Part shown: in pieces, positions 1 through 64,000 of the stretch | Position numbering within the stretch: the first letter of the stretch is position 1 | Layout: each line of letters starts with the position of its first letter | Source: Bacteroidota bacterium | Lineage (GTDB): Bacteria; Bacteroidota; Bacteroidia; Palsa-965 | Assembly: GCA_006218065.1 (NCBI GenBank) | Contig: VBWE01000014.1 | Span: 65,618 to 129,617, forward strand | DNA length: 64,000 nt | Reading direction: 5' to 3' | The notes under the pieces: generated by a model | What the model was told of the DNA's origin: nothing | Databases searched by the model: none | The model's input: the letters and a program-made list of their open reading frames with translations, nothing else | Translations under genes and position numbers: made by a program

Positions 1-875
1 ATAAGAAAAGGCCAGGATAGAGAGTCGCTCATGACCGGCATAACGGATTGTCCCACGGGCAGGAGCGTTTTGCCGGTATGTAATACGAGCGCGGACAGAA
101 AACCGGTGATCCCTTCACCGGTGGCAGCTGCAGAAACCGGCGGGAGGTAATCGATGATATTCATCCGAAGCACGAACCAGCCGGTTGCAAGCAGGAGCCA
201 GGCCAAACCGAGCGGAAGGAATTTTTTCAGTTGCTGCTTTTCATGAAGTGTGAACAGGATGGTTGCGAAAATGAACGGAAGTACAACGGCATTTTCTTTG
301 GTAAGCAAAGCGAGCAGGAAAAACAGGAGGTGCGCTCCCAGCCTGAGCCGGCTGCGGTTTTTCACGTACAGAATCAGCGAAATACACGACAAAAGCGTGA
401 ACAGGGCCAGCAGGCTGTCGTTTCGTCCCGGGATCCAGGCTACGGCATGTATGTTGACCGGGTGAACGACAAAAACCAGTGCGGAAGTAAATGCGGCAAA
501 CCTGGAAAGACCGAGCAGCGAAAAAAAACGGAATACCAGCAGGCTGCAGGCAAGATGAATCAGCACATTCGTTAAATGAAAAGGAAGCGGCGAACCTTGA
601 CCGGCAAGCATATCCAAAACGAAAGAGCTTGTCCATACCGGGCGATAATACATATCCAGCGTCGCGCTCGTGAAAAGTCCGGGAATGTGGGAGAAGCTGC
701 TCATAGCCTCTTTGTTTTTCAGGATGACCCACTGCTCATCCATCGGGGAAAAACCGTAGCCCAGTGTGAGGGCATATAAAACCAGGCAAACGGCTGCAAT
801 CCGGAAATACGGCCTGTTGCCCTTTAGGAAAGGCCACTCTGTCGTTTCAGTGCCGGTTTTCGGTTTTTTCGACAT
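1..875 (-). CDS. Multi-spanning membrane glycosyltransferase-like protein, C-terminus cut off
   Basis: The gene runs off the left edge; 291 codons of its N-terminal part are visible. The start ATG lies 6 bp after the rsmI stop, so both are probably co-transcribed. The product begins MSKKPKTGTETT, then has a membrane segment (about residues 24-42), a long loop with a PMDEQ motif near residue 44 and YRPVW near 77, and further hydrophobic segments with HPVNIHAVAWIPGRND between them. An acidic first loop followed by YRP and HPxxxxxV is typical of the GT-C fold TMTC/PMT-like membrane proteins, which often end in TPRs. The same layout occurs in the complete gene at 42116-44119, so the two are probably distant paralogues. 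Substrate unknown; the missing part probably includes TPRs (inference). Confidence 0.75.
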   Translation of the reverse strand, partial: MSKKPKTGTETTEWPFLKGNRPYFRIAAVCLVLYALTLGYGFSPMDEQWVILKNKEAMSSFSHIPGLFTSATLDMYYRPVWTSSFVLDMLAGQGSPLPFHLTNVLIHLACSLLVFRFFSLLGLSRFAAFTSALVFVVHPVNIHAVAWIPGRNDSLLALFTLLSCISLILYVKNRSRLRLGAHLLFFLLALLTKENAVVLPFIFATILFTLHEKQQLKKFLPLGLAWLLLATGWFVLRMNIIDYLPPVSAAATGEGITGFLSALVLHTGKTLLPVGQSVMPVMSDSLSWPFL

Positions 876-881
876 GTGCTG

Positions 882-1565
882 TTATTCGTCGTCGTCCGCC
901 TTTCCTTCAACCACGATGACGATTTCACCTTTTACTGTTTTCGCAGAAAAATGCGCCACCGCTTCTTCTACCGTTCCGCGGAAATTTTCTTCATAAAGTT
1001 TCGTCAGTTCGCGCGATACGGAAACTTTGCGCGCCGGTCCGAAATGGAGGGCGAATTCTTCGAGCGCTTTCACCAGCCGGAAGGGTGATTCATAAAAAAC
1101 CATCGTGCGCGTTTCGGCGGCATATTGTTTCAACTTCGTTTGCCGTCCTTTTTTCTGCGGAAGAAAACCGGCAAAAACAAACGTATCGCAGGGCAGCCCG
1201 GAATTCACCAGCGCGGGGACAAAAGCCGTGGGTCCGGGAAGGCATTCCACGTCCAGCCCCGCGCGCAGGCATTCGCGCACCAGTAAAAATCCCGGGTCCG
1301 AAATTCCCGGTGTGCCCGCGTCACTCACCAAAGCCACGTTCAGGCCGGAAGCGATCTTCTCCGAAATAAATGCAACCGTTTTGTGTTCGTTGTGCAGGTG
1401 GTGCGACTGCATCGGTTTCCCGATACCGTAGTGCTGCAGCAGCTTTGCCGTGGTTCGTGTATCCTCGGCAAGAATAAGATCCACTTCTTTCAGTATGCGC
1501 AAAGCCCGGAGCGTAATGTCTTCGAGATTGCCGATAGGCGTCGGAACAATATACAGTCTGGCCAT
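882..1565 (-). CDS. rsmI: 16S rRNA (cytidine(1402)-2'-O)-methyltransferase
   Basis: RsmI uses S-adenosylmethionine to methylate the 2'-hydroxyl of C1402 in the ribosomal P site. The 227-aa product starts MARLYIVPTPIGNLEDITLR, the hallmark N-terminus, and carries LAEDTRTT, SDAGTPGISDPG, GPTAFVPAL and SGLPCDTFVFAGFLP, all family signatures of the tetrapyrrole methylase fold. The frame stays open 30 codons upstream, but the residue order and a -7 promoter box 26 bp upstream favour this ATG. Bacteroidota homologues are commonly about this length, shorter than the E. coli protein. The product ends in KADDDE. The membrane-protein gene follows after 6 bp on the same strand. Confidence 0.95.
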   Translation of the reverse strand: MARLYIVPTPIGNLEDITLRALRILKEVDLILAEDTRTTAKLLQHYGIGKPMQSHHLHNEHKTVAFISEKIASGLNVALVSDAGTPGISDPGFLLVRECLRAGLDVECLPGPTAFVPALVNSGLPCDTFVFAGFLPQKKGRQTKLKQYAAETRTMVFYESPFRLVKALEEFALHFGPARKVSVSRELTKLYEENFRGTVEEAVAHFSAKTVKGEIVIVVEGKADDDE

Positions 1566-1590
1566 TTCCCGCGGGTCGGTTATTGTGATG

Positions 1591-1598
1591 CGAAGATA
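1591..1598 (-). promoter_or_regulatory. Putative promoter -7 box of rsmI
   Basis: The minus strand reads TATCTTCG, one base from the Bacteroidota -7 consensus TAnnTTTG, ending 25 bp before the rsmI ATG. No clear -33 TTG was assigned. Confidence 0.45.
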
Positions 1599-1644
1599 CT
1601 GCCTGCAACGTTTACCGGGAGGATTTTCTGCTACAGTTTGCAGC

Positions 1645-1672
1645 AAAAAAAACACCGCCGGGAGAGCGGTGC
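1645..1672 (-). terminator. Rho-independent terminator behind the T9SS gene
   Basis: On the minus strand a 6-bp stem CACCGC/GCGGTG with a 7-nt loop is followed by a run of eight T. It starts about 24 bp after the stop codon of the 1696-2421 gene and separates that transcript from rsmI. Confidence 0.7.
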
Positions 1673-1695
1673 TTGAAATAAGTCGTTTGTTTTTG

Positions 1696-2421
1696 TCAGT
1701 GCGCGACGACGATTTTACGAACCACCGGTTTCAGCCCTTCCGCTTCGAAGCGGCAGAAATAAACGCCTGCGGGCAATGCGGAAACATCGAACTGCTGTGT
1801 GCCGGTGGCCAGAACGGTTGCGGTTTCGGAAACGATGCGGCCGCAGATATCGGCCAGGTAAATTTTAGCCTGAGCCTGGCCGGGAATCGAGTAATTGAAC
1901 TGCACAGCGGTATTCGAAGGATTCGGAACCGCTTCGGAAACTGCGGGTGCAGTTGTGCCCATCGGAACCAGTCCGGCCGGGCCATCGGTAGGATTGTAAA
2001 TCAGCGTAACATTAACCGAATCGGCCGGGGCGTTCGCATCGTAAATCCGGTACCGGATCGTCGAACTGGTCATTGAACCGTCCCAGGTGAAATGGGAAGA
2101 GAGGCTGCATTGTGCGGCGGGTTGCAGGGACACGGCAAGCGACTGGTTCGTACTTGGTCCGTAGCACAGGGAACAATTGCAGAAGAATGACGAGGATGTT
2201 CCGCCCAGTTGCTGGGTACGCAGATACACGACCGATTTGGCGGAAGAGGAGACATTCGTGATGTCAAAATAATGCTCGTAGGTGTTTAGCCCGGCAGTCA
2301 TCCACACCGTGTAGGTTTGCCCGTTGCTGATCTGACCTATAGTGGTAGAGTAGATTTGGAAGCTTTGCGCCCCGGCCAGGTTGGCTGCAGTAAGGGTTGC
2401 AAGGAGTAGCAGTTTTTTCAT
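1696..2421 (-). CDS. Secreted protein with T9SS type A sorting domain
   Basis: The 241-aa product starts MKKLLLLATLTAANLAGAQ, a Sec signal peptide that ends in the GAQ motif common in Bacteroidota. The last 80 or so residues form a type A sorting domain: SEAVPNPSNTAVQFNYSIPG, then KIYLADICGRIV, then LPAGVYFCRFEAEGLKPVVRK. That domain directs export through the type IX secretion system and is removed at the cell surface. The middle (residues about 20-160) is Cys-containing (FFCNCSLCYG) and probably beta-rich; I do not recognise a known domain. The frame is open 24 codons further upstream, but the signal peptide fixes the start. A terminator follows the gene. Confidence 0.85.
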   Translation of the reverse strand: MKKLLLLATLTAANLAGAQSFQIYSTTIGQISNGQTYTVWMTAGLNTYEHYFDITNVSSSAKSVVYLRTQQLGGTSSSFFCNCSLCYGPSTNQSLAVSLQPAAQCSLSSHFTWDGSMTSSTIRYRIYDANAPADSVNVTLIYNPTDGPAGLVPMGTTAPAVSEAVPNPSNTAVQFNYSIPGQAQAKIYLADICGRIVSETATVLATGTQQFDVSALPAGVYFCRFEAEGLKPVVRKIVVAH

Positions 2422-2515
2422 GAAATGGTCTTTTGTTTGCTCTAAGTTACAAAAGCCCGCGTGATAAGCCGGGATAATGCCCAACAATTTCATTATTAAA
2501 TAGGGATTCCGGGGC

Positions 2516-3865
2516 TTACCGGTTATCGATTACGGCCGTAAAATCGCGCAGGAGCAGGAATATCTCGTCGAATTTCGTCAGCGGCAGCGTCTGTGAACGG
2601 TCGCAGACATCGTGGTATGCTTTGATTCCGCCGAGCGTATAAATATAGAAGCAGGGCACTCCCTTTTCCGTAAAAAAATGATGGTCGCTGATCCAGGCTT
2701 TGCCGCGCGATTTAACCTGCGGCAGGTAACTGCCCTGCGCGTTCAGCCGCTGCATCTCTTTAAACTCGCTGCTGAACAAAGTCGCGTTGACTACGGTGAT
2801 TCCTTCATCGCCGGTCCCGAGAATATCCATATTCACCAGGAAGCGGATATTTTTCAGCGTGATCTGCGGAAATTCCGTAAAAAAACGCGAGCCGAGCAAA
2901 CCGACTTCTTCGGCGCCGAAAGCCAGGAAAGCGATGGAGCATTTCGGTTTATTTTCCGGTTTCATATAATGTGCAGCCAGGTTGAGCATCATGGCCACGC
3001 CGCTGGCATTATCGTTCGCGCCGGGGAAATACGCCGTTTTCCCGAAATGCCCGAGGTGATCGTAATGCGCCGTAAATACGATAAAACTGTCGGGATACTG
3101 CGAGCCGGGAATATACCCCAGCACGTTCTGCGATTTATAGCTTTTGATATACTTCGCCTGTGCGTTGATGGTGATATGGGTAACCGAATCGGCCGGTGCG
3201 CTGATCTCGATCACGGGTACGGTGGATTGCACCTGAGCGAGGTCGAGCGGAAGCATGCGCGAGCAGTTGTGACCTTCTTCCAGCGCGATAGGCGAGGGCC
3301 TGACCGGGATAATGAAACCTTTTACATCGCGCGGGTATTTCACGAAATCCTCGAGCAGCCGCAGCTGTTTTTTGTCGCTTATCCCGGCGGTATCCACGTA
3401 AACGAATTTTTTGCGGAGGTCTTTTTCCCGGAAGCTCTGCCAGCCCGATTCCGTGGCCACGGCCTGTTTATCTGCCCGGATTACCTGGTAAGTGCCTTTT
3501 ATGGAAGGCGAGTTGCTGCGCAGGATGAACTCTTCCCCCGGCTGCAGCGGGTCCGGTTTTTTCCGGCCTTTGGATTGCACCTGCAAAGTCATGTTTCCCG
3601 GGAAGGTGTTGATCGGGAATGAAAAATACTGGAACCAGCCGCCGTTTTCCCGGAGCGGTTTGAGACCGAGTTTTTTGAATTCGGCGGCGATAAAATCGGC
3701 GGCTATTTTGTCACCTTTCATCACGTAACCCCTGCCGTGCATGGCCGGCGAAGCAAGTGTGTCCACGATCTTCCGCGCATAGTTTTTATCCTGTGCATGC
3801 AGGCTTTGCTGCAAAAGCAGGAGTGCTGCGAATAAAAAATGCGGGGAACGGGCCAGGGATTTCAT
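2516..3865 (-). CDS. Exported M28-family zinc aminopeptidase
   Basis: Predicted dinuclear zinc aminopeptidase of family M28, 449 aa. It starts [20 protein letters not shown], a signal peptide ending LHAQ. Zinc-ligand motifs appear in the right order: [37 protein letters not shown] (catalytic Glu-Glu), [12 protein letters not shown] and [15 protein letters not shown]. The region between about residues 90 and 240, with [10 protein letters not shown], resembles the PA-type insert that many secreted M28 enzymes carry. It probably works in the periplasm or at the surface on peptides; the exact substrate cannot be read. Its ATG lies 4 bp after the stop of the 3870-4520 gene, so the two form an operon. 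Confidence 0.9.
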
Positions 3866-3869
3866 CCGG

Positions 3870-4520
3870 TTAAGCGAAACGCATTTTAACCAGGTGCATA
3901 AACGATTCCGATGCTTCGTCGCCCGCTTTCCAGTTGAATTCATTTTTCAGCACGCTGACAAAAGCCTGCGCTTCATCCGCGGTATTGCAGGCGTTGATCT
4001 GTTTGATCGCTTCCTCGTAAGCCGCCGCATCGCCTCCGAAGAGACTGCGGATGAACATAATTTTTTCATTGAAACCGATCCGGGTTTTGATGTCCGGGTG
4101 TTTTTTTTGGGCCGGGGGAACGGGCTCGGCCTTTGGCGGATCGGGCTGTTTTGTTTCGGGCGGCTGAACGGGCGGAATATCCGTTTTCACTTCGGGCGTT
4201 TTGATTTCTCCGGCGGGCAGCGGTTCTTCTTTTTTCTCCGGGGGCGGGGGCGGAATAATTTTTTCTTTCGCGGGCAGCGGTTTTACTTCAGGAACCACTG
4301 GTGTTTCCTGGAGGATGCCTTCTCCGCCGTCCATCGAATTCAGGAAATTGAAGACGATGGATTTCTGGTACAGCTTTTCGATTTTGTGCAGGATGAGTTC
4401 CAGTTCGATCTGCGGAATGTGTTTTCGCGTACCGATATTATCGGAATGTTCCTTGATACTGTCGATGAGCGCCGCGATTTCTTTCCTGACGGCGTATTTA
4501 TTCATTTTCTGATCGGCCAT
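3870..4520 (-). CDS. Conserved hypothetical protein with proline-rich linker
   Basis: Function unknown. The 216-aa product has an N-terminal helical part (residues 1-65, with [18 protein letters not shown]), a Pro/Glu/Lys-rich linker (about 70-145, with [11 protein letters not shown]) and a C-terminal helical domain beginning [19 protein letters not shown]. From memory, that C-terminal piece (IGxNEKxxFIxxLFxGDxxAYxxA) recurs in Bacteroidota proteins encoded close to tdk. There is no signal peptide or membrane segment, so it should be cytoplasmic; the linker suggests a protein-protein interaction role (inference). It is divergent from tdk and heads an operon with the M28 peptidase gene. Confidence 0.75.
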
Positions 4521-4576
4521 AAATCAAACGCAGCGAATGTTTTTTTAGTAGTTTTACACGAAGGTAAAAACCTGCT

Positions 4577-4584
4577 CAAAGGTA
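4577..4584 (-). promoter_or_regulatory. Putative promoter -7 box, minus strand
   Basis: The minus strand reads TACCTTTG, a full match to TAnnTTTG, 57 bp ahead of the 3870-4520 gene and inside the 93-bp divergent gap with tdk. Confidence 0.5.
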
Positions 4585-4613
4585 CATTTTTTAGGGCTGC
4601 GGCCCTGTTTCTT

Positions 4614-5192
4614 ATGTTTCTCGAAAACACCATTCATCATGAAAACCGGCGCGGCTCGATCGAGGTGATCTGCGGTTCCATGTTTTCCGGCAAAACCGAA
4701 GAGCTGATCCGGCGGCTGAAACGCGCGCAGTTCGCCCGCCAGAAAGTCGAAATTTTTAAGCCTGCCGCGGATACGCGCTACGATGAAGAGAAAGTGGTTT
4801 CGCACGATTCGAATGCCATACATTCTACGCCCGTACCCGCTGCCGCCAATATTCTCCTGCTTTCCGGCGATACCGACGTGGTGGGCATCGACGAGGCCCA
4901 GTTTTTCGATGCAGGACTCGTGGAAGTCTGCAACCAGCTTGCCGGTTCCGGCGTCCGCGTGATCGTGGCCGGGCTGGATATGGATTATATGGGCAAGCCT
5001 TTCGGTCCCCTGCCCGCGCTCATGTCCACCGCGGAATACGTAACCAAGGTACACGCCATCTGCATCCGCTGCGGCCAGCTGGCCCAGTTCTCGCACCGCG
5101 TAAACGAAAGTGAAGAACTCGTCCTGCTCGGCGAAAAACGGGAATATGAACCGTTGTGCCGGGTATGTTATAATGCGGCGCAAAAAAAGTAA
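4614..5192 (+). CDS. tdk: Thymidine kinase (type II)
   Basis: Phosphorylates thymidine with ATP for pyrimidine salvage. The 192-aa product shows the P-loop [10 protein letters not shown] (residues 21-30), the catalytic Glu in GIDEAQFF (Glu94), the lasso-region [17 protein letters not shown], and a zinc site of Cys150/Cys153 and Cys182/Cys185. Length is normal for the tetrameric type II enzyme. The frame is open for hundreds of codons upstream, antisense to the neighbouring gene, but homology starts at [18 protein letters not shown], as usual for Bacteroidota Tdk. Repeat element A begins 5 bp after the stop codon. Confidence 0.96.
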
Positions 5193-5196
5193 GTAG

Positions 5197-5445
5197 TCCA
5201 TGACTCACCCCCCGGCCCCCTCTCTCCGCCTTTGGAGTAAGCAGTACAAAAAAAGTATGTGTTGCGCCAAAGGCACAAAGAGGGGGAGTCTATATATATT
5301 TATTAGCGTCGAAGACGCTAATAAATATAAGTCCGCATACTCTTCAGTAAGGCACCCCCTCTTTGCGTCTTCGACGCAAAAGGAACTTCCCGTTTCTCCG
5401 GTCCCGTCGAAGGCGGAGAGAGGGGGCCGGGGGGTGAGTCATGGA
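5197..5445. repeat. Intergenic inverted-repeat element A
   Basis: A 249-bp element bounded by perfect 36-bp inverted arms: 5197-5232 and 5410-5445, sequence beginning TCCATGACTCACCCCCCGGC. Inside is a second pair of blocks (AAAGAGGGGG near 5276, CCCCCTCTTT near 5355), and at the centre a perfect 16-bp stem (5295-5310 with 5314-5329) around a GAA loop, AT-rich on one side. Elements at 16955-17141 and 44723-44964 share the arm core GACTCACCCCCCGGCCCCCT and the inner AAAGAGGGGG block. The whole is a nested palindrome able to fold at DNA or RNA level. No protein is encoded. Confidence 0.9.
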
Positions 5446-5459
5446 CCAATTTTATTTAC

Positions 5460-7925
5460 GTGATCTGCCATTTCTCCGATATCGCCCGCCTTTTCCCCGC
5501 CGCTGAAATTATCACGGCAAGCGACCACGTTGTCCGTCACCTGGTGATCGACAGCCGCACGAGCCATACCGCCGATTCCTTGTTTTTCGCCATCAAAGGC
5601 GAGCGGCACGACGGGCACCGGTTTATCGCGGACCTGTATACGAAAGGACTGCGCAGTTTCGTAGTGCAGGAATTGCCCGGCGATTATGTGAAAAAATTTC
5701 CGGCTGCGAATTTCATCGTCGTCAAAAATACGATCGATGCTTTGCAGGAGATCAGTGCGAAGCACCGCGGACATTTTCATTACCCGGTGGTCGGCATTAC
5801 GGGCAGTAACGGGAAAACCATCGTGAAAGAATGGCTTTACCAATTGCTGCGCGAAGATTACGCCATCGTGCGCAGCCCGAAAAGTTTCAATTCGCAGGTG
5901 GGCGTTCCGCTTTCGGTTTGGGCGATGTCCGGGGAACACACACTCGCTATTTTCGAAGCGGGAATTTCCCGGCCGGGGGAAATGGAGCGGCTTGAAAAAA
6001 TTATCCGCCCTGGCATCGGCATCATCACGAATATCGGTGAAGCGCACGGGGAAAACTTTACTTCGCTGCAGCAGAAGCTGGATGAAAAATCGAAACTGTT
6101 CGGCGACTCCTGCGAAACGATTATCTGCTGTATCGACGGAGCAACACTTCCTGCGGATAAAAAACGGAAGCTGTTCACCTGGTCGAAAAAACAGGCGGCG
6201 AACCTGCAGATCACGGAAATCCGTCCCGGTAAAAATGAAACTGCGCTGGATGCCGTTTTTGAAAAACAAAAAATCTCCATCCGCATTCCGTTTACCGATG
6301 AAGCGTCGGTTGAAAACGCGATCCATTGCTGGTCGCTCTGCCTGCTGCTGAACGTGCCGCAGGAAAAAATCGCCGAACGTATGCTCCAGCTTAGTCCCGT
6401 GGCCATGCGCCTCGAACTGAAACAGGGCGTGAACAATTGCTCAGTCATAAACGATACGTATAATTCCGACCTCGGTTCGCTGGCTGTCGCGCTCGATTTT
6501 TTGAACCAGCAGCAGCAGCACCCGAAACGCACGCTGATCCTGAGCGATATCCTGCAAAGCGGGCGCAGCGAAGAAACGCTGTACAAAGAAGTCGCCGAAC
6601 TGGTTTCGCGCAAAGGCATCCAGCGGCTGATCGGCATCGGTGAAGCGCTCACACGCCGCCAGCAGAATTTCCATGTCGCGCAGAAAGATTTTTTTACGGA
6701 TACGCGTGCATTTCTCGCAGCATACCACAGTGGTTTTTTCGCAAACGAAACGATCCTGCTGAAAGGCGCGCGGGCTTTCGGATTCGAGCAGATCGGGAAA
6801 CTGCTGCAGCAGAAAGCGCACGAAACCGTACTCGAAGTGAACCTGAACGCGCTGGTGCACAACCTGAATTATTTCCGCTCGAAACTCCGGCCCGGAACGA
6901 AACTGATGGCGATGGTGAAAGCCTTTTCATACGGAAGCGGCAGTTTCGAAATCGCGAACATGCTCCAGTTTCACCGCATCGATTATCTCGCCGTGGCCTA
7001 TGCCGACGAGGGAATCGAATTGCGCAAAGCCGGCATCCGTGTGCCCATCATGGTGATGAATCCCGAGGAGCAGGGCTATGAAGCGATGATCGGACACCGG
7101 CTCGAACCGGAAATTTTTTCGTTCCGCGTGCTCGATCTTTTTACCGCTGCGCTCGGGCAATATCATCCCGCGGGCGAAGAACCGTTCCCGGTACACATCA
7201 AGATCGATACCGGTATGCGCCGGCTCGGCTTCGAAGAGCGGGATATGGAAAACCTGGCTGCGCGCCTGCGCGGGCATACGAACCTGCGCGTGCAAAGTGT
7301 GTTCTCGCACTTAGCCGCCAGCGACGAAACCGCGCACGATACATTTACGCGAGAACAGTTTGAAAAATTTACGCGCATGAGCGATTTCCTGCGCAAAAAT
7401 ACCGGCTATGATTTCCTGCGGCACGTACTTAATTCCGCCGGCATCTCGCGTTTCCCGGAAGCGCAGTTCGACATGGTGCGTCTCGGCATCGGGCTTTACG
7501 GCGTGGGTGTAAATGACGCGGAGCAGAAACAACTGCAGCAGGTGAGCACGTTAAAAACCACGATCTCTCAGATCAAAGAAGTTCCCGAAGGCGAGAGTAT
7601 CGGCTACAGCCGCAAAGGCCGCGCGGCAAGACCCACGCGCATCGCCACGGTTCCCATCGGTTATGCCGACGGGCTCAGCCGGCGCCTCAGCAACGGGAAA
7701 GGAAAAATGTGGATCCACGGAAAAGCCGCGCCGGTTATCGGTAATGTGTGCATGGATATGTGCATGCTCGACATTACCGATATAGCGTGTGCGGAAGGCG
7801 ACGATGTTTTTGTATTTAACGAAGAACACCCGATCACCGAACTGGCGAAGGATATGGACACGATTGCTTACGAAGTGCTTACTAATGTGGGTGCGCGGGT
7901 GAAGCGGGTGTATTACCAGGAGTAG
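5460..7925 (+). CDS. murF-alr: Bifunctional UDP-MurNAc-tripeptide:D-Ala-D-Ala ligase / alanine racemase
   Basis: The fusion, typical of Bacteroidota, couples two peptidoglycan-precursor steps: racemisation of L-alanine and addition of D-Ala-D-Ala to the UDP-MurNAc-peptide. The MurF part (about residues 1-445) has the ATP loop GITGSNGKTIVKEW (Lys119), FEAGISRPGEM and INDTYNSD. The Alr part (about 450-821) has VNLNALVHNLNYFRSKL, the PLP lysine in MVKAFSYGSG (Lys487), KIDTGMRRLGF, RLGIGLYGVG and the catalytic-Tyr region ESIGYSRKG. The total of 821 aa is normal. No ATG is usable; the start used is GTG at 5460, giving MICHFSDIARLF. It sits just 14 bp behind repeat element A, which may have replaced the native leader. 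Confidence 0.93.
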   Translation: MICHFSDIARLFPAAEIITASDHVVRHLVIDSRTSHTADSLFFAIKGERHDGHRFIADLYTKGLRSFVVQELPGDYVKKFPAANFIVVKNTIDALQEISAKHRGHFHYPVVGITGSNGKTIVKEWLYQLLREDYAIVRSPKSFNSQVGVPLSVWAMSGEHTLAIFEAGISRPGEMERLEKIIRPGIGIITNIGEAHGENFTSLQQKLDEKSKLFGDSCETIICCIDGATLPADKKRKLFTWSKKQAANLQITEIRPGKNETALDAVFEKQKISIRIPFTDEASVENAIHCWSLCLLLNVPQEKIAERMLQLSPVAMRLELKQGVNNCSVINDTYNSDLGSLAVALDFLNQQQQHPKRTLILSDILQSGRSEETLYKEVAELVSRKGIQRLIGIGEALTRRQQNFHVAQKDFFTDTRAFLAAYHSGFFANETILLKGARAFGFEQIGKLLQQKAHETVLEVNLNALVHNLNYFRSKLRPGTKLMAMVKAFSYGSGSFEIANMLQFHRIDYLAVAYADEGIELRKAGIRVPIMVMNPEEQGYEAMIGHRLEPEIFSFRVLDLFTAALGQYHPAGEEPFPVHIKIDTGMRRLGFEERDMENLAARLRGHTNLRVQSVFSHLAASDETAHDTFTREQFEKFTRMSDFLRKNTGYDFLRHVLNSAGISRFPEAQFDMVRLGIGLYGVGVNDAEQKQLQQVSTLKTTISQIKEVPEGESIGYSRKGRAARPTRIATVPIGYADGLSRRLSNGKGKMWIHGKAAPVIGNVCMDMCMLDITDIACAEGDDVFVFNEEHPITELAKDMDTIAYEVLTNVGARVKRVYYQE

Positions 7926-7941
7926 ATTGGGAGTTGCGTCG

Positions 7942-8008
7942 CGTCTCGACTGCCGCTCGACGTGACAAGTTTTTATAATTGTTTATAGCGACTACCGCTT
8001 GACGTGAC
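7942..8008. repeat. Two copies of a short CTGCCGCTCGACGTGAC repeat
   Basis: GTCTCGACTGCCGCTCGACG at 7942 and a diverged copy, CGACTACCGCTTGACGTGAC, at 7989 lie in the gap behind murF-alr. Related units occur at 11257-11281 and, interrupted, at 29513-29571. They are partly self-complementary (TCGAC). I know similar short repeats from many Bacteroidota intergenic regions; no function is assigned. Confidence 0.6.
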
Positions 8009-8076
8009 AAATCGTTATGATTACCGTTCCCGGAATAAGGTGAACATTTCTTTACCATTCAAAAACGATAGTTCCC

Positions 8077-8084
8077 TATCTTTG
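8077..8084 (+). promoter_or_regulatory. Putative promoter -7 box of the YfiR-type gene
   Basis: TATCTTTG matches TAnnTTTG exactly and lies 22 bp ahead of the ATG at 8107. Confidence 0.6.
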
Positions 8085-8106
8085 CCTCCGCGAATCCAAA
8101 TACATC

Positions 8107-8826
8107 ATGTTACGAATCTCTTTAATCAGTCTTTCTTTCCTGCTGCTGCTTTCCGGCTGTGTGCCGAAGAAAAAACTTGCGCAGTCGGAAGCGGAGCTGA
8201 AAACGCAGCGGGAACTGGCGCAGGCCTATAAACTGCAGATCGATTCCTTGTCGAAAGTAGCTGCTGTGCAGCAGGACAGCCTGAACCGCCGTGACAGCCT
8301 GCTTGCGTATTACAAAGCGAAGGAGGACAAAAAAGGTTCACCATCGCCGGGGGGCGGGGGACCGCCGAAAAAGAGTTCACTTTCCAAAGAAGAAGAGTAC
8401 GAGAAAAAAGCCATTTTCATTTACAATTTCACCCGGCAGGTTGTCTGGCCCGAAACGTTCAAGAGCGATAAATTCATTATCGGCGTGCTGGGTAATTCGA
8501 TGGTGACGGATAAGCTGAAGAAAATAACGAAAGACAAAAAAGCGCTGGGCAAACTGATCGATGTCCGCGTTTACAGTATCGACAACCTGCAGGCTTCCCA
8601 TATTCTTTTCGTCCCGCACGACCAGGTAAGCAGCCTGGGCAAAGTACGTTCGGCGCTGGGTTCCAGGCCCATGCTGCTGGTTACGGAAGAAAGTTTCTGG
8701 AACTCCGTGGCCTCGCATGTCAATTTTTACATCGACGATTCACACTTGCGCTACCAGCTCAACAAAGGTACTGCCGAAAAAGCCGGGCTGAAGATCACGC
8801 AGGAGATGGTGAGATTTTCGGAATAA
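8107..8826 (+). CDS. Lipoprotein with C-terminal YfiR/DUF4154-like domain
   Basis: The 239-aa product begins with a lipoprotein signal (SLSFLLLLSGC, lipid-modified Cys17). Residues about 24-75 form a predicted coiled coil with DSLNRRDSLLAYYKAKE, followed by a Gly/Pro/Lys linker. Residues about 95-237 match the YfiR/DUF4154 pattern: KKAIFIYNFTRQVVWP, FIIGVLGN, ILFVPHDQVSSLGKV, MLLVTEESFW, VNFYIDDSHLRYQLN and AEKAGLKITQEM. YfiR is a periplasmic regulator of a diguanylate cyclase in Pseudomonas; here no cyclase is nearby, so only the fold should be transferred. The domain is tethered to a membrane. Promoter box 22 bp upstream. Confidence 0.8.
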   Translation: MLRISLISLSFLLLLSGCVPKKKLAQSEAELKTQRELAQAYKLQIDSLSKVAAVQQDSLNRRDSLLAYYKAKEDKKGSPSPGGGGPPKKSSLSKEEEYEKKAIFIYNFTRQVVWPETFKSDKFIIGVLGNSMVTDKLKKITKDKKALGKLIDVRVYSIDNLQASHILFVPHDQVSSLGKVRSALGSRPMLLVTEESFWNSVASHVNFYIDDSHLRYQLNKGTAEKAGLKITQEMVRFSE

Positions 8827-8971
8827 TTTTCGATTGCCGATTTTGGATTTGCGATTTATCTCTGCATAAACATTAGCGCCTTCGCGTCTTCGCGGTGAGG
8901 TTTGATTTGTATTCCATTTTTTATCGCAAAGGCGCTAACAGTTTCTCAAATCCAAAATCGGCAATCGAAAA
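8827..8971. repeat. Nested inverted repeat between convergent genes
   Basis: Perfect 25-bp arms lie at 8827-8851 and 8947-8971 (core CGATTGCCGATTTTGGATTT). An inner pair, TTAGCGCCTT and AAGGCGCTAA, lies between them. The element fills the gap between two convergent genes and could end transcription from both sides. No coding content seen. Confidence 0.8.
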
Positions 8972-8978
8972 TCGCAAT

Positions 8979-9992
8979 TTAAAACGCTGCCCGGTGCATG
9001 GTTTTTCCTTTATGCTGCAGCTGGTTCTTGTTTTTGCTGCTGTCGGACTCGGCGTATTCCTTTTTTACGCGGACGAAAAAATTATCCACGGCTTTTTTCT
9101 GATCGGTGCTTTTCCCGGGTTTCGTGATCGCGTCGGTAACGTAGGAGTAGAGCAGGTTTCCGTACTGTTTCTTGAAAAGTTCCGGGCTGAAAAAAATATC
9201 ACTTCCGATTACACTGTCGCCGCTCATGGCTACCACACCGATCACATAACTGGTGGTGTCGAAAGCGCCTTTAAAATACTTCAGGTACTCATCGCGTTTT
9301 TTAACGAAGTCGCCGTTATTTTCAAGACCGTTATACGTTCCCGAAGTATTGCCGGCTGCGGCATCCGCATTGTTGGCTGTAGTTACCACCGCCACATCAC
9401 GCCATACTGCGCTCTGGTTTTGTTCGGTGGCGACTGTTTTACGCACCGTGTTCGAACTCACATTCTGATAACCGGAGAAAGATGCTTTTTCACCTGCTTT
9501 TTCTTTGTTATCGTATGTCCACCGGCCGTGCTCCACGCAAAACACCGGCAGGTTCTGTTTCCCCGATTTCGGCGGAAGTATCATATCCTGCGCGATTACG
9601 CGGTCCTGTTTCCCGCCCTTCACCAGTTCGCCGGCCATCAGGAAAACAGTATCGTTCGATGTGTTTTCAATGAGCAGCGTATTGACCGTAGCGGCATCCC
9701 CGGAAACATTATCGTTCAGGTTACCCGCCGGTGCATCGGTTGATCTTTCGCTGACCTTCACCGTTCCGGCGTTGATGCCTTCTTTCAGCGTTTTGTATTT
9801 TCCGAAATGGCTGTGCTCGTCGATATATCCTGAAGTTGCACGGATCGGGTAAAGCTGCAGGTCTTTGAAAGCCATCGCTTTTTCGTCGAGATAAAATCCT
9901 TTACCGGCGGGTGCGTTGCCGTTACCAGCGGGAGGTTGTGCGTTGCATGCGGCAAATACCGTCAGTGCAGCGTAGCAGAGGTACTGTTTCAT
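8979..9992 (-). CDS. Lipoprotein with ARPP-1-like domain
   Basis: The 337-aa product starts MKQYLCYAALTVFAACNAQ: a lipoprotein signal with Cys16. From about residue 40 the sequence resembles the ARPP-1 domain (DUF6569): DLQLYPIRA, TLKEGINAGTVKVSE, VNTLLIENTSNDTVFLMAGE, VKGGKQDRVIAQDMILPP, VFCVEHGRW, and a late DSVIGSDIFFSPELF. ARPP-1 has been linked in comparative genomics to ADP-ribosylation and phosphatase systems, but its biochemistry is not established. An extra 25 codons upstream are open but not supported. It is monocistronic and convergent with the YfiR-type gene. Confidence 0.75.
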   Translation of the reverse strand: MKQYLCYAALTVFAACNAQPPAGNGNAPAGKGFYLDEKAMAFKDLQLYPIRATSGYIDEHSHFGKYKTLKEGINAGTVKVSERSTDAPAGNLNDNVSGDAATVNTLLIENTSNDTVFLMAGELVKGGKQDRVIAQDMILPPKSGKQNLPVFCVEHGRWTYDNKEKAGEKASFSGYQNVSSNTVRKTVATEQNQSAVWRDVAVVTTANNADAAAGNTSGTYNGLENNGDFVKKRDEYLKYFKGAFDTTSYVIGVVAMSGDSVIGSDIFFSPELFKKQYGNLLYSYVTDAITKPGKSTDQKKAVDNFFVRVKKEYAESDSSKNKNQLQHKGKTMHRAAF

Positions 9993-10156
9993 GGTAAGAG
10001 GTTTTAAAATGTTAGCATTGAAAGGGGACGCTGCGGGAAAAGTAGTCGGAGGTGTATTACGTGTCAAGGAGCTTAACGCTAATTAACACGGCATGCGGAA
10101 ATTAACGGGGCTTCTGTTAAGAACTGCCAATTTGAACGGTGCTTTCGCGGATTAAT

Positions 10157-10164
10157 TATCTTCG
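10157..10164 (+). promoter_or_regulatory. Putative promoter -7 box
   Basis: TATCTTCG, one base from TAnnTTTG, 19 bp before the ATG of the small lipoprotein gene at 10184. Confidence 0.4.
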
Positions 10165-10183
10165 GCATATAACACAACGGATC

Positions 10184-10759
10184 ATGATGCGAACCCCGGT
10201 AAAAATTATACTTGCGGTTATTCTTGCCGCTGCTGTTGCCGCCTGCTCGGCCAATGCGGAATCGACACGAACAGAAGAATCGACAATGCAATGCTGGTCG
10301 AAAAACTGGACCGGGAAAGACGAAAAAACACTTTCTGCCGGGATCAATGCGCTGGAAGAATACCTGCTTGCCAAAGGTTTACTGAAGGAAAGAAATATGC
10401 CCGCCTACATGACCTTTGCCGCCGACAGCACAAAAATCCGTATCCCGAAATCCACGCCTCACCAGGAGGAAATTTATCTCGCCTTGACAGGCAATTTGCC
10501 CGGAGCGCCTGATGTAGGTGCGATGGGTAAATGTTTCGAGACAAACTGGTTTTCGCAGCTCAGTAACCTTGATAGCACGGACGTGGTGGCCAGGACAGGC
10601 CGGTTGATTAAAGCGCTGGCAGATGCCGGTGCGGTCGATACTAAAGCCGTTCGGGTAGGTTTTTTCAAGGGCATGACCGAATCCGACATGCAGCGCCCGC
10701 TGATTAAAGCTGTTTTTTACTTCTTTGCCTGCGACGTGACAAGATTTAAGTTTGAATAA
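10184..10759 (+). CDS. Small lipoprotein of unknown function
   Basis: Not recognised. The 191-aa product has a lipoprotein signal (VILAAAVAACSANAES, Cys21) and a soluble part with two features: Cys residues in TMQCWSKNW and MGKCFETNWF that could form a disulfide, and a C-terminal pair VFYFFACDVTRFKFE. The start could be either of two adjacent ATGs (10184 or 10187). A -7 box upstream supports expression. It is followed directly by the eroded fragment at 10756-10935, which lies on the same strand. Confidence 0.65.
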   Translation: MMRTPVKIILAVILAAAVAACSANAESTRTEESTMQCWSKNWTGKDEKTLSAGINALEEYLLAKGLLKERNMPAYMTFAADSTKIRIPKSTPHQEEIYLALTGNLPGAPDVGAMGKCFETNWFSQLSNLDSTDVVARTGRLIKALADAGAVDTKAVRVGFFKGMTESDMQRPLIKAVFYFFACDVTRFKFE

Positions 10760-10935
10760 ATAAGCATCACTCTTACTTTCAGGGCAATTGCAAAAAACAA
10801 CCACGGAAGCACGGCACCGGACGTAAAGAATACGTGATCCGGATCGTTTCTGCCAAACGCGGAGAAACGCGGGCGGAGCGCGTGAAAAAAACAATAGAGA
10901 AACTGCTGGCCCGGAAAAAAATGCCCGCGGAAAAA
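10756..10935 (+). pseudogene. Remnant of a YdeI/OmpD-associated-type protein C-terminus
   Basis: A frame without its own start encodes GRKEYVIRIVSAKRGETR and then AERVKKTIEKLLARKKMPAE. This pattern (KEYIRxIxxAKxxETRxxRxxKxxExLxxGKK) is what I remember as the C-terminal tail of the YdeI/DUF1905 family. Nothing in front of it, after the stop of the lipoprotein gene, supplies the rest of that protein. It is therefore probably a gene remnant. It could be chance coding on the strand opposite the small membrane-protein gene, though most of it lies outside that gene. Confidence 0.4.
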
Positions 10936-10940
10936 ATAAA

Positions 10941-11198
10941 TCAGTCTTCCAGCTCTTCCGACTTTCCCGGCAGTTTCGTGTACTCGCCGCGCAAGGCATA
11001 CCAGCCGAAAATCATCATGCCGATGCAGATAGGAATAAAGATGAACAGGATAATTCCCCACTGCAGCGTGGTATTCTGACGCGCGGCTCCTTCGGCTGCT
11101 TTCCCGATCTTATCCAGTGCCTGCCAGATCATCAGCGCCACCAGGGCAGGACCGAGCAGGAACCATAAAACGCCGAGCGCTTTTTTTATGTTGTTCAT
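10941..11198 (-). CDS. Small membrane protein downstream of the transporter
   Basis: The 85-aa product has two hydrophobic helices: LGVLWFLLGPALVALMIWQAL (residues about 7-27) and WGIILFIFIPICIGMMIFGWYAL (about 47-69), with a short loop and an acidic tail EELED. From memory this resembles the DUF6814 family, small Bacteroidota proteins that accompany MFS transporters. It lies 156 bp downstream of the MHS transporter gene on the same strand, which fits an accessory role (inference). Confidence 0.7.
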   Translation of the reverse strand: MNNIKKALGVLWFLLGPALVALMIWQALDKIGKAAEGAARQNTTLQWGIILFIFIPICIGMMIFGWYALRGEYTKLPGKSEELED

Positions 11199-11222
11199 TT
11201 GTACGTTCTATTTCCGGTACTG

Positions 11223-11315
11223 GATTTGAGACTTGAGACATATATTTTACAAAGTCGGTCTCGGCTGCCGCTCGACCTGACCGCAATACGTGTCTCAAAT
11301 CTCAAGTCTCAAATC
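11223..11315. repeat. Inverted repeat between transporter and small membrane protein
   Basis: Perfect 16-bp arms GATTTGAGACTTGAGA (11223-11238) and its complement (11300-11315). The middle carries another copy of the CTGCCGCTCGAC-type short repeat (11257-11281). A foldable intergenic element with no gene. Confidence 0.75.
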
Positions 11316-11354
11316 TGTATTACAAACTTCCGTTTAAACAGTCTTTACTTCACT

Positions 11355-12896
11355 TCAATCCATTACATTTTCATCCCGTTTATTCGCCAGGTACACGGCG
11401 CCGATAATGAAACACAACCCGGCCACGCCGATCGGGTACCACAAACCGGCAAGCGGATCACCTGCGGGATTTGCTTCCGTCATCGTGAACGAAACGATCA
11501 GCGTCCCGAGAAACGGTACCAGTCCGCCGAACACGCCGTTACCGATATGATACGGCAGCGACATGGACGTGTAACGGATTTTGGTCGGGAATAATTCCAC
11601 CAGGAATGCGGCGATCGGACCGTAAACCATCGTCACGTAAGCGATCTGCACAAAAACCAGCGCGATAAAAATCCAGTACGTTCCCGTCGGCAAGGTTTTT
11701 TCCGTTTTGATCTGCACCTTCGGGATTTCCTGTGACGCGACGGCCGGGAGGATTTCCTTTTTGGTTTCTTTTACGATGATCCCGTTTTCAAAATGTTTTT
11801 CGGTCCTCGTTGTCGTAACCGTGTCGTTTGTTCCTGCGGCAATTTCCGTACTGCGCTCAATCGCGGCGTCTCCCGTGATTTCGGTTTGCTGTTTCGTATC
11901 GCTCAGTTCCAAAAACGTTTTGTAAATCGGGCGCCAGGTGAGCACGCCGAGCAGCATACCGGTGAGCATGATCCATTTCCGGCCGTACCGGTCGCTCAGT
12001 GCGCCGAATACGATGAACAAAGGCGTGGCGAATGCGATGGCCCAGAGCAATATCGTGCGCGACTGTTCGAAATTTATTTTGCAGACGTTTTCGATAAACG
12101 ACTGCGCGTAAAATTGTCCCGTGTACCAGACCACGCCCTGTCCCATCACCGCGCCGAACAAAGCCAGTAGCACCATTTTGAAATTGCCGCGCTTGCGGAA
12201 ACTTTCGCGGAGCGGTTTGGCGGATGTTTTTCCTTCGTTCTTCAGTTTCGTGAATGCCGGCGATTCCTGCATTTTCATGCGGATATAAATGGAAATGAGC
12301 ACGAGCACCACGGAAACAAGGAAAGGAATCCGCCAGCCGTATTCGTTGAAGGCGTCGTCGCCGAGCATGTTTTTGGTGAGCAGGATCACGCCGAGTGAAA
12401 GGAAAAGTCCGAGCGTTGCGGTGGTCTGGATCCAGCTGGTATAAAATCCGCGCCGGTTTGCCGGTGCATGTTCCGCGACATACGTAGCCGCTCCGCCATA
12501 TTCGCCGCCGAGCGCAAGGCCCTGGATCAAACGCAGGATGAGTACGAGAACCGGCGCAGTGTAACCGATGCTTTTATAACCGGGAATCAAACCGATGGCG
12601 AATGTGGAAGCGCCCATGAGCACGAGCGTGAGCAGGAAGGTGTACTTGCGCCCCACGAGATCGCCCAGCCTGCCGAAAACCAGCGCGCCGAACGGACGCA
12701 CGATAAATCCCGCCGCAAAAATAGCCAGCGTATTGATCAGCGCCGAAGCGCCTGCATCCGCCGGGAATAAATGTTTGCCAATGAGTATCGCGAGACTTCC
12801 GAAAATGTAAAAATCGTACCACTCGATGAGTGTACCCACGGAAGATGCGGAGATGACGCGGCGTATACTGTTGGTTCCCGTGGTGCTGGAATTCAT
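11355..12896 (-). CDS. MFS transporter, metabolite:H+ symporter (MHS/ProP-like) family
   Basis: The 513-aa product should have twelve membrane helices. Family signs are SSVGTLIEWYDFYIFG at the N-terminus, GRLGDLVGRKYTFLL in loop 2-3, LRLIQGLALGGEYGGAATYV, and ALSDRYGRKWIML in the second half. MHS members move osmolytes, organic acids or similar solutes with protons; the substrate cannot be read here. Odd feature: a long hydrophilic stretch of about 75 residues (around 330-405, with TTTRTEKHFENGIIVKETKK) sits between helices in the C-terminal half, beyond the usual loop size. The gene is probably co-transcribed with the small membrane protein. Confidence 0.9.
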   Translation of the reverse strand: MNSSTTGTNSIRRVISASSVGTLIEWYDFYIFGSLAILIGKHLFPADAGASALINTLAIFAAGFIVRPFGALVFGRLGDLVGRKYTFLLTLVLMGASTFAIGLIPGYKSIGYTAPVLVLILRLIQGLALGGEYGGAATYVAEHAPANRRGFYTSWIQTTATLGLFLSLGVILLTKNMLGDDAFNEYGWRIPFLVSVVLVLISIYIRMKMQESPAFTKLKNEGKTSAKPLRESFRKRGNFKMVLLALFGAVMGQGVVWYTGQFYAQSFIENVCKINFEQSRTILLWAIAFATPLFIVFGALSDRYGRKWIMLTGMLLGVLTWRPIYKTFLELSDTKQQTEITGDAAIERSTEIAAGTNDTVTTTRTEKHFENGIIVKETKKEILPAVASQEIPKVQIKTEKTLPTGTYWIFIALVFVQIAYVTMVYGPIAAFLVELFPTKIRYTSMSLPYHIGNGVFGGLVPFLGTLIVSFTMTEANPAGDPLAGLWYPIGVAGLCFIIGAVYLANKRDENVMD

Positions 12897-12968
12897 GAAG
12901 CCAAGGTAAAAATTATTGATGGTTTAATTTCTGCAGCGTTTGCCACTCACTTTTCCAGATAAAAAAAT

Positions 12969-12976
12969 TAGTTTTG
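12969..12976 (+). promoter_or_regulatory. Putative promoter -7 box
   Basis: TAGTTTTG, a full TAnnTTTG match, 40 bp ahead of the T9SS gene at 13017, in the 120-bp gap divergent from the transporter. Confidence 0.5.
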
Positions 12977-13016
12977 TCATTACATCCCCCCACGCTTACA
13001 AAATCCCGTATCCAAA

Positions 13017-14303
13017 ATGAAAGCAATTCAACTGTTCATACTGTTGTGCTGTGCTGCACCCGGTATTAAAGCGCAATGGACGACTACTCCTTCGCCGTTA
13101 TCCACGTACAGGCACGACGATGTGTACTTCTTAAACCCGGACACCGGCTGGGCGGTTAATTATTCGCTCGGCAATAACGGTTATGTGATCAAGACTGTAA
13201 ACGGGGGTGCGAGCTGGCAAAAGCAGGTGGATTCATCCGGTGCAAAATTCCGCGATATCGGTTTTATCGATTCGCTGAACGGATTTATCGGGACGCTTGA
13301 AACGGGTTATGATCCGGGGGATACCGTTATTATGTACAAAACGACGGACGGCGGAACGACCTGGAGTAACGTGGCGAACCTGCCCGGTCCGCGGCCCGGG
13401 GGAATCTGTGGCATGTTTGTCGTTAACGATTCCACCTTATACGCCTGCGGACGATATTACGGTCCCGCGGGATTTTACAAAACAACCGACAAGGGAATTT
13501 CCTGGTCGTACACCAGCATGACCGGGCTTGCGGGAGGTATTGTGGACATTCACTTTTTCGACAAGGATACCGGCATTGCGGTCGGAGGTACAATTCCCAA
13601 TTACCTGAACGCACAAGGCCGGATATTAAAAACGGTTGACGGCGGAAATACGTGGACGATTGCGCATACATCAGCACATCCGCAGGAAATAGGCTGGAAA
13701 ATATCTTTTCCTTCGCGGAATACCGGGTATGTTTCGCTGGAATCTTTTCGCGCAAGCGGTCCGCAATATTTTCTGAAGACGACAGACGGCGGAAATACCT
13801 GGCAGGATATGCAGTTCCTGGCGAGCGGAACTTTCAGCGCCCAGGGAATCGGGTTTTTAAATGACACGATCGGCTGGATCGGCGGCAGTTCTTTCAATTA
13901 TAAAACCACGAACGGAGGTTTGACTTGGTCATCGGATAACTTTGGAACACCGGTCAACCGTTTCCGTTTTTTCGGCGATACGCTCGGGTATGCCGCAGGA
14001 AGATATATCTATAAATATAACGGCGGCCCGATCGGGATCGGCAGTTGGGAATTGCCTGCGGAAAAGCCGCTGCTGGTTTATCCGAATCCTTTTTCGGAAT
14101 CGGTGACGATTTCCAAAACCTGGGACCTGAAATTAAATGCGATGCTTGTACTGTACGATTGTTTTGGCAGGAAAGTGTATGCGCAAAAACTCAACCAGGA
14201 GCAAACGGAAATTATCGAACCCCGGCTGGAACAGGGAATCTATTTTTACCAGGTTACTGTTTCGGATGGAAAATCAAGAACGGGGAAACTGGTTTGTAAA
14301 TGA
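13017..14303 (+). CDS. Secreted BNR/Ycf48-like beta-propeller protein with T9SS sorting domain
   Basis: The 428-aa product has a signal peptide (ending GIKAQ) and then repeated blades built around the pattern KTxDGGxTW: VIKTVNGGASW, YKTTDGGTTW, YKTTDKGISW, LKTVDGGNTW, LKTTDGGNTW and YKTTNGGLTW. These Asp-box repeats make a beta-propeller like Ycf48 or sialidase-type BNR proteins. Residues about 345-428 are a T9SS type A sorting domain: LVYPNPFSESVTIS, LYDCFGRKVYAQ and LEQGIYFYQVTVSDGKSRTG. The function on the cell surface is unknown. The gene converges on dnaG with only 12 bp between the stops. Confidence 0.88.
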   Translation: MKAIQLFILLCCAAPGIKAQWTTTPSPLSTYRHDDVYFLNPDTGWAVNYSLGNNGYVIKTVNGGASWQKQVDSSGAKFRDIGFIDSLNGFIGTLETGYDPGDTVIMYKTTDGGTTWSNVANLPGPRPGGICGMFVVNDSTLYACGRYYGPAGFYKTTDKGISWSYTSMTGLAGGIVDIHFFDKDTGIAVGGTIPNYLNAQGRILKTVDGGNTWTIAHTSAHPQEIGWKISFPSRNTGYVSLESFRASGPQYFLKTTDGGNTWQDMQFLASGTFSAQGIGFLNDTIGWIGGSSFNYKTTNGGLTWSSDNFGTPVNRFRFFGDTLGYAAGRYIYKYNGGPIGIGSWELPAEKPLLVYPNPFSESVTISKTWDLKLNAMLVLYDCFGRKVYAQKLNQEQTEIIEPRLEQGIYFYQVTVSDGKSRTGKLVCK

Positions 14304-14315
14304 GGAGTTGATTTC

Positions 14316-16313
14316 CTAACGGACAACCACACGCCCCAGCATCCCCGAAAAATATTTCTTCGCTTCGAGCAGTTGCTGGGTTTGCTGCAGGATGCGCAGC
14401 AGTTCTTCTTCGTTCGCGGCGTTGCGGAGTTCTTTCTGGTTTTCGTGCAGCATCATTTCGATGCGGCGGAGTTTGAGGGCATAAACACCATGCAGCGCGG
14501 CGTTTTTCAGGATCATGTCCTCGGTTTGCACGTAAATGAAATGACGTTCCCAGTTCGAAAGCGAGTAGGGAATACTCACCATGTCGATCGTGTATTTGCT
14601 GATTTCGGCCTGCGGATGGTGCGTAAAATAATTCAGGTCGGGAACGGTTCCGCTGTCCAGCAGGCGTGCGTACTCTTCAAAAATATTTTGCGCGGCCGTG
14701 TCGCCGAAAATGATCTGGTCCTGCCGGATTTCATGCACGAGCAATTCCGCCAGCGGCACGGGAACCGTAGTCGGGCGGCCTTCCTCGTCTTCGCTGTCGG
14801 CGTCGATCTGCTGCGTACCGTAGTTCAGCATCAGGCGGATGATTTCCCTTTCCTGCGCTTCGCAATTGATGATCGGCGAAACGGTTTCTTCCGGTTTGGC
14901 GGAAATGTCGGGAACAAAACCGGTTTCGTGCCCGTCATGTTCGGTGGTCTCGGGATGCTGTATTTCCGGTTTTCGCGCGCTTTCGTCTTTTCGTTTCTCG
15001 AAATTTTTCCGGCGGATTTTATTTAGTTCATTCAGCAGCGACTGCTCTTCCACATCCATGATGCGGCTGCACTCTTTTACGTACACGCTGCGTGTAATGC
15101 TGTCGGGAATCAGGGCGATGCTTTCCACGATCTCGCGGATCAGCATAGCTTTTCGGATGGGATCGCCCTGGGTATCACCGACGAGCAACTGCGTTTTGAA
15201 CTGGATAAAATCTTTTGTGTTGTGCCGGATAAATTCTTTCAGTTCCTCGCTGCTTACGCGTTTCGAATACGAATCCGGATCTTCATTATCCGGGAAAAGC
15301 AGCACGCGTACGTTCATGCCTTCTTCGAGGATGAGATCGATGCCGCGGAAGCTGGCCTTGATGCCTGCAGGGTCGCCGTCGTACAGGATAGTAACGTTGC
15401 TCGTGTAGCGGCGGATGAGACGGATCTGCTCAACCGTGAGTGAAGTGCCCGACGAAGCCACCACGTTTTCGATGCCGGCCTGGTGCATGGAAATCACGTC
15501 GGTGTAGCCTTCCACGAGGAAGCAGACATCGTCCTGGATGATCTGTTTTTTCGCGAAGTATAAACCGTAGAGCACGTTGCTCTTGTGGTAGATATCCGTT
15601 TCGGGCGAGTTGATGTACTTCGCGATCTTCTTGTCGCTCTTCAGCGTGCGTCCGCCGAAAGCGATTACACGCCCGCTCACATTATGCACGGGAAAAATCA
15701 CGCGGTCGCGGAAGCGGTCGAAATACTTATCCGGATTTTCTTCGTTCTGGATCGTCAGCCCGGCTTTGACGAGGTACTCGATTTTGTAACTGGCTTGCAG
15801 TGCTGCGTCGGTGAGCGGGCGCCAGCCTTCGGGACTGAAACCGAGCTGAAATTTTTCGATAATGTCAGGACGGAAACCGCGCTCGGTAAAGTAAGTCAGG
15901 CCGATGGCTTTGCCGGATTCCGATTCGTGCAGTTGCTGCGTATAATATTTCTGCGCGAAGCCGCAGACCACGAACAAACTTTCGCGCTCGTTGTCGCGGG
16001 CCTGCTGCTCGTCGCTTTTCTGCTCTTCGGCGATTGTGATATTGTATTTTTTCGCCAGCCAGCGCAGGGCATCGGGGTAGGAGATGTGTTCATGCTCCAT
16101 CACGAAGTTCACGCTGTTACCGCCTTTGCCGCAGCCGAAACATTTGTAAATGCCCCGGGCGGGATTCACGTTGAAAGAAGGCGTTTTCTCGTTATGAAAA
16201 GGGCAAAGACCGATCATGTTCGCCCCGCGCTTTTTGAGCGAGACGAAATCACCCACCACTTCATCAATGCGGGAGGTATCGAGAATCAGGTCAACAGTTT
16301 CCTTCGGAATCAT
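14316..16313 (-). CDS. dnaG: DNA primase
   Basis: Makes RNA primers for chromosome replication. The 665-aa product has the CHC2 zinc ribbon (Cys37, His40, Cys58, Cys61: CPFHNEKTPSF and KCFGCGKGG), the catalytic core and the TOPRIM domain with FLVEGYTDVISMHQAG, ASSGTSLT and ILYDGDPAGIKA, followed by the helicase-binding C-terminal region. Length is normal for Bacteroidota. A near-consensus box GATCTTTG lies 28 bp upstream on the minus strand (16342-16349). The gene stands apart from rpsU or rpoD, unlike the Proteobacterial operon. Confidence 0.97.
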   Translation of the reverse strand: MIPKETVDLILDTSRIDEVVGDFVSLKKRGANMIGLCPFHNEKTPSFNVNPARGIYKCFGCGKGGNSVNFVMEHEHISYPDALRWLAKKYNITIAEEQKSDEQQARDNERESLFVVCGFAQKYYTQQLHESESGKAIGLTYFTERGFRPDIIEKFQLGFSPEGWRPLTDAALQASYKIEYLVKAGLTIQNEENPDKYFDRFRDRVIFPVHNVSGRVIAFGGRTLKSDKKIAKYINSPETDIYHKSNVLYGLYFAKKQIIQDDVCFLVEGYTDVISMHQAGIENVVASSGTSLTVEQIRLIRRYTSNVTILYDGDPAGIKASFRGIDLILEEGMNVRVLLFPDNEDPDSYSKRVSSEELKEFIRHNTKDFIQFKTQLLVGDTQGDPIRKAMLIREIVESIALIPDSITRSVYVKECSRIMDVEEQSLLNELNKIRRKNFEKRKDESARKPEIQHPETTEHDGHETGFVPDISAKPEETVSPIINCEAQEREIIRLMLNYGTQQIDADSEDEEGRPTTVPVPLAELLVHEIRQDQIIFGDTAAQNIFEEYARLLDSGTVPDLNYFTHHPQAEISKYTIDMVSIPYSLSNWERHFIYVQTEDMILKNAALHGVYALKLRRIEMMLHENQKELRNAANEEELLRILQQTQQLLEAKKYFSGMLGRVVVR

Positions 16314-16426
16314 AGCGCCGGAAAAGGATTGCTAAATTAAGCAAAGATCGGTGACCGGGCTTTCCGGTGATTTCCAGGGGATTGATAATGACAAGATTAC
16401 GTTAGGAACAGCTTTGGGCAGTTTTT

Positions 16427-16918
16427 TTATTTGGGCATGCGGCGGTATTCTTCGCGGGTGATGGTGCGGTTTTGGGGGGCAAAACGGTCACGGGTCGGTT
16501 CGCATACCGGGCTACAGATAATAAGCTCTGCTTCGTCCAGCAGGATACGGAATCTGCAGCCCTGACCCGGGTCGATATGGATATTCGTGAGCAGGCACGA
16601 GTAATATCCCACCAGGTTGATCCGGGCATCAAACCGGTTTCCTGGATTGGAAAAAAGCCTGGTACGCCCATCCATATCTGCAAATACTTGGTCGATCCGC
16701 CGGCCCGCAGAATCAAGCAGGATAACGGTCGCAAAAGGAAGCGGCTCCAGTGTTCCTGCGTCGAGAATAAGGAAGTGAATTCCTGCCGGGATGGTGTCAC
16801 TGACCGTGGAATACACGTGTTTTTTTGCAGTTCCTTGGTTGGTTTCGCTTTGCATCGAAAGGTGTCCGCAACCCGCCAGCGTAAAGGCAATAAGTAAGGA
16901 AATGAAAAATTGGTTCAT
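16427..16918 (-). CDS. Lipoprotein with carboxypeptidase regulatory-like domain
   Basis: The 163-aa product starts MNQFFISLLIAFTLAGCGH, a lipoprotein signal (Cys17). Residues about 50-135 resemble a CarboxypepD_reg-like beta-sandwich: LEPLPFATVILLDSAGRRI, VFADMDGRTRLFSN and FDARINLVGYYS. Such modules occur on surface lipoproteins and at the N-terminus of SusC-type receptors. The reading frame is open upstream right through repeat element B, but that extension is repeat sequence and is rejected. The gene is divergent from the DUF3098 gene, with element B in between. Confidence 0.75.
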   Translation of the reverse strand: MNQFFISLLIAFTLAGCGHLSMQSETNQGTAKKHVYSTVSDTIPAGIHFLILDAGTLEPLPFATVILLDSAGRRIDQVFADMDGRTRLFSNPGNRFDARINLVGYYSCLLTNIHIDPGQGCRFRILLDEAELIICSPVCEPTRDRFAPQNRTITREEYRRMPK

Positions 16919-16954
16919 GCTATGAGTAAGACGCAAGTTGGGGAAAAATCCATA

Positions 16955-17141
16955 GTCCGGGGACTCACCCCCCGGCCCCCTCTCTCCGACGTTGTAAGCT
17001 TTGTTTAAACGAGAGTCGAATTTGCGACAACGTCGCAAAGAGGGGGAGCCACAACTTAAGTTACTGGAACTAAAACGACCCGGCCTTGCAAAATAGATTA
17101 ACAAAGCCGGAGAGAGGGGGCCGGGGGGTGAGTCCCCGGAC
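16955..17141. repeat. Intergenic inverted-repeat element B
   Basis: A 187-bp element with perfect 34-bp inverted arms (16955-16988 and 17108-17141; arm begins GTCCGGGGACTCACCCCCCG). Its interior (GACGTTGTAAGCTTTGTTTA, then CGACAACGTCGCAAAGAGGG, and near the other end AACAAAGCCGGAGAG) matches the reverse complement of the element at 44723-44964, but lacks that copy's central hairpin block. It occupies the divergent gap between a lipoprotein gene and the DUF3098 gene and ends 14 bp before the DUF3098 -7 box. Confidence 0.9.
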
Positions 17142-17155
17142 CACAAAAATCTTCC

Positions 17156-17163
17156 TATATTTG
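17156..17163 (+). promoter_or_regulatory. Promoter -7 box of the DUF3098 gene
   Basis: TATATTTG, a full TAnnTTTG match. The ATG starts only 6 bp after it, so the transcript is probably leaderless or nearly so. The matching -33 region falls inside the right arm of repeat element B. Confidence 0.6.
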
Positions 17164-17169
17164 CGCTCT

Positions 17170-17451
17170 ATGGCCAAAGAATCAAAAGCCCAGCCTGCCA
17201 AAAACGTGAAGGATAACGCACAACCTTCCGGTGGCCTCACGTTTGGTCGTGAGAATTATATCATCCTGCTCGCGGGAGTTATCGTACTTGCACTCGGTTA
17301 TATCCTGATGATCGGGGGAGGTTCTGACGACGTCAACAAATTTAACGGCGAAGAACTGTTCAGCACGCGGCGGATCACGATTGCACCGATTACGCTGATC
17401 ATCGGCTTTGTGATCGTACTGGTCGGCATTATGCGCAAACCGAAAAACTGA
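17170..17451 (+). CDS. DUF3098 small membrane protein
   Basis: The 93-aa product has a hydrophilic Lys/Gln-rich head, then FGRENYIILLAGVIVLALGYILM (helix 1, about residues 27-48), GGGSDDVNKFNGEELFSTRR, and ITLIIGFVIVLVGIMRKPK (helix 2, about 73-91). The motif order GGxSxDxxxFNxExxFSxRRIxxAPxxxxxG is the DUF3098 signature of Bacteroidota. In many relatives it sits between ftsX and uppP; here these three genes are separated (ftsX at 44979, uppP at 23126). Function unknown. An intrinsic terminator follows, so it is a single-gene transcript. Confidence 0.9.
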   Translation: MAKESKAQPAKNVKDNAQPSGGLTFGRENYIILLAGVIVLALGYILMIGGGSDDVNKFNGEELFSTRRITIAPITLIIGFVIVLVGIMRKPKN

Positions 17452-17472
17452 ATTCCAGTTTCAAGATAATGG

Positions 17473-17498
17473 AACGCTCCCGGACGGGGGCGTTTTTT
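17473..17498 (+). terminator. Rho-independent terminator of the DUF3098 gene
   Basis: Nine-bp stem AACGCTCCC/GGGGGCGTT with one G-T wobble, a 4-nt loop and six T, beginning 22 bp after the stop codon. Confidence 0.8.
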
Positions 17499-17643
17499 AT
17501 TGGTGTTTGTTCCTCCCAGGCATTTAACGCCCAATGTCAAATACACAATAAACAATTATCAAGGAAGTCCCTCCGATGAACATTGACGTTGATTGTTTTT
17601 TATTTCACGGAAGCTGCAGTTATCATAACATCTGTACGCGGTA

Positions 17644-18537
17644 TCAAAGCGAAATAATTTCTTCCACGTGAAGTCCGTCGAGTTTCAGTACGCCATACAC
17701 CCGGACGTTCTTTTTCAGGGGAACTGTTTCTCCTTTGCTGTCGCGGATAACGACATCTTTTTCAGTCCAGCCTTCTTTCAGATTTTCCATCTGGCTGATG
17801 CCTTTCCCGTTGAGTATCTTGACCGTAAATTTTTGTCCTTTTTTATTGGTCAGGTCAATGGATATTTCCGCACCGGTAAGCACGTACATGGGCATGCTTA
17901 ATTTGCCTTCGAGGAAATAGGCTTTGTCGCGCATTTCTTCTTTGTCATCGTCGCCAAATGAAAGTTCCGGAAGATTCAATGCGGCATAGTCTGTCCGGGC
18001 ATCCGGAATACGCTCCATTTTAATTACATCAAGATATACGGCTTTCCGTTTCGGGTCGCTGAATGATGCCTTCATCCGCCCGGTAATCCTGACGCGCTCG
18101 TTGGCGGAGAATGTTTTCCCCTTATCGTCGGTGATGACGAGATCTTTCAGCCTGTAGTTTTCCGGCAGGGCTTTCATGCGGTTATTCCCTGTTCCTGTAT
18201 GAATGCGGGTATACATGGACTGGCCGTGGTTCTGGTTATGCCGCCCGAAAAAGTTCATGCTTTGTCCCCCGCTGCTCGCAGAAGACATCAGCCGCAGCTG
18301 CAGGTAACCTTCAACCGATACATTATGTTCCTGCTGCATGGTATCGGCAAACGCCTGTTCGAAAGTCATAGCAACTGCCGGCAGCTTGTTTATGCTGTCT
18401 TTGACCCGCTCCGCTTTTTCGTAAGCCGATTCCCGTTTCGGTTTATTATCCTCCGTTTTATTTTTTTTAGAATCATTTCCGCAGGAAATGAAAATAAACC
18501 CGGGAAGAATCAATACGGCGAGGTAGAATTTGTTCAT
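17644..18537 (-). CDS. Lipoprotein of unknown function
   Basis: The 297-aa product starts MNKFYLAVLILPGFIFISCGN (lipoprotein signal, Cys19), followed by a charged linker (DSKKNKTEDNKPKRESAYEK). Two similar halves follow, each with a small-barrel look: one with VSVEGYLQLRLM, DLVITDDKGKTFSANERVRI and TGRMKASF; the other with LEGKLSMPMYVLT, DVVIRDSKGETVPLKKNVRV and YGVLKLDGLHVEEI. The duplicated pattern DxVIxDxKGxxxxxxxxVRxxGxxK suggests two OB-like modules (inference). A -7 box lies 29 bp upstream. Confidence 0.7.
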   Translation of the reverse strand: MNKFYLAVLILPGFIFISCGNDSKKNKTEDNKPKRESAYEKAERVKDSINKLPAVAMTFEQAFADTMQQEHNVSVEGYLQLRLMSSASSGGQSMNFFGRHNQNHGQSMYTRIHTGTGNNRMKALPENYRLKDLVITDDKGKTFSANERVRITGRMKASFSDPKRKAVYLDVIKMERIPDARTDYAALNLPELSFGDDDKEEMRDKAYFLEGKLSMPMYVLTGAEISIDLTNKKGQKFTVKILNGKGISQMENLKEGWTEKDVVIRDSKGETVPLKKNVRVYGVLKLDGLHVEEIISL

Positions 18538-18566
18538 GTGTAATTTGTTTCGTGGATAAGCCGGAA

Positions 18567-18574
18567 CAAATATA
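18567..18574 (-). promoter_or_regulatory. Putative promoter -7 box, minus strand
   Basis: TATATTTG on the minus strand, full TAnnTTTG match, 29 bp before the lipoprotein ATG at 18537. Confidence 0.55.
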
Positions 18575-18688
18575 ATAAGATGGAGCAAAGCAGATCAGGC
18601 TGCAGGTTCCCGGTGTCTTCGTATCCTGTTCAGTTCCTGCCACAAAGACACCAGGCATCACGAAGAGAAAAACGAATCGGAATTTATT

Positions 18689-19624
18689 TTACCGGACAAC
18701 GGTTACGGTACCTGTGCGCTGAAGAGGCTCGGAATCGATCCTGCAAAACAACTTGTACACGTACACATCCTGCTGCACGTCGCGGTTGCGGTATTTTCCG
18801 TCCCACTGCCGTGCCAGGTTGTCCGATGAAAAAATCAGCTGGCCCCAGCGGTCAAAAATCTGCAGGCTGAATTCCGTTACTTTTTCGCCCAGCGCCGGGA
18901 AGAAATCGTTCGTGCCGTCGCCGTTGGGTGTAAATGCATTCGGCAGGTAAATCGTTCCGCCTGTTATGTTGTTGTTCGGAACCGGCGGTGTGGGCGGAAT
19001 AACCGGGCAGGCCGTTACGTCCACGAAGTCGATATACATATACGTGAGGTTAGTTACCGATGCATTCTGAAAACCGCCCAGCGTAAGATATTCTTCACCA
19101 CCGGCAGCGATGTATGTTCCGCTTACCTGCTGCCACTGCGTGGTACTGAACGAGATCGTGCTCTGCACATGCGCGCTCATTCCCGCGGTAAACGGATTCG
19201 CCAGCAAAGGCGTTGCAGAAAAATACGCACCGAGCGAAGGTGCGGCAAGCGGCGTCTGGTCGCACACGGCTGCGTAAAAACTCACGCAGTATGACATGCC
19301 GGCCTGCAGCGGCTGGCTGAGCCGCACCTGCACGAATTCGGAATTGATCGGCTGGCAGTCGATGCCGATGTATTTTGTTCCGTCGTACGCGGGAATGGTG
19401 GACGGCGGAAAAAATACCGCACCATTATAACAGAGGTCCGCCGTATTCATCACCGGGTTGCCCGGTCCTGAAAAAATATTCCAGTCGTCGAGGCAATCGA
19501 TCTGCGGAAGGGGAAAAGAGCAGCCCGAAGTGTCTTCAAAGCTCGGGTTGGGGACAAGATTCTGCGCCAGGCAGGCAGGTGCGGAGGCGAGCATCAGTAT
19601 GGCGATTATTTTTCCGGTACCCAT
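18689..19624 (-). CDS. Secreted protein with gliding-motility-type (T9SS type B) C-terminal domain
   Basis: The 311-aa product has a signal peptide (IAILMLASAPACLAQ) and then a jellyroll-like carbohydrate-binding-type region starting NLVPNPSFEDTSGCSFP, with IPAYDGTKYIGIDCQP and WQQVSGTYIAAGGEEYLTLG. Residues about 225-311 form the type B sorting domain: IYLPNAFTPNGDGTNDFFPA, FSLQIFDRWGQLIFSSDN, WDGKYRNRDVQQDVYVYKL and RTGTVTVVR. This domain uses T9SS for secretion. The role of the rest is unknown; surface adhesion or binding is plausible. A -7 box lies 16 bp upstream. Confidence 0.88.
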   Translation of the reverse strand: MGTGKIIAILMLASAPACLAQNLVPNPSFEDTSGCSFPLPQIDCLDDWNIFSGPGNPVMNTADLCYNGAVFFPPSTIPAYDGTKYIGIDCQPINSEFVQVRLSQPLQAGMSYCVSFYAAVCDQTPLAAPSLGAYFSATPLLANPFTAGMSAHVQSTISFSTTQWQQVSGTYIAAGGEEYLTLGGFQNASVTNLTYMYIDFVDVTACPVIPPTPPVPNNNITGGTIYLPNAFTPNGDGTNDFFPALGEKVTEFSLQIFDRWGQLIFSSDNLARQWDGKYRNRDVQQDVYVYKLFCRIDSEPLQRTGTVTVVR

Positions 19625-19640
19625 GGTAAAACGTTTTAGT

Positions 19641-19648
19641 CAAAGGTA
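19641..19648 (-). promoter_or_regulatory. Putative promoter -7 box, minus strand
   Basis: TACCTTTG on the minus strand, full TAnnTTTG match, 16 bp before the ATG at 19624. Confidence 0.55.
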
Positions 19649-19748
19649 GCGGAGCGCTTTTCCGCGCAAATGGATAAACGACTGCTTTTCTTGTACGGGA
19701 TCCGGCGCGGGTTCTGCGCTGTGCTATCATCGCGGACTTTTGTACCAT

Positions 19749-21272
19749 TCAGCCCTGTGCGGATTCCGATACGGCTGCGTGGAAACTGGTCTTCCGGATT
19801 TTACTTTCGATCCAGGCTTCGGTATTGAAATTCCCGGAAATGAGTTTTGTGCTTTGCACCGTGCGGATATTTTTCTGTTCCTGCCGGAATTTGCGCAGCG
19901 TATCACGAACAGCAGGATCATCCTGTTCGGTTGATTTTTTCAGGATGGAAAGAAAAAGACGCAGCGGTTTATTCGCAGGAAATTCCCTGGCAGCCTGCCG
20001 TTGCATGTTGAGCGCGGCATAAAACAGCGCATCCGTTTCCCGCTGTTCGAAATAAACGAGCGCTTCCACCAGGCGCGCGGCGAAGTAAATGTCTTTCCGG
20101 AGATTGCTCGTTTCTTTCGTCGTTACGAGGCGCAGGTAACGCAGGCACAAACGGTAGTTCCCCGATCCGAAGAAAAGATAAGCCAGGTTGTAGTGCATGA
20201 TCATGCGGTGCACCGGGCTGATCAACCGGTCCAGCTTGCGCAGTTGCTGTTCCGTATCGCTGATCACGTGCTGCGCCCGGTCGAAGGAACCGCTGCGGAT
20301 GTACAACTCCTGCAGGATCGGGTAAACGCTGGTAAATACTTTGAGCTGCCAGTCGGGCGAATCGGCGAAACCGAAACGCGCCGGCGCACCGTGCAGCTTG
20401 CGGATGCAGTCCATCACTTCGCCGGGTTTTTTGAACGCGCTGTAAGTGATCGCCAGGTTATTCAGCGAGATGAGGTAAAACACCGGGCGGCTCTTCACCT
20501 GCCGGGGATGCGCTTCCAGCAGCCCGACCAGTTTCAATTGGTACCGCAACGCTTTTTTCCGCTCGCCGCGAAGTCCGCAGTACGTGGCGTGCAGCTGGAA
20601 AAATCCCAGCCCGCTGCGGAACGAATCGATATTCCGCTCGCTCCGGTAAAAAGGATCTGCGAGTATTTCCCGGAGCATCTTCAGTTGTTCCCCGCGGCCG
20701 CTGTCGCCCTGGCTGCGCATGGTAAAAAAGAGGCGGCCGGAATCCTGCTTCACCCGCACAATCGATTCGTATTGCCGGAGCGACTTGTTTTCAAGATCGT
20801 ACACCCGGCGCAGCTGCTGTTCCCGGATTCCTTTCCCGGTTACCTGGTACAGGTCGACCAGGCGGTTGGTGATTTCCAGGACGAGCAACTGGTTTTCGGC
20901 TGCAACGGCTTTTTTCAGCAGCCGTTCGAGCAGGCGCAAACAGGCAGGATACAAAGCCTTTCGGTAAAGGAGTCCCGCTTCCTGCAAGCCGTTCTGAAGG
21001 ATCACCTCGTCCTGTTTTGTTTCGAGCTTGCGCAGGCAGCCGATGATGAATTCGTACAGCCTGCGTTCGAGTACGTGCGGCTGCGAGCGGCCGGTTTTGC
21101 CTTTCACGGTTTTGCGGATTTCTTCCCGGCTGTATGCTTTGCCGGAAAACAAAAGTTCGAGCAGGTGCTGCAAAGCCGTGCCGTCTTTTTTTTCAGTGCG
21201 TGCGCAGGTCCGGATAAATCGTTTTTCGGGTCCGCTGAGTGCGGCAGCTAAGCGGGGCAGATCTTTTTTCAC
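19749..21272 (-). CDS. Large all-helical protein of unknown function
   Basis: The 507-aa product is rich in Leu, Arg and Lys and looks entirely helical, like a TPR-type solenoid: LHLE-type helix pairs recur, e.g. ALYPACLRLLERLLKKAVAA, LLVLEITNRLVDLYQVTGKG, VFYLISLNNLAITYSAFKK and MIMHYNLAYLFFGSGNYRLC. There is no signal peptide, membrane helix or recognisable catalytic motif. The N-terminus (ALSGPEKRFIRTCA, then GKAYSREEIRKTVKG) resembles that of other Bacteroidota proteins of this size that I know only as hypothetical. Likely cytoplasmic scaffold or regulator (inference). It is divergent from the beta-helix gene. Confidence 0.7.
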   Translation of the reverse strand: MKKDLPRLAAALSGPEKRFIRTCARTEKKDGTALQHLLELLFSGKAYSREEIRKTVKGKTGRSQPHVLERRLYEFIIGCLRKLETKQDEVILQNGLQEAGLLYRKALYPACLRLLERLLKKAVAAENQLLVLEITNRLVDLYQVTGKGIREQQLRRVYDLENKSLRQYESIVRVKQDSGRLFFTMRSQGDSGRGEQLKMLREILADPFYRSERNIDSFRSGLGFFQLHATYCGLRGERKKALRYQLKLVGLLEAHPRQVKSRPVFYLISLNNLAITYSAFKKPGEVMDCIRKLHGAPARFGFADSPDWQLKVFTSVYPILQELYIRSGSFDRAQHVISDTEQQLRKLDRLISPVHRMIMHYNLAYLFFGSGNYRLCLRYLRLVTTKETSNLRKDIYFAARLVEALVYFEQRETDALFYAALNMQRQAAREFPANKPLRLFLSILKKSTEQDDPAVRDTLRKFRQEQKNIRTVQSTKLISGNFNTEAWIESKIRKTSFHAAVSESAQG

Positions 21273-21460
21273 AGGCGATTTTGCGGTCTGGTGGAATTGA
21301 TCGCTTATTTATTCAGTACAATTATAAGTCAAAAATATATTGTAAATAACTAATAATCAAATTATTAATTATTTTAATGATTAATTAATATCTGTACAAA
21401 ATTTCATTCTTTTATTTTCCTGTGCACGCGCTGCACATTTCATTTGCAAAAAAATCGCTC
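21273..21460. other. AT-rich divergent intergenic region
   Basis: The gap between two divergent genes is strikingly AT-rich, especially 21301-21400, with overlapping ATTAAT/TTAATTA palindromes (for example around 21358-21390). It probably holds promoters for both genes, but no clear TAnnTTTG box stands out. No gene seen. Confidence 0.5.
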
Positions 21461-23014
21461 ATGAAAGATTCTACGACAAGCAGAAGATCACAGGTGCCGG
21501 CGGGGAACAAATTGTTCCTGCTGATTTATTTTTTGTTCTTCATGCTGCTGTTCTGCTGGGCCAAAATGGCCGAAGCGCAATGCAACTGTACTGCGCCGCT
21601 GCCTGCGCCGCAAAATCAAACCGTTATAAACATTACCCCGCAGCAGGGAACTTCGGCCATCCAGTCGGCGATCAACAATGCCGGCGGACCGACTACGATC
21701 TACCTCGCGAACGGAACGTATTCGGTTTCGGGCGGACAGATAAACGTTACCAAACCGGGTATCACGATCCGTTCGCTCAGCGGTAACCGCGACAGCGTGA
21801 TCATACTCGGGGGCGGCATGCTCGGCGGTTCCGGCTATCACGGCATTTCCATCCTGGAAAGCAATGTTACCATCGCGGACCTTACGATCAGGAATATCGA
21901 TACGCACCCGGTTGATATCAATTTCTGGTACCAGCCGAACAGCGATATCGACAATGTATTGCTGCACAATATCCACGTCATCGACGGCGGGCAGCAACTG
22001 GTGAAGATGAGTTTTTCAGGAAACGCGAACGTGAAAAGCAGTTACGGCATTATCGAATGCAGCCTGATCGAATACACGACTTCGCTGCCGGGAAGCAATA
22101 CGTACACGAACGGGATCGACCTGCACAATGCGCATCACTGGATCATCCGCGACAATGAAATACGCAACATCCGCAGCGGTCCTTCGGCTACAGGTCCCGC
22201 GGGTCCGGCCATCCTGTTTTTTCACGGCGGGTCCGATGCGATCGTGGAAAGAAACCGCGTGATCAACTGCGACGAAGGAATTTTTCTCGGGAATTATTCG
22301 AACAACCCGAACGTATCGTTCAGTGGCGGAATCGTCCGGAATAATTTTGTACGCGGTCATTCCACCAGCCGCTGTGGAATCGGCATCGTACTTTGCCCGG
22401 ATGCGATCGTGGTGAACAATACGATTTACGCCCCCGGCGGCACAGCCTGGACAGTGGAGGAATATTCGATCGAGGTTACCGGTGCGCAAACCACGAACCT
22501 GCTTATCCAGAATAATCTCCTGGATGAAGATATTATCAACGTGTCGAATTCCGCGCCGCCGTTTACTACGGTAACGAATATCATCAACGCACCGGCCACG
22601 CACTTCGTCAGTACGAGCCTCACCAGCCCGGACCTGCACCTGGTGAGCAATTCATCCGCCATCAACGCAGGTACGGCGCATGCGCAGCGCACAGACGATT
22701 ACGATTGCAGCGGAATAAACGGCACGACGGATATCGGCGCGGATGAATTCGTAACCATCACGGCTGTTGCGCCGGTTGAAGCGGAGATCATACGCGCATA
22801 CCCGAATCCTGTTTCCGGTTACCTGCGCGTGGAACTGGACGGTGCGGATGAAGAAAGAACCTACCAGGTTTTCGATGCGAAAGGCACGCTGGTGCAGTCG
22901 GGAATTGTTGCCGGGCTGGTTTTCGTCATCACCGCCAGCGAATTTGCACCGGGCCTGTATGTGTTGAAATTATCCGGCAACAGGGGAGGAATTTTCAGGT
23001 TCGCCAAGTACTGA
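21461..23014 (+). CDS. Secreted right-handed beta-helix protein with T9SS sorting domain
   Basis: The 517-aa product has a long N-terminal signal (KLFLLIYFLFFMLLFCWAKM, ending AEAQ) and then a parallel beta-helix of the pectate-lyase type: GTSAIQSAINNAGGPTTIYL, ITIRSLSGNRDSVII, ISILESNVTIADLTIRNI, WIIRDNEIRNI, AIVERNRVINCDEGIFLGN and IVVNNTIY. It then has SSAINAGTA and DIGADEF, the usual end of such helices, and a T9SS type A domain (IRAYPNPVSGYLRVELDG, FAPGLYVLKLSG). It is probably a surface polysaccharide-binding or -degrading protein. The catalytic activity cannot be read from motifs. Confidence 0.88.
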   Translation: MKDSTTSRRSQVPAGNKLFLLIYFLFFMLLFCWAKMAEAQCNCTAPLPAPQNQTVINITPQQGTSAIQSAINNAGGPTTIYLANGTYSVSGGQINVTKPGITIRSLSGNRDSVIILGGGMLGGSGYHGISILESNVTIADLTIRNIDTHPVDINFWYQPNSDIDNVLLHNIHVIDGGQQLVKMSFSGNANVKSSYGIIECSLIEYTTSLPGSNTYTNGIDLHNAHHWIIRDNEIRNIRSGPSATGPAGPAILFFHGGSDAIVERNRVINCDEGIFLGNYSNNPNVSFSGGIVRNNFVRGHSTSRCGIGIVLCPDAIVVNNTIYAPGGTAWTVEEYSIEVTGAQTTNLLIQNNLLDEDIINVSNSAPPFTTVTNIINAPATHFVSTSLTSPDLHLVSNSSAINAGTAHAQRTDDYDCSGINGTTDIGADEFVTITAVAPVEAEIIRAYPNPVSGYLRVELDGADEERTYQVFDAKGTLVQSGIVAGLVFVITASEFAPGLYVLKLSGNRGGIFRFAKY

Positions 23015-23103
23015 TTTTTTCCGTGATGCCCGCTTCTCCGCGGGTTTCTCCCCGAAAGAATTGTCCAGAGAAAACGTCTTGTCATCCCTTACGGATAAGC
23101 GTT

Positions 23104-23111
23104 TATCTTTG
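23104..23111 (+). promoter_or_regulatory. Promoter -7 box of uppP-truB
   Basis: TATCTTTG, full TAnnTTTG match, 14 bp ahead of the uppP ATG; the leader is therefore very short. Confidence 0.6.
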
Positions 23112-23125
23112 GCTTTTCTTTTTCT

Positions 23126-23929
23126 ATGCAAACATCCGATGCTGTCCTGCTCGCTATTGTGGAAGGACTTACTGAATTTCTGCCGGTAAGTTCCACCGGG
23201 CACATGATCATCACTTCGTCCGCGCTCGGCATTGCCTGCGATTCGTTTACCAAATTGTTTACGGTAGCGGTTCAGCTCGGCGCGATCCTTTCGGTGATCG
23301 TTTTTTACTGGAGAAAATTCATCAAACTCACGGACTATCGTTTTTACCTGAAGCTGGGACTCGCCGTAGTTCCTGCGCTGATTTTCGGAAAACTGCTCGA
23401 CGATTTTATCGACGACAAGCTCGGCAATCCTGTTTTTATCGCCTGTACGTTACTCGGCGGCGGAATCGTTTTACTTTTCGTGGACAAGTTGTTCAATAAA
23501 CCGGTCGTGGAAAAAGAAGAGCAGATCAGTTTTCTCAAAGCGCTGTTCATCGGCTGCTGGCAGGTGCTGGCGGTTTTGCTCCCGGGTTTGAGCCGCAGTG
23601 CGGCGACGATCATCGGCGGTATGCAGCAGCGGCTCACGCGCAACCTCGCCGCAGAGTTTTCATTCTTTCTTGCCGTACCGACCATGCTCGCGGCTACCGG
23701 CTACAAACTGTTCAGGTATTATAAAGAAACGGGAGGTTTCACCGGCGAGGAGATCAAACTGCTGGCCATCGGGAATGTCGTGGCTTTCGTCGTCGCGCTG
23801 TTCGCCATCAAGGTTTTCATTGATATGGTGAAAAAGTACGGATTCAAAATCTGGGGTTATTACCGTATTATCCTTGGAATCGCTGTCCTGGTCATTCATT
23901 TCTTTATTCCCATCGCGGTCTGTGCCTGA
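23126..23929 (+). CDS. uppP: Undecaprenyl-diphosphatase
   Basis: Dephosphorylates undecaprenyl pyrophosphate to recycle the lipid carrier of peptidoglycan synthesis; also linked to bacitracin resistance. The 267-aa membrane protein has the two conserved motifs: VEGLTEFLPVSSTGHMIITS near the N-terminus and LLPGLSRSAATIIGGM in the middle, plus several hydrophobic helices. Length is normal. The stop overlaps the proposed truB start by 8 bp, so translation is probably coupled. Confidence 0.95.
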   Translation: MQTSDAVLLAIVEGLTEFLPVSSTGHMIITSSALGIACDSFTKLFTVAVQLGAILSVIVFYWRKFIKLTDYRFYLKLGLAVVPALIFGKLLDDFIDDKLGNPVFIACTLLGGGIVLLFVDKLFNKPVVEKEEQISFLKALFIGCWQVLAVLLPGLSRSAATIIGGMQQRLTRNLAAEFSFFLAVPTMLAATGYKLFRYYKETGGFTGEEIKLLAIGNVVAFVVALFAIKVFIDMVKKYGFKIWGYYRIILGIAVLVIHFFIPIAVCA

Positions 23930-24641
23930 AGAAAAACATTTTGATTTTGCCGCCGGCGAAGTGCTGGCGATACACAAGCCGCTGAACTGGACTTCGTTCG
24001 ACGTGGTCAACCGGCTGCGCTCGATGATCAAACACAAACTGAAGCTGAAACTCAAAGTGGGCCACGCCGGCACGCTTGATCCGCTGGCGGAAGGTTTGCT
24101 CATTATCTGCACGGGCAAATTCACCAAGCGCATCGACGAATACCAGGGCCAGGAAAAAGAATACACCGGCATGTTCTGCATTGGTGCAACCACACCCTGT
24201 TTCGACCTGGAGAAGCCCGTTGACATGCACTACCCGGTAGATCACATCACGGACGAGATGATTCACGCAGCGGCGCAGACTTTTACGGGAAAGATCCGGC
24301 AGATCCCGCCGCATTTTTCAGCCATCAAGGTGGAAGGCAAGCGTGCGTACGATCTTGCGCGGGCGGGCACGGATGCGCAGCTGCAGCCACGCGAAGTGGA
24401 AATCACGACATTCGAGATCACGCGCATCGAACGGAAAGGACAGCTCATCGAAGCCGACTTCCGCGTGGTTTGCGGAAAGGGAACGTACATCCGTGCGCTG
24501 GCGCACGACCTGGGTAGTGCGCTGGGCAGCGGCGCGTACCTCGGGAAACTCAGCCGCACGCGTATCGGCGACATCCGCCTGGACCAGGCGCTCTCCGTCG
24601 ACCAGGTCAAAGCGATCATCGAAACCCTGGCTCCCCGTTAA
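23922..24641 (+). CDS. truB: tRNA pseudouridine(55) synthase
   Basis: Converts U55 of tRNA to pseudouridine. The 239-aa product has the catalytic-Asp motif VGHAGTLDPLAEGLL, then GKFTKRIDEYQG, IRQIPPHFSAIKVEGKRAYDLAR and VVCGKGTYIRALAHDLG, all TruB signatures. The start is not fully settled: I chose GTG at 23922 (MPEEKHFDFAAGEV), which overlaps the uppP end by 8 bp; a TTG 48 bp upstream would add residues without homology. The gene carries only the catalytic domain, without the C-terminal PUA-like extension seen in E. coli. Confidence 0.93.
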   Translation: MPEEKHFDFAAGEVLAIHKPLNWTSFDVVNRLRSMIKHKLKLKLKVGHAGTLDPLAEGLLIICTGKFTKRIDEYQGQEKEYTGMFCIGATTPCFDLEKPVDMHYPVDHITDEMIHAAAQTFTGKIRQIPPHFSAIKVEGKRAYDLARAGTDAQLQPREVEITTFEITRIERKGQLIEADFRVVCGKGTYIRALAHDLGSALGSGAYLGKLSRTRIGDIRLDQALSVDQVKAIIETLAPR

Positions 24642-24704
24642 CACAATGTTTACAAGGCTTTCCGGCCACCCCTGATAATTTATTAAAGTTTTTTTGCTTT
24701 TTAC

Positions 24705-24736
24705 TTGACAACGGGGGTACGCTAAGGATATATTTG
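24705..24736 (+). promoter_or_regulatory. Promoter of queA-ispD
   Basis: TTGACA at 24705-24710 and TATATTTG (full -7 match) at 24729-24736, 18 bp apart. A leader of about 85 nt follows, including GGGGGG near 24750 and CCCCC near 24800, which could pair. I see no preQ1-type aptamer in it. Confidence 0.65.
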
Positions 24737-24829
24737 CGCGCTATTTACCGGGGGGCAGATCATAACATATTATCGTAGAGGCTGATAATCCAGGTTTTTC
24801 CCCCGTACACCAAACAAACCGCTGTAATC

Positions 24830-25873
24830 ATGAAATTATCCCAGTTCAAGTTCCCGCTCACAAAAGATTTTGTATCCGAATACCCGTCGAAAAACCGCGA
24901 TGAAGCGCGGCTGATGGTTATAAACCGCAAAACAGGGAAGATCGAACATAAAGTATTCAAGGACATCATCAATTATTTTGACGACGGTGATGTCATGATT
25001 CTCAACGATACGAAAGTTTTTCCGGCACGTCTTTACGGCAACAAAGAAAAAACCGGTGCGAAAATCGAAGTCTTCCTGCTGCGCGAACTCAACCGCGAAA
25101 GCCGCCTGTGGGATGTGCTCGTTGATCCCGCCCGCAAAATCCGTATCGGCAACAAACTCTATTTCGGCGACGACGATATGCTGGTTGCCGAAGTCATCGA
25201 CAATACCACTTCGCGCGGCCGCACACTTCGTTTCCTGTTCGACGGGCCGTACGAAGATTTCAAAAAAACGATTTACCAGCTCGGCAATACGCCGCTTCCG
25301 AATCTTCGTACGGCCCAGGCCGATGATGCGGAACGTTACCAGACGGTTTATGCCAAAGTGGAAGGCGCTGTAGCCGCTCCCACAGCCGGTATGCATTTCA
25401 GCCGCGAGTTATTGAAACGGCTCGAACTGAAAGGCGTGAACTTCGCCGAACTTACGCTTCATGTCGGGCTCGGAAGTTTCCGCCCGGTAGAAGTGGAAGA
25501 CCTCACCAAGCACAAGATGGAAAGCGAACAGGCCGAAATCCCGCAAGGCTGCGCCGATATCGTCAACGCAGGAAAGCGCAAGAAGAAACGCATCTGCGCA
25601 GTAGGTACTACGGTTGTCCGTTCCATCGAAACTTCCGTATCTACGGATGGTTACCTGAAACCGTTCAGCGGCTGGACGAATAAATTTATTTTCCCGCCTT
25701 ACGATTTCCAGATCGCCAACTGCATGATTACGAATTTTCATGCACCCGAATCCACCCTGCTCATGATGGTATGTGCATTCGGCGGATACGACCTGGTGAT
25801 GAAAGCCTATCGCGAAGCCATGAAAGAAAAGTATCGCTTCCTGAGCTACGGTGATGCTATGCTGATCATCTAA
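24830..25873 (+). CDS. queA: S-adenosylmethionine:tRNA ribosyltransferase-isomerase
   Basis: Transfers the ribosyl part of SAM to preQ1 in tRNA to form epoxyqueuosine. The 347-aa product is full length and has the family motifs [28 protein letters not shown]..., [51 protein letters not shown] and [20 protein letters not shown]. It starts [20 protein letters not shown], the usual Bacteroidota N-terminus. ispD follows after 10 bp. Confidence 0.96.
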
Positions 25874-25883
25874 TTACACGCAA

Positions 25884-26597
25884 TTGAAATACTACGCGAT
25901 CATTGTTGCCGCCGGCCGCGGATCGAGGATGAATACCCCGGTCCCCAAACAGTTCCTGCGGCTGGATGGAAAACCCGTCCTGCTGCACAGCATCTCCGCG
26001 TTCGCCGAATATGATCCGTCCATGCGCATCATCCTGGTATTGCCCACCGACCAGTTTGAACAATGGGAAAAAATCAAAGCGGAATATGCCGTTACTGCCG
26101 ATATACAGGTAGCTGCCGGCGGAGAAACGCGTTTCCATTCGGTGCAAAACGGGCTCGCGCTTATTTCAGATTCCGAACCCGCTATTGTCGCCGTGCACGA
26201 TGCCGCCCGCCCGCTGGTCAGCCGCAAAACGATCAACACCGCCATCAAAGCCGCCGAACATTACGGCAACGGCGTACCCGCTATCCCGATCAGCGATTCC
26301 ATTCGCCGCATCGAATCGGCGACGAGTATCGCTGTTGACCGTTCACGCTACTGCCTGATCCAGACGCCGCAATGTTTTTCGCTCGAACTGCTCAGGCAGG
26401 CTTACAGGCAGGATTACAAATACACGTTTACGGATGATGCTTCGGTAGTGGAATCGGCGGGAGCGCCGATCAGGCTGGTGGACGGCAATACCGAAAATAT
26501 CAAACTGACTTTGCCGATCGACATGGCGATAGCCGAAGCGATGCTGAAATACCGTTTACAGCACACGAACGACCTCAGCGGCGGAACTCATCCGTAA
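25884..26597 (+). CDS. ispD: 2-C-methyl-D-erythritol 4-phosphate cytidylyltransferase
   Basis: Third step of the MEP isoprenoid pathway: couples CTP to MEP. The 237-aa product begins MKYYAIIVAAGRGSRMNTPV with PKQF directly after, the nucleotide-binding signature; later come GETRFHSVQNGLA, VAVHDAARPLVS, QTPQCFSLELLRQAY and FTDDASVVESAG. The start is TTG at 25884; there is no ATG in a suitable place. It probably shares the queA transcript. The last 42 bp overlap, tail to tail, with the end of the amidohydrolase gene on the other strand. Confidence 0.94.
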   Translation: MKYYAIIVAAGRGSRMNTPVPKQFLRLDGKPVLLHSISAFAEYDPSMRIILVLPTDQFEQWEKIKAEYAVTADIQVAAGGETRFHSVQNGLALISDSEPAIVAVHDAARPLVSRKTINTAIKAAEHYGNGVPAIPISDSIRRIESATSIAVDRSRYCLIQTPQCFSLELLRQAYRQDYKYTFTDDASVVESAGAPIRLVDGNTENIKLTLPIDMAIAEAMLKYRLQHTNDLSGGTHP

Positions 26598-27731
26598 TTC
26601 TTTCCCGAGATTTTTGAGCAGGATAATTCCGGGCCGTTTTCCTTTTTCAAAACTACCGAGCGCGGGCATGTCCAGCGCGTCCGCGCCATTTTTGGTGGCC
26701 CAGTGCAGCAGCGTTTCGATCTCAAGATACGGAACGGCGGCGGCAATCACTTTCAGTTCTTCGAGTACCGAAAGCGTATCGTTCGAGGCGAGGCTGTCGG
26801 TGCCGATGGTGATGCGCACACCGGCATCCGTAAAAATTTCATAATCGGGCAGCCGGTTTTCGATGTAGAGATTGGCTTTCGGGCAGAAGCACCAGTACAG
26901 GTTCGGAAAAATTCCGTTGGTGAAACGGATGTCGGCGGCGGTAGTGAACGTATTGTGCACGAGCAGCAGCGGATCGTCCGGGTTCATATTCGGCAGCGTC
27001 CGGCGAAGCGCGTTTATGCCCGGCGCTTTGAACCAGGAAATGTCGATGCCGAGAAACCGGTACAGTTCCAGCATATCGCCCGTGCCTTTTTCGAAAAATT
27101 CATTTTCCGCCGCGCTTTCCTGGTTGTGGATGCTCAGCATTTTTCCTTCCCGGTTATTTTCGGAAATAAGCCGGAGCAATTCTTCCGAAACCGTGTAAGG
27201 CGCATGCGGAACGATGGTTGCCGGGTGATCGTGAATTTTCCCGAGCAGTTCCAGCCCGCCCTGCATCACCTGCTGCGCGGCTGCGGGATTCAGCGCCAGC
27301 AATTCGATGAAGGTATGGTACGCGATTCTTTTTTTACTCTTCTGCAAAAACGAATCCGCCGTATTGGAAATGTCACCGACCCCGACGATACCGTTCCGGT
27401 ACATTTCGTCTTCGCCGTCGATGATGGCCTGCTGAATCTGCTCCGTGGTAAACTGGTTCCGCTTCGGTAAAAGTTCTTTTGCAAAACCGACGAAACCGGT
27501 ATGCCGCGTAACCTGTCCGCGCAGGTGCGAAAGTTCGAGGTGACAATGCGTATTGATGAAACCCGGGCAAAGCATGCCGCTGAAATGCTGCACCTGTTCG
27601 GGAACGGATGAAGCGGACTCCGGGTCCAGAAGATCGGTTATGGTTCCCTGTGCGTCGGTTACGAGAATTCCGCCGGGAACGATGCCCGTATGCGGTGAAA
27701 AAATATGATCGGCAGAGAAGAAACGCTGCAT
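26556..27731 (-). CDS. Amidohydrolase-family deaminase (ATZ/TRZ-like)
   Basis: The 391-aa product belongs to the metal-dependent amidohydrolase superfamily: GFINTHCHLELSHLRG carries the HxH metal motif, VPHAPYTVSEELL and MLSIHNQESAAE supply later histidines, LLVHNTFTT follows, and ITIGTDSLASNDTLSVLEEL carries the metal-binding Asp. The N- and C-terminal strands (ADHIFSPHTGIVPGG, KGKRPGIILL) make the composite beta-domain. HLEFSHL-type sequences occur in aminodeoxyfutalosine deaminases of menaquinone synthesis, so that is one possible role, but the window has no other mqn gene. A -7 box ends 7 bp upstream of the ATG. Confidence 0.85.
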   Translation of the reverse strand: MQRFFSADHIFSPHTGIVPGGILVTDAQGTITDLLDPESASSVPEQVQHFSGMLCPGFINTHCHLELSHLRGQVTRHTGFVGFAKELLPKRNQFTTEQIQQAIIDGEDEMYRNGIVGVGDISNTADSFLQKSKKRIAYHTFIELLALNPAAAQQVMQGGLELLGKIHDHPATIVPHAPYTVSEELLRLISENNREGKMLSIHNQESAAENEFFEKGTGDMLELYRFLGIDISWFKAPGINALRRTLPNMNPDDPLLLVHNTFTTAADIRFTNGIFPNLYWCFCPKANLYIENRLPDYEIFTDAGVRITIGTDSLASNDTLSVLEELKVIAAAVPYLEIETLLHWATKNGADALDMPALGSFEKGKRPGIILLKNLGKELRMSSAAEVVRVL

Positions 27732-27738
27732 AGTCCTG

Positions 27739-27746
27739 CAAAATTA
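27739..27746 (-). promoter_or_regulatory. Putative promoter -7 box, amidohydrolase gene
   Basis: TAATTTTG on the minus strand, full TAnnTTTG match, only 7 bp before the ATG at 27731, implying a leaderless transcript. Confidence 0.5.
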
Positions 27747-27791
27747 GCAGGATCAGCATCCAAAAATACAATACCGGCGGATGAAATAGAA

Positions 27792-28106
27792 TTACTGCAG
27801 GATTTGTTTTGCTTCGCGAAGCAGGAACGCCTGCTGCAGCATATCGTTCAGCCGGTGAATTTCCTGCGGGGAAAAAGCGAGCAGCATATTTTCGTCAGCT
27901 GTGCGGATGTGCATGTTTTTCACGGGGCAGTCGGCACAGGACGCGCATTTTTCCGACTGTGCGCGGATCACGGAAGAAAATTCACGGAACTCATGACCCG
28001 AAAAAGAAAAAACGACCGTTCCGAAAGCGACCTGCATGCGGTTGCATCCGCCGCAATGCGCAGTGTATCCCCAGTCATCGTAATACAATACGTTAAAATC
28101 GCACAT
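27792..28106 (-). CDS. Small Cys-rich protein (DUF6686-like)
   Basis: The 104-aa product has HCGGCNRMQVAFG and then CASCADCPVKNMHI, six cysteines that could bind a metal such as zinc. The layout (CxxC near residue 18, then a CxxCxxC) resembles DUF6686, a Bacteroidota family without known function. A helical C-terminus follows (SPQEIHRLNDMLQQAFLL). The gene overlaps the end of the 59-codon gene at 28093-28272 by 14 bp, so the two are probably translated together from the promoter at 28289. Confidence 0.75.
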   Translation of the reverse strand: MCDFNVLYYDDWGYTAHCGGCNRMQVAFGTVVFSFSGHEFREFSSVIRAQSEKCASCADCPVKNMHIRTADENMLLAFSPQEIHRLNDMLQQAFLLREAKQILQ

Positions 28107-28272
28107 GCCTGTCGCGGGTTTCAGTTGCCGGGAAGAAAAACGAAGCCGGACCTGCCACAGCGTAAATGCGGGTCATGTGTTCGTCGGCATTCACGCCGAT
28201 GATTTTGATCTCCTGCGTTTCCTGCTGTTTTAAAACGCGGATGAGTTTATTTTCCGGTTGCGGTTTTTTCAT
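28093..28272 (-). CDS. Small protein of 59 residues, first gene of a two-gene operon
   Basis: Not a recognised family. The product begins MKKPQPENKLIRVLKQQETQ and continues EIKIIGVNADEHMTRIYAVA; it is hydrophilic with a short hydrophobic centre (YAVAGPASFFF). Support for being real: a full-match -7 box (TACATTTG) 16 bp ahead of its ATG, codon use like its neighbours, and a 14-bp stop/start overlap with the Cys-rich gene. The alternative is that this region is only the leader of the 27792-28106 gene. Confidence 0.5.
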   Translation of the reverse strand: MKKPQPENKLIRVLKQQETQEIKIIGVNADEHMTRIYAVAGPASFFFPATETRDRHVRF

Positions 28273-28288
28273 GTCGGTCAGCTTTCAG

Positions 28289-28296
28289 CAAATGTA
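28289..28296 (-). promoter_or_regulatory. Putative promoter -7 box, small two-gene operon
   Basis: TACATTTG on the minus strand, full TAnnTTTG match, 16 bp before the ATG at 28272. Confidence 0.55.
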
Positions 28297-28410
28297 GAAC
28301 CGGCAAAACGCATGAGTCAATACGCCGGAATAGGTATTCTTTGGCGCAAACGATACCCGGTTTTGGGTACGATATTCATAATCCGCTGCTTTGCACAGAT
28401 TTGCAATCCG

Positions 28411-28418
28411 TACCTTTG
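28411..28418 (+). promoter_or_regulatory. Promoter -7 box of rlmN
   Basis: TACCTTTG, full TAnnTTTG match. The rlmN ATG follows 6 bp later, so the transcript should have almost no 5' leader. Confidence 0.6.
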
Positions 28419-28424
28419 CACCTG

Positions 28425-29504
28425 ATGAACACCGCAGGCCAAAAGAATATCCGCGCACTTTCCCTGGACGAGCTGAAAACGTTTTTCACCGAACAGGGCG
28501 ATAAGGCATTTCGCGCGAAGCAGGTTTACGAATGGCTCTGGCAGAAATCGGCGCACCGTTTCGAAGAGATGACCAATCTCTCGAAAACCACGCGCGACCT
28601 GCTCGGCCGGCATTTCGTGATCAACGCCGTGTGCATCGACAATTTCCAGGTGAGCCGCGACCGGACGATCAAAAATGCGTTTCGCCTGCACGACGGCAAT
28701 ATCGTGGAAGGCGTACTGATTCCTACCGAAACGCGGATGACCGCCTGCATTTCTTCGCAGGTCGGCTGCAGCCTCACCTGTAAATTCTGCGCAACCGGCA
28801 GGCTGGCCCGGCTCCGCAACCTCGACGCCGATGAAATCGTGGACCAGGTGGTGCTCATCCGCAAACAGGCGCTGGAACGTTACGATCAGAACCTGACCAA
28901 TATCGTGTACATGGGTATGGGCGAACCGTTGCTGAATTACCGCAGCGTACTCGAATCGGCCGAACGGATCAGCGCGCCCGACGGACTGGGCATGAGTCCG
29001 CAACGGATCACCGTTTCAACCGCAGGTATCGCGAAAATGATCAAAAAGCTCGGCGACGACGAAGTGAAATTCAATCTCGCGCTTTCGCTTCACGCAGCCA
29101 ACGATGCGAAGCGGAATCATATCATGCCGATCAACGAGCAGAATACGCTGGATGCACTGGCCGAAGCGCTCAATTATTTTTATGACAAAACCGGGACGCG
29201 CGTAACCTTCGAGTTCATCGTGTTCCGCGATTTCAACGACAGCACGCAGGATGCACTCGAACTGGCAGCCTACTGCAAAAAAGTTCCCGCCAAAGTGAAC
29301 ATCATCGAATACAACCCGATCGATGACGGCGAATTCCAGCAAACCACATCCGCGCGGCTGGATAATTTCAAGGAAGTGCTCGAAAGCAAGAACGTGATCG
29401 TCAACGTGCGGCGCAGCCGCGGAAAAGATATCGATGCCGCCTGCGGACAGCTCGCCAATAAAAACGACGCGATGCGGAAAACGGAAGTGAAGAGGAAAGA
29501 TTGA
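28425..29504 (+). CDS. rlmN: 23S rRNA (adenine(2503)-C(2))-methyltransferase
   Basis: Radical SAM enzyme that methylates C2 of A2503 in 23S rRNA and A37 of some tRNAs. The 359-aa product has ALSLDELKTFFTEQGDKAFR, QVYEWLWQKSAHRFEEMTNL, the radical SAM cluster CSLTCKFCATG, IVYMGMGEPLLNY, ITVSTAGIAKMIKKL, LALSLHAAND, and near the end RRSRGKDIDAACGQL, which holds the methyl-carrying Cys. The frame is open 28 codons upstream, but MNTAGQKNIRALSL fits homologues and the promoter box sits between. Length is normal. Confidence 0.96.
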   Translation: MNTAGQKNIRALSLDELKTFFTEQGDKAFRAKQVYEWLWQKSAHRFEEMTNLSKTTRDLLGRHFVINAVCIDNFQVSRDRTIKNAFRLHDGNIVEGVLIPTETRMTACISSQVGCSLTCKFCATGRLARLRNLDADEIVDQVVLIRKQALERYDQNLTNIVYMGMGEPLLNYRSVLESAERISAPDGLGMSPQRITVSTAGIAKMIKKLGDDEVKFNLALSLHAANDAKRNHIMPINEQNTLDALAEALNYFYDKTGTRVTFEFIVFRDFNDSTQDALELAAYCKKVPAKVNIIEYNPIDDGEFQQTTSARLDNFKEVLESKNVIVNVRRSRGKDIDAACGQLANKNDAMRKTEVKRKD

Positions 29505-29826
29505 GTGCTGCCAGGTCTCGGCTACCCCGCCTCCCAAAGTTATACGGCGGGCAGGCGCTCGACCTGATGAGATCGTTTAACTTTTATTTCCGACTATCGT
29601 TCGGGCTGACGAATCCTTATACATACAAGTCCGAAAGCAGCAAACAACAGACAGGTAGTCATTGCGAGCGAAGTATTCCGCTCGCTTTGCTTTTATGTAG
29701 AGACTCACGCAGCGAAGCAATCGCTTCCGAAGGTGTAACGCTGCGCTCGCAATGACTACAATCTGTTTTCCGCTGCACAGTAATTTGTTCATTCGCTTTT
29801 TCCGCTGTGCAATGATTACAATCTGA
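29505..29826. repeat. Repeat-filled intergenic region (322 bp)
   Basis: No gene seen between the convergent rlmN and 29827-31431 genes. It contains a long version of the CTCGGCT...GCTCGACCTGA repeat (29513-29571, interrupted by CCCGCCTCCCAAAG and a complementary CGGCGGG), then a perfect 16-bp inverted repeat GTAGTCATTGCGAGCG (29655-29670) with 29744-29759, a widespread bacterial intergenic palindrome type, and two nearly identical copies of TGATTACAATCTG/TGACTACAATCTG (29753 and 29813). Confidence 0.75.
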
Positions 29827-31431
29827 TCAATTCGAATATTGTATCTTATTAAAGAAAAACACCGTCCGTTTTTTCTTTCCGCCTTTGCCTTTTTCTTCCG
29901 TGTTTTTGATGCGCTGGTAGCCCCAGGTCACAAAATAATTGTCGTACCAGAAAGCCATGTCGCTGTCGTAGTTCGATCGTACTTTATCGCCTTCTTTGTT
30001 CGTTTCGATCGGCGTGGACGATTTGTTGTCGATCACTTCGCTGCCCTGGATGATTTTACTGTGGATGGCGCCGCCGTAAGCGTATGCCAGTACGAGTTCC
30101 TTTTCCTGCGGCAGTACACGTACGCGTTCCTTCAGGTTGAAAGTTAAAATGTTCCAGATCTCGAATGTATTATCCCAGAGCATGTTCCCGCTTTTGTCGA
30201 ATCCGCAAACGATCGCGTGCGTGTATCGCCAGCCGTCGAATACCTGGCGGGTGCGCGTAACGGGTTTCCCGTTTACGTACTCGGTATAAAACTCCGTATG
30301 GTATTCCGGGTAATAGGCTTCGGCAACCATGATGTACTGATCGTTGTATTCGAGTACATCATGAACCAGCAACTGGTAATTCACATCCAGTGTTTGTCCT
30401 TGTTCACTTTTTTTCCGGGCGCGTTTTTTCATCTTCATGGCTTTGCGCGCGGAATAATTCGCTTCAATGTATTTCCAGAAACTTTTCAATTCCGAAAACG
30501 CATAGTATTTGATGAATTCCTGTTCTTCGCCCTTGGCTTTGGTGATGTAAAGCCCGTCGGAATACGGCGAAACAACAACCTGTTTGCCGCTTGTCGAGGC
30601 CTGGGAATAGGTGCCGACAATCAGTTTTTCCTTGTTTTTAAGATTGGAAACATGCGCGTTCAGCGGCAGGTTTGCACCCTGGGGATCGAGGCGGAGTTCG
30701 CTTTTCGGACCGCCGTTCGCGTAAAATTCTTTTACATCGAGGTCGAAGGTTTTTTTGTCGGGATGGCTCGCGATCACCGCGTCAAACGTTTTCTGTTCGG
30801 TGTCTTTCGAAATATCGGTTACGCTGCACTGTCCTTTGTATTTCAGTTTGGCCAGTTCGCTGTTCTGCGCGGCAAGGTCGGTGTGCATGAGCAGCGGCGT
30901 AGTATTTACCGCGCTGCGCGCAAGTCCGCAGGTATATCCGTACAGGCACATCTGGAACCAGGAAGGAACCGTACTTCCGCCCCAGAACGCATCGTCGCCC
31001 ATCGCTTTGAAATCGGTAACGCGCATGCGCACGGGCGTTTTCCCGTTGGTGGCAGTAATTGAACCGCTGTTGATATTCAGGCGCAGCACGCTGTAATCGG
31101 CATTCCTGCGCGTGCCCATCAGGAGCAGGTACAGATTATCCATATCATAATCGTACTTCACCATGGTCATCCGCGAACTTACGGCCTGCTGCTTGGTCCA
31201 CACCTTTTTGAAATTCACATCGTACTTGGTGAATTCGATGACCTTTTCGCCTTTCTCTCCTTTTTCCTGGTTTTCATTAAAAAGAATCACGCCGTTTTTT
31301 CCTACGGGAAGAATATTGTACTGGTCGGAAGCCGAAGCGGCTTCGATTTCCATGCGCATCAGGCTTTGTGCGTTCGAAGCGGCAAACGACAGGAAAAATG
31401 AAGCGGTGAATAAGAGGCGGGAAAAGTTCAT
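29827..31431 (-). CDS. Exported protein of unknown function
   Basis: The 534-aa product starts MNFSRLLFTASFFLSFAASN, a signal peptide that ends NAQ. The remainder looks like a beta-propeller of irregular repeats: EFTKYDVNFKKVWTKQ, VKYDYDMDNLYLLLMGTRRN, DFKAMGDDAFWGGSTVPSWF, LIVGTYSQAST, IMVAEAYYPEYHTEFYTEY and AIVCGFDKSGNMLWDNTFEI. The phrase DxxGNxLWDN is common in Bacteroidota propeller-like proteins. A basic patch KMKKRARKKSEQ lies near residue 345. No enzyme motif is recognised. It has its own -7 box in the 26-bp gap behind the upstream gene, although it may also be read as the last gene of that operon. Confidence 0.7.
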   Translation of the reverse strand: MNFSRLLFTASFFLSFAASNAQSLMRMEIEAASASDQYNILPVGKNGVILFNENQEKGEKGEKVIEFTKYDVNFKKVWTKQQAVSSRMTMVKYDYDMDNLYLLLMGTRRNADYSVLRLNINSGSITATNGKTPVRMRVTDFKAMGDDAFWGGSTVPSWFQMCLYGYTCGLARSAVNTTPLLMHTDLAAQNSELAKLKYKGQCSVTDISKDTEQKTFDAVIASHPDKKTFDLDVKEFYANGGPKSELRLDPQGANLPLNAHVSNLKNKEKLIVGTYSQASTSGKQVVVSPYSDGLYITKAKGEEQEFIKYYAFSELKSFWKYIEANYSARKAMKMKKRARKKSEQGQTLDVNYQLLVHDVLEYNDQYIMVAEAYYPEYHTEFYTEYVNGKPVTRTRQVFDGWRYTHAIVCGFDKSGNMLWDNTFEIWNILTFNLKERVRVLPQEKELVLAYAYGGAIHSKIIQGSEVIDNKSSTPIETNKEGDKVRSNYDSDMAFWYDNYFVTWGYQRIKNTEEKGKGGKKKRTVFFFNKIQYSN

Positions 31432-31452
31432 GACCCCGGGTTTTTGTAAATA

Positions 31453-31460
31453 CAAATTTA
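31453..31460 (-). promoter_or_regulatory. Putative promoter -7 box, minus strand
   Basis: TAAATTTG on the minus strand, full TAnnTTTG match, 21 bp before the ATG at 31431; it overlaps the stop codon of the upstream gene. Confidence 0.45.
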
Positions 31461-32306
31461 CGGTTGTTTCTTCAGAATCCGGGCACGGATTTTTTCCTGG
31501 TACGCCTCGATCTTCCGCGCATTGTACTCGTCGGCCAGCTTGCCGGCATAACGCACGCCGCCGGAATAGAAACGCGCAGCCAGTCCAAGCCCGGTAGCCG
31601 TTCCTGAAATGTAATACCCGTCAAGCACCGTCCACGCGCCGTAAGCCAGCGAACCGGTTACGAGAATAAAACTGGTCAATCCGCGGATGGGTTTTCCCGC
31701 GTATACCTGCCCGAGACCGGGAACGATGATGGAAAGTCTCCTTGCTTTCGTTTTGCTTTTCAGTTTCAATTCTTTTTCGTCGCCGATCAGCTGCGTCGTA
31801 TCAATAACAAGATGATTGAACTGCGCATAACGGATCACATGTTGTTTCGCCGCCGCCCAGTTTTCCTGTTCGAGATCGACGAGCGCCTGCAGTAAAAGGC
31901 AACTGTCGCGCCAGGAAGAATCGTTCATCAGCCTGATCTGCGTGAGCTGGAAAGCGGCTTCGGCTGCGTTGGACGATAAGTACGCGCAGAGCGCCGATTC
32001 GTAACGCAGGAAATACTGCAGGGAATCGGGCAAGGGTAAAGTATCGGCGCGTTTCAGGTTGCGCACGGCTTCGGTGTAATTGCCGGCGGCTTTCAGGCAG
32101 CGTCCTTTGTGCAGCAGGGCTTCGCCGCGGACTGCAGGATCAGCGTTCAGGAAAAGAATCTTTTCACAGGCGAGTGCCGCTTCATTGTATTTACCGGCAG
32201 TGCACAGGCTGTCGGCCCCCGCGAAGAGGTCGGGCTGCTTTGCCGCCGAAAACAGTTTACCTGCGTAAACGCTGCAAAGCAAAAGAAAGATCAGCCTGTA
32301 CCACAT
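31458..32306 (-). CDS. TPR-type envelope protein with C-terminal PGLGQ membrane motif
   Basis: The 282-aa product has an N-terminal hydrophobic signal (LIFLLLCSVYAGKLF), TPR-like helices (FAGADSLCTAGKYNEAALAC, LLHKGRCLKAAGNYTEAVRN) to about residue 175, then a membrane part that starts RLSIIVPGLGQVYAGKPIRG and continues LTSFILVTGSLAYGAW. The PGxGQxYxGKxxxG motif is like that in TM2/DUF5683 membrane proteins. It is a paralogue of the upstream gene (PGLGKVYAGKPRHG) and overlaps it by 50 bp. Function unknown; it belongs to the operon with the YidD-domain protein. Confidence 0.75.
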   Translation of the reverse strand: MWYRLIFLLLCSVYAGKLFSAAKQPDLFAGADSLCTAGKYNEAALACEKILFLNADPAVRGEALLHKGRCLKAAGNYTEAVRNLKRADTLPLPDSLQYFLRYESALCAYLSSNAAEAAFQLTQIRLMNDSSWRDSCLLLQALVDLEQENWAAAKQHVIRYAQFNHLVIDTTQLIGDEKELKLKSKTKARRLSIIVPGLGQVYAGKPIRGLTSFILVTGSLAYGAWTVLDGYYISGTATGLGLAARFYSGGVRYAGKLADEYNARKIEAYQEKIRARILKKQP

Positions 32307-33135
32307 AGTGTACGTCGTTTATTGTTTCACGGCGCTGCACGCGGACGGTAAGCGCGCTGCCGTAAATATTTCCGAGATAAAAAACCGAGAACAGGGAGGC
32401 GTAGCCGATGAACCGCGCATCTTTTATGCCGCCTTTCCGGTAGGCTTCGAAAGCCTGCACGCCGAGCACGGCAACCGGTGTAAAAGCCGCCAGCCCGTGA
32501 CGCGGTTTGCCTGCATATACTTTACCGAGACCGGGAACGATGGCCGAAAGTGCGCCGGCCACGAACGGTGATTTTTTTTTGATGCTGCGAAGCCTTTGTT
32601 CCTGCTCCATCAGCCGTTTGAATTCACCGTTCTCTTCGCGGTATAATATTCCTGCGGAAGAATTATCCTGCACCAGTTTGCGAAACTGCGCCGTATCGTC
32701 CTGCAGCAAAGCCGCAGCAAGCAAACCGTAGCTGCGGATACCGGCAAGGGCGCTGTCGCCGGCGGAAACGTTATTGAACACGGATTCGAGTTCTGCATAG
32801 TTTTCCTGCTGCAGCTGAACCAGTGCATTACTGCACACGGCGCGCGTAAAAAAAACACTGCCCGGGGAAACTGCGTGGAAAGCGCGGGCGGCGGCATCTT
32901 TCCGGCCGGTTCTTTCCAAACTTTCGCCCAGCTGGAATTCCAGGCTGTCGTGCTGCGCGGGGGAAAGCGTATAACGATCGTTCATGTTGCCGAGCTGGAG
33001 CGCGGCGTCCCGGTGCAGCTGGTTTTTCAGCAGGTGATCGGCGAAAGCGCGGTCGGCGGAATACGCACTGTCCTGCGCAAAAATTTTTCCGGCGGAAAAA
33101 AGAAAAAGAAAAACCAGCAGCCGGAACGGGGTCAA
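32257..33135 (-). CDS. Paralogous TPR-type envelope protein with PGLGK motif
   Basis: The 292-aa product starts MTPFRLLVFLFLFSAGKIFA, a signal peptide, followed by TPR-like helices (ALQLGNMNDRYTLSPAQHDS, QLGESLERTGRKDAAARAFH). The second half begins FVAGALSAIVPGLGKVYAGK and is membrane-embedded. Arrangement and motif match the gene that follows, with which it overlaps by 50 bp; the start overlaps the stop of the YidD-domain gene by 4 bp (ATGA), so all three should be translated together. Function unknown. Confidence 0.75.
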   Translation of the reverse strand: MTPFRLLVFLFLFSAGKIFAQDSAYSADRAFADHLLKNQLHRDAALQLGNMNDRYTLSPAQHDSLEFQLGESLERTGRKDAAARAFHAVSPGSVFFTRAVCSNALVQLQQENYAELESVFNNVSAGDSALAGIRSYGLLAAALLQDDTAQFRKLVQDNSSAGILYREENGEFKRLMEQEQRLRSIKKKSPFVAGALSAIVPGLGKVYAGKPRHGLAAFTPVAVLGVQAFEAYRKGGIKDARFIGYASLFSVFYLGNIYGSALTVRVQRRETINDVHYVVQADLSFALQRLRR

Positions 33136-33599
33136 TGTTTCTTGCGGTATAACGAGGGTTCGTCTACGATATGATTATGCCCGTCGGTCCGCGAATTCGG
33201 AATTTCGGGCAGCACGCCGGTGGAGCAGCGCGTGAGCCGGTCGGCAGTGAGCAGGATGCCGCGCAGCAAACCGATTTCGCGGATGGCCGCTTTGCTGAAA
33301 TTGGAACAGGTGCGTTCGTACAGGCATTCCGCGGAGATCTGCGGCGAAATCACGCCCTGGTAAACGAACATGGCTCCGGTGAGCATGAGCCGGACGGGAT
33401 TGTAGCGCGCGAATGCGTTTTTCTTTTTCGCTTCCATCGGTTTTTTATTATTCACCGAATCGATGCGGCCGTTGTAACCGAATTTCGCTGCGGAAGGTTC
33501 GTACTGCTGCAGCAATTGAAAATCGGATTGCGTTGTTTGCGCAGAAGCGATCCGCCCGAACAGCAAAAAAGAAAAAAATAAAATGATTCCTGCGCGCAT
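33132..33599 (-). CDS. YidD-domain protein with signal peptide
   Basis: YidD helps insert inner-membrane proteins together with YidC. The 155-aa product has MRAGIILFFSFLLFGRIASA, a signal sequence not found in classic YidD, then a linker and the YidD-like domain (about residues 65-130): PVRLMLTGAMFVYQGVISPQ, ECLYERTCSNFSKAAI and LLRGILLTADRLTRC. The usual CRFxPTCSxYxxxAI core is altered to CLYERTCSNFSKAAI but keeps the two Cys. It is about twice the size of ordinary YidD (about 70-85 aa). Neighbours are envelope proteins, not rnpA/yidC, so its task may differ. Confidence 0.8.
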   Translation of the reverse strand: MRAGIILFFSFLLFGRIASAQTTQSDFQLLQQYEPSAAKFGYNGRIDSVNNKKPMEAKKKNAFARYNPVRLMLTGAMFVYQGVISPQISAECLYERTCSNFSKAAIREIGLLRGILLTADRLTRCSTGVLPEIPNSRTDGHNHIVDEPSLYRKKH

Positions 33600-33610
33600 A
33601 TCTTCAAAGA

Positions 33611-34324
33611 TCACATTCCCCAACCGAATTTCAAACCGATGCCGAAGTTTGGCGCAACCCGGTGATAGGCCGGTGACACCTGGTTCGGAATTTCCGTCGC
33701 CCTGTTTTCCCAGGTTTGCCGGATGCCGGCCGCGATATAGAAATCAACGAAAGGTTCATTGGAATTCTCCGCGTTCTGCCAGCCACCGGCCAGCCGGATC
33801 TCCGAAACTTTCCGCAGGCCGGGATATACATCGTACACCAGGCCGGTAAATTCATACCAGTCCATTTTATAAGTCCGGAACGTAAACTCCGGCCCGATAT
33901 AAAAACCGGCGATCGCTACGTCCGCATGACGCGGAAAGATCCGGCCCTGCCCGCGAAAACTCCAGCCCGAACGGAATTTGGCATTCTCGTTGCTGAGAAA
34001 ATAACCGTTGTTCACGCTGGTTTCATAAAACAGGTCCGTATAGGTTACGCCGATCGCCGCTTCAACACTGTAAAACCGGTTGACCCGGTATTCCACGAAA
34101 GCCGGCAGTTCACCGGTAAGCAGCAATACCGGGCTGCACTTGAAGGCAATCCGCACGCTGTCGGAAAGAACCGAACGGGGCCGGGCCGCGTTTGGTTCGG
34201 TTACGGGGACAATTTCCGTTTTCACAGTCGTATCCGCGCCGGTTACCGTACCCAGCCTGCGCTGTGCCTGCAACTGTAAAGTAACCAGGGCAAATACGAC
34301 GATAAATATGCTGCGTGTGATCAT
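33611..34324 (-). CDS. Outer-membrane beta-barrel-like protein
   Basis: The 237-aa product starts MITRSIFIVVFALVTLQLQA, a signal peptide, and has an amphipathic beta pattern with many aromatic residues: LPAFVEYRVNRFYSVEAAIG, GFYIGPEFTFRTYKMDWYEF and PNFGIGLKFGWGM. The aromatic C-terminal region (LKFGWGM) fits a barrel. Small barrels of the DUF3575 type in Bacteroidota look similar; I cannot assign it further. It heads the minus-strand operon that continues with the YidD-domain gene after 11 bp. Confidence 0.7.
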   Translation of the reverse strand: MITRSIFIVVFALVTLQLQAQRRLGTVTGADTTVKTEIVPVTEPNAARPRSVLSDSVRIAFKCSPVLLLTGELPAFVEYRVNRFYSVEAAIGVTYTDLFYETSVNNGYFLSNENAKFRSGWSFRGQGRIFPRHADVAIAGFYIGPEFTFRTYKMDWYEFTGLVYDVYPGLRKVSEIRLAGGWQNAENSNEPFVDFYIAAGIRQTWENRATEIPNQVSPAYHRVAPNFGIGLKFGWGM

Positions 34325-34417
34325 TACTGCAAAATTTGCAAAAAAAACCGATAAGCAGCAAGAGCAAAGTCATTTTGCTATCCGAAGCGGTTCACAACAA
34401 TCGAGCATCCGAATTGT

Positions 34418-34425
34418 TAACTTTG
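34418..34425 (+). promoter_or_regulatory. Promoter -7 box of the polyprenyl synthase gene
   Basis: TAACTTTG, full TAnnTTTG match, 17 bp before the ATG at 34443, in the 118-bp divergent gap. Confidence 0.6.
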
Positions 34426-34442
34426 AGCCACTACTCCCATTT

Positions 34443-35417
34443 ATGTCGGTAATCGACTCTATCAAAGCGCCTGTACGGCAAGAAATGGAGCTGTTCGAAC
34501 AAAAGTTCAGACAGTCGATGAAGAGTTCGGTTCCTTTGCTCGATAAGATCACGGCGTATATCGTAAAGCGGAAAGGGAAGCAGCTTCGTCCTTTATTCGT
34601 TTTTCTTTCGGCATCGGCCTGCGGGGGCGTGAATGAATCTACTTACCGTGCGGCGGCGCTGATTGAACTTTTGCATACGGCGACGCTTGTTCACGACGAC
34701 GTGGTGGACGATTCGAATCTCCGCCGCGGATTTTTTTCGGTGAGTGCGCTCTGGAAAAACAAAATTGCCGTGCTGGTGGGCGACTACCTGCTTTCGCGCG
34801 GCCTGCTGCTTTCGCTGGATAACAATGATTTCCGCCTGCTGAAAACGGTAGCGACCGCGGTGCGCGAGATGAGTGAGGGCGAACTGCTGCAGATTGAAAA
34901 AGCGCGGCGCCTGGATATCGCCGAGCCAGTGTACTTTGAGATCATCCGCCAGAAAACCGCTTCGCTGATCGCTTCGTGCTGCGCCTGCGGAGCCGCTTCG
35001 GCCGACGACAGCGAAGAACTGCAGGAACGCATGCGCAAGTTCGGCGAGCTTACCGGTATTGCTTTCCAGATCAAAGACGACCTGTTCGACTACGGCAGTT
35101 CGGGCGATATCGGGAAACCGACCGGCATCGATATCAAGGAAAAGAAAATGACGCTTCCGCTGATCTACGCGCTGAACAATGCTTCGCGCAACGATAAGCG
35201 GAGAATGATTAATATTGTAAAGAATCACAACAACGAACCCGAAAAGGTCGCGGAAGTGATCAGCTTTGTCTGGAAAAGCGGCGGGATCGAATACGCACGC
35301 CAGCGCATGAACCAATACAAGGACGAAGCCCTGGCGCTTCTCCGTACATTCCCCGAAAGCCAGGCAAGAACATCCCTGGAACAATTGGTGATCTACACGA
35401 CCCAACGTGAGAAATGA
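34443..35417 (+). CDS. Trans-polyprenyl diphosphate synthase
   Basis: Chain-elongating prenyltransferase (IspB/octaprenyl synthase-like) that would make the side chain of menaquinone. The 324-aa product has GKQLRPLFVFLSASACGG, the first Asp-rich motif in LLHTATLVHDDVVDDSNLRR, GDYLLSRGLLLSL, the second Asp-rich motif GIAFQIKDDLFDYGSSGDIG, and KMTLPLIYALN. Two small residues in front of the first motif allow long products, so chain length cannot be told. The start is ATG at 34443 (MSVIDSIKAPVRQEM); the frame is open upstream without homology. The next gene begins 1 bp later. Confidence 0.93.
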   Translation: MSVIDSIKAPVRQEMELFEQKFRQSMKSSVPLLDKITAYIVKRKGKQLRPLFVFLSASACGGVNESTYRAAALIELLHTATLVHDDVVDDSNLRRGFFSVSALWKNKIAVLVGDYLLSRGLLLSLDNNDFRLLKTVATAVREMSEGELLQIEKARRLDIAEPVYFEIIRQKTASLIASCCACGAASADDSEELQERMRKFGELTGIAFQIKDDLFDYGSSGDIGKPTGIDIKEKKMTLPLIYALNNASRNDKRRMINIVKNHNNEPEKVAEVISFVWKSGGIEYARQRMNQYKDEALALLRTFPESQARTSLEQLVIYTTQREK

Positions 35418-35418
35418 A

Positions 35419-36861
35419 ATGACTGTTTCAGTCCGGAACACAAACCCTTTTGTCCGATACCTCCTTCTCACCGTCATGGCAGCGACGGGAATCTCCGTAT
35501 TTGTTTTTGCCTGCATTAAAGCAGTCATGCTTCCGTTTACGCATGATGAGAGCCTGAGTTATCTCCTGTATGTACCCATGCCGGTTACAGATATTACAGG
35601 GTACGTCAACACGTATGGGCTTCCGAATAATCATATTCTGAACACATTATTGATGAAATTCTGTGCCGGGGTTTTCGGAGACAGTACACTGTCGCTGCGC
35701 TTGCCGAATCTTATTGCCCTGGTCGCGTATCTTTATTTTGGTTTCCGTCTCTTGAAAAAAACATCCTCCTCCTGGTTGCTGTTAAGCGGATTTCTGCTTT
35801 TGACCAGCAACCTTTTTGCTACGGATTTTTTTTCGCTTGCCAGGGGCTATGGTCTTGCCAACGCGCTGATGCTGGGAGCAATTTATTTGCTTATTGCATA
35901 CAACGAATCGCCATCATGGAAAAAAACGGTATGGCTTTTTATAGTATGCGGGCTGATGATATTAGCCAATTTCACGCTTCTGCACGTAGCCTTAGTCATT
36001 GCCGGTTGTTATGAAATTCTGCGCTTCCGGAAAGAACGCCCGGTGTCCTTTAGGGGGTACATGAAAATCATGCAGCCCGCATTGTGGTTTTTCATTATCA
36101 TGGCAGGAGTTTTATATGAACCGTTTCGCACGATTATCAAGTGGCAAACAACGTTCGGTGGCAATGAAAGTTTCTGGGCGGATTCTGTCAACCCCTTACT
36201 GACGGACAGTATTTATACGAATAATAGCTTTACATGGAAACCGTATGTGGCTTTTGTGGTAGTGGTTTTGCTGCTGGTCATTACGGCTGTCACCGCGATG
36301 ATCTTTTTGCGAAAAAAACGCTCGTGGCTCCCTTTATTTTTCGTGTTGCTTATCGTACCGGTATTGCTGTTTCAAATTCAACATGTATTGCTCGGTACAC
36401 AATACCCGGTCAGCAGGACTGTTCAGTATTTATATCCGTTGTTTGTAATTGCCCTGGTTTTTGCAATTGATGTGACTGCGGAAAAAATAAATTGGTTTCG
36501 CTTTTCATTGCTGCCTTCCGCTTTATTGCTTGCTGTTTTTTTTGTCATGCATTATTCAACGGAATATATTCCGGAGTGGCGCTACGACAGTTCTAACCGT
36601 GCAGTACTGGAGGATATTGAGCAATTAAGAAAGAAGGAACCGAAGAAGATCCAGGTGGGTGTTAACTGGCTTTTTGAACCGGGATTAAACTATGAACGAA
36701 AAAGAAAAAAATATGCCTGGTTGCAACCTCTTTATCGCGGAAGTATCGACTCTGCATGTGATTATTATTACGTGACAGCTTCAGATACGGCCGGTATGCG
36801 AGCAAGGGGCAGAATGCTTATTCGTTCGTATGCTCTCAGTAATACTTATCTTTACCGTTAG
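35419..36861 (+). CDS. Membrane glycosyltransferase-like protein (GT39/ArnT type)
   Basis: The 480-aa product has a first membrane helix (LLLTVMAATGISVFVFACIK), then PFTHDESLSYLLYVP with the acidic HDE motif that is typical of polyprenol-phosphate-sugar dependent GT-C enzymes, then YGLPNNHILNTLLMKFCAGV, SLRLPNLIALVAYLYFGFRL, and around ten further helices. The C-terminal part (about residues 385-480) is soluble. It probably transfers a sugar from a lipid carrier in the periplasm, but the acceptor is unknown. ATG at 35419 is chosen over an upstream in-frame GTG that would overlap the synthase gene. Confidence 0.75.
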   Translation: MTVSVRNTNPFVRYLLLTVMAATGISVFVFACIKAVMLPFTHDESLSYLLYVPMPVTDITGYVNTYGLPNNHILNTLLMKFCAGVFGDSTLSLRLPNLIALVAYLYFGFRLLKKTSSSWLLLSGFLLLTSNLFATDFFSLARGYGLANALMLGAIYLLIAYNESPSWKKTVWLFIVCGLMILANFTLLHVALVIAGCYEILRFRKERPVSFRGYMKIMQPALWFFIIMAGVLYEPFRTIIKWQTTFGGNESFWADSVNPLLTDSIYTNNSFTWKPYVAFVVVVLLLVITAVTAMIFLRKKRSWLPLFFVLLIVPVLLFQIQHVLLGTQYPVSRTVQYLYPLFVIALVFAIDVTAEKINWFRFSLLPSALLLAVFFVMHYSTEYIPEWRYDSSNRAVLEDIEQLRKKEPKKIQVGVNWLFEPGLNYERKRKKYAWLQPLYRGSIDSACDYYYVTASDTAGMRARGRMLIRSYALSNTYLYR

Positions 36862-36877
36862 CCCGAAACCTCTGAGA

Positions 36878-37726
36878 ATGCGGATATGCAAGGATAAAAA
36901 AACCGGTAAGCGTTGTTTACATTACATAAGCGTAGTATGGACGTTGTTGTTCTTTTTCACCGGCTCACAGGCGTACGCACAGCAGCCCACAAAATATTAC
37001 TGGGAAAACGGCAAACTGAAAAGCGAAGGTATGCTGGACGCTGCGGGGAAACTCGACGGGTTCTGGGCTTTTTATTACGAAAGCGGTGTTAAAAAATCGG
37101 AAGGGTTTTATAATCACGGCAAAGCCGAGAAAGCCTGGTTTTTCTGGGATATGAACGGGAAACTGGCCAGCCGCGGGTTTTACAAAAATGACCAGCTCGA
37201 CAGCGCCTGGATATTTTTTCAGCCCGACGGGCATGTATGGAAAATGTGTTTCTACAAAAACAACCTGCTCGACGGTGCCCACGTGGAATGGTGGAACGAT
37301 ACGCTGATGAAAGAAGCCGGCACGTACAGGAAAGGCCTGAAGCACGGCACCTGGACAACCTGGTACCCCGCCTGCCAGGTAAAAAGTCAGCAGGTTTTTG
37401 TCGACGGCAAAGTGAACGGCGATTACCTGCTCTGGCATGAGAATGGTGTGCTGCAAACTTCCGGCGAAGTGATGAACGACAAATCCGAAGGCGAATGGAA
37501 ATTCTGGGACCGGCAGGGAAAACTGCTCACCGTGGGAAATTATCATCTCGGGCAGTGGCACGGACTGTGGACGGATTACAAGGACAACGGGAAGCGCCTG
37601 GCCGCGGGTCATTTCAACATGAACAAAAAAACGGGTCGCTGGCGTTACTGGAACGAGGAAGGAAAAATCAGGAAACTGGAAATCTATAAAGACGAAAAAC
37701 TGTTCAAAGAAATCAGCTATGAATAA
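36878..37726 (+). CDS. MORN/YwqK-type repeat protein, exported
   Basis: The 282-aa product has a signal segment (YISVVWTLLFFFTGSQAYAQ) and then some ten copies of the MORN-like unit xYYENGxxKxEGxxxxxxxxGxWxFW: YYWENGKLKSEGMLDA, FYYESGVKKSEGFYNHG, FWDMNGKLASRGFYKND, LLWHENGVLQTSGEVMND, KFWDRQGKLLTVGNYH and RYWNEEGKIRKLEIYKDE. These proteins are often annotated as YwqK-family antitoxins, but no toxin gene is adjacent, and the export signal speaks against that role. The stop overlaps the next gene, also MORN-type, by 8 bp. Binding or scaffolding at the envelope is likely (inference). Confidence 0.8.
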   Translation: MRICKDKKTGKRCLHYISVVWTLLFFFTGSQAYAQQPTKYYWENGKLKSEGMLDAAGKLDGFWAFYYESGVKKSEGFYNHGKAEKAWFFWDMNGKLASRGFYKNDQLDSAWIFFQPDGHVWKMCFYKNNLLDGAHVEWWNDTLMKEAGTYRKGLKHGTWTTWYPACQVKSQQVFVDGKVNGDYLLWHENGVLQTSGEVMNDKSEGEWKFWDRQGKLLTVGNYHLGQWHGLWTDYKDNGKRLAAGHFNMNKKTGRWRYWNEEGKIRKLEIYKDEKLFKEISYE

Positions 37727-38174
37727 ACGCATCATACTTCCGGCCCTTGCCGGTGTTTTTTTTCTCGCAGCCTGCAGCAACGAACCTGTCGCTGACAAAA
37801 AAAAAGATACTGCCGATAGTGTGCTGAGAATCACGACCACCAACAGCGACGCACCGAAACCCGGCGCCATTATGTTCGAAGGCGATACGGTGACGCACTA
37901 TCCGAACGGCGTGATCCAGGTAAAGGGCTATATGGGCGGCGGGATGCGGCAGGGACAATGGTTTGCCTTTTTTGAAAACGGCGAAGTACAGAGCGAATGC
38001 CAGTATAAAAACAACCTCAAACACGGAAAGTCGGTTGTTTACCGCGAAGGCGGTAAAAAGTACTGGGAAGGATATTATAATATGGATGCGAAAGTCGGGA
38101 AATGGAAATTCTGGGATGATGCCGGGAAAATGACGGAAAAAGATTATGGAGGAACACTGCCCACCGGGAAGTAG
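37719..38174 (+). CDS. MORN-type lipoprotein
   Basis: The 151-aa product begins MNKRIILPALAGVFFLAACS, a lipoprotein signal (Cys19), then a linker and three to four MORN-like units: THYPNGVIQVKGYMGGGMRQ, AFFENGEVQSECQYKNNLKH, VYREGGKKYWEGYYNMDAKV and KFWDDAGKMTEKDYGG. It overlaps the preceding, larger MORN protein by 8 bp, so both are made together; one is lipid-anchored and the other probably soluble in the periplasm. No toxin partner seen. Confidence 0.8.
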   Translation: MNKRIILPALAGVFFLAACSNEPVADKKKDTADSVLRITTTNSDAPKPGAIMFEGDTVTHYPNGVIQVKGYMGGGMRQGQWFAFFENGEVQSECQYKNNLKHGKSVVYREGGKKYWEGYYNMDAKVGKWKFWDDAGKMTEKDYGGTLPTGK

Positions 38175-38205
38175 TTACTCCTTGCCGGTCAAATGGCAAA
38201 TGCAA

Positions 38206-38282
38206 AATTTCAAATGTAAAATGCCAACCTGTTTGATTGGTTCACTTTAGTGTTTGGAGTTTGGCATTTTACATTTGAAATT
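38206..38282. repeat. Inverted repeat in front of the cytochrome c gene
   Basis: Perfect 22-bp arms AATTTCAAATGTAAAATGCC.. (38206-38227) and complement (38261-38282), with a 33-bp loop. It may stop transcription from the MORN genes. Confidence 0.75.
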
Positions 38283-38397
38283 ATTTTATGCGAACCAGGA
38301 TTACCAGCTAAATTCCCCAACCCACGCAAACAAATGCCCCGGCCTGTTTGTTTTAAAAGCGGATCCCTTCTCTTCCTGTTCTTTTAAAACATCCGTT

Positions 38398-38913
38398 ATG
38401 ATCTCCTCCGGTCAGAACCTTTATTCGCCGCTTCAACGGGAAGTCCGTTACCGGCACATCATCAACCGCTTGGGTATGATGGTCGCTTTTTTAGCCTTTA
38501 TTATTCTTGCGCTGATCGCGATGCTCGTTTTCCGGCGGGCGGGTGCGAATGAAATGACCCTTTCCGAAAATAAGAACAGCGGCGGAAATGTAAGCGATAT
38601 GATGCCACACGCCATGAACTATAAACCTGAAGAAGGCAAACCAAACGGAGAACAGCTCTTCGAACAGAAATGCGCTTCCTGTCACCAGGTCAGTACTGAA
38701 AACATAACCGGTCCCGGCCTGCTGGGCGTGAGCGAACGTATCCCCGCCGGCGACTGGAAATACAAATGGATTACCAATCCCGCCGCGATGCGCGACCAGG
38801 AAGATCCGTATGCTTTAAAAATAATTGCAGAAAGTAACGGGAACATGATGACGCCGCAAAACCTGTCGGATGAAGAAATCGACGAAATTTTCCGCTACAT
38901 CGATGCGCATTGA
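38398..38913 (+). CDS. Membrane-anchored c-type cytochrome
   Basis: The 171-aa product has one membrane helix (LGMMVAFLAFIILALIAMLV, about residues 25-44) and a monohaem domain: GEQLFEQKCASCHQV with CxxCH at 92-96, ITGPGLLGV, DWKYKWITNPAAM, and NGNMMTPQNLSDEEIDEIF, whose Met is the likely sixth ligand. It would carry electrons on the periplasmic side of the inner membrane, for example to a terminal oxidase; no oxidase genes are in the window. The start at 38398 (MISSGQNLYSP) places the positive residues on the cytoplasmic side. The frame is open upstream through the inverted repeat, which is ignored. Confidence 0.88.
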   Translation: MISSGQNLYSPLQREVRYRHIINRLGMMVAFLAFIILALIAMLVFRRAGANEMTLSENKNSGGNVSDMMPHAMNYKPEEGKPNGEQLFEQKCASCHQVSTENITGPGLLGVSERIPAGDWKYKWITNPAAMRDQEDPYALKIIAESNGNMMTPQNLSDEEIDEIFRYIDAH

Positions 38914-39259
38914 TCTTTTGTTAATAGTGTAACTGCCTGATCGCTAACTGTTTTACATTCATTAACACCGCTTGCCGAAACCTCTCCTGCCACCGGCTCG
39001 TTTACCCGGCAAGAACTACAACCCATGTACGCTACAGTTGATCCTCTGAGTAAACGCGTTCTGCGTTACCCGATTCAAAAAACAAAGCAGTTCATCGCTT
39101 TTATCCGGAGCTGCATTTTTCCTCCACATCAGTTGATTCCTGTTCCCGTTACCACCGGGAAAGGCAGCCGGCGATAGCGGTCGCATGCTGAATTGAATTC
39201 ACTTGTGTATGCCACGCATGCGCAGGATCATTCCTTCTTTTCGTCAACCCCAAAAATCC
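38914..39259 (+). other. Intergenic region without a supported gene (346 bp)
   Basis: The gap between the cytochrome gene and the DUF2157 gene holds no clear promoter box or strong hairpin. One open frame of 50 codons (39025-39177) has no homology I recognise. The region probably carries the promoter of the DUF2157/DUF4401 operon. Confidence 0.4.
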
Positions 39260-40336
39260 ATGCTCATGGAACCAAATCCATCTGACCTGATGAACAGGCC
39301 GGTGAACCGGTCATTGCTTCACGCATTCGGAAAGCATGCCCGCTGGAGTGAAAAAACGGCGCAGGACGCGTTTCACGAAAGCGGTATTTATGCCGGCCGC
39401 GCTCAATGGCTTACCTGGGCCACCCGTTTCTTCGCCGGAACGGGCGTCGCCTTCCTGCTTGCGGGTATTCTTTTCTTCTTCGCCTGGAACTGGGCAGATA
39501 TGTCGCGCATGTTGAAATTCGGCATTATCGGCGGCGGCATTGTCGTGATCACCATTGTTTCGATGATCCTGCGGAAAAAACACGAATTCGCATTCCAGCT
39601 CGGACTTACGATCGTGAGTGCGCTGGTGGGTGTGCTCTTCGCCGTGCACGGGCAGGAATATCAAACCGGTGCGAACAGTTTCGAATTGTTCCGCAACTGG
39701 GCCGTAGCGATTGCGCTGCTGGTGGTCATCAGCAATTTTCCGCCGCTCTGGATGCTTTACCTGGTACTGCTGAATATCGTGGTGATTACCTGGAACATCC
39801 AGTTCGAGGGCTGGCAGGAAGGCATGCTTTTTACGGAACTGTTTATCATGAACACCTTCGGCCTGATTGCCTGGGAACTGTGCCGCGGCTTCGGCGTTCC
39901 GTTTGCACAGCGGCGCTGGTTTCTGCGGGTGGCGGGATTTGCAGCATTTGTTTTCCTGTCGTGGAAAGTGTTTATCACGGGCCATCATTTCAGCGGCATG
40001 TCGCGCGATGCGCTGGTTTGCTGCGTCGTCATCATTCCCGCTTTTGTTTTCGGGGCAGGGTACCTCGGGTTTTTCAGGAAGGATATTTTTTTCCTGGCGC
40101 TGATCTGTTTCTGCACGGTGATGATCGCGTCGAATTTTCTCGACCTGCTTTTGCCGCCGGTGAAGGAAAGCCGGGGAGAAGGTCTTGAAGCGATGTCGGC
40201 CTCCGTTAAATCGACGCTCGACCGGATGTACCTTATTATGATGATGCGCGGTCTGTTCATCATCGGCCTCACCAGCCTGATCGGTGTTCAATTGGTTAAG
40301 CTCAGTAAAAAATGGCGCAATCATGAACAATCCTGA
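39260..40336 (+). CDS. DUF2157 multi-spanning membrane protein
   Basis: Function not known. The 358-aa product has a short cytoplasmic N-terminus (SLLHAFGKHARWSEKTAQDA), then WATRFFAGTGVAFLLAGILF, FFAWNWADMSRMLKFGIIGG and GVLFAVHGQEYQTGANSFEL, the DUF2157 signature, and eight or so further helices ending LIGVQLVKLSKKW. It is the first gene of a three-gene set (DUF2157, DUF4401, GDYXXLXY) known from many bacteria. Start uncertain: ATG 39260 or 39266. The stop overlaps the next gene by 14 bp. Confidence 0.85.
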   Translation: MLMEPNPSDLMNRPVNRSLLHAFGKHARWSEKTAQDAFHESGIYAGRAQWLTWATRFFAGTGVAFLLAGILFFFAWNWADMSRMLKFGIIGGGIVVITIVSMILRKKHEFAFQLGLTIVSALVGVLFAVHGQEYQTGANSFELFRNWAVAIALLVVISNFPPLWMLYLVLLNIVVITWNIQFEGWQEGMLFTELFIMNTFGLIAWELCRGFGVPFAQRRWFLRVAGFAAFVFLSWKVFITGHHFSGMSRDALVCCVVIIPAFVFGAGYLGFFRKDIFFLALICFCTVMIASNFLDLLLPPVKESRGEGLEAMSASVKSTLDRMYLIMMMRGLFIIGLTSLIGVQLVKLSKKWRNHEQS

Positions 40337-41435
40337 TGTCAAGCGAATGACCTTCGGCCAGTTGCTCGAACGTCTTCAGCAAAAAGATCCGGCCGGACTT
40401 TCTTACGACCCGGCCCTGGTGGAAAACGAAATCGCGAAAAACGAAAAGCGTGAATACCCGGTGGCTGTGCGTGTGCTCATCGTACTCGGCGCCTGGATCG
40501 GTGCTGCGATGCTTGCGGCATTCCTCACCTTTTTCGTATTCGGAAAAGATGAACCGACCCTGGTGGTAGCCGGCGTGATCTTCATCCTCGCGGGATTGCT
40601 GCTGCCGCGCCTGAACGTGTTGCCCGTAGCGATAGAACCGTTTGCGCTGGCGATATCCGTGATCGGCATCTCGCTGCTCATGGGTGGCATGGATTACGAT
40701 ATCGACGATAATTATGCGCCGCATAACCTCATCATCGCACTCATCGAAATCGCGATTGCTGTTTTCACGGTGAGCCGCGTGCAACGTACGGTAGGTGTAT
40801 TCGGTTTTTTCGGATTCCTGGGTATTTACTTTTACCAGAACCTGGAATCGCCGCATGCCGTGATGGCCCTGGCCGGTGTATGTATGTTGCTGTTCACCTG
40901 GATGCAGGTCAGCGAAACGCGGATGCTTGCCAAAGGAAAAAAACTGATCCGTTATTACCAGCCTGTACTGAGCGGACTGATGCTGTCGATCCCGGTACTT
41001 TGTTTATACACGCTGATCAAAGAACCGGAAGGACATGAATCGTGGCACCCGGACAGTACGGGCTTCACGGGCTGGTGGCCTGTGGCGCTGCCGGCGATTG
41101 CGGCATTGCTCTGGACGCTTCGTGTGATCCTGGTGAAGACCTGCGGTTTTCAGAAAGCACGCGTGAACGCATTACTGCTTTTTGCGCTCCTCTGTCTCGC
41201 GCCCATGGTGAAAGCGCCCGGCATCGTGGCTTCGATCCTGCTGATCGCCTGCGGATTTTATTCGGGACAACGTTTCACGCTGGGCATCGGCATCCTGTCA
41301 CTCATTTATTACTGCATCACTTTTTATTACATGATGGAAACCACCCTGCTCGTGAAATCCGTCCTGATGATGGTATCGGGTGCGCTGCTTGTGGCGGCGG
41401 CTCTGGTGTTTAACTATTTAAACAAACGCTCATGA
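40323..41435 (+). CDS. DUF4401 multi-spanning membrane protein
   Basis: The 370-aa product starts MNNPDVKRMTFGQLLERLQQ, is Glu/Lys-rich for 50 residues, and then crosses the membrane about ten times (VRVLIVLGAWIGAAMLAAFL, VIGISLLMGGMDYDID, SVLMMVSGALLVAAALVFNY). It matches the DUF4401 pattern in which the partner DUF2157 protein precedes. Its overlaps with both neighbours (14 bp and 4 bp) show a tightly coupled operon. The set may act as a membrane complex; function is unknown. Confidence 0.82.
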   Translation: MNNPDVKRMTFGQLLERLQQKDPAGLSYDPALVENEIAKNEKREYPVAVRVLIVLGAWIGAAMLAAFLTFFVFGKDEPTLVVAGVIFILAGLLLPRLNVLPVAIEPFALAISVIGISLLMGGMDYDIDDNYAPHNLIIALIEIAIAVFTVSRVQRTVGVFGFFGFLGIYFYQNLESPHAVMALAGVCMLLFTWMQVSETRMLAKGKKLIRYYQPVLSGLMLSIPVLCLYTLIKEPEGHESWHPDSTGFTGWWPVALPAIAALLWTLRVILVKTCGFQKARVNALLLFALLCLAPMVKAPGIVASILLIACGFYSGQRFTLGIGILSLIYYCITFYYMMETTLLVKSVLMMVSGALLVAAALVFNYLNKRS

Positions 41436-42007
41436 TTATCCGCAAAATCCTTTTCGCTCTGTGCGTGACCGGCACGCTTGTTTTTTTCAGTATGGACATG
41501 AAAAAAAAAGAGGACGTCATTCAAAACGGCCGGCTTGTTTATTTCGACATGCGGCAGCGTGACCCGCGTTCGCTGATGCAGGGCGATTACATGCACCTGA
41601 ATTACGGTATGGAGAATAATATGAGGAGAGACAACGTGACGCTTTCGCCGGAAGGGTATGTGGTGATCTGGCTCGACAGTAACCGCGTGGCCCGCTTCAT
41701 CCGCGTACAGGACCAGCCCGAACCGCTGCACGATACCGAACTCGTGGTGAAATACCGGACGCGGAAGAATTTTTTCGGAGCCGATCCTGTGCTTGGTCCT
41801 GCTTCCTTTTTCTTCGAGGAAGAAAAAGCGGAATGTTTTTCCACCGCCCGGTATATCGAAATGCGCGTGGATGAAAACGGCACCGCTATCCTGACCGGCC
41901 TGGCCGACTGGGATTTCTGCAGGCTGCACGAACAGGATTCGGCGAGCTACCATCACTGGCTCGAAAATCATCCGCCGCCCCCTCCGCCCCCTCCGGGAAT
42001 CGATTAA
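41432..42007 (+). CDS. GDYXXLXY-motif protein
   Basis: The 191-aa product has an N-terminal anchor (ILFALCVTGTLVFFSMDM), then LVYFDMRQRDPRSLMQGDYM with the eponymous GDYMHLNY, and later YVVIWLDSNRVARFIRVQ, LVVKYRTRKNFF and ASFFFEEEKAECFSTARYIE. The tail is a Pro run (residues about 181-188). GDYXXLXY proteins are partners of DUF2157/DUF4401 and are predicted to sit on the outer side of the membrane. ATG overlaps the DUF4401 stop by 4 bp. Confidence 0.87.
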   Translation: MIIRKILFALCVTGTLVFFSMDMKKKEDVIQNGRLVYFDMRQRDPRSLMQGDYMHLNYGMENNMRRDNVTLSPEGYVVIWLDSNRVARFIRVQDQPEPLHDTELVVKYRTRKNFFGADPVLGPASFFFEEEKAECFSTARYIEMRVDENGTAILTGLADWDFCRLHEQDSASYHHWLENHPPPPPPPPGID

Positions 42008-42115
42008 CATAGAAATCTCCGGGATTGATTCTTCAAAAATTATTTGAGCACAATCTCCCGGCATTCCCGGACGGATGAAACAAAGCCCGCCGGCTTTTCT
42101 TATTTTTAGACCTTC

Positions 42116-44119
42116 ATGGCAAAGAAGACGGAAAAAAAGAAAAGCAAAGCCGCATCACCCGGGCTGAGCGGATACCTGAAAAAGCATGTTTTTATCGTCG
42201 CACTCGTTGTGCTGGTCGGCATCGTTTTCGGGAACACGCTTTCGAACGGGTACGCGCTCGATGACGATTACTATACGAACGGCGGCACGTCGCAAACCGC
42301 GCAAAATATCCGCAAAGGTTTTTCGGGCATTCCGAAACTGCTGACCACGCTGACCTTCCAGGGAAGAGAAGGAGAAGGTTACGCATACCGCCCGGTGGTG
42401 GCGATTTCATTTGCCATCGAACATGCGCTTTTCGGTGAAAGTGCGAAAGCCAGTCACTTCATCAGCCTGCTTTTATATGCGCTCACGGTCGTGGTGCTTT
42501 TCCTTCTACTGAAGCGCTGGTTCCCGGCGCAGGGCGAATGGTTCGTGTTTTTCGTCTGCCTGCTTTTTCTCGTTCACCCGCTGCATACCGAAGTGGTAAA
42601 CAATATCAAAAGCCGGGATGAACTGCTGGCTATGCTGGGCGCGCTGGGTTGTTTCTATTTCGCGTGGCGGCATATCGAAACGGGTCGCTGGTACTACCTG
42701 CTGCTTTACCCGCTTTGTTTCCTGCTCGGTATGTTTTCCAAACGCACGATCATTCCGTATTACGTATTGTTCCCGATGGCGCTCTGGTTTTTCAGCAAAC
42801 AGAACTGGAAAAAAATCGCGCTGTACATGGTTCCGCTGATTATCGTCGCAGCCATTTCAGCCCTTGCACAGCAACAGCTTCTGCCGCAGCAGCAAAGAGA
42901 ATACCTTTTGCTGGAAAATCCGTTTCCCACGGGACACTATGGTATTGCTGCAAAAACAGCGACCTCGGCCTACATTCTCGGGCGTTATCTCTGGCTGCAT
43001 ATTATTCCGCACCCGCTCGTGTATTATTACGGGTTCCGTCACGTGCCGGTCGTGGACTGGTCGAATATCATCGCGATTGCGGGATTGCTCGTGCATGTTT
43101 TTCTCGGCGTGGTGGCTTTGCTCGGGTTACGGAAACGCAGCCTGCTTTCGTTCGCCATCCTGTTTTATCTTGTCAACATGGCTGCCTACTCGAACCTGCT
43201 GCAGCCCGCTCCGGGTATGATGGCGGAACGTTTTACCTATTCGGCCACCATCGGTTTTTGCATCGCCATAACCTGGCTTGTTTTTAAACTGCTGAAAACA
43301 GAACCGCAAAATTTTGCCTGGGGAGAAACCAATACGGTGCGGATCGTGCTGCTGGGTATTGCAGGTCTTTTTGCCATGCGCAGCTTTGTGCGAAACGGCG
43401 ACTGGGAAAGTAAAATAACCCTGTACGGCAACGACATGGAATACCTCGAAGAATCGGCCAAAGCGAATATGATGCTCGGCCAGCTTTATTTATACGACGG
43501 TATCCAGAAGAACAACCAGCAGGAACTGGAGCTTGCGCGGAAAAATTTTCAGAAAGCCGTGGAGATTACGCCCGGTTATTCCATCGCGTGGAACGATCTC
43601 GGCACCGCTTCGTTTTTCCTCGGAGAATACAGCGCCGCCGCGAAGGAATTCGGAAAAAGTCTTGCGCTGGATCCGAAAAACGTGAACACGGTGTACAGTA
43701 TGGGCCTTTCGCTTTACAAGATGCAGCAGTTGGATTCTGCGCTTCCGTATTTTCAGCGGACGCTCCGGCTCGACTCCATGCAGATGCGCGCCTGGGAATA
43801 CGTAGCCCGGATCACATCCGAAAAAGGAAATCCCGACGAAGCGCTCCGCATACTCGAACGCGCCGCGAAAACCGATCCGAAAAACGAACTGCCGTATGAA
43901 GTCATGGCCAGTATCCACATGAAGGATAAAAAAGACACCGTGATGGCCATCGCGCTGTATGAAAAATCATTGCAGATGAACCCGCGAAACCTGCAGCGCA
44001 TCGGTGGACTGGCCGAGTATTTCAAGCAAAAAGGCAATACGGAAAAACTGCAATACTACAGCGATATGTATATGCGCATCAAACAGGAGATGGAAACTGC
44101 TGCGCAGCAAAAAAAATGA
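42116..44119 (+). CDS. TMTC-like membrane protein with C-terminal TPRs
   Basis: The 667-aa product has a basic head (KKTEKKKSKAASP), about ten helices and a loop with GYALDDDYYTNGG (acidic motif) and YAYRPVVAISFAIEHAL, then LVHPLHTEVVNNIKSRDELL, the TMTC/PMT-like pattern. From about residue 440 on there are four to five TPRs: NMMLGQLYLYDGIQ, AWNDLGTASFFLGEYSAAAK, VYSMGLSLYKMQQLDSALPY, AWEYVARITSEKGNPDEALR and PYEVMASIHMKDKKDTVMAI. In eukaryotes TMTCs are O-mannosyltransferases; in bacteria the activity is unproven. A paralogue is cut off at 1-875. No clear promoter was found. Confidence 0.85.
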   Translation: MAKKTEKKKSKAASPGLSGYLKKHVFIVALVVLVGIVFGNTLSNGYALDDDYYTNGGTSQTAQNIRKGFSGIPKLLTTLTFQGREGEGYAYRPVVAISFAIEHALFGESAKASHFISLLLYALTVVVLFLLLKRWFPAQGEWFVFFVCLLFLVHPLHTEVVNNIKSRDELLAMLGALGCFYFAWRHIETGRWYYLLLYPLCFLLGMFSKRTIIPYYVLFPMALWFFSKQNWKKIALYMVPLIIVAAISALAQQQLLPQQQREYLLLENPFPTGHYGIAAKTATSAYILGRYLWLHIIPHPLVYYYGFRHVPVVDWSNIIAIAGLLVHVFLGVVALLGLRKRSLLSFAILFYLVNMAAYSNLLQPAPGMMAERFTYSATIGFCIAITWLVFKLLKTEPQNFAWGETNTVRIVLLGIAGLFAMRSFVRNGDWESKITLYGNDMEYLEESAKANMMLGQLYLYDGIQKNNQQELELARKNFQKAVEITPGYSIAWNDLGTASFFLGEYSAAAKEFGKSLALDPKNVNTVYSMGLSLYKMQQLDSALPYFQRTLRLDSMQMRAWEYVARITSEKGNPDEALRILERAAKTDPKNELPYEVMASIHMKDKKDTVMAIALYEKSLQMNPRNLQRIGGLAEYFKQKGNTEKLQYYSDMYMRIKQEMETAAQQKK

Positions 44120-44234
44120 TTTGAAAATGAACCGATTTGAAAATTTGAAAATGCGCACATATCAACACACGCAGTCATCTTCTCTCCCGATAGCTATCGG
44201 GACAAATTGATTCATTTTCAAATCGGATCAAATT
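44118..44234. repeat. ATTTGAAAATGA palindromic repeat, copy 1
   Basis: Begins GATTTGAAAATGAACCGATT and ends with the near complement of it (ATTCATTTTCAAATCGGATC). Inside is the small perfect palindrome CCCGATAGCTATCGGG. Same family as copies at 45999, 49714 and 56027. It starts in the stop codon of the TMTC-like gene. Confidence 0.8.
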
Positions 44235-44253
44235 CTTAGTCCGTACTATAATT

Positions 44254-44724
44254 ATGGGTATCGAAATCGAGCGCAAATTTTTAGTGAAAGACGAGAGCTG
44301 GAAACAGGCTTTGTCCGAACCCGGAAAACCGTACCGGCAGGGTTATATGCTCAGCGACAATCGCCGCACCGTTCGCGTGCGCACCGCGGGGGATAAAGGA
44401 TTCATCACCATCAAAGGAAAAGGAAAGGGATTGCGCCGCCCGGAATTTGAATACGAGATTCCGCTGGAAGATGCGAAAGAATTGCTGGCGCTTTGCGATG
44501 AAACGATCATCGTAAAAAAGCGGCACCTCGTGCAGCATGAAGCGCATACGTGGGAAGTGGACGTTTTCGAAGGCGACAATGCCGGGCTGATCGTTGCGGA
44601 AATCGAATTGTCGCACGAAGATGAAACATTCGCCGTTCCCGATTGGGCCGGTGAAGAAGTGACTTTTGACGGCCGGTATTCCAACGCCAGTTTGTCGCGG
44701 CGGCCGTGGAGTAAGTGGAATTGA
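44254..44724 (+). CDS. CYTH-domain phosphohydrolase-like protein
   Basis: The 156-aa product begins MGIEIERKFLVKDESW, the ExExK motif of the CYTH (triphosphate tunnel) fold, followed by YMLSDNRRTVRVRTAGDKGF, ITIKGKGKGLRRPEFEYEIP, WEVDVFEGDNAGLIVAEIEL and DGRYSNASLSRRPW. These are typical of bacterial YgiF/NeuTTM-like inorganic triphosphatases, which need Mg2+. The substrate (inorganic triphosphate or another) is unknown. Length is normal. Element C begins at the stop codon. Confidence 0.93.
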   Translation: MGIEIERKFLVKDESWKQALSEPGKPYRQGYMLSDNRRTVRVRTAGDKGFITIKGKGKGLRRPEFEYEIPLEDAKELLALCDETIIVKKRHLVQHEAHTWEVDVFEGDNAGLIVAEIELSHEDETFAVPDWAGEEVTFDGRYSNASLSRRPWSKWN

Positions 44725-44964
44725 CTCACCCCCCGGCCCCCTCTCTCCGGCTTTGTTAATCCGCTTTACAAGGCTGGGTCGTTTTAATACAAAGCCGCAA
44801 AGAGGGGGTGTCGTAAAACTGTAAAACCTGCGTCTTTGACGCAGGTTTTACAGTAGTTCCTTTTACTATAAGTTGTGGCTCCCCCTCTTTGTGACGTTGT
44901 CGCAAACCGACTTTCGTTTAAACAAAACACACAACGTCGGAGAGAGGGGGCCGGGGGGTGAGTC
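44723..44964. repeat. Intergenic inverted-repeat element C
   Basis: A 242-bp element with perfect 27-bp arms (44723-44749 and 44938-44964). Its reverse complement shares interior blocks with element B, e.g. CGACAACGTC-rich sequence, CAAAGAGGGGGAGCCACAAC and ATTAACAAAGCCGGAGAG, and adds a central block with a perfect 17-bp stem (44818-44834 with 44838-44854, TTT loop). It separates the convergent CYTH and ftsX genes and may stop both transcripts. Confidence 0.9.
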
Positions 44965-44978
44965 CCCGGACAACCGAC

Positions 44979-45854
44979 TCAATTCTTATACAACGAATCA
45001 ATATCCTGCCGCAAATACTTGCGCACGGCCAGCGCGGTGCATATCCACGCGATGAAAATACCGAGTACGGTAACCAGCCCGTAAAGGATAGCCAGTGTTT
45101 TCAGGTCGGTGATGCCGATGAAGTGGAAATCGGGAACGTGGTCGAGCCCGTAGATAATTCCGCTGATGAGCGCGATGGCTACAATGGCGCCGAAAATGCC
45201 GTTGCGGATCCCGCTCAGTACGAAAGGCCGCCGGATAAAGCCCTGCGTGGCGCCCACCAGGTTCATGGTGCGGATCAGGAAACGTTTCGAATAAATGGCC
45301 AGGCGAATCGTATTGTTGATCAGGCCGATGGAAATCAGCAGGAGCAGTCCGCTGAAAATCAAAATGCCGATGGTGATCTGGTTAATGTTTTCGTTCATGG
45401 CGCTCACCATGCTTTTTTGGTAATACACATCCTTTACCTGCGTATCCTCGCGCAATTCCTTTTCGATCCAGGCAATGCTGTCGTTATTCGCGTATGCGGC
45501 CCTGAGCGAGATTTCGATGGAAGGCTGGAGCGGGTTGAAGCCGAGCGTTTTGATGAAATCCTCGCCGAGGTCTTCCTGCAGTTTCTTCGCCGCTTCCTCT
45601 TTCGAAACGTAAACCGTGGCGCGGCGATAGGGTGAAGCGTCGATGGATTTCTGCAGGGCGATGATGTCGGCGTCTTTCGCAGTCTCGTCCAGGAAAACGG
45701 TTACCGTGATATTTTCCTTCACATAATCCGAAACCGATTTCGCTTTCAGTACCACCAGGCTGGTAATGCCAAGCAGGGTAAGCACCAGCGCAATGCTGAT
45801 GACGATGGTGAGGGCGGAGGAGCGAATACTTAAACGGCTGTATTTTTCCGACAC
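44979..45854 (-). CDS. ftsX: Cell-division permease-like protein FtsX
   Basis: FtsX works with FtsE to control peptidoglycan hydrolases at the division site. The 291-aa product has a first helix (ALTIVISIALVLTLLGITSL), a periplasmic domain with VSKEEAAKKLQEDLGEDFIK, and three C-terminal helices with SMVSAMNENINQITIGILIF, FLIRTMNLVGATQGFIRRPF and LATVLGIFIAW-like VTVLGIFIAWICTALAVRKY, the FtsX permease pattern. The start is a GTG codon at 45854 (SEKYSRLS). ftsE is not adjacent, common in Bacteroidota. Confidence 0.93.
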   Translation of the reverse strand: MSEKYSRLSIRSSALTIVISIALVLTLLGITSLVVLKAKSVSDYVKENITVTVFLDETAKDADIIALQKSIDASPYRRATVYVSKEEAAKKLQEDLGEDFIKTLGFNPLQPSIEISLRAAYANNDSIAWIEKELREDTQVKDVYYQKSMVSAMNENINQITIGILIFSGLLLLISIGLINNTIRLAIYSKRFLIRTMNLVGATQGFIRRPFVLSGIRNGIFGAIVAIALISGIIYGLDHVPDFHFIGITDLKTLAILYGLVTVLGIFIAWICTALAVRKYLRQDIDSLYKN

Positions 45855-45873
45855 GGCTGATGCTGTTAATTAG

Positions 45874-45881
45874 CGAAATTA
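45874..45881 (-). promoter_or_regulatory. Putative promoter -7 box of ftsX
   Basis: TAATTTCG on the minus strand, one base from TAnnTTTG, 19 bp before the GTG start. Confidence 0.4.
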
Positions 45882-45998
45882 GATAATCGGCCTTTGCCGG
45901 CTCCCGGATTTTCGCCAAGATGCTGACAAGCGGATTGTTGAAAACCCCGGATTTTTAAGTCCGGACCAGCGGGAGCGGAAGTTCCTGCTATGATTAGC

Positions 45999-46080
45999 CG
46001 ATTTGAAAATGGAGCCAATTTGAAAATGCACACAGGCAAGTGCGCATGGCATCTTCAAATTGGCTCCATTTTCAAATTGG
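45999..46080. repeat. ATTTGAAAATGA palindromic repeat, copy 2
   Basis: Shortest copy: CGATTTGAAAATGGAGCCAA at the left end, complement TTGGCTCCATTTTCAAATTG at the right (18-20 bp stem), with GCACACAGGCAAGTGCGC between. It lies just ahead of the leuS promoter. Confidence 0.8.
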
Positions 46081-46116
46081 TCCATCGGTAAATCAGCCAT
46101 AAAATCGGGAATTCCG

Positions 46117-46124
46117 TACCTTCG
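46117..46124 (+). promoter_or_regulatory. Putative promoter -7 box of leuS
   Basis: TACCTTCG, one base from TAnnTTTG, 28 bp before the leuS ATG. Confidence 0.45.
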
Positions 46125-46152
46125 ATCTCCCTTTAACAGCGTCAGGAAATTT

Positions 46153-49100
46153 ATGGAATACAATTTTTCAGAGATCGAAAAAAAATGGCAGAAAGCCTGG
46201 AAGGATAACCAAACCTACCGGGTAACGGATGGCGGAAGCAAACCGAAATACTACGTGCTCGACATGTTTCCCTATCCTTCGGGAGCGGGTTTGCACGTGG
46301 GGCATCCGCTCGGGTATATCGCTTCGGATATTTTTTCGCGTTACAAGCGCCTTAAAGGATTCAATGTGCTGCACCCGATGGGTTTCGACGCTTTCGGTTT
46401 GCCTGCCGAGCAGTATGCCATTCAAACCGGCCGCCATCCTGCGGATACGACCAAAGAAAATATCGCGCGCTACCGCGAACAACTGGATAAAATCGGTTTC
46501 AGTTTCGACTGGAGTCGTGAAGTGCGTACCTGTGAACCGGAATATTACCGGTGGACGCAGTGGGTTTTCCTGCAGCTTTTCAAATCCTGGTACAATTGCA
46601 AAACGCAGAAAGCCGAATCCCTCGATACGCTGATCGCGGTTTTCGAAAAAGAAGGGTTTAAAGGTGAAGCGCACCAGGTGCTCACCGGCGATATCGAACA
46701 TGATCTTGCACCGTTTACCGCGGAAGAGTGGAAGAATTTTTCGGAGAAGGAAAAATCCGATGTGCTGATGAATTTCCGGCTGGCTTATCTCGGTGAAGCC
46801 TGGGTGAACTGGTGCCCGGGATTGGGTACCGTGCTGGCCAACGACGAAGTGAAGGACGGCGTTTCCGAACGCGGCGGTTATCCCGTGGAGCGCAAACGCA
46901 TGCCGCAGTGGAGCCTGCGTATCACGGCTTACGCCGATCGCCTGCTGAATGATCTGAACGGTATCGACTGGTCCGACAGTATCAAGGAAGCCCAGCGCAA
47001 CTGGATCGGGCGGAGTGAAGGGACTTCGATTTTTTTCAGACTGGAAAATCACGATGCGGCCGTGGAAGTTTTCACCACGCGACCGGATACGGTTTTCGGC
47101 GTTTCGTTCGTTACGCTGGCGCCGGAGCATGAACTGGTGGCGAAAATCACGACGGCGGAATACAAAGCGGCCGTGGATGCCTACGTGAATACCGCGAAAA
47201 ACAAATCGGAACGTGAGCGGCAGGCGGATGTGAAAAACGTGAGCGGACAATTTACCGGCGCGTATGTGATCCACCCGTTCACTGCGAAAAAAGTCCCGGT
47301 CTGGATCGGCGAATATGTCCTGGCCGGCTACGGAACCGGCGCGGTAATGGCCGTTCCCGCCCACGACTCGCGCGATTTTGCTTTTGCTTCGCACTTCGGT
47401 TTGGAAAAACCGCAGGTGATCCAGCCGCCCGCAGCATGGAATTTTGAAAAAGAATCTTTCGACGAAAAAGAAGGCGTCTGCATCAATTCCGATTTCCTGG
47501 ACGGGCTGGAAGTGAAAGCGGCCATCCGCAAAGCGATCGAAGAAATTGAGAAACGTGGCCTGGGAAAAGGCAAGATCAATTTCCGCCTCCGCGACGCCGC
47601 TTTCGGCCGCCAGCGTTACTGGGGAGAACCTATTCCGATTTATTATAAACCTGCCGTCAGTTCGAGCGCAGTCGAGAACACGGCGGACCTTATTCCTGTT
47701 CCACTTGACGAATCGGAACTCCCGCTCATCCTGCCGGAAGTGGATAAATTTTTACCGACGGAAACCGGTGAGCCGCCATTGGCGCGAGCGCGGGGGTGGG
47801 CATACAGACCACACCCCCTTCCCCTCTCCGAGGGAGGGGGGAGCGATGCTTTCACCTTCGGTGAAGGCTATACTCCTCGCTTTTTTACGACTTCGCCCGA
47901 GAAGTGGAAACTTTTGAAAGAGTGGGCGAGGGCGCACCGGAAGGCGGCTACGCCGGCCGAAGATCTGCTTTGGCAGGAATTGCGTGGCAAGAAAACCGGT
48001 TTCCAGATTCGCAGGCAGCATGCGATCGATGTTTTTATCGTGGACTTTGTTTGCCTTTCCAGAAAACTGGTGATTGAAGTGGACGGCGGGTATCACAACG
48101 ATCCCGGGCAGCAGGAATATGATGCACAACGGACGCTCGTACTGAACGAACTTGGTTTTAAAGTTATGCGTTTCACGAACGAACAGGTTTTGCAGCGTAC
48201 CAGCGAAACGGTGAATGAAATAGCAAACACCCTGCGAACCACCGTCCTCCCTGAAGGGGAGGAAAGAGGTGGGGTCGCTTACCCATATGAAACCACCACC
48301 ATGCCCGGCTGGGCCGGATCGAGCTGGTATTTTTTACGCTACATGGATCCGCATAATGAAAACGAATTTGTTTCGCGCGAAAAAGCGGATTACTGGCAGA
48401 ACGTGGATTTGTATTTAGGCGGCGCCGAACATGCTACCGGGCATTTGCTGTATGTGCGTTTCTGGACGAAGTTTTTGTACGATATCGGGAAGATTGGTGT
48501 GCAGGAACCGGCGAAGAAGTTGATTAACCAGGGGATGATACAGGGGATGTCTGAAAAAATTAAGATTAAACAATCAATTTTCTCAGGAACAACAACTACA
48601 TCCGATGCTCATCCGGTTGCTTCATCCAAATCGTTTCTGATGCCGCAAGAAATGGAAGGATTAAATAGCACTACAGTGACTTTACCTATTGATTCAAAAC
48701 AGGTTTTTGTCAGCGCTGAAATAGAAGATTCCAAGGATGAGTTGATGACGTTCTTCAATTATGTTCCAATACAATTATCCAAAAATTCGAAGTTGGAGAT
48801 AGATAAGTATCTCGAATGGAATCACAAGGAACGAAATAATGATATTTCCTCCGCTGTTTTTTTGATCAAAAATTTTTATTGGTTTAAAGGTAATTGGTAT
48901 GACTATTCGATGAATGTTATATCCAATACGAGTAATCTTGCTTTCTTGACAAAATCAGAAGTTGAAAAAATGTCGAAGTCAAAACTCAATGTAGAGACTC
49001 CCGACGATATCTGCGATCAATACGGCGCCGATACTTTACGCATGTACGAAATGTTCCTCGGTCCCATCGACCAGGCCAAACCCTGGAATACGAACGGCAT

Positions 49101-49650
49101 TACCGGCGTTCACGGATTCCTGCGTCGTTTCTGGCGTTTGTTTCATGATGATAAAAACGGGTTTGCAGTAAACGAAGAAGCCGCCACCAAAGCCGAACTG
49201 AAAGTGCTGCATAAAACGATCAAAAAAATCGGCGAGGATGTCGAACGTTTTTCATTCAATACCGGTGTGAGCAGTTTCATGATCGCCTGCAACGAACTCA
49301 CGGAACTGAAATGCCGCAAGCGCAGTATCCTCGAACCGCTGGTGATCGCGCTTTCGCCTTTCGCCCCGCATATCGCGGAAGAACTCTGGGAAAAACTCGG
49401 GCATACCGGCAGCGTGAACTTCGCGCAGTTCCCGGTTTACGATGAACAGTACCTCACCGAAGACAGTTTCGAATACCCGGTGCAGGTAAACGGAAAACTG
49501 CGTTTCAAATACAGCGTGGCCTTAGGTTTAAATCCGCAGCAGATCGAAAAAGAAGTGATGGGCAGCGAAGAAGTGCAGAAATGGCTCGACGGAAAAACGC
49601 CGAAAAAAGTGATCGTGGTCCCGAATAAGATCGTGAATATCGTCGTTTAA
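46153..49650 (+). CDS. leuS: Leucyl-tRNA synthetase with in-frame DUF559 insertion
   Basis: Charges tRNA(Leu) with leucine. The 1165-aa product is well above the usual 920 or so. The ATG is that of MEYNFSEIEKKWQKAWKDNQ. Catalytic motifs are present: FPYPSGAGLHVGHPLGY (HVGH at 48-51), WTQWVFLQLFKSWY, editing-domain VFTTRPDTVFGVSF, TMPGWAGSSWYFLRYMD and VEKMSKSKLN (KMSKS at 939-943). About 157 extra residues (552-708) carry a complete DUF559 nuclease-like domain between RARGWAY and YPYETTTMPGW. A second stretch (about 796-936) is AT-rich and poorly conserved compared with relatives. No frameshift or stop interrupts the gene, so it is probably functional, as it must be if it is the only copy. 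Confidence 0.95.
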   Translation: MEYNFSEIEKKWQKAWKDNQTYRVTDGGSKPKYYVLDMFPYPSGAGLHVGHPLGYIASDIFSRYKRLKGFNVLHPMGFDAFGLPAEQYAIQTGRHPADTTKENIARYREQLDKIGFSFDWSREVRTCEPEYYRWTQWVFLQLFKSWYNCKTQKAESLDTLIAVFEKEGFKGEAHQVLTGDIEHDLAPFTAEEWKNFSEKEKSDVLMNFRLAYLGEAWVNWCPGLGTVLANDEVKDGVSERGGYPVERKRMPQWSLRITAYADRLLNDLNGIDWSDSIKEAQRNWIGRSEGTSIFFRLENHDAAVEVFTTRPDTVFGVSFVTLAPEHELVAKITTAEYKAAVDAYVNTAKNKSERERQADVKNVSGQFTGAYVIHPFTAKKVPVWIGEYVLAGYGTGAVMAVPAHDSRDFAFASHFGLEKPQVIQPPAAWNFEKESFDEKEGVCINSDFLDGLEVKAAIRKAIEEIEKRGLGKGKINFRLRDAAFGRQRYWGEPIPIYYKPAVSSSAVENTADLIPVPLDESELPLILPEVDKFLPTETGEPPLARARGWAYRPHPLPLSEGGGSDAFTFGEGYTPRFFTTSPEKWKLLKEWARAHRKAATPAEDLLWQELRGKKTGFQIRRQHAIDVFIVDFVCLSRKLVIEVDGGYHNDPGQQEYDAQRTLVLNELGFKVMRFTNEQVLQRTSETVNEIANTLRTTVLPEGEERGGVAYPYETTTMPGWAGSSWYFLRYMDPHNENEFVSREKADYWQNVDLYLGGAEHATGHLLYVRFWTKFLYDIGKIGVQEPAKKLINQGMIQGMSEKIKIKQSIFSGTTTTSDAHPVASSKSFLMPQEMEGLNSTTVTLPIDSKQVFVSAEIEDSKDELMTFFNYVPIQLSKNSKLEIDKYLEWNHKERNNDISSAVFLIKNFYWFKGNWYDYSMNVISNTSNLAFLTKSEVEKMSKSKLNVETPDDICDQYGADTLRMYEMFLGPIDQAKPWNTNGITGVHGFLRRFWRLFHDDKNGFAVNEEAATKAELKVLHKTIKKIGEDVERFSFNTGVSSFMIACNELTELKCRKRSILEPLVIALSPFAPHIAEELWEKLGHTGSVNFAQFPVYDEQYLTEDSFEYPVQVNGKLRFKYSVALGLNPQQIEKEVMGSEEVQKWLDGKTPKKVIVVPNKIVNIVV
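47807..48276 (+). mobile_element. DUF559 (Vsr-like nuclease) element inserted in frame in leuS
   Basis: The block reads through with the leuS frame. Ends: GACCACACCCCCTTCCCCTC (47807) and the complement of CCTCCCTGAAGGGGAGGAAA (48246); 31-nt ends agree at 22 positions as inverted repeats. The encoded domain (about residues 587-690) begins KEWARAHRKAATPAEDLLWQ and has FQIRRQHAIDVFIVDFVC (Asp631), KLVIEVDGGYHND (Glu642, Asp644), YDAQRTLVLNELGFKVMRFT and NEQVL, the usual DUF559 order with its catalytic-type acidic residues. It has no stop or start of its own in the frame, so any nuclease would be made as part of LeuRS. Precise borders are uncertain by a few bases. Confidence 0.85.
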
Positions 49651-49713
49651 GTACCGCTTACTCCTCAACGTATTTTTAAACGTAAGTCACGGAACTTCGG
49701 AGTGTCCGTATTT

Positions 49714-49810
49714 CAATTTGAAAATGAATCAATTTGAAAATTGAGAAGATGGTTGCGCGCGCGGACATGTGCGCATTTTCAAATTTTCAAATCGGTTCAT
49801 TTTCAAATTG
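49714..49810. repeat. ATTTGAAAATGA palindromic repeat, copy 3
   Basis: Left end CAATTTGAAAATGAATCAAT, right end complement ATCGGTTCATTTTCAAATTG; middle GAGAAGATG, then GCGCGCGCGGACATGTGCGC. It fills much of the gap behind leuS. Confidence 0.8.
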
Positions 49811-49850
49811 CACCGAAAAGCCGTACTTTTCATAGGCAAATTCCCGACCC

Positions 49851-51350
49851 ATGAAAAAATTCTACGTACTTCTCATTTTCCTACTTCCCGTTTCCATCCT
49901 TCCCGCCCAGCAATACCGTTGCTTCCAGCAGAGTGATACGACCTGGTATGAATATCACACCGGGATGACACAGATGTTCCAGGCGATTCATATCGACTCG
50001 GTTGCGGCCCTGTCGGGAGATTCCGCTTTTTACAATTATAAAGTCGCGATCGGCAGTCCGGCGAATTCCACCTGCTTTACAATGGACGACACGACCTGGA
50101 TGGGAGCGCCGTCTGTTCGCAGGGTAAACGGGAACGAAATTTTTTACAACGATAATGGCGACAGTATTGTGATCAAACCGCAGGCTGCCATGGGAAATTC
50201 CTGGCGGTTACTCGAACTGGGCGGCGGCAATTATCTTGAAGCGACAGTCAGCGGCATTGCTTCGCAGAGCGTGCTGAATCAAACCGGCAATGTGAAAACG
50301 ATTACGATCCAGGCGAAAGATATTTCCAACATGCCCATGGCACATATGTTCAACGGTAAAACCATACAGGTCAGCGAAGACTACGGCTTTGTGCGTATTT
50401 ATCACCTGCGTTATTTTCCGGGAGATACGTCAGCATACACAATTGCCGGGAAAACGGGCATGACCGGCGTTGCGCACCAGGTTACGGCGGCTGATATTTT
50501 CGATTTCAATATCGGGGAACAATTCGATTACCACGGCCATGAACGCACAGGCATGCCGCCGAACCAGTTTGTTTTTGATCTGTACACGACCAACGTACTT
50601 ACTGCCAAACAGGTGAACGGAAATTCCATCACCTACACCTGGAGCCAGACGTATTGCAAGAAAATGGGTACAACGATCATCACCAGCTACGCCAACCAGC
50701 CGTATGTGGAAACGGTTTACACGGGCCTGCTGGATACTACGGCCTATCTCGATAAACTTCCCGAAGAACATGTGTACCCGCTCGATACGGTTACGGGAAA
50801 TTACATGGACGAATACAGTTTCTTTTTCTACCAGCCGGCTGTTTACAACGGACGCCTGCAGCGCAATTACGGCCGTATCTGGCCTTATGGTTACGCAGGT
50901 CAGCAATGCTGGTCGGGATCGACGGTTTCTTTCGGCCCCTGCGACAATATCCAGCAGAATTACGTGGTTGGCCTGGGCCTGGCTTTTACCGGCGCGAGCC
51001 CGTTTTATTGCAATGATAACCGGCTGGTTTACTTCCAGAAAGGCATCGAAACCTGGGGAACACCCAACGACTGGCCGCTGATTCTCGGCGAAAAAGACCT
51101 GTCTCTTTCCCAAAATACCTTAAAACTGTACCCGGTCCCCGCCGAAGACCAGGTTACCCTGCAAATGCCTTTTGGAACAAACGACCGTACAATCCGTCTC
51201 TACGACGCTGCGGGGCGGCTGCTGGATGTAACAAACTGGCCTTCAGGATCGTTAACAAGGCAGTTAAACGTGGCCCATTTACCAGCGGGCGTTTACCGGG
51301 TGGCCGTGGATGGTCCGGAAGGGCGTTCAAATGCTATGCTGGTAAGGTAA
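49851..51350 (+). CDS. Secreted protein with T9SS type A sorting domain
   Basis: The 499-aa product has a signal peptide (MKKFYVLLIFLLPVSILPAQ). The region between residues 20 and 410 contains no domain I know; it is rich in Thr/Tyr/Gly with many turns (FNIGEQFDYHGHERTGMPPN, SITYTWSQTYCKKMG). A few Cys occur (YRCFQQS, TYCKKM, QQCWSGS). The final 80 residues are a sorting domain: LKLYPVPAEDQVTLQMPFG, IRLYDAAGRLLDVTNWPSGS and LPAGVYRVAVDGPEGRSNAM. A TACTTTTC box-like sequence lies near 49826. It stands alone between leuS and the DUF3108 gene. Confidence 0.8.
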   Translation: MKKFYVLLIFLLPVSILPAQQYRCFQQSDTTWYEYHTGMTQMFQAIHIDSVAALSGDSAFYNYKVAIGSPANSTCFTMDDTTWMGAPSVRRVNGNEIFYNDNGDSIVIKPQAAMGNSWRLLELGGGNYLEATVSGIASQSVLNQTGNVKTITIQAKDISNMPMAHMFNGKTIQVSEDYGFVRIYHLRYFPGDTSAYTIAGKTGMTGVAHQVTAADIFDFNIGEQFDYHGHERTGMPPNQFVFDLYTTNVLTAKQVNGNSITYTWSQTYCKKMGTTIITSYANQPYVETVYTGLLDTTAYLDKLPEEHVYPLDTVTGNYMDEYSFFFYQPAVYNGRLQRNYGRIWPYGYAGQQCWSGSTVSFGPCDNIQQNYVVGLGLAFTGASPFYCNDNRLVYFQKGIETWGTPNDWPLILGEKDLSLSQNTLKLYPVPAEDQVTLQMPFGTNDRTIRLYDAAGRLLDVTNWPSGSLTRQLNVAHLPAGVYRVAVDGPEGRSNAMLVR

Positions 51351-51411
51351 AACGTACTAATTTGGCATGTCGTTTGAAGTATAAACGGCAACGCTATTAA
51401 CGAATACCAAT

Positions 51412-52221
51412 ATGAAACGTATAGTCATCAGCCTCTGCATCTCCTGTGCGATCCCGGTTTGGGCCGGCACAGGCGCCCAGGTGGATTATAGTCTCCAGCA
51501 AAAGGACGAATTGCGGAAGGTGCCTAACGCGGCATTCAAACGCGGTGAAGAACTGAAATACCGCATGCACTACGGGCTGATCAACGCGGGGGAAGCGATC
51601 CTGACCGTGGAAAATGAGAACAAAGTAGTCGGCGGACGGAATACATTACATGTTGTTGGAAAAGGATACTCACGCGGTACGTTCGACTGGTTTTTCAAAG
51701 TCCGCGACCGTTACGAATCGTACATCGACGAAGAAGCGATGGCGCCTTTGATTTTCATCCGCCAGGTGGATGAAGGCGGTTTCAAGATCAACCAGAAACA
51801 GATTTACGATCACCGCGCAGGACGCGTGAGTTCGAACGGCAAAATGCTGAGCGTACCGAGTTATGTGCAGGATATGATTTCCTCGTTCTATTATGCGCGA
51901 AGCATGGATTACAGCAAAGCCAAGCCCGGCGATATCTTCGAAATTCCCTGTTTCATGGACGATGAAATATGGCCGCTGAAGATGAAATACGTCGGGAAAG
52001 AAACGATCAAATCGGATGTGGGCAAAGTGCGTTGCCTCAAGTTCCGCCCGGTAGTTCAGAAAGGCCGCGTGTTTAAAAGCGAGGAAGACCTGACTGCCTG
52101 GATCAGCGACGATGCGATGCACGTTCCGGTCCGCGCCGAAGCGAATATCCTGGTCGGTTCCATCAAAATGGACCTGATGTCGTACTCGAATCTTACCGGT
52201 GCGCTCAACATTGTGAAATAA
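51412..52221 (+). CDS. DUF3108 exported protein
   Basis: The 269-aa product has a signal peptide (MKRIVISLCISCAIPVWAG, then GAQ) and the DUF3108 pattern: KRGEELKYRMHYGLINAGEA, LHVVGKGYSRGTFDWFFKVR, DRYESYIDEEAMAPLIFIRQ, VQDMISSFYYARSMDY and VRCLKFRPVVQKGRVFKSEE, then DLTAWISDDAMHVPVRAEA. DUF3108 proteins are periplasmic beta-rich proteins with unknown, possibly lipid-related, function. Length is normal. A stem-loop terminator follows. Confidence 0.88.
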   Translation: MKRIVISLCISCAIPVWAGTGAQVDYSLQQKDELRKVPNAAFKRGEELKYRMHYGLINAGEAILTVENENKVVGGRNTLHVVGKGYSRGTFDWFFKVRDRYESYIDEEAMAPLIFIRQVDEGGFKINQKQIYDHRAGRVSSNGKMLSVPSYVQDMISSFYYARSMDYSKAKPGDIFEIPCFMDDEIWPLKMKYVGKETIKSDVGKVRCLKFRPVVQKGRVFKSEEDLTAWISDDAMHVPVRAEANILVGSIKMDLMSYSNLTGALNIVK

Positions 52222-52241
52222 CAACGATTTTCTACATCCCC

Positions 52242-52284
52242 GAACCGGCAGGCACGTTCAAACGGCTTGCCGGTTCTGCTTTTA
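52242..52284 (+). terminator. Stem-loop terminator of the DUF3108 gene
   Basis: A 12-bp stem GAACCGGCAGGC/GCTTGCCGGTTC with one G-T wobble and an 11-nt loop, followed by the T-rich TGCTTTTAT. The T run is short. Confidence 0.65.
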
Positions 52285-52452
52285 TCCCAATTCTTTCCCT
52301 GTATAAACTTCGTATTCCTGCGTTTTGCGCGGTGAGGATTCGGAAATATTAACCGCAGTGTCCATGACATCTGTCATTTTTTTCACCGCCCGGCATTTTC
52401 TAACTTGCGCCTCTTCCGGAACCAACCGGTAAGAATTAAAATCACGGGCAAG

Positions 52453-53382
52453 ATGGACATGAAGCCAGGAATGAGCGAAACGCTGAAACAGATCGAAGAA
52501 AAACACGCCGCACTCGGGCAGGACGCAGGTTCTTACCTGAAAGGTTTTCTCTACAGCAAACCGCTGGCCTACTGGGATTATGTGCAACTCGAAACGCTTC
52601 TTTCCCTGCAGCGCCCGCGGACCGATTACCCGGACGAGCCGATCTTCATCATGTATCACCAGGTTACCGAACTGCTGCTCAAACTGATCATACATGAACT
52701 GCAGCAGGTAGTCGACCTGGAATGCCCGCACCCGGCATTTTTCAGCACCAAGATAGAACGCGTGAACCGTTACGCCGGCATCCTGACGCAATCGTTCGCG
52801 GTGATGCGCGAAGGCATGGATTACGATCAGTACAATGAGTTCCGCCTCACGCTCGCACCGGCCAGCGGACTGCAGAGCATGCAGTTCCGCGTGATCGAAA
52901 TCATGTGCACGGACATCGTTCACCTGCTCAATCACCGCGTAAAAGGAAAGCTCGACGAAAGCGCAGGCATGGACAAACTGTTCGAAGAACTGTACTGGAA
53001 AGACGCCGGGCTGGACCGCAAAACAGGAAAGAAAACGCAAACCCTGCAGCTTTTCGAAGAGAAATACGAAACCGGTTTTAAAAAACTCGCCGGCGAGATG
53101 AAGGAGAATAACCTGCTGAAAAAATTTCTCACCATCGAAAGCAAAAGTGAAGATTACGAAAAACTGAAATCCGCGCTCCGTGCTTTCGACCATACATACA
53201 ACGTGGAATGGCCGCTTTCGCATCTCAAAACGGCGGAGCATTACCTCAACTCGAAAGGCGTTATGAAAGGCGCCACCGGCGGCAGCGAATGGCAGAAATA
53301 CCTGCATCCCTCGTACCAGCGCCGCATTTTCTTCCCGCAACTTTGGACTAAAGAAGAACTGGAGAACTGGGGTAAGTTTTAA
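52453..53382 (+). CDS. kynA: Tryptophan 2,3-dioxygenase
   Basis: Haem enzyme that opens the indole ring of tryptophan to N-formylkynurenine, first step of the kynurenine path. The 309-aa product has QLETLLSLQRPRTDYPDEPI, FIMYHQVTELLLKLIIHELQ (substrate-side His), YDQYNEFRLTLAPASGLQSM, QFRVIEIMCTD and, near the end, GVMKGATGGSEWQKYLHPSY. These fit the TDO/IDO fold; the GATGGS loop is the substrate-binding Thr-containing segment. The start is ATG 52453 (MDMKPGMSETLKQIEEKH), with an open frame upstream. No other kynurenine-pathway gene is in the window. Confidence 0.92.
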   Translation: MDMKPGMSETLKQIEEKHAALGQDAGSYLKGFLYSKPLAYWDYVQLETLLSLQRPRTDYPDEPIFIMYHQVTELLLKLIIHELQQVVDLECPHPAFFSTKIERVNRYAGILTQSFAVMREGMDYDQYNEFRLTLAPASGLQSMQFRVIEIMCTDIVHLLNHRVKGKLDESAGMDKLFEELYWKDAGLDRKTGKKTQTLQLFEEKYETGFKKLAGEMKENNLLKKFLTIESKSEDYEKLKSALRAFDHTYNVEWPLSHLKTAEHYLNSKGVMKGATGGSEWQKYLHPSYQRRIFFPQLWTKEELENWGKF

Positions 53383-53401
53383 GGGCTCTCCGGGAAATTG
53401 G

Positions 53402-53449
53402 TTTAAACGTACGCTTAAACGTAGCTTTAAACCTACGTTTAAAACTACG
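53402..53449. repeat. Four degenerate 11-13-bp tandem repeats (TTTAAACsTACG)
   Basis: Consecutive units TTTAAACGTACG, CTTAAACGTAG, CTTTAAACCTACG and TTTAAAACTACG follow kynA directly. The units contain TTTAAA, and GTAC or CTAC cores. They lie between the kynA stop and the hairpin at 53452. Confidence 0.75.
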
Positions 53450-53451
53450 TT

Positions 53452-53480
53452 GCTAGTCGACGACTCAGTCGTCGACTAGC
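53452..53480. repeat. Perfect 12-bp stem hairpin GCTAGTCGACGA
   Basis: Perfect inverted repeat with a 5-nt CTCAG loop, built of two overlapping GTCGAC sites. No T tract follows on either side, so a classical terminator is unlikely. Confidence 0.8.
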
Positions 53481-53533
53481 GGAGACTGTATTCCAGGGCT
53501 CGTGAAAAGCGACTCTTTTACCGAAGTCTTGCG

Positions 53534-53541
53534 TAACTTTG
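53534..53541 (+). promoter_or_regulatory. Promoter -7 box of the DUF5686 gene
   Basis: TAACTTTG, full TAnnTTTG match, 16 bp ahead of the ATG at 53558. Confidence 0.6.
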
Positions 53542-53557
53542 GATAAGCCACGTATTC

Positions 53558-56020
53558 ATGCCCGGGAAAAAAATCGGTTTCCTTTTTCTTTTTTTGTTGC
53601 TCTTCGCCGCAACGGATACGCTTTTGGCTTACCAGGTGAGCGGGCGTGTTACGGATGAAAAAGGCGAAGCGCTGCCGTACGCGGTGGTTTACGTGAAAGG
53701 AACCACGCGCGGGACTACGACCAACGTGGAAGGCCGTTATTCGCTGGAACTTTTGCCGGGCAAATACACGCTCGTTTTCCAGATGATCAGTTTTGCGCAG
53801 CACACCGCCGAAGTTGATCTCAGTTCCGGCAATGCCAGCCTCGATATCCGGCTGCGCCCCACGGTGATGACTACCAAAGAAGTCACGATCACCGCCGGCG
53901 AAGATCCTGCGTACGAAGTGATCCGGCAGGCCATCAAAAAAAGAAAATTTTACCGCGACCAGGTGGATGCGTTCAGTTGCGACGTGTACATCAAAGGTCT
54001 GCAGCGAATCACGCAGCACCCGAAAAAAATCATGGGCCTGGAAGTTGATCCCGAAGGGGAGATCGACAGCACAACGGGTATCGTGTATCTTTCCGAATCG
54101 GTTTCCCGATTTAATTTCGCGCAGCCGGACAAGATCAAAGAAGAAATGATTTCCTCCAAGGTCAGCGGCGACAATAAAGCGTTCAGCTACAACCAGGCCA
54201 GCGAAATGCTGTTCAATTTTTACGAAAACCTGATCGAGATCGACGGGTTGAGCGAGCGCGGTTTTGTTTCACCGATCTCGGCGAGCGCTTTGTTTTTCTA
54301 CAAATATCACCTGGTCGGCACTTTTTTCGAAGGCGAAAACATGATCAACAAAATTGAAGTGACGCCCAAAAGGAAAAGTGATCCCGTATTCCGCGGCTAC
54401 CTGTACATCATGGAAAATTCCTGGCGCATCCACAGCACGGAATTGTACCTGACGAAAGACGCGCAGATCGATTTCGTGGATACGCTCGTTATCAACCAGC
54501 AGTTCGTGCCGGTGGAAAAGGACGTGTGGATGCTGTTCAGCAACAGGTTCCGTTTCAACTTCGGGTTCATGGGCATAAAAGGAAGTGGCTACTTCGTGAG
54601 TACGAACAAAAATTATGTGCTCAATCCCGATTTCCCGAAACGTTTTTTCAACGGCGAGGAAATGAAAGTGAACGACGACGCGAATAAAAAAGATTCCGCT
54701 TACTGGAAAGACACCCGTCCCGTTCCGCTCACGTACGAAGAAGAGCGCGACTACCGGAAACGCGACAGCCTGCAGCGGATACGGGAATCGAAACCCTACC
54801 TCGATTCGCTGGACAGGAAAACGAACAAACCGGCTTTCGGTGATATTGTGTTTACGGGTTACACGTTCAACAGGCGATTCAAAAAAGAGAGTTACGGATT
54901 TTCGCCGCTCATCCAGGATATCAGTTTCAATACCGTGCAGGGCTGGCGCATCGCGCTGGATATGGAGTATGAAAAACGCTGGGAGAACAACCGGTATCTC
55001 TCCGTTTCACCTGAGTTCAATTACGGTTTGTCGTCGGTGCGCGGTTACGGATCGGTACACGCGACGTACGTTTATAAACCGGTCCGTTTCGAACGGATCT
55101 CCGTGGACGGCGGTTACGATGCGGTGCAGTTCAACGGGCGCGAACCGATCGGTCCTTTTCTGAATGCACTGTACACGTTGTTCGATGAACGGAATTTCCT
55201 GAAACTGTACGGGAAATCGTACGGGGGCCTTACGTGGAACCGCGAACTGGTTAACGGTGTGATCATGAACCTCGGTGCGGAATACGCCGACCGCAAACCG
55301 CTTTTTAATACGACTGATTATACGATCGTGAAACACGATGACCGCGACTACAGTTCCAACCACCCGCTCGATCCGGACAACCGCGACACGACGGCTTCGT
55401 TCAATCCGCACCAGTCGGTGATCGTGAACCTGCAGATGACTTTCCGCATCAAACAGAAATATTACACGCGCCCGAACGTCAAGATCATCATCGGTTCCAA
55501 ATGGCCTTCGTTCGGGTTGCAGTACCGGAAAGGACTTGCATTGTTCGGCGGAGATACGGATTACGATTTCGTGAAGATCAGCGTGCGCGATGAAATCAAA
55601 CTGAAACTTTTCGGCCGTTTGAAATATTACGTTGCCGGCGGAAAATTTCTCACGACAAAATCGCTGCTCTTTCCGGATTATTATCATTTCCAGGGCAACC
55701 GGACACTCTGGTCTTCGTTCCTGTTCCAGGGTTTTCATTTGCTGGAATATTACAAATACAGTACGCCGGGCGTTTTCGTGGAAGCTCATGCGGAGCATAA
55801 TTTCGGCGGCTTCATCCTGAATAAAATTCCGCTTGTGCGCAAGCTGAAACTTTGGGAAATTGCAGGAGTGAATTATATTATGACAGACTCGCCTTCGGTG
55901 CAATACCTCGAAGTGTTTTTCGGTTTGGAGAAGCTCGACGTGATCCGCGTGGATTTCGCGCTGGGTTTTATGCAGAACAGGCAGGTAAGTACCGGATTAC
56001 GGTTTGGATTGAAAATATAA
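53558..56020 (+). CDS. DUF5686 outer-membrane protein with carboxypeptidase-like plug domain
   Basis: The 820-aa product has a signal (FLFLFLLLFAATDTLLAY), then the CarboxypepD_reg-like domain (about residues 26-105): QVSGRVTDEKGEALPYAVVY, VKGTTRGTTTNVEGRYSLEL and FQMISFAQHTAEVDL. The rest (from about 125) matches DUF5686: IRQAIKKRKFYRDQVDAFSC, VYIKGLQRITQHPKK, SRFNFAQPDKIKEEMISSKV, then a beta-rich barrel with a C-terminal ALGFMQNRQVSTGLRFGLKI. Such proteins are thought to form outer-membrane barrels with a periplasmic N-terminus; whether they transport anything is not known. Full length. Confidence 0.88.
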   Translation: MPGKKIGFLFLFLLLFAATDTLLAYQVSGRVTDEKGEALPYAVVYVKGTTRGTTTNVEGRYSLELLPGKYTLVFQMISFAQHTAEVDLSSGNASLDIRLRPTVMTTKEVTITAGEDPAYEVIRQAIKKRKFYRDQVDAFSCDVYIKGLQRITQHPKKIMGLEVDPEGEIDSTTGIVYLSESVSRFNFAQPDKIKEEMISSKVSGDNKAFSYNQASEMLFNFYENLIEIDGLSERGFVSPISASALFFYKYHLVGTFFEGENMINKIEVTPKRKSDPVFRGYLYIMENSWRIHSTELYLTKDAQIDFVDTLVINQQFVPVEKDVWMLFSNRFRFNFGFMGIKGSGYFVSTNKNYVLNPDFPKRFFNGEEMKVNDDANKKDSAYWKDTRPVPLTYEEERDYRKRDSLQRIRESKPYLDSLDRKTNKPAFGDIVFTGYTFNRRFKKESYGFSPLIQDISFNTVQGWRIALDMEYEKRWENNRYLSVSPEFNYGLSSVRGYGSVHATYVYKPVRFERISVDGGYDAVQFNGREPIGPFLNALYTLFDERNFLKLYGKSYGGLTWNRELVNGVIMNLGAEYADRKPLFNTTDYTIVKHDDRDYSSNHPLDPDNRDTTASFNPHQSVIVNLQMTFRIKQKYYTRPNVKIIIGSKWPSFGLQYRKGLALFGGDTDYDFVKISVRDEIKLKLFGRLKYYVAGGKFLTTKSLLFPDYYHFQGNRTLWSSFLFQGFHLLEYYKYSTPGVFVEAHAEHNFGGFILNKIPLVRKLKLWEIAGVNYIMTDSPSVQYLEVFFGLEKLDVIRVDFALGFMQNRQVSTGLRFGLKI

Positions 56021-56026
56021 GTTATC

Positions 56027-56123
56027 CGATTTGAAAATGATTCAATTTGAAAATTGAGAAGATGCCCGTGCGCGTTGACATGTGTGCATTTTCAAATTTT
56101 CAAATTGATTCATTTTCAAATTG
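56027..56123. repeat. ATTTGAAAATGA palindromic repeat, copy 4
   Basis: Left end CGATTTGAAAATGATTCAAT, right end complement AATTGATTCATTTTCAAATT; middle TTGAGAAGATGCCCGTGCGC and GACATGTGTGCATTTTC. Closest to copy 3 (same GAGAAGATG and GACATGTG blocks). It precedes the M16 gene pair. Confidence 0.8.
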
Positions 56124-56151
56124 ATTATCCCGAGCTTAAAAAAAAGTGACC

Positions 56152-57459
56152 ATGAAAAAAATACTTCTATTGTTATGCTGCCTGTTCACATTGGGTACCC
56201 AGGCGCAGCAATACCCGACGTTTTCGAAAACCCTGGCGAACGGGTTGAAGGTGATCGTCTGCGAAAAACCGGGGAACGATTTCGCGCAGGTGGAAGTCTG
56301 GTACCGCACCGGCAGCAAGGATGAAAAGCCCGGCATCCGCGGCATGGCGCATATGTTCGAGCACATGATGTTCCGCGGAACGAAAAATTTTCCCGGCAGC
56401 CGGCTGATGGATATGCTCGACAGCGTGGGCGGAAACTGGAACGCATACACTACGTTCGACCGCACGGTTTACCACGAGTATTTACCGGCAGGCGCGGTGG
56501 ATATGGCCCTGCAACTGGAAGCCGACCGCATGACCAACCTGGTGGTTACGCAGGAAATTCTAAATACCGAGCGCGAGGTGGTGGGCGAGGAGCTGCGTAA
56601 CGGTTTGAGCAACTGGTACCGCAAAACGATGACGGACCGCTACCCGCTACTTTATCCCGCGGGCCATCCGTACGAAGTGGACGTGATCGGTAACCTGGAT
56701 GAGATCACGGCGTTCACCGCGCAGCAATGCATGGACTTTTACAATAATTTTTACAGCCCGAACAATGCGTTTGTCGTGGTGGCCGGGAATGTGAAACACG
56801 ATGCGGTTTTTGCGAGCTGCGAAAAATATTTCGGACCGGTGACCAAGCAACTGAAACTGGAAAAGAAGCAGGACATCCCGGATGTATTTACCAGCAAGCT
56901 GAAAGGCACCGACGTGGAACTGAATTTCCCGGTGCAGATTTACAGTTACGCCTTCCCGCATCCTTCGCCGGACAGTAAGGATTTTTTCGCGGTGAATATG
57001 CTGACGTCGGTTTTATTCACGGATGATAATTCCATTCTCATGAACCGGCTGGTGAAAAAGGATTTCAGCGCTTACGGGATCCAGGCGGTCAGCGAGGACT
57101 ACAGTTTGTATCCCAACCGCATGCTCATCGACGTATTTATGCCGCCCAGCCCGGGAAATGTGAAAGTGAAAAAAGCCATCCGCGAAGAAATTTCGAAAGT
57201 CGCCGCCGAAGGTTTGCCGGAAGACATGATCGATGCGTTTATCGCGCACCAGGAAGCGACTCAGCTGCTGAGCAATTATTCATCGGCGGATATCGCAGGA
57301 CAGTTGGGCATCGCGGAATATTATTTCCGGGATCACCGCAGGGCATTCTCGCCCGCCGACGAGTATAAAAAAATCACGAACGATGATTTCAAAAGAGTTG
57401 CCGCAACGTATTTCTCCGAAGAAAAAATCGAAATCATCAACCTCAAGCCCGCATTCTGA
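56152..57459 (+). CDS. M16 zinc peptidase, catalytic subunit
   Basis: The 435-aa product has a signal peptide (MKKILLLLCCLFTLGTQAQ) and the inverted zinc motif HxxEH in GMAHMFEHMMFRGTKNF, with the downstream Glu in EREVVGEELR. Other family signs are NAYTTFDRTVYHEYLPAG, LEADRMTNLVV, YEVDVIGNLDEI and FYNNFYSPNNAFVVVAGNV. M16 enzymes close around short peptides. It should pair with the product of the next gene, which lacks the zinc site; the genes are 2 bp apart. The upstream GTG in frame is ignored. Confidence 0.93.
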   Translation: MKKILLLLCCLFTLGTQAQQYPTFSKTLANGLKVIVCEKPGNDFAQVEVWYRTGSKDEKPGIRGMAHMFEHMMFRGTKNFPGSRLMDMLDSVGGNWNAYTTFDRTVYHEYLPAGAVDMALQLEADRMTNLVVTQEILNTEREVVGEELRNGLSNWYRKTMTDRYPLLYPAGHPYEVDVIGNLDEITAFTAQQCMDFYNNFYSPNNAFVVVAGNVKHDAVFASCEKYFGPVTKQLKLEKKQDIPDVFTSKLKGTDVELNFPVQIYSYAFPHPSPDSKDFFAVNMLTSVLFTDDNSILMNRLVKKDFSAYGIQAVSEDYSLYPNRMLIDVFMPPSPGNVKVKKAIREEISKVAAEGLPEDMIDAFIAHQEATQLLSNYSSADIAGQLGIAEYYFRDHRRAFSPADEYKKITNDDFKRVAATYFSEEKIEIINLKPAF

Positions 57460-57461
57460 TC

Positions 57462-58814
57462 ATGAAACGGATACTCTTTTTTCTCGCCATACTTGCGCAC
57501 ACGTTTGCGAACGCGCAATTCTTCCCGCAAACCGAACGGTATAAACTGAAGAACGGCCTGGAAGTGATTTTCGCGGATTACGGCGAACTGCCGGTGACTT
57601 CGCTTGCGTTTTTCGTGAACACGGGAAAGAAAAGCGAAACGCCCGGCCAGCAGGGACTTGCGGCGATTACGGCGAACGGGCTGCTGCTGGGTTCCGCCAA
57701 ATATTCACAGACGCAGCTGGACCATAAACTGTACACGATGGGCAGTTCGATCGGCGCTTCGAGCAACGATAATTTCAGCACGGTTTCGGGAAGATTCCTG
57801 AACAGGGATATTGCGCAGGGCATGGAACTGATGGCCGAAGCGATCCTGCACCCGGCTTTCCCGCAGCAGGAAATCAGCGAGTACATGCGTTTCCAGCTCG
57901 CGCAGAACAAGCCCGCGAAAATGGACATCACGCAGTTGGCCGACGTGTATTCGGATTATTTCGTTTTCGGAACGGCAAATCCGCTCGGGCGGTATTTTTA
58001 TGAAACGCAGCTGAACAAAATCACCGTCGCGCAAATCAAAGAATTCTGGCAGTTCAATTACACGCCGAAGAATACGAAGCTTGTCGTTACCGGCAAACCC
58101 GACCGCGAGCAGGTGAAAAAACTCATCGAACAGTATTTCGGTCCCTGGGAAGCCGCCTACGGCGAAGTAAACGGTTCGGAATATGAAACCGCGCCGATCA
58201 AAAGCAAAGAATACGCGTTCGTGAATAAAGAAGGTGTTACACAGGCCTGCCTCGCGTGGACCAAGCGCGCGCCTGCTGCCGACAGTAAAGACCTCGTGGC
58301 TTTCGATCTCGCAAACCACGTTTTCGGAAAACTGCTGATGGACGTGATCCGCGAAAAAGAAGGAAAAACGTACGGCATTTACAGCAGTTTCAGCGAGCAG
58401 CAGGATACCAAAGTTTTCCGTGTGCAGACGCAGGTGCGCAACGAAGTGATGTACACCACCATCGAATCGTTCGATCGCGTGCTGCAGGATTTTTTCACGA
58501 AAGGCGTGGATGAAGCCTCGCTGAAAAAAATGAAAACGATGATGCGCACCGAACTCACCGGCCTGGAAGAACCCGGTTCGATGGCTTCGGCGATCAATCC
58601 CTGGGTATACCGCGATTACGAAAAACGGAAAACCTACCTCGACGAATTGAACAAGCTCGACCTGGCTACGGTGAACAAAGCCGTCAAAAAATACTTCACG
58701 CCCGATTCGTATAAACTGGTCGTGGCCGGTGATGAAAAAGCCCTGGCCGGTCAACTGGCTAAAGTGAAGGAACTTCAGCGGATTGACCTGAAGGCGATTG
58801 AGGTGGATCAGTGA
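57462..58814 (+). CDS. M16-family protein without zinc motif (partner subunit)
   Basis: The 450-aa product has a signal peptide (ILFFLAILAHTFANAQ) and the M16 fold: YKLKNGLEVIFADYGELPVT, SLAFFVNTGKKSETPGQQGL, LNRDIAQGMELMAEAILHPA and FWQFNYTPKNTKLVVTGKPD, DVIREKEGKTYGIYSSFSEQ. At the place of HxxEH it reads AAITANGLLLG, so it cannot bind catalytic zinc. In other M16B pairs the inactive subunit contributes an Arg/Tyr pair for substrate recognition; the R and Y near YGIYSSF may serve that role (inference). It follows the active subunit by 2 bp. Confidence 0.9.
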   Translation: MKRILFFLAILAHTFANAQFFPQTERYKLKNGLEVIFADYGELPVTSLAFFVNTGKKSETPGQQGLAAITANGLLLGSAKYSQTQLDHKLYTMGSSIGASSNDNFSTVSGRFLNRDIAQGMELMAEAILHPAFPQQEISEYMRFQLAQNKPAKMDITQLADVYSDYFVFGTANPLGRYFYETQLNKITVAQIKEFWQFNYTPKNTKLVVTGKPDREQVKKLIEQYFGPWEAAYGEVNGSEYETAPIKSKEYAFVNKEGVTQACLAWTKRAPAADSKDLVAFDLANHVFGKLLMDVIREKEGKTYGIYSSFSEQQDTKVFRVQTQVRNEVMYTTIESFDRVLQDFFTKGVDEASLKKMKTMMRTELTGLEEPGSMASAINPWVYRDYEKRKTYLDELNKLDLATVNKAVKKYFTPDSYKLVVAGDEKALAGQLAKVKELQRIDLKAIEVDQ

Positions 58815-58849
58815 TTTTAATTATTTGATATTCAATATATTAACATGTA

Positions 58850-58926
58850 AGACAATAAAAATGTTGTCAATTTATTTTTGACAATTAATTCGTTGTCATA
58901 AATTTGTAGCAACAAAATCGTTGTCA
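58850..58926 (+). promoter_or_regulatory. Phased TTGTCA box array (operator candidate)
   Basis: TTGTCA occurs at 58864, 58893 and 58921, and its complement TGACAA at 58879; a weaker AGACAA lies at 58850. Steps between starts are 14, 15, 14 and 28 bp, and orientation alternates at the first four positions. The strongest pair is TTGTCAA, 7-bp spacer, TTGACAA. The array overlaps the -33/-7 region of the ATPase operon, which suggests a repressor or autoregulation site. Confidence 0.5.
58878..58906 (+). promoter_or_regulatory. Promoter of the ATPase pair
   Basis: TTGACA (58878-58883) and TAAATTTG (58899-58906; full -7 match), 15 bp apart; the ATG at 58930 is 23 bp downstream. Embedded in the TTGTCA array. 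Confidence 0.55.
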
Positions 58927-58929
58927 AAA

Positions 58930-60111
58930 ATGGATTGGATAAAACCGAAAACAATTACCGGATCTCCTGCAGAAGGAGATTGCTATCTCAGAAGACAATA
59001 TATAAATGATGAGTTCTGGGAGAAGATACGAAATAACGAACACATTCTTTTTGTAGCTCCACGTCGTGTCGGGAAGTCTTCAGTAATGAAAGACTTGGAG
59101 AACAGCCCGGAAGGTTGTGTTGCCGTGTATCAGAATATTGAATCTGACAGGAATCAACGGGAGTTTTTCAAAAGAATTTTTTTGCTGCTTCTTGATCGAT
59201 TAAAAGGACATAATCGGTTTATCAAACGGGTTGGACAATGGATAAAGCAGAGAGGGATTGGAGAAATATCTGCGGAAGGAATTAAGTTCGAATCAAAAGA
59301 GCTGAGTTATAAAGAAGAGTTGCTTGGATTAATTGAAGAACTTGGGAAAGAAGAAGATTTGCGTATAGTTATGATGCTGGATGAATTTCCTGATGTTATC
59401 CAGGCGATTGCAAAGAATGACGGAGATGAAGCAGCGATAGAAACGCTCAGGACCCTTCGCAAAATCAGGCACGATAAAGAGTTTAAACAGTTTTCTTTTG
59501 TTTTTGCCGGCTCGGTTGGACTTCGTCATGTCGTAGCTACGCTTGACAGGGAGAGCTTAATCAATGATCTTGCTCCTGTTCGTATCGACAAGTTGTCTGA
59601 TCCTGAAGCGCACGAGTTGCTGAACTTGTTGCTGAACGGAGTTACGATGCAAATGGGATTGCAGGAAAGGGATTACCTGCTGGATAAAATTACCTACCTG
59701 CTTCCGTATCACATTCAATTGATGGTAGAGAAATGTGATATCATTCTTTATGTTACAAAAACAACTGTTATTACACGGCAAGATATCGACAAAGCCTTTG
59801 ATGAAGTTATTAAGGAAGGACGAAACTTCAATGATTGGGAAACGCGACTTACAAGATACCTGGTCAAAGAAGATTCAAAGTATTGTATTGAGATATTAAC
59901 CCGAGCCGCACATATTGAAGGATACACAATTCAGGATGCATTTAATCATTCAAAAAAAGCTGCTCCGGTTACCGGGTATAAAGCGTTGCTGGATGATATC
60001 CTTATTAAGGATGGGTACCTGGTCGAAGAAAATGGCAGGTATTTTTTTCTTTCGCCGTTTCTCCGGGAATGGTGGAAAAACAGGCACCCGGAATTTGAAA
60101 TCGAAGACTGA
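58930..60111 (+). CDS. P-loop ATPase (AAA/STAND-like), first gene of pair
   Basis: The 393-aa product has a Walker A motif APRRVGKSSVM (Lys49), Walker B VMMLDEFPDV (Asp151, Glu152), a sensor-type FVFAGSVGLRHV, then a helical lid (ITYLLPYHIQLMVEKCDIIL) and a C-terminal winged-helix-like end: GYKALLDDILIKDGYLVEEN, GRYFFLSPFLREWW. This is the layout of the archaeal-ATPase/MalT-like STAND class. No nuclease, TIR, protease or membrane domain is visible. An alternative TTG start at 58921 is less likely than ATG 58930. Base composition is AT-richer than the flanks. The next ATPase gene starts 6 bp downstream. Confidence 0.85.
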   Translation: MDWIKPKTITGSPAEGDCYLRRQYINDEFWEKIRNNEHILFVAPRRVGKSSVMKDLENSPEGCVAVYQNIESDRNQREFFKRIFLLLLDRLKGHNRFIKRVGQWIKQRGIGEISAEGIKFESKELSYKEELLGLIEELGKEEDLRIVMMLDEFPDVIQAIAKNDGDEAAIETLRTLRKIRHDKEFKQFSFVFAGSVGLRHVVATLDRESLINDLAPVRIDKLSDPEAHELLNLLLNGVTMQMGLQERDYLLDKITYLLPYHIQLMVEKCDIILYVTKTTVITRQDIDKAFDEVIKEGRNFNDWETRLTRYLVKEDSKYCIEILTRAAHIEGYTIQDAFNHSKKAAPVTGYKALLDDILIKDGYLVEENGRYFFLSPFLREWWKNRHPEFEIED

Positions 60112-60117
60112 GAAATC

Positions 60118-62448
60118 ATGAAACCAATTACCTATTATCAAGCCTCGGGGCTGACGGATTTGGAAGTAAAAAGCCAATTTGTCGTCCGGAAAAATGAACT
60201 TGAACGTGTGATCTCGGAGATAAGAAGAGATGACATGAAGGGTTCTATTCAGCACTATATTTTTGTTGGACAACGCGGTAGCGGGAAATCAACATTGCTC
60301 AGGCGAATACAGGCGGAGATAAACACGGACAAAGAATTGAACGAACGGCTCATTGCCATTAACCTGAGTGAAGAACAAGCCGGCATTTACCGTTTGCACG
60401 ATTTGTGGGATCGTGTTTGCCAGGAGCTTCGTATGAACCATAAGATAGAGGTGGAAGAAGTAAAATGGGAGGATTATGAAAATGATCTGACTGATTTTGC
60501 CCGTGCGCTATATAGTGCAATGCAAAAAGGATTGAAAAAAACGGGTAAAAAAATAGTATTGCTGCTTGATAATATCGACCGAATTCTTGAGAGTGTCAAA
60601 GCAAATGACAATCATCTTTTCCGGGAATTACTCATGAATTATAAGGATGTTCGGATTATTGGGGGAAGTACCCGCCTCAGTGAGCATCACTGGAAGTACG
60701 ATCAACCGTTTTATGAATTTTTTAATGTAATACGCCTGGCTCCGTTAACCAAGGAAGAACTGAAAGAGTTGCTGGTGTTCTGGAGTAATTTTCTGAAAGA
60801 ACCAAAGCTGGGCGAATTTGTCTGTAATAATTCCGGGCGTCTTAACGCCTTACGCATTTTAAGCGACGGAATGCCCCGAACCATGCTCAATCTTGTAGAA
60901 CTTATGATAGACCGCCCCGGCCAGCAGGGATATGATTATCTAAGATATATTCTTGATCGCGCTACGCCAGTATACCAGGAACGCCTTGGAATTCTATCTC
61001 CTCTGCATCAAAAAATTGTCCTCGAACTTTCTTTCTTCTGGGACGCGGCCAAGGTTAAAGAATTATCTGAAGCTACACGTATTGAAAGTAAAACATTGTC
61101 TGCCGCATTAGCTCAACTGGTTGAATTACAAATTGTCGATAAAATAAAAGGTAAGGGCAAAAATCTTATGTACATCTTGCGGGAAAGGTTTTTCAATCTT
61201 TGGTTGATTATGACGCAGGGAGGGCCGAAACAAAAGAGTCAGGTGAAATGGCTGACAGTTTTTTTGGAAACCTGGTATAACGAGCAAGAACTAAAAGAAA
61301 TGTATCAAAAATTTATTAATGAAATCGATGGGGGAGTTATTGACCCTGATCGTGCAGTAATCAAAGCCAAGGCATTTGTGCATTTAAAGAACATCTCAAT
61401 CGACGAAAGAGACTTGTTGCTAAGCCGTATACATGAAGTAATTGGTGACAGAAAAGAATACCTGGAACTTTTACCAGCAAAAGCAGCTGACATCATTATG
61501 AATGTTTTTGCTTTAATTGACGCTGAGGCATGGAGTCAGGCGATAGAAGAAATGGAAAAAATAGATCAAGATTTTGAGATGAAATACCATATGATAGGAT
61601 TTTTATTTGAGATGAAAGGTGAAATTGTAGAGGCCGAAAAACTTTATCGAAAAGGAATTAAAAAGAATATTAAAGGCACATTATCGCTGCTTGCAGATAT
61701 TTATAAAAAAGAAGAGCGTTATGAAGATGCCGAAAAATTTTATTTGAAGGCAATTCAGTATAGTGATGTTAAAGGACTCATAGGGATGGGTGAGCTATGC
61801 GAAATAAAAGGTGATGCTACACGAGCGGAGGAATATTATATTCATGCAACGGAAAATGGGAGTGTAATCGCTTTACATGCTCTCGCCGAGTTTTATGCTA
61901 AAAATAAACGTAATGAGGAAGCTGAAAAATATTACTTGCTCGCTATTAAAAAAGGATACATTTTCGGAGCAGGCCCATTAGCATTTTTCTATTTCGATAA
62001 TAATATCAAAAAAGAAAAGGCATATGAGTTAATTGTAGCATATAATTCCCGAAACCAAAGAATATTCGATTATCAATTCTTTTTTTGTGCGGAACAAATT
62101 ATTGCAATTTGGGCTGGATTACCTGAGAAAATCTCTTTGATCGAAAACGAGTTGGGAAGCATTGTTGATAGTAAAAACGAATTTCTTCTCAAATATATTA
62201 TTTCGGAATGTTTAGTTCATAAACAGGCAACTCATGTATGGAATTGGTTTTTAAACCAAGAATTTGGTGAAAAAATCAGAGAAATGCTTCGACTTTTATT
62301 TTTTGTAACGGCACGGTTTATTAATAATAGTGATGCCCAATTAAAAATACTGGCGATTGCTCCTGAACTTATCGAGCCTGTAGATGAGATATATCAGGAT
62401 ATTATCGAACGTCAAGAATTCTACTATGGAAAGAACAAAAACACATAA
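60118..62448 (+). CDS. P-loop ATPase with winged-helix and TPR/Sel1-type C-terminus, second gene of pair
   Basis: The 776-aa product has Walker A VGQRGSGKSTLLRRI (Lys57) and Walker B IVLLLDNIDRIL (Asp151, Asp154), then GSTRLSEHHWKYD, a lid with LVFWSNFLKEPKL, and a winged-helix-like region (about residues 295-365) with HQKIVLELSFFWDAAKVKEL. From about residue 480 come TPR/Sel1-like helices: KYHMIGFLFEMKGEIVEAEK, LSLLADIYKKEERYEDAEKF, LIGMGELCEIKGDATRAEEY and LHALAEFYAKNKRNEEAEKY. The domain order NTPase, winged helix, superstructure-forming repeats is that of STAND proteins, used as sensors in signalling and phage defence. AT-rich, especially in the TPR part. Role not known. Confidence 0.85.
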   Translation: MKPITYYQASGLTDLEVKSQFVVRKNELERVISEIRRDDMKGSIQHYIFVGQRGSGKSTLLRRIQAEINTDKELNERLIAINLSEEQAGIYRLHDLWDRVCQELRMNHKIEVEEVKWEDYENDLTDFARALYSAMQKGLKKTGKKIVLLLDNIDRILESVKANDNHLFRELLMNYKDVRIIGGSTRLSEHHWKYDQPFYEFFNVIRLAPLTKEELKELLVFWSNFLKEPKLGEFVCNNSGRLNALRILSDGMPRTMLNLVELMIDRPGQQGYDYLRYILDRATPVYQERLGILSPLHQKIVLELSFFWDAAKVKELSEATRIESKTLSAALAQLVELQIVDKIKGKGKNLMYILRERFFNLWLIMTQGGPKQKSQVKWLTVFLETWYNEQELKEMYQKFINEIDGGVIDPDRAVIKAKAFVHLKNISIDERDLLLSRIHEVIGDRKEYLELLPAKAADIIMNVFALIDAEAWSQAIEEMEKIDQDFEMKYHMIGFLFEMKGEIVEAEKLYRKGIKKNIKGTLSLLADIYKKEERYEDAEKFYLKAIQYSDVKGLIGMGELCEIKGDATRAEEYYIHATENGSVIALHALAEFYAKNKRNEEAEKYYLLAIKKGYIFGAGPLAFFYFDNNIKKEKAYELIVAYNSRNQRIFDYQFFFCAEQIIAIWAGLPEKISLIENELGSIVDSKNEFLLKYIISECLVHKQATHVWNWFLNQEFGEKIREMLRLLFFVTARFINNSDAQLKILAIAPELIEPVDEIYQDIIERQEFYYGKNKNT

Positions 62449-62506
62449 CGATTATAGCATAATATACTAATTATGAGATAGTTGTGTTTTGTTTGTCCGT
62501 TCCCTG

Positions 62507-62514
62507 TAACTTTG
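62507..62514 (+). promoter_or_regulatory. Promoter -7 box of the sigma-factor gene
   Basis: TAACTTTG, full TAnnTTTG match, with TTTG runs near 62487-62494 as possible -33 part. ATG follows 49 bp later. Confidence 0.6.
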
Positions 62515-62563
62515 CCCCCGATCAGCCCGTCTTACGACTGAAAAACATCGAAATACTGCTGCG

Positions 62564-63049
62564 ATGACCGTTGAAGAATTCAACCGCTGTGTTGATGAAC
62601 ATGCCGATAGCCTCTATCGCTTTATCCTGAAAAATGTGAAGGATAAGGACAAGGCGAAGGATATTGTCCAGGACACGTATGAAAAACTGTGGCTGAAAGT
62701 TTCGGATACGGAAGCGAAGAATGCCAGGTCGTATATGTTCACCACCGCGTACCGCACGATGATCGATGCGATCCGGAAGGACAAACGGCAGGGCTCGATT
62801 GAAGAAGCGCCGATGATCGCACTTTCGACGAATAAACAGTACAGCGATCTCAAGGAAATTCTGAATGAAGCGGTATCCAAACTTCCCGAAATGCAGCGGT
62901 CGGTGATCATGCTCCGCGATTACGAAGGATACAGCTACGAAGAAATCGGCGGGATTACCGGGCTGAGTGAATCACAGGTAAAAGTGTACATCTTCAGGGC
63001 GCGGACGTTTTTGAAGAATTATATAGGAAGCATGGACAAAGTGCTTTAA
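62564..63049 (+). CDS. ECF RNA polymerase sigma factor
   Basis: The 161-aa product has region 2 (FNRCVDEHADSLYRFILKNV, KDIVQDTYEKLWLKVSDTE, RSYMFTTAYRTMIDAIRK) and region 4 (LPEMQRSVIMLRDYEGYSYE, EIGGITGLSESQVKVYIFRA, RTFLKNYI) of sigma-70 family ECF factors. It lacks regions 1 and 3, as normal for this group. The gene downstream (5 bp gap) encodes a probable membrane anti-sigma protein. It directs expression of an unknown stress or envelope regulon. Confidence 0.95.
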   Translation: MTVEEFNRCVDEHADSLYRFILKNVKDKDKAKDIVQDTYEKLWLKVSDTEAKNARSYMFTTAYRTMIDAIRKDKRQGSIEEAPMIALSTNKQYSDLKEILNEAVSKLPEMQRSVIMLRDYEGYSYEEIGGITGLSESQVKVYIFRARTFLKNYIGSMDKVL

Positions 63050-63054
63050 GAAAA

Positions 63055-64000
63055 ATGGATATTAACAGGAACAATTGCGAAGCTTATTTCCTCGATTTTT
63101 TTGAGGGACGCCTCTCCCCGGAGCAGGCTGAGCTTTTGTTCGCTTTCCTGGATGAGCATCCCGATCTCCACGAACTGTTCAACAACTACGAGCATATCGG
63201 GCTGGACGATGAATCCGGTGTGAACTTCGAAGGAAAAGAAACCTTGAAACGTTTCGCTGATCTGCCGCTGACGGTAAACGAAGCGAACTGCGAAGAATTT
63301 TTTATCGCCGCCGCTGAAGGTTTGCTGAATGCCGATGAACAGAAACGCGTGGAGCAGTTTCTCGCGCAACACCCGGAACGCCGCGCCGATTACGATGCCT
63401 TCGCAAAAACGCGCCTGCAGCCCGAAGAAATTGTGTTTGAACATAAAGGGTCGCTGAAGAAAACGCTCGAACCGGTCAGCGCATCGAATTACGAAGACTA
63501 TATCCTTTCCGCGATCGAAGGTTTGCTGAACGCGCAGCAGCGGAAAGAACTCGATACGTTCATCGCATCGGATCCGGTGTATGCTGCGGTATTTGCACAA
63601 TATCAGCAAACCCGCCTGCAGCCCGACCTTTCCGTTGTATTCGAAGACAAAGCTTCGCTGAAACGTCGCGCCCGCGGAACACCGTGGATGCCCGTATGGC
63701 GCGCTGCGGCTGCTTTCGCGGTACTCGTACTTGCCGGTTACGGCATTACGCGCCTGGCGAACGGCGGCCCGGTTGATGCCGATGGTCTTGCCGGGAATTC
63801 CGCGCTGAAAAACCGCGAAGTGACCCCGGTGGTTATTCCTGTTCCCGACAATAACAACGGAACGCAGCAGGCCAACTATGCTTCGAACAACGGCACTCAA
63901 AAGATTTCTCCGCTGGATACCACGAAACCCGTTCGCGAAAATTTATTCGCAGCAAGTTTTAATCCCCGTGAGATCCAGGGAATCCGGCAAAAAGAAACTG
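63055..64000 (+). CDS. Probable anti-sigma protein with triplicated N-terminal module, C-terminus cut off
   Basis: The gene runs off the right edge; 315 codons are visible. The product starts MDINRNNCEAYFLDFFEGRL and has three similar modules (about residues 5-65, 75-135 and 143-204): each has N-C/Y-E-x-[YF], EGxL, E/QxxxxxxFxxxxP, and ends VxFExKxxLKK/R. A membrane helix follows (WRAAAAFAVLVLAGYGITRL, about 215-234), then a polar Asn/Thr-rich, presumably periplasmic part. Position behind an ECF sigma gene and the topology suggest an anti-sigma factor; anti-sigma domains usually occur once, not three times. Start ATG 5 bp after the sigma stop. Confidence 0.75.
   Translation, partial: MDINRNNCEAYFLDFFEGRLSPEQAELLFAFLDEHPDLHELFNNYEHIGLDDESGVNFEGKETLKRFADLPLTVNEANCEEFFIAAAEGLLNADEQKRVEQFLAQHPERRADYDAFAKTRLQPEEIVFEHKGSLKKTLEPVSASNYEDYILSAIEGLLNAQQRKELDTFIASDPVYAAVFAQYQQTRLQPDLSVVFEDKASLKRRARGTPWMPVWRAAAAFAVLVLAGYGITRLANGGPVDADGLAGNSALKNREVTPVVIPVPDNNNGTQQANYASNNGTQKISPLDTTKPVRENLFAASFNPREIQGIRQKET

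What the first reader, a model, noticed from the sequence alone, without database searches (positions are those of the whole stretch)
58930..62448. AT-rich two-gene ATPase island resembling STAND sensors, possibly a new defence or signalling system
Two adjacent P-loop NTPases (6 bp apart) with winged-helix regions; the second has TPR/Sel1-like repeats. They sit between GC-richer M16 and sigma-factor genes, and the base composition is clearly lower in GC, as if acquired. STAND NTPases with repeat domains are known sensors in anti-phage systems (Avs and relatives), but neither protein has a recognisable effector. Either the effector domain is unknown, or the pair works as ATPase plus partner on a host process.
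Basis: partly seen in the sequence, partly recalled or inferred. Interest (0 to 1): 0.75.

Follow-up and report, generated by a model that had tools for sequence, protein, structure and literature searches.

The report
Operator-bound paired STAND ATPase sensor module
Two neighbouring ATPase genes form a mobile bacterial module, found across many phyla, that looks like an immune-type receptor: a fixed ATPase core, a fast-changing repeat sensor, no visible effector, and a conserved triple DNA palindrome on its own promoter that the sensor protein probably binds.

Summary
ORF1 (58930-60111) and ORF2 (60118-62448) are adjacent P-loop ATPases in an AT-rich stretch. ORF1 folds like the archaeal ATPases SSO1545 and PABY2304. 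ORF2 is a STAND protein with a TPR/Sel1 sensor (best fold match PH0952). 345 ORF2 relatives were found; in the 80 fetched loci, spanning many phyla, an ORF1 homologue lies directly upstream almost every time it could be seen. No third gene recurs. Presence is patchy (9/197 relatives, 16/79 Chitinophaga, 12/109 Pseudoalteromonas), with empty sites at conserved positions.

Three points were new to me. (1) At orthologous loci ORF1 and the ORF2 core evolve like the flanking genes, but the ORF2 repeat region is usually only about 20-75% identical, even between strains of one species. (2) All 97 promoters examined carry 20-22 bp palindromes (TTGACAATAAATTTATTGTCAA) every 27-28 bp; the window has three, at 58849-58927. 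(3) A variable base of the half-site tracks ORF2 residue 325, at the start of the predicted recognition helix; that rests on about three independent changes.

Best reading: a self-regulated, DNA-binding two-ATPase receptor of immune or conflict type. Moraxella plasmid copies lie in defence islands; most chromosomal copies do not. Target, output and anti-phage activity are untested.

The parts
58849..58870 (.). Operator palindrome O1: AAGACAATAAAAATGTTGTCAA
   Evidence: Motif score 18.2 with a motif trained without Bacteroidota; spacing 29 bp to O2
58878..58899 (.). Operator palindrome O2: TTGACAATTAATTCGTTGTCAT, spanning the -33 to -7 interval of the likely promoter
   Evidence: Best-scoring site in the whole 64 kb on the + strand; score 21.1; the exact spaced pattern has one other hit in the genome, no more than the control
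58877..58906 (+). Bacteroidota-type promoter: TTTG (58877-58880), 18 bp, TAAATTTG (58899-58906)
   Evidence: Read from the sequence against the TTTG/TAnnTTTG consensus from general knowledge; not tested
58906..58927 (.). Operator palindrome O3: GTAGCAACAAAATCGTTGTCAA, ending 2 bp before the start codon
   Evidence: Score 16.2; spacing 28 bp to O2
58930..60111 (+). ORF1: 393-aa ATPase with C-terminal winged helix (SSO1545/PABY2304-like); Walker A APRRVGKS 59056-59079, Walker B DE 59380-59385
   Evidence: (Walker B DE in 74/74 aligned relatives)
60118..62448 (+). ORF2: 776-aa STAND ATPase with winged helix, helical arm and TPR/Sel1 repeats; Walker A 60268-60291, Walker B DN 60568-60573
   Evidence: (Walker B DN in 78/79; ERFFN.W invariant in 79/79)
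61000..61179 (+). ORF2 winged helix (residues 295-354); predicted recognition helix 324-336 at 61087-61125, with K325
   Evidence: AlphaFold secondary structure; residue 325 tracks operator half-site base 4
61405..62262 (+). ORF2 repeat sensor region (about residues 430-715), by comparison with relatives the hypervariable part
   Evidence: inferred for the window's own copy, which has no close relative to compare

Best explanation
The pair is a two-protein receptor of NLR type. ORF2 is the sensor: a STAND ATPase whose C-terminal TPR/Sel1 superhelix binds a variable ligand, most likely a protein of a phage or another invader. ORF1 is a constant partner ATPase (helper or executor). In the resting state ORF2 dimers sit, through their winged helix, on three palindromes that cover the operon's promoter and start codon and keep the operon low. 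Ligand binding to the repeats changes the nucleotide state of ORF2, loosens the operator complex, raises expression and lets ORF2 assemble with ORF1 into an active complex that stops growth or blocks the invader. Shown here by computation: the conserved pair, its patchy distribution, the operator array, the hypervariable repeat region, the different Walker B motifs. Supported but not proven: ORF2 binds the array. Inferred only: repression, ORF1-ORF2 complex, the ligand, the output, and that the role is defence.
For: Pair linked in nearly all loci, often overlapping by a few bases, over many phyla. Fold matches of ORF2: PH0952 STAND-TPR (6mfv), Apaf-1, Avs3, CED-4; of ORF1: SSO1545, PABY2304, then ORC/Cdc6. 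ORF1 keeps the catalytic Walker B Glu (74/74), ORF2 has Asn there (78/79). Repeat region 34% identical where ORF1, ORF2 core and flanks are 95, 93 and 97% (L157-L159); the same at other orthologous loci and between Moraxella osloensis strains. 96/99-bp tandem DNA repeats in the sensor of many relatives. Operator array: cross-validated, 51/53 loci of the second group and 44/44 Bacteroidota loci score above the maximum of 835 control promoters. Residue 325 is the best tracker of half-site base 4 among 435 columns of both proteins, phi 0.94. Defence islands around Moraxella plasmid copies.
Against: No effector domain in either protein. Chromosomal neighbours are rarely defence genes. No copy in 50,697 phage records or among viral contigs. 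Residue 325 changes only about 3 times on the tree, too few for significance, and two loci (L045, L149) break the rule. High pS in the variable region points to allele replacement at least as much as to positive selection on point changes. No window-lineage alleles were available.
Confidence: 0.55

Rival explanations
1. An ordinary STAND transcription regulator (MalT, IniR or AfsR type) that reads a host or environmental signal and controls host genes, with autoregulation as a side effect.
For: STAND regulators with TPR-like sensors exist (PMC6468293, PMC5760070, PMC10936776); the pair has its own operators.
Against: The exact spaced half-site pattern O2 occurs only once elsewhere in the window's genome, no more than the control pattern; no adjacent target gene recurs; the fused DNA-binding domain of MalT-type regulators is absent; sensor hypervariability and patchy presence do not suit a metabolic regulator.
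Confidence: 0.15
2. A self/non-self or kin recognition locus, like fungal NLR het genes: cells carrying different sensor alleles recognise each other's DNA or proteins and arrest.
For: Allelic hypervariation at fixed chromosomal positions among housekeeping genes, with repeat-based sensors made of near-identical units, resembles the high-internal-conservation NLRs of Podospora (PMC12222747).
Against: Patchy presence and losses; plasmid copies in defence islands; no secretion or contact system linked.
Confidence: 0.12
3. An addiction or toxin-antitoxin-like cassette: operator-bound ORF2 restrains ORF1 (or the reverse), and loss or disturbance of the complex harms the cell.
For: Two overlapping genes with autoregulatory palindromes, mobile and self-contained.
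Against: Neither protein resembles a toxin; many broken copies with the partner gene still present (L095 IS5 insertion, L138, L150, L154); sensor hypervariability is not expected.
Confidence: 0.1
4. A replication- or transposition-type ATPase pair of a very small mobile element, with the palindrome array as its iteron or end.
For: ORC/Cdc6, RuvB, TnsC and MuB folds are among the matches of ORF1; regular arrays resemble iterons; empty sites L165 and L166 keep intact palindromes without the genes.
Against: No transposase, no matching array at the 3' end (median score -23 downstream against +49 upstream), no target duplication recognised; the array lies exactly on the promoter.
Confidence: 0.06

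Closest known systems
PH0952 and related archaeal STAND proteins with TPR sensors (PDB 6mfv, PMC6468293)
   Same: Closest solved fold of ORF2: nucleotide-binding domain, helical domain, winged helix, arm, TPR sensor.
   Different: [quoted passage not shown] ORF2 has none and is paired with ORF1.
Avs (AVAST) antiviral STAND proteins
   Same: STAND core plus C-terminal repeat sensor; Avs3 is among the fold matches; Avs5 also has TPR/Sel1 sensors (PMC12931631).
   Different: Avs proteins carry an N-terminal effector (nuclease, Sir2 and others); here there is no effector, a second ATPase and a conserved operator array. No Avs profile hit.
SSO1545 and PABY2304 archaeal ATPases (PDB 2fna, 2qen)
   Same: Closest solved folds of ORF1, TM-scores 0.59-0.70, AAA+ core plus winged helix.
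STAND regulators that bind DNA: MalT, IniR (PMC5760070), AfsR (PMC10936776)
   Same: Signal-gated STAND ATPase acting at promoters; IniR's ATPase domain was also compared with SSO1545.
   Different: They use an added DNA-binding domain; here the STAND winged helix itself is the candidate, and the target is the module's own promoter.
Potato NLR Rx1, whose NB-ARC domain binds DNA (PMC4599002)
   Same: A STAND immune receptor related to Cdc6/Orc1 that binds and bends DNA.
   Different: Sequence-specific, palindromic, autoregulatory binding is not described there.
Fungal NLRs with high internal repeat conservation (het-d/het-e, PMC12222747)
   Same: Polymorphic repeat sensor on a constant STAND core, with near-identical repeat units.
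   Different: Eukaryotic, with N-terminal effector domains; no partner ATPase.

Membership tests
STAND NTPase class | P-loop and Walker B with hydrophobic strand | tested here: met
   ORF1 APRRVGK[ST]S with DE 74/74; ORF2 G-x-RG-x-GK[ST]T with DN 78/79
STAND NTPase class | GxP-type motif in the helical domain | tested here: met
   ORF2: G251 79/79, P253 58/79 (Ile, Thr or Val in the rest), R254 79/79; ORF1 has an invariant Pro in LLPYxIQL instead
STAND NTPase class | Winged helix after the ATPase core and repeat sensor after an arm | tested here: met
   ORF2 model and top fold match to a STAND-TPR protein; ORF1 has the winged helix but no sensor
STAND NTPase class | Effector domain at one end | tested here: not met
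   No effector domain in Pfam, PADLOC or NCBIfam scans and no extra N-terminal domain in the models. Usual in the class but, by PMC6468293, only 'generally' present, so class membership rests on the other features
Avs antiviral systems | N-terminal nuclease, Sir2 or other effector fused to STAND | tested here: not met
   not filed as Avs
Avs antiviral systems | Recognition of terminase, portal or other phage protein and cell death | not testable with these tools
   Needs phage challenge
MalT-type STAND regulators | Fused separate DNA-binding effector domain | tested here: not met
   No such domain in either protein
ORC/Cdc6 initiators | AAA+ with winged helix binding repeated DNA sites | tested here: inconclusive
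   Fold similarity and repeated sites, but the Orc1/Cdc6 family models in NCBIfam match far below cut-off
MADS (mad8) | Close match to the mad8 profile and the other mad genes nearby | tested here: not met
   E 0.009 and 7e-5 only; no recurring partner genes

The most novel reading that the evidence does not exclude
A widespread, previously undescribed immune-type system in which an effectorless STAND receptor uses its own winged helix to sit on a phased palindrome array at its promoter, so that DNA is both the safety catch and the assembly platform, while its repeat sensor is swapped between alleles at a fixed locus and a partner ATPase carries out the response.
Probability: 0.35. Interest if true: 0.9.

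Novelty: new variant of a known kind. Interest (0 to 1): 0.72.

Why it matters
If right, it is a common NLR-like receptor module outside known defence catalogues, missed because it rarely sits in defence islands and has no effector domain. It couples a polymorphic sensor to a constant two-ATPase core, as in sensor/helper NLR pairs, and its private operator array gives a direct, cheap readout (promoter reporter, gel shift) for finding the ligand. It would also tie the long-noted ORC/Cdc6 likeness of NLR-type ATPases to an actual sequence-specific DNA contact in bacteria.

Tried and rejected
Plain defence-island reading: rejected as a general rule, since 240 near neighbours of 80 loci gave few PADLOC matches at E<=1e-10, many to generic helicases. 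Low GC as proof of acquisition: weakened, because pair GC tracks host GC. Phage origin: no phage or viral-contig relative. Third gene or hidden effector gene: none recurs. RNA hairpin reading of the palindromes: rejected for O1 and O2, which lie upstream of the likely transcript start. First control set for the operator test was faulty, as it included divergent genes sharing the same promoter; repeated without them. Array at both ends of the pair, as for a transposon: not found. Phylogenetic test of the residue 325-operator link: direction always agrees, but only about 3 independent changes. No close relative of the window's genome carries the same locus, so its own empty site could not be defined.

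Full report
Observation. ORF1 (58930-60111) and ORF2 (60118-62448) lie 6 bp apart on the + strand, between two M16 peptidase genes (to 58814) and an ECF sigma gene (62564-63049). The region is 36-43% GC against about 50% around it. Both carry AAA-type P-loops; ORF2 has TPR matches. PADLOC and NCBIfam give only weak, non-specific matches. The window's genome has one ORF2 copy and one ORF1 copy.

Folds. The ORF1 model (pLDDT 92.3) is an AAA+ core plus winged helix; nearest solved folds are SSO1545 and PABY2304, then ORC/Cdc6. The ORF2 model (pLDDT 90.7) has core, winged helix, helical arm and a TPR-like superhelix; nearest are PH0952 STAND-TPR, Apaf-1, Avs3 and CED-4. Across relatives ORF1 keeps Walker B Asp-Glu in 74/74 and ORF2 has Asp-Asn in 78/79; Y..ERFFN.W is invariant in ORF2. 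I infer that ORF1 is the hydrolysing member and ORF2 a slow or non-hydrolysing switch.

Distribution. A scan of one genome per species found 345 ORF2 relatives; the 80 fetched span Bacteroidota, Balneolota, Pseudomonadota, Campylobacterota, Clostridia, KSB1, Cloacimonadota and others. An ORF1 homologue lies directly upstream in nearly all of them; the exceptions are mostly contig ends. No third gene recurs. Presence is patchy: 7/99 and 9/197 relatives, 12/109 Pseudoalteromonas, 16/79 Chitinophaga, some genomes with two or three copies. In eight Chitinophaga the pair sits between rsmB-like and GNAT or mnmA-like genes; in others those genes adjoin. One such site (L167) keeps a decayed ORF1 start, so losses occur.

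Company. Chromosomal neighbours are mostly housekeeping genes. Moraxella osloensis plasmid copies are different: one lies between a Qat system and a PRTase-CE/ORC-CDC6-like/CARF/methylase operon, another just upstream of an Avs4/PD-Lambda-4-like gene. The two Moraxella alleles share ORF1 (97-100%) and the ORF2 core (87-100%) but only 59-61% in the repeat region.

Hypervariable sensor. At orthologous loci in sister species ORF1 and ORF2 residues 1-400/430 are as conserved as the flanking genes, while the repeat region falls to about 20-75% in most pairs. Examples: L157-L159 flanks 97, ORF1 95, core 93, repeats 34%; L070-L080 flanks mostly 92-97, ORF1 97, core 96, repeats 48%; L034-L027 repeats 39%. 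Synonymous divergence also rises there, often to saturation, so allele replacement is at work besides fast protein change. In many relatives the repeats are 96- or 99-bp tandem DNA units, up to 95% identical, a ready source of variation. The window's own copy shows no such DNA repeats and has no near relative to compare.

Operator array. Upstream of ORF1 all 97 loci examined share palindromes with consensus TTGACAATAAATTTATTGTCAA. Direct self-match peaks sharply at lags of 27 and 28 bp (8.7 and 4.9 against 0.4 and 0.3 in control promoters), with harmonics at 54-56. With a motif trained on Bacteroidota loci, 51 of 53 loci of the second group (mostly other phyla, a few Bacteroidota) exceed the best of 835 control promoters and all exceed the 99th percentile; in reverse, 44 of 44 exceed the best control. 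In the window the sites are 58849-58870, 58878-58899 and 58906-58927, covering a Bacteroidota-type promoter and ending 2 bp before the ATG. The exact O2 half-site pattern occurs once elsewhere in the genome, no more than the control. Since only the two genes travel with the array, one of them is the likely binder.

Which protein binds. Half-site base 4 varies between loci while the palindrome is kept. Of 435 columns of both proteins tested as two-state traits, ORF2 residue 325 tracks it best (phi 0.94): Lys with A in 70 of 71, Asn or Ser with C in 10 of 10, Asn or Arg with G in 11 of 13. Residue 325 is the second residue of the predicted recognition helix (324-336). The tree shows only about three changes of residue 325, so this is a strong hint and not a proof. 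Direct DNA contact by STAND or ORC-like ATPases has precedent (Rx1, PMC4599002).

Interpretation. The pieces fit a two-protein, NLR-like receptor that controls its own promoter. The role in defence is favoured by the variable sensor, patchy presence, frequent broken copies and the plasmid islands, but no experiment supports it yet. The eight literature searches and the papers read did not describe such a pair; the library holds open-licence papers only and no bioRxiv library, so prior description elsewhere is possible.

Noticed in passing
L165:1444-1492, L166:1444-1492 (Chitinophaga sites without the genes): Near-perfect operator palindromes persist at 27-bp spacing although both genes are gone, while more distant empty sites have none: recent deletion, or a separate role of the array.
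   Followed up: partly
L098, L095, L096 (Moraxella osloensis plasmids): Defence islands around the pair: Qat, PRTase-CE with ORC-CDC6-like, triple CARF and N6-methylase, and an Avs4/PD-Lambda-4-like protein with an NPHP3_N protein next to it. In L095 an IS5 element has replaced the start of ORF1.
   Followed up: partly
L097 (Agrobacterium plasmid), L100 (Sphingobium plasmid): ORF2 cousins (about 25% identity) without ORF1, next to cyclase genes (Pycsar effector in L100), AbiE genes and a Tn3 transposase.
   Followed up: no
L138, L150, L154, L145: Broken copies: split ORF2, stop codons or truncation in ORF1.
   Followed up: no
L146 and L147 (one genome, two contigs): Two identical 20-kb copies of the locus, probably an assembly duplication.
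   Followed up: no
L061 versus L077 (Pseudoalteromonas): The pair has much lower synonymous divergence than its flanks, suggesting recent exchange between species at a fixed locus.
   Followed up: no
L099:6995-9042 (Segatella copri plasmid): A distant ORF1 homologue followed by a short ATP-binding gene, near WYL and DUF262 genes and IS elements, without the operator array.
   Followed up: no
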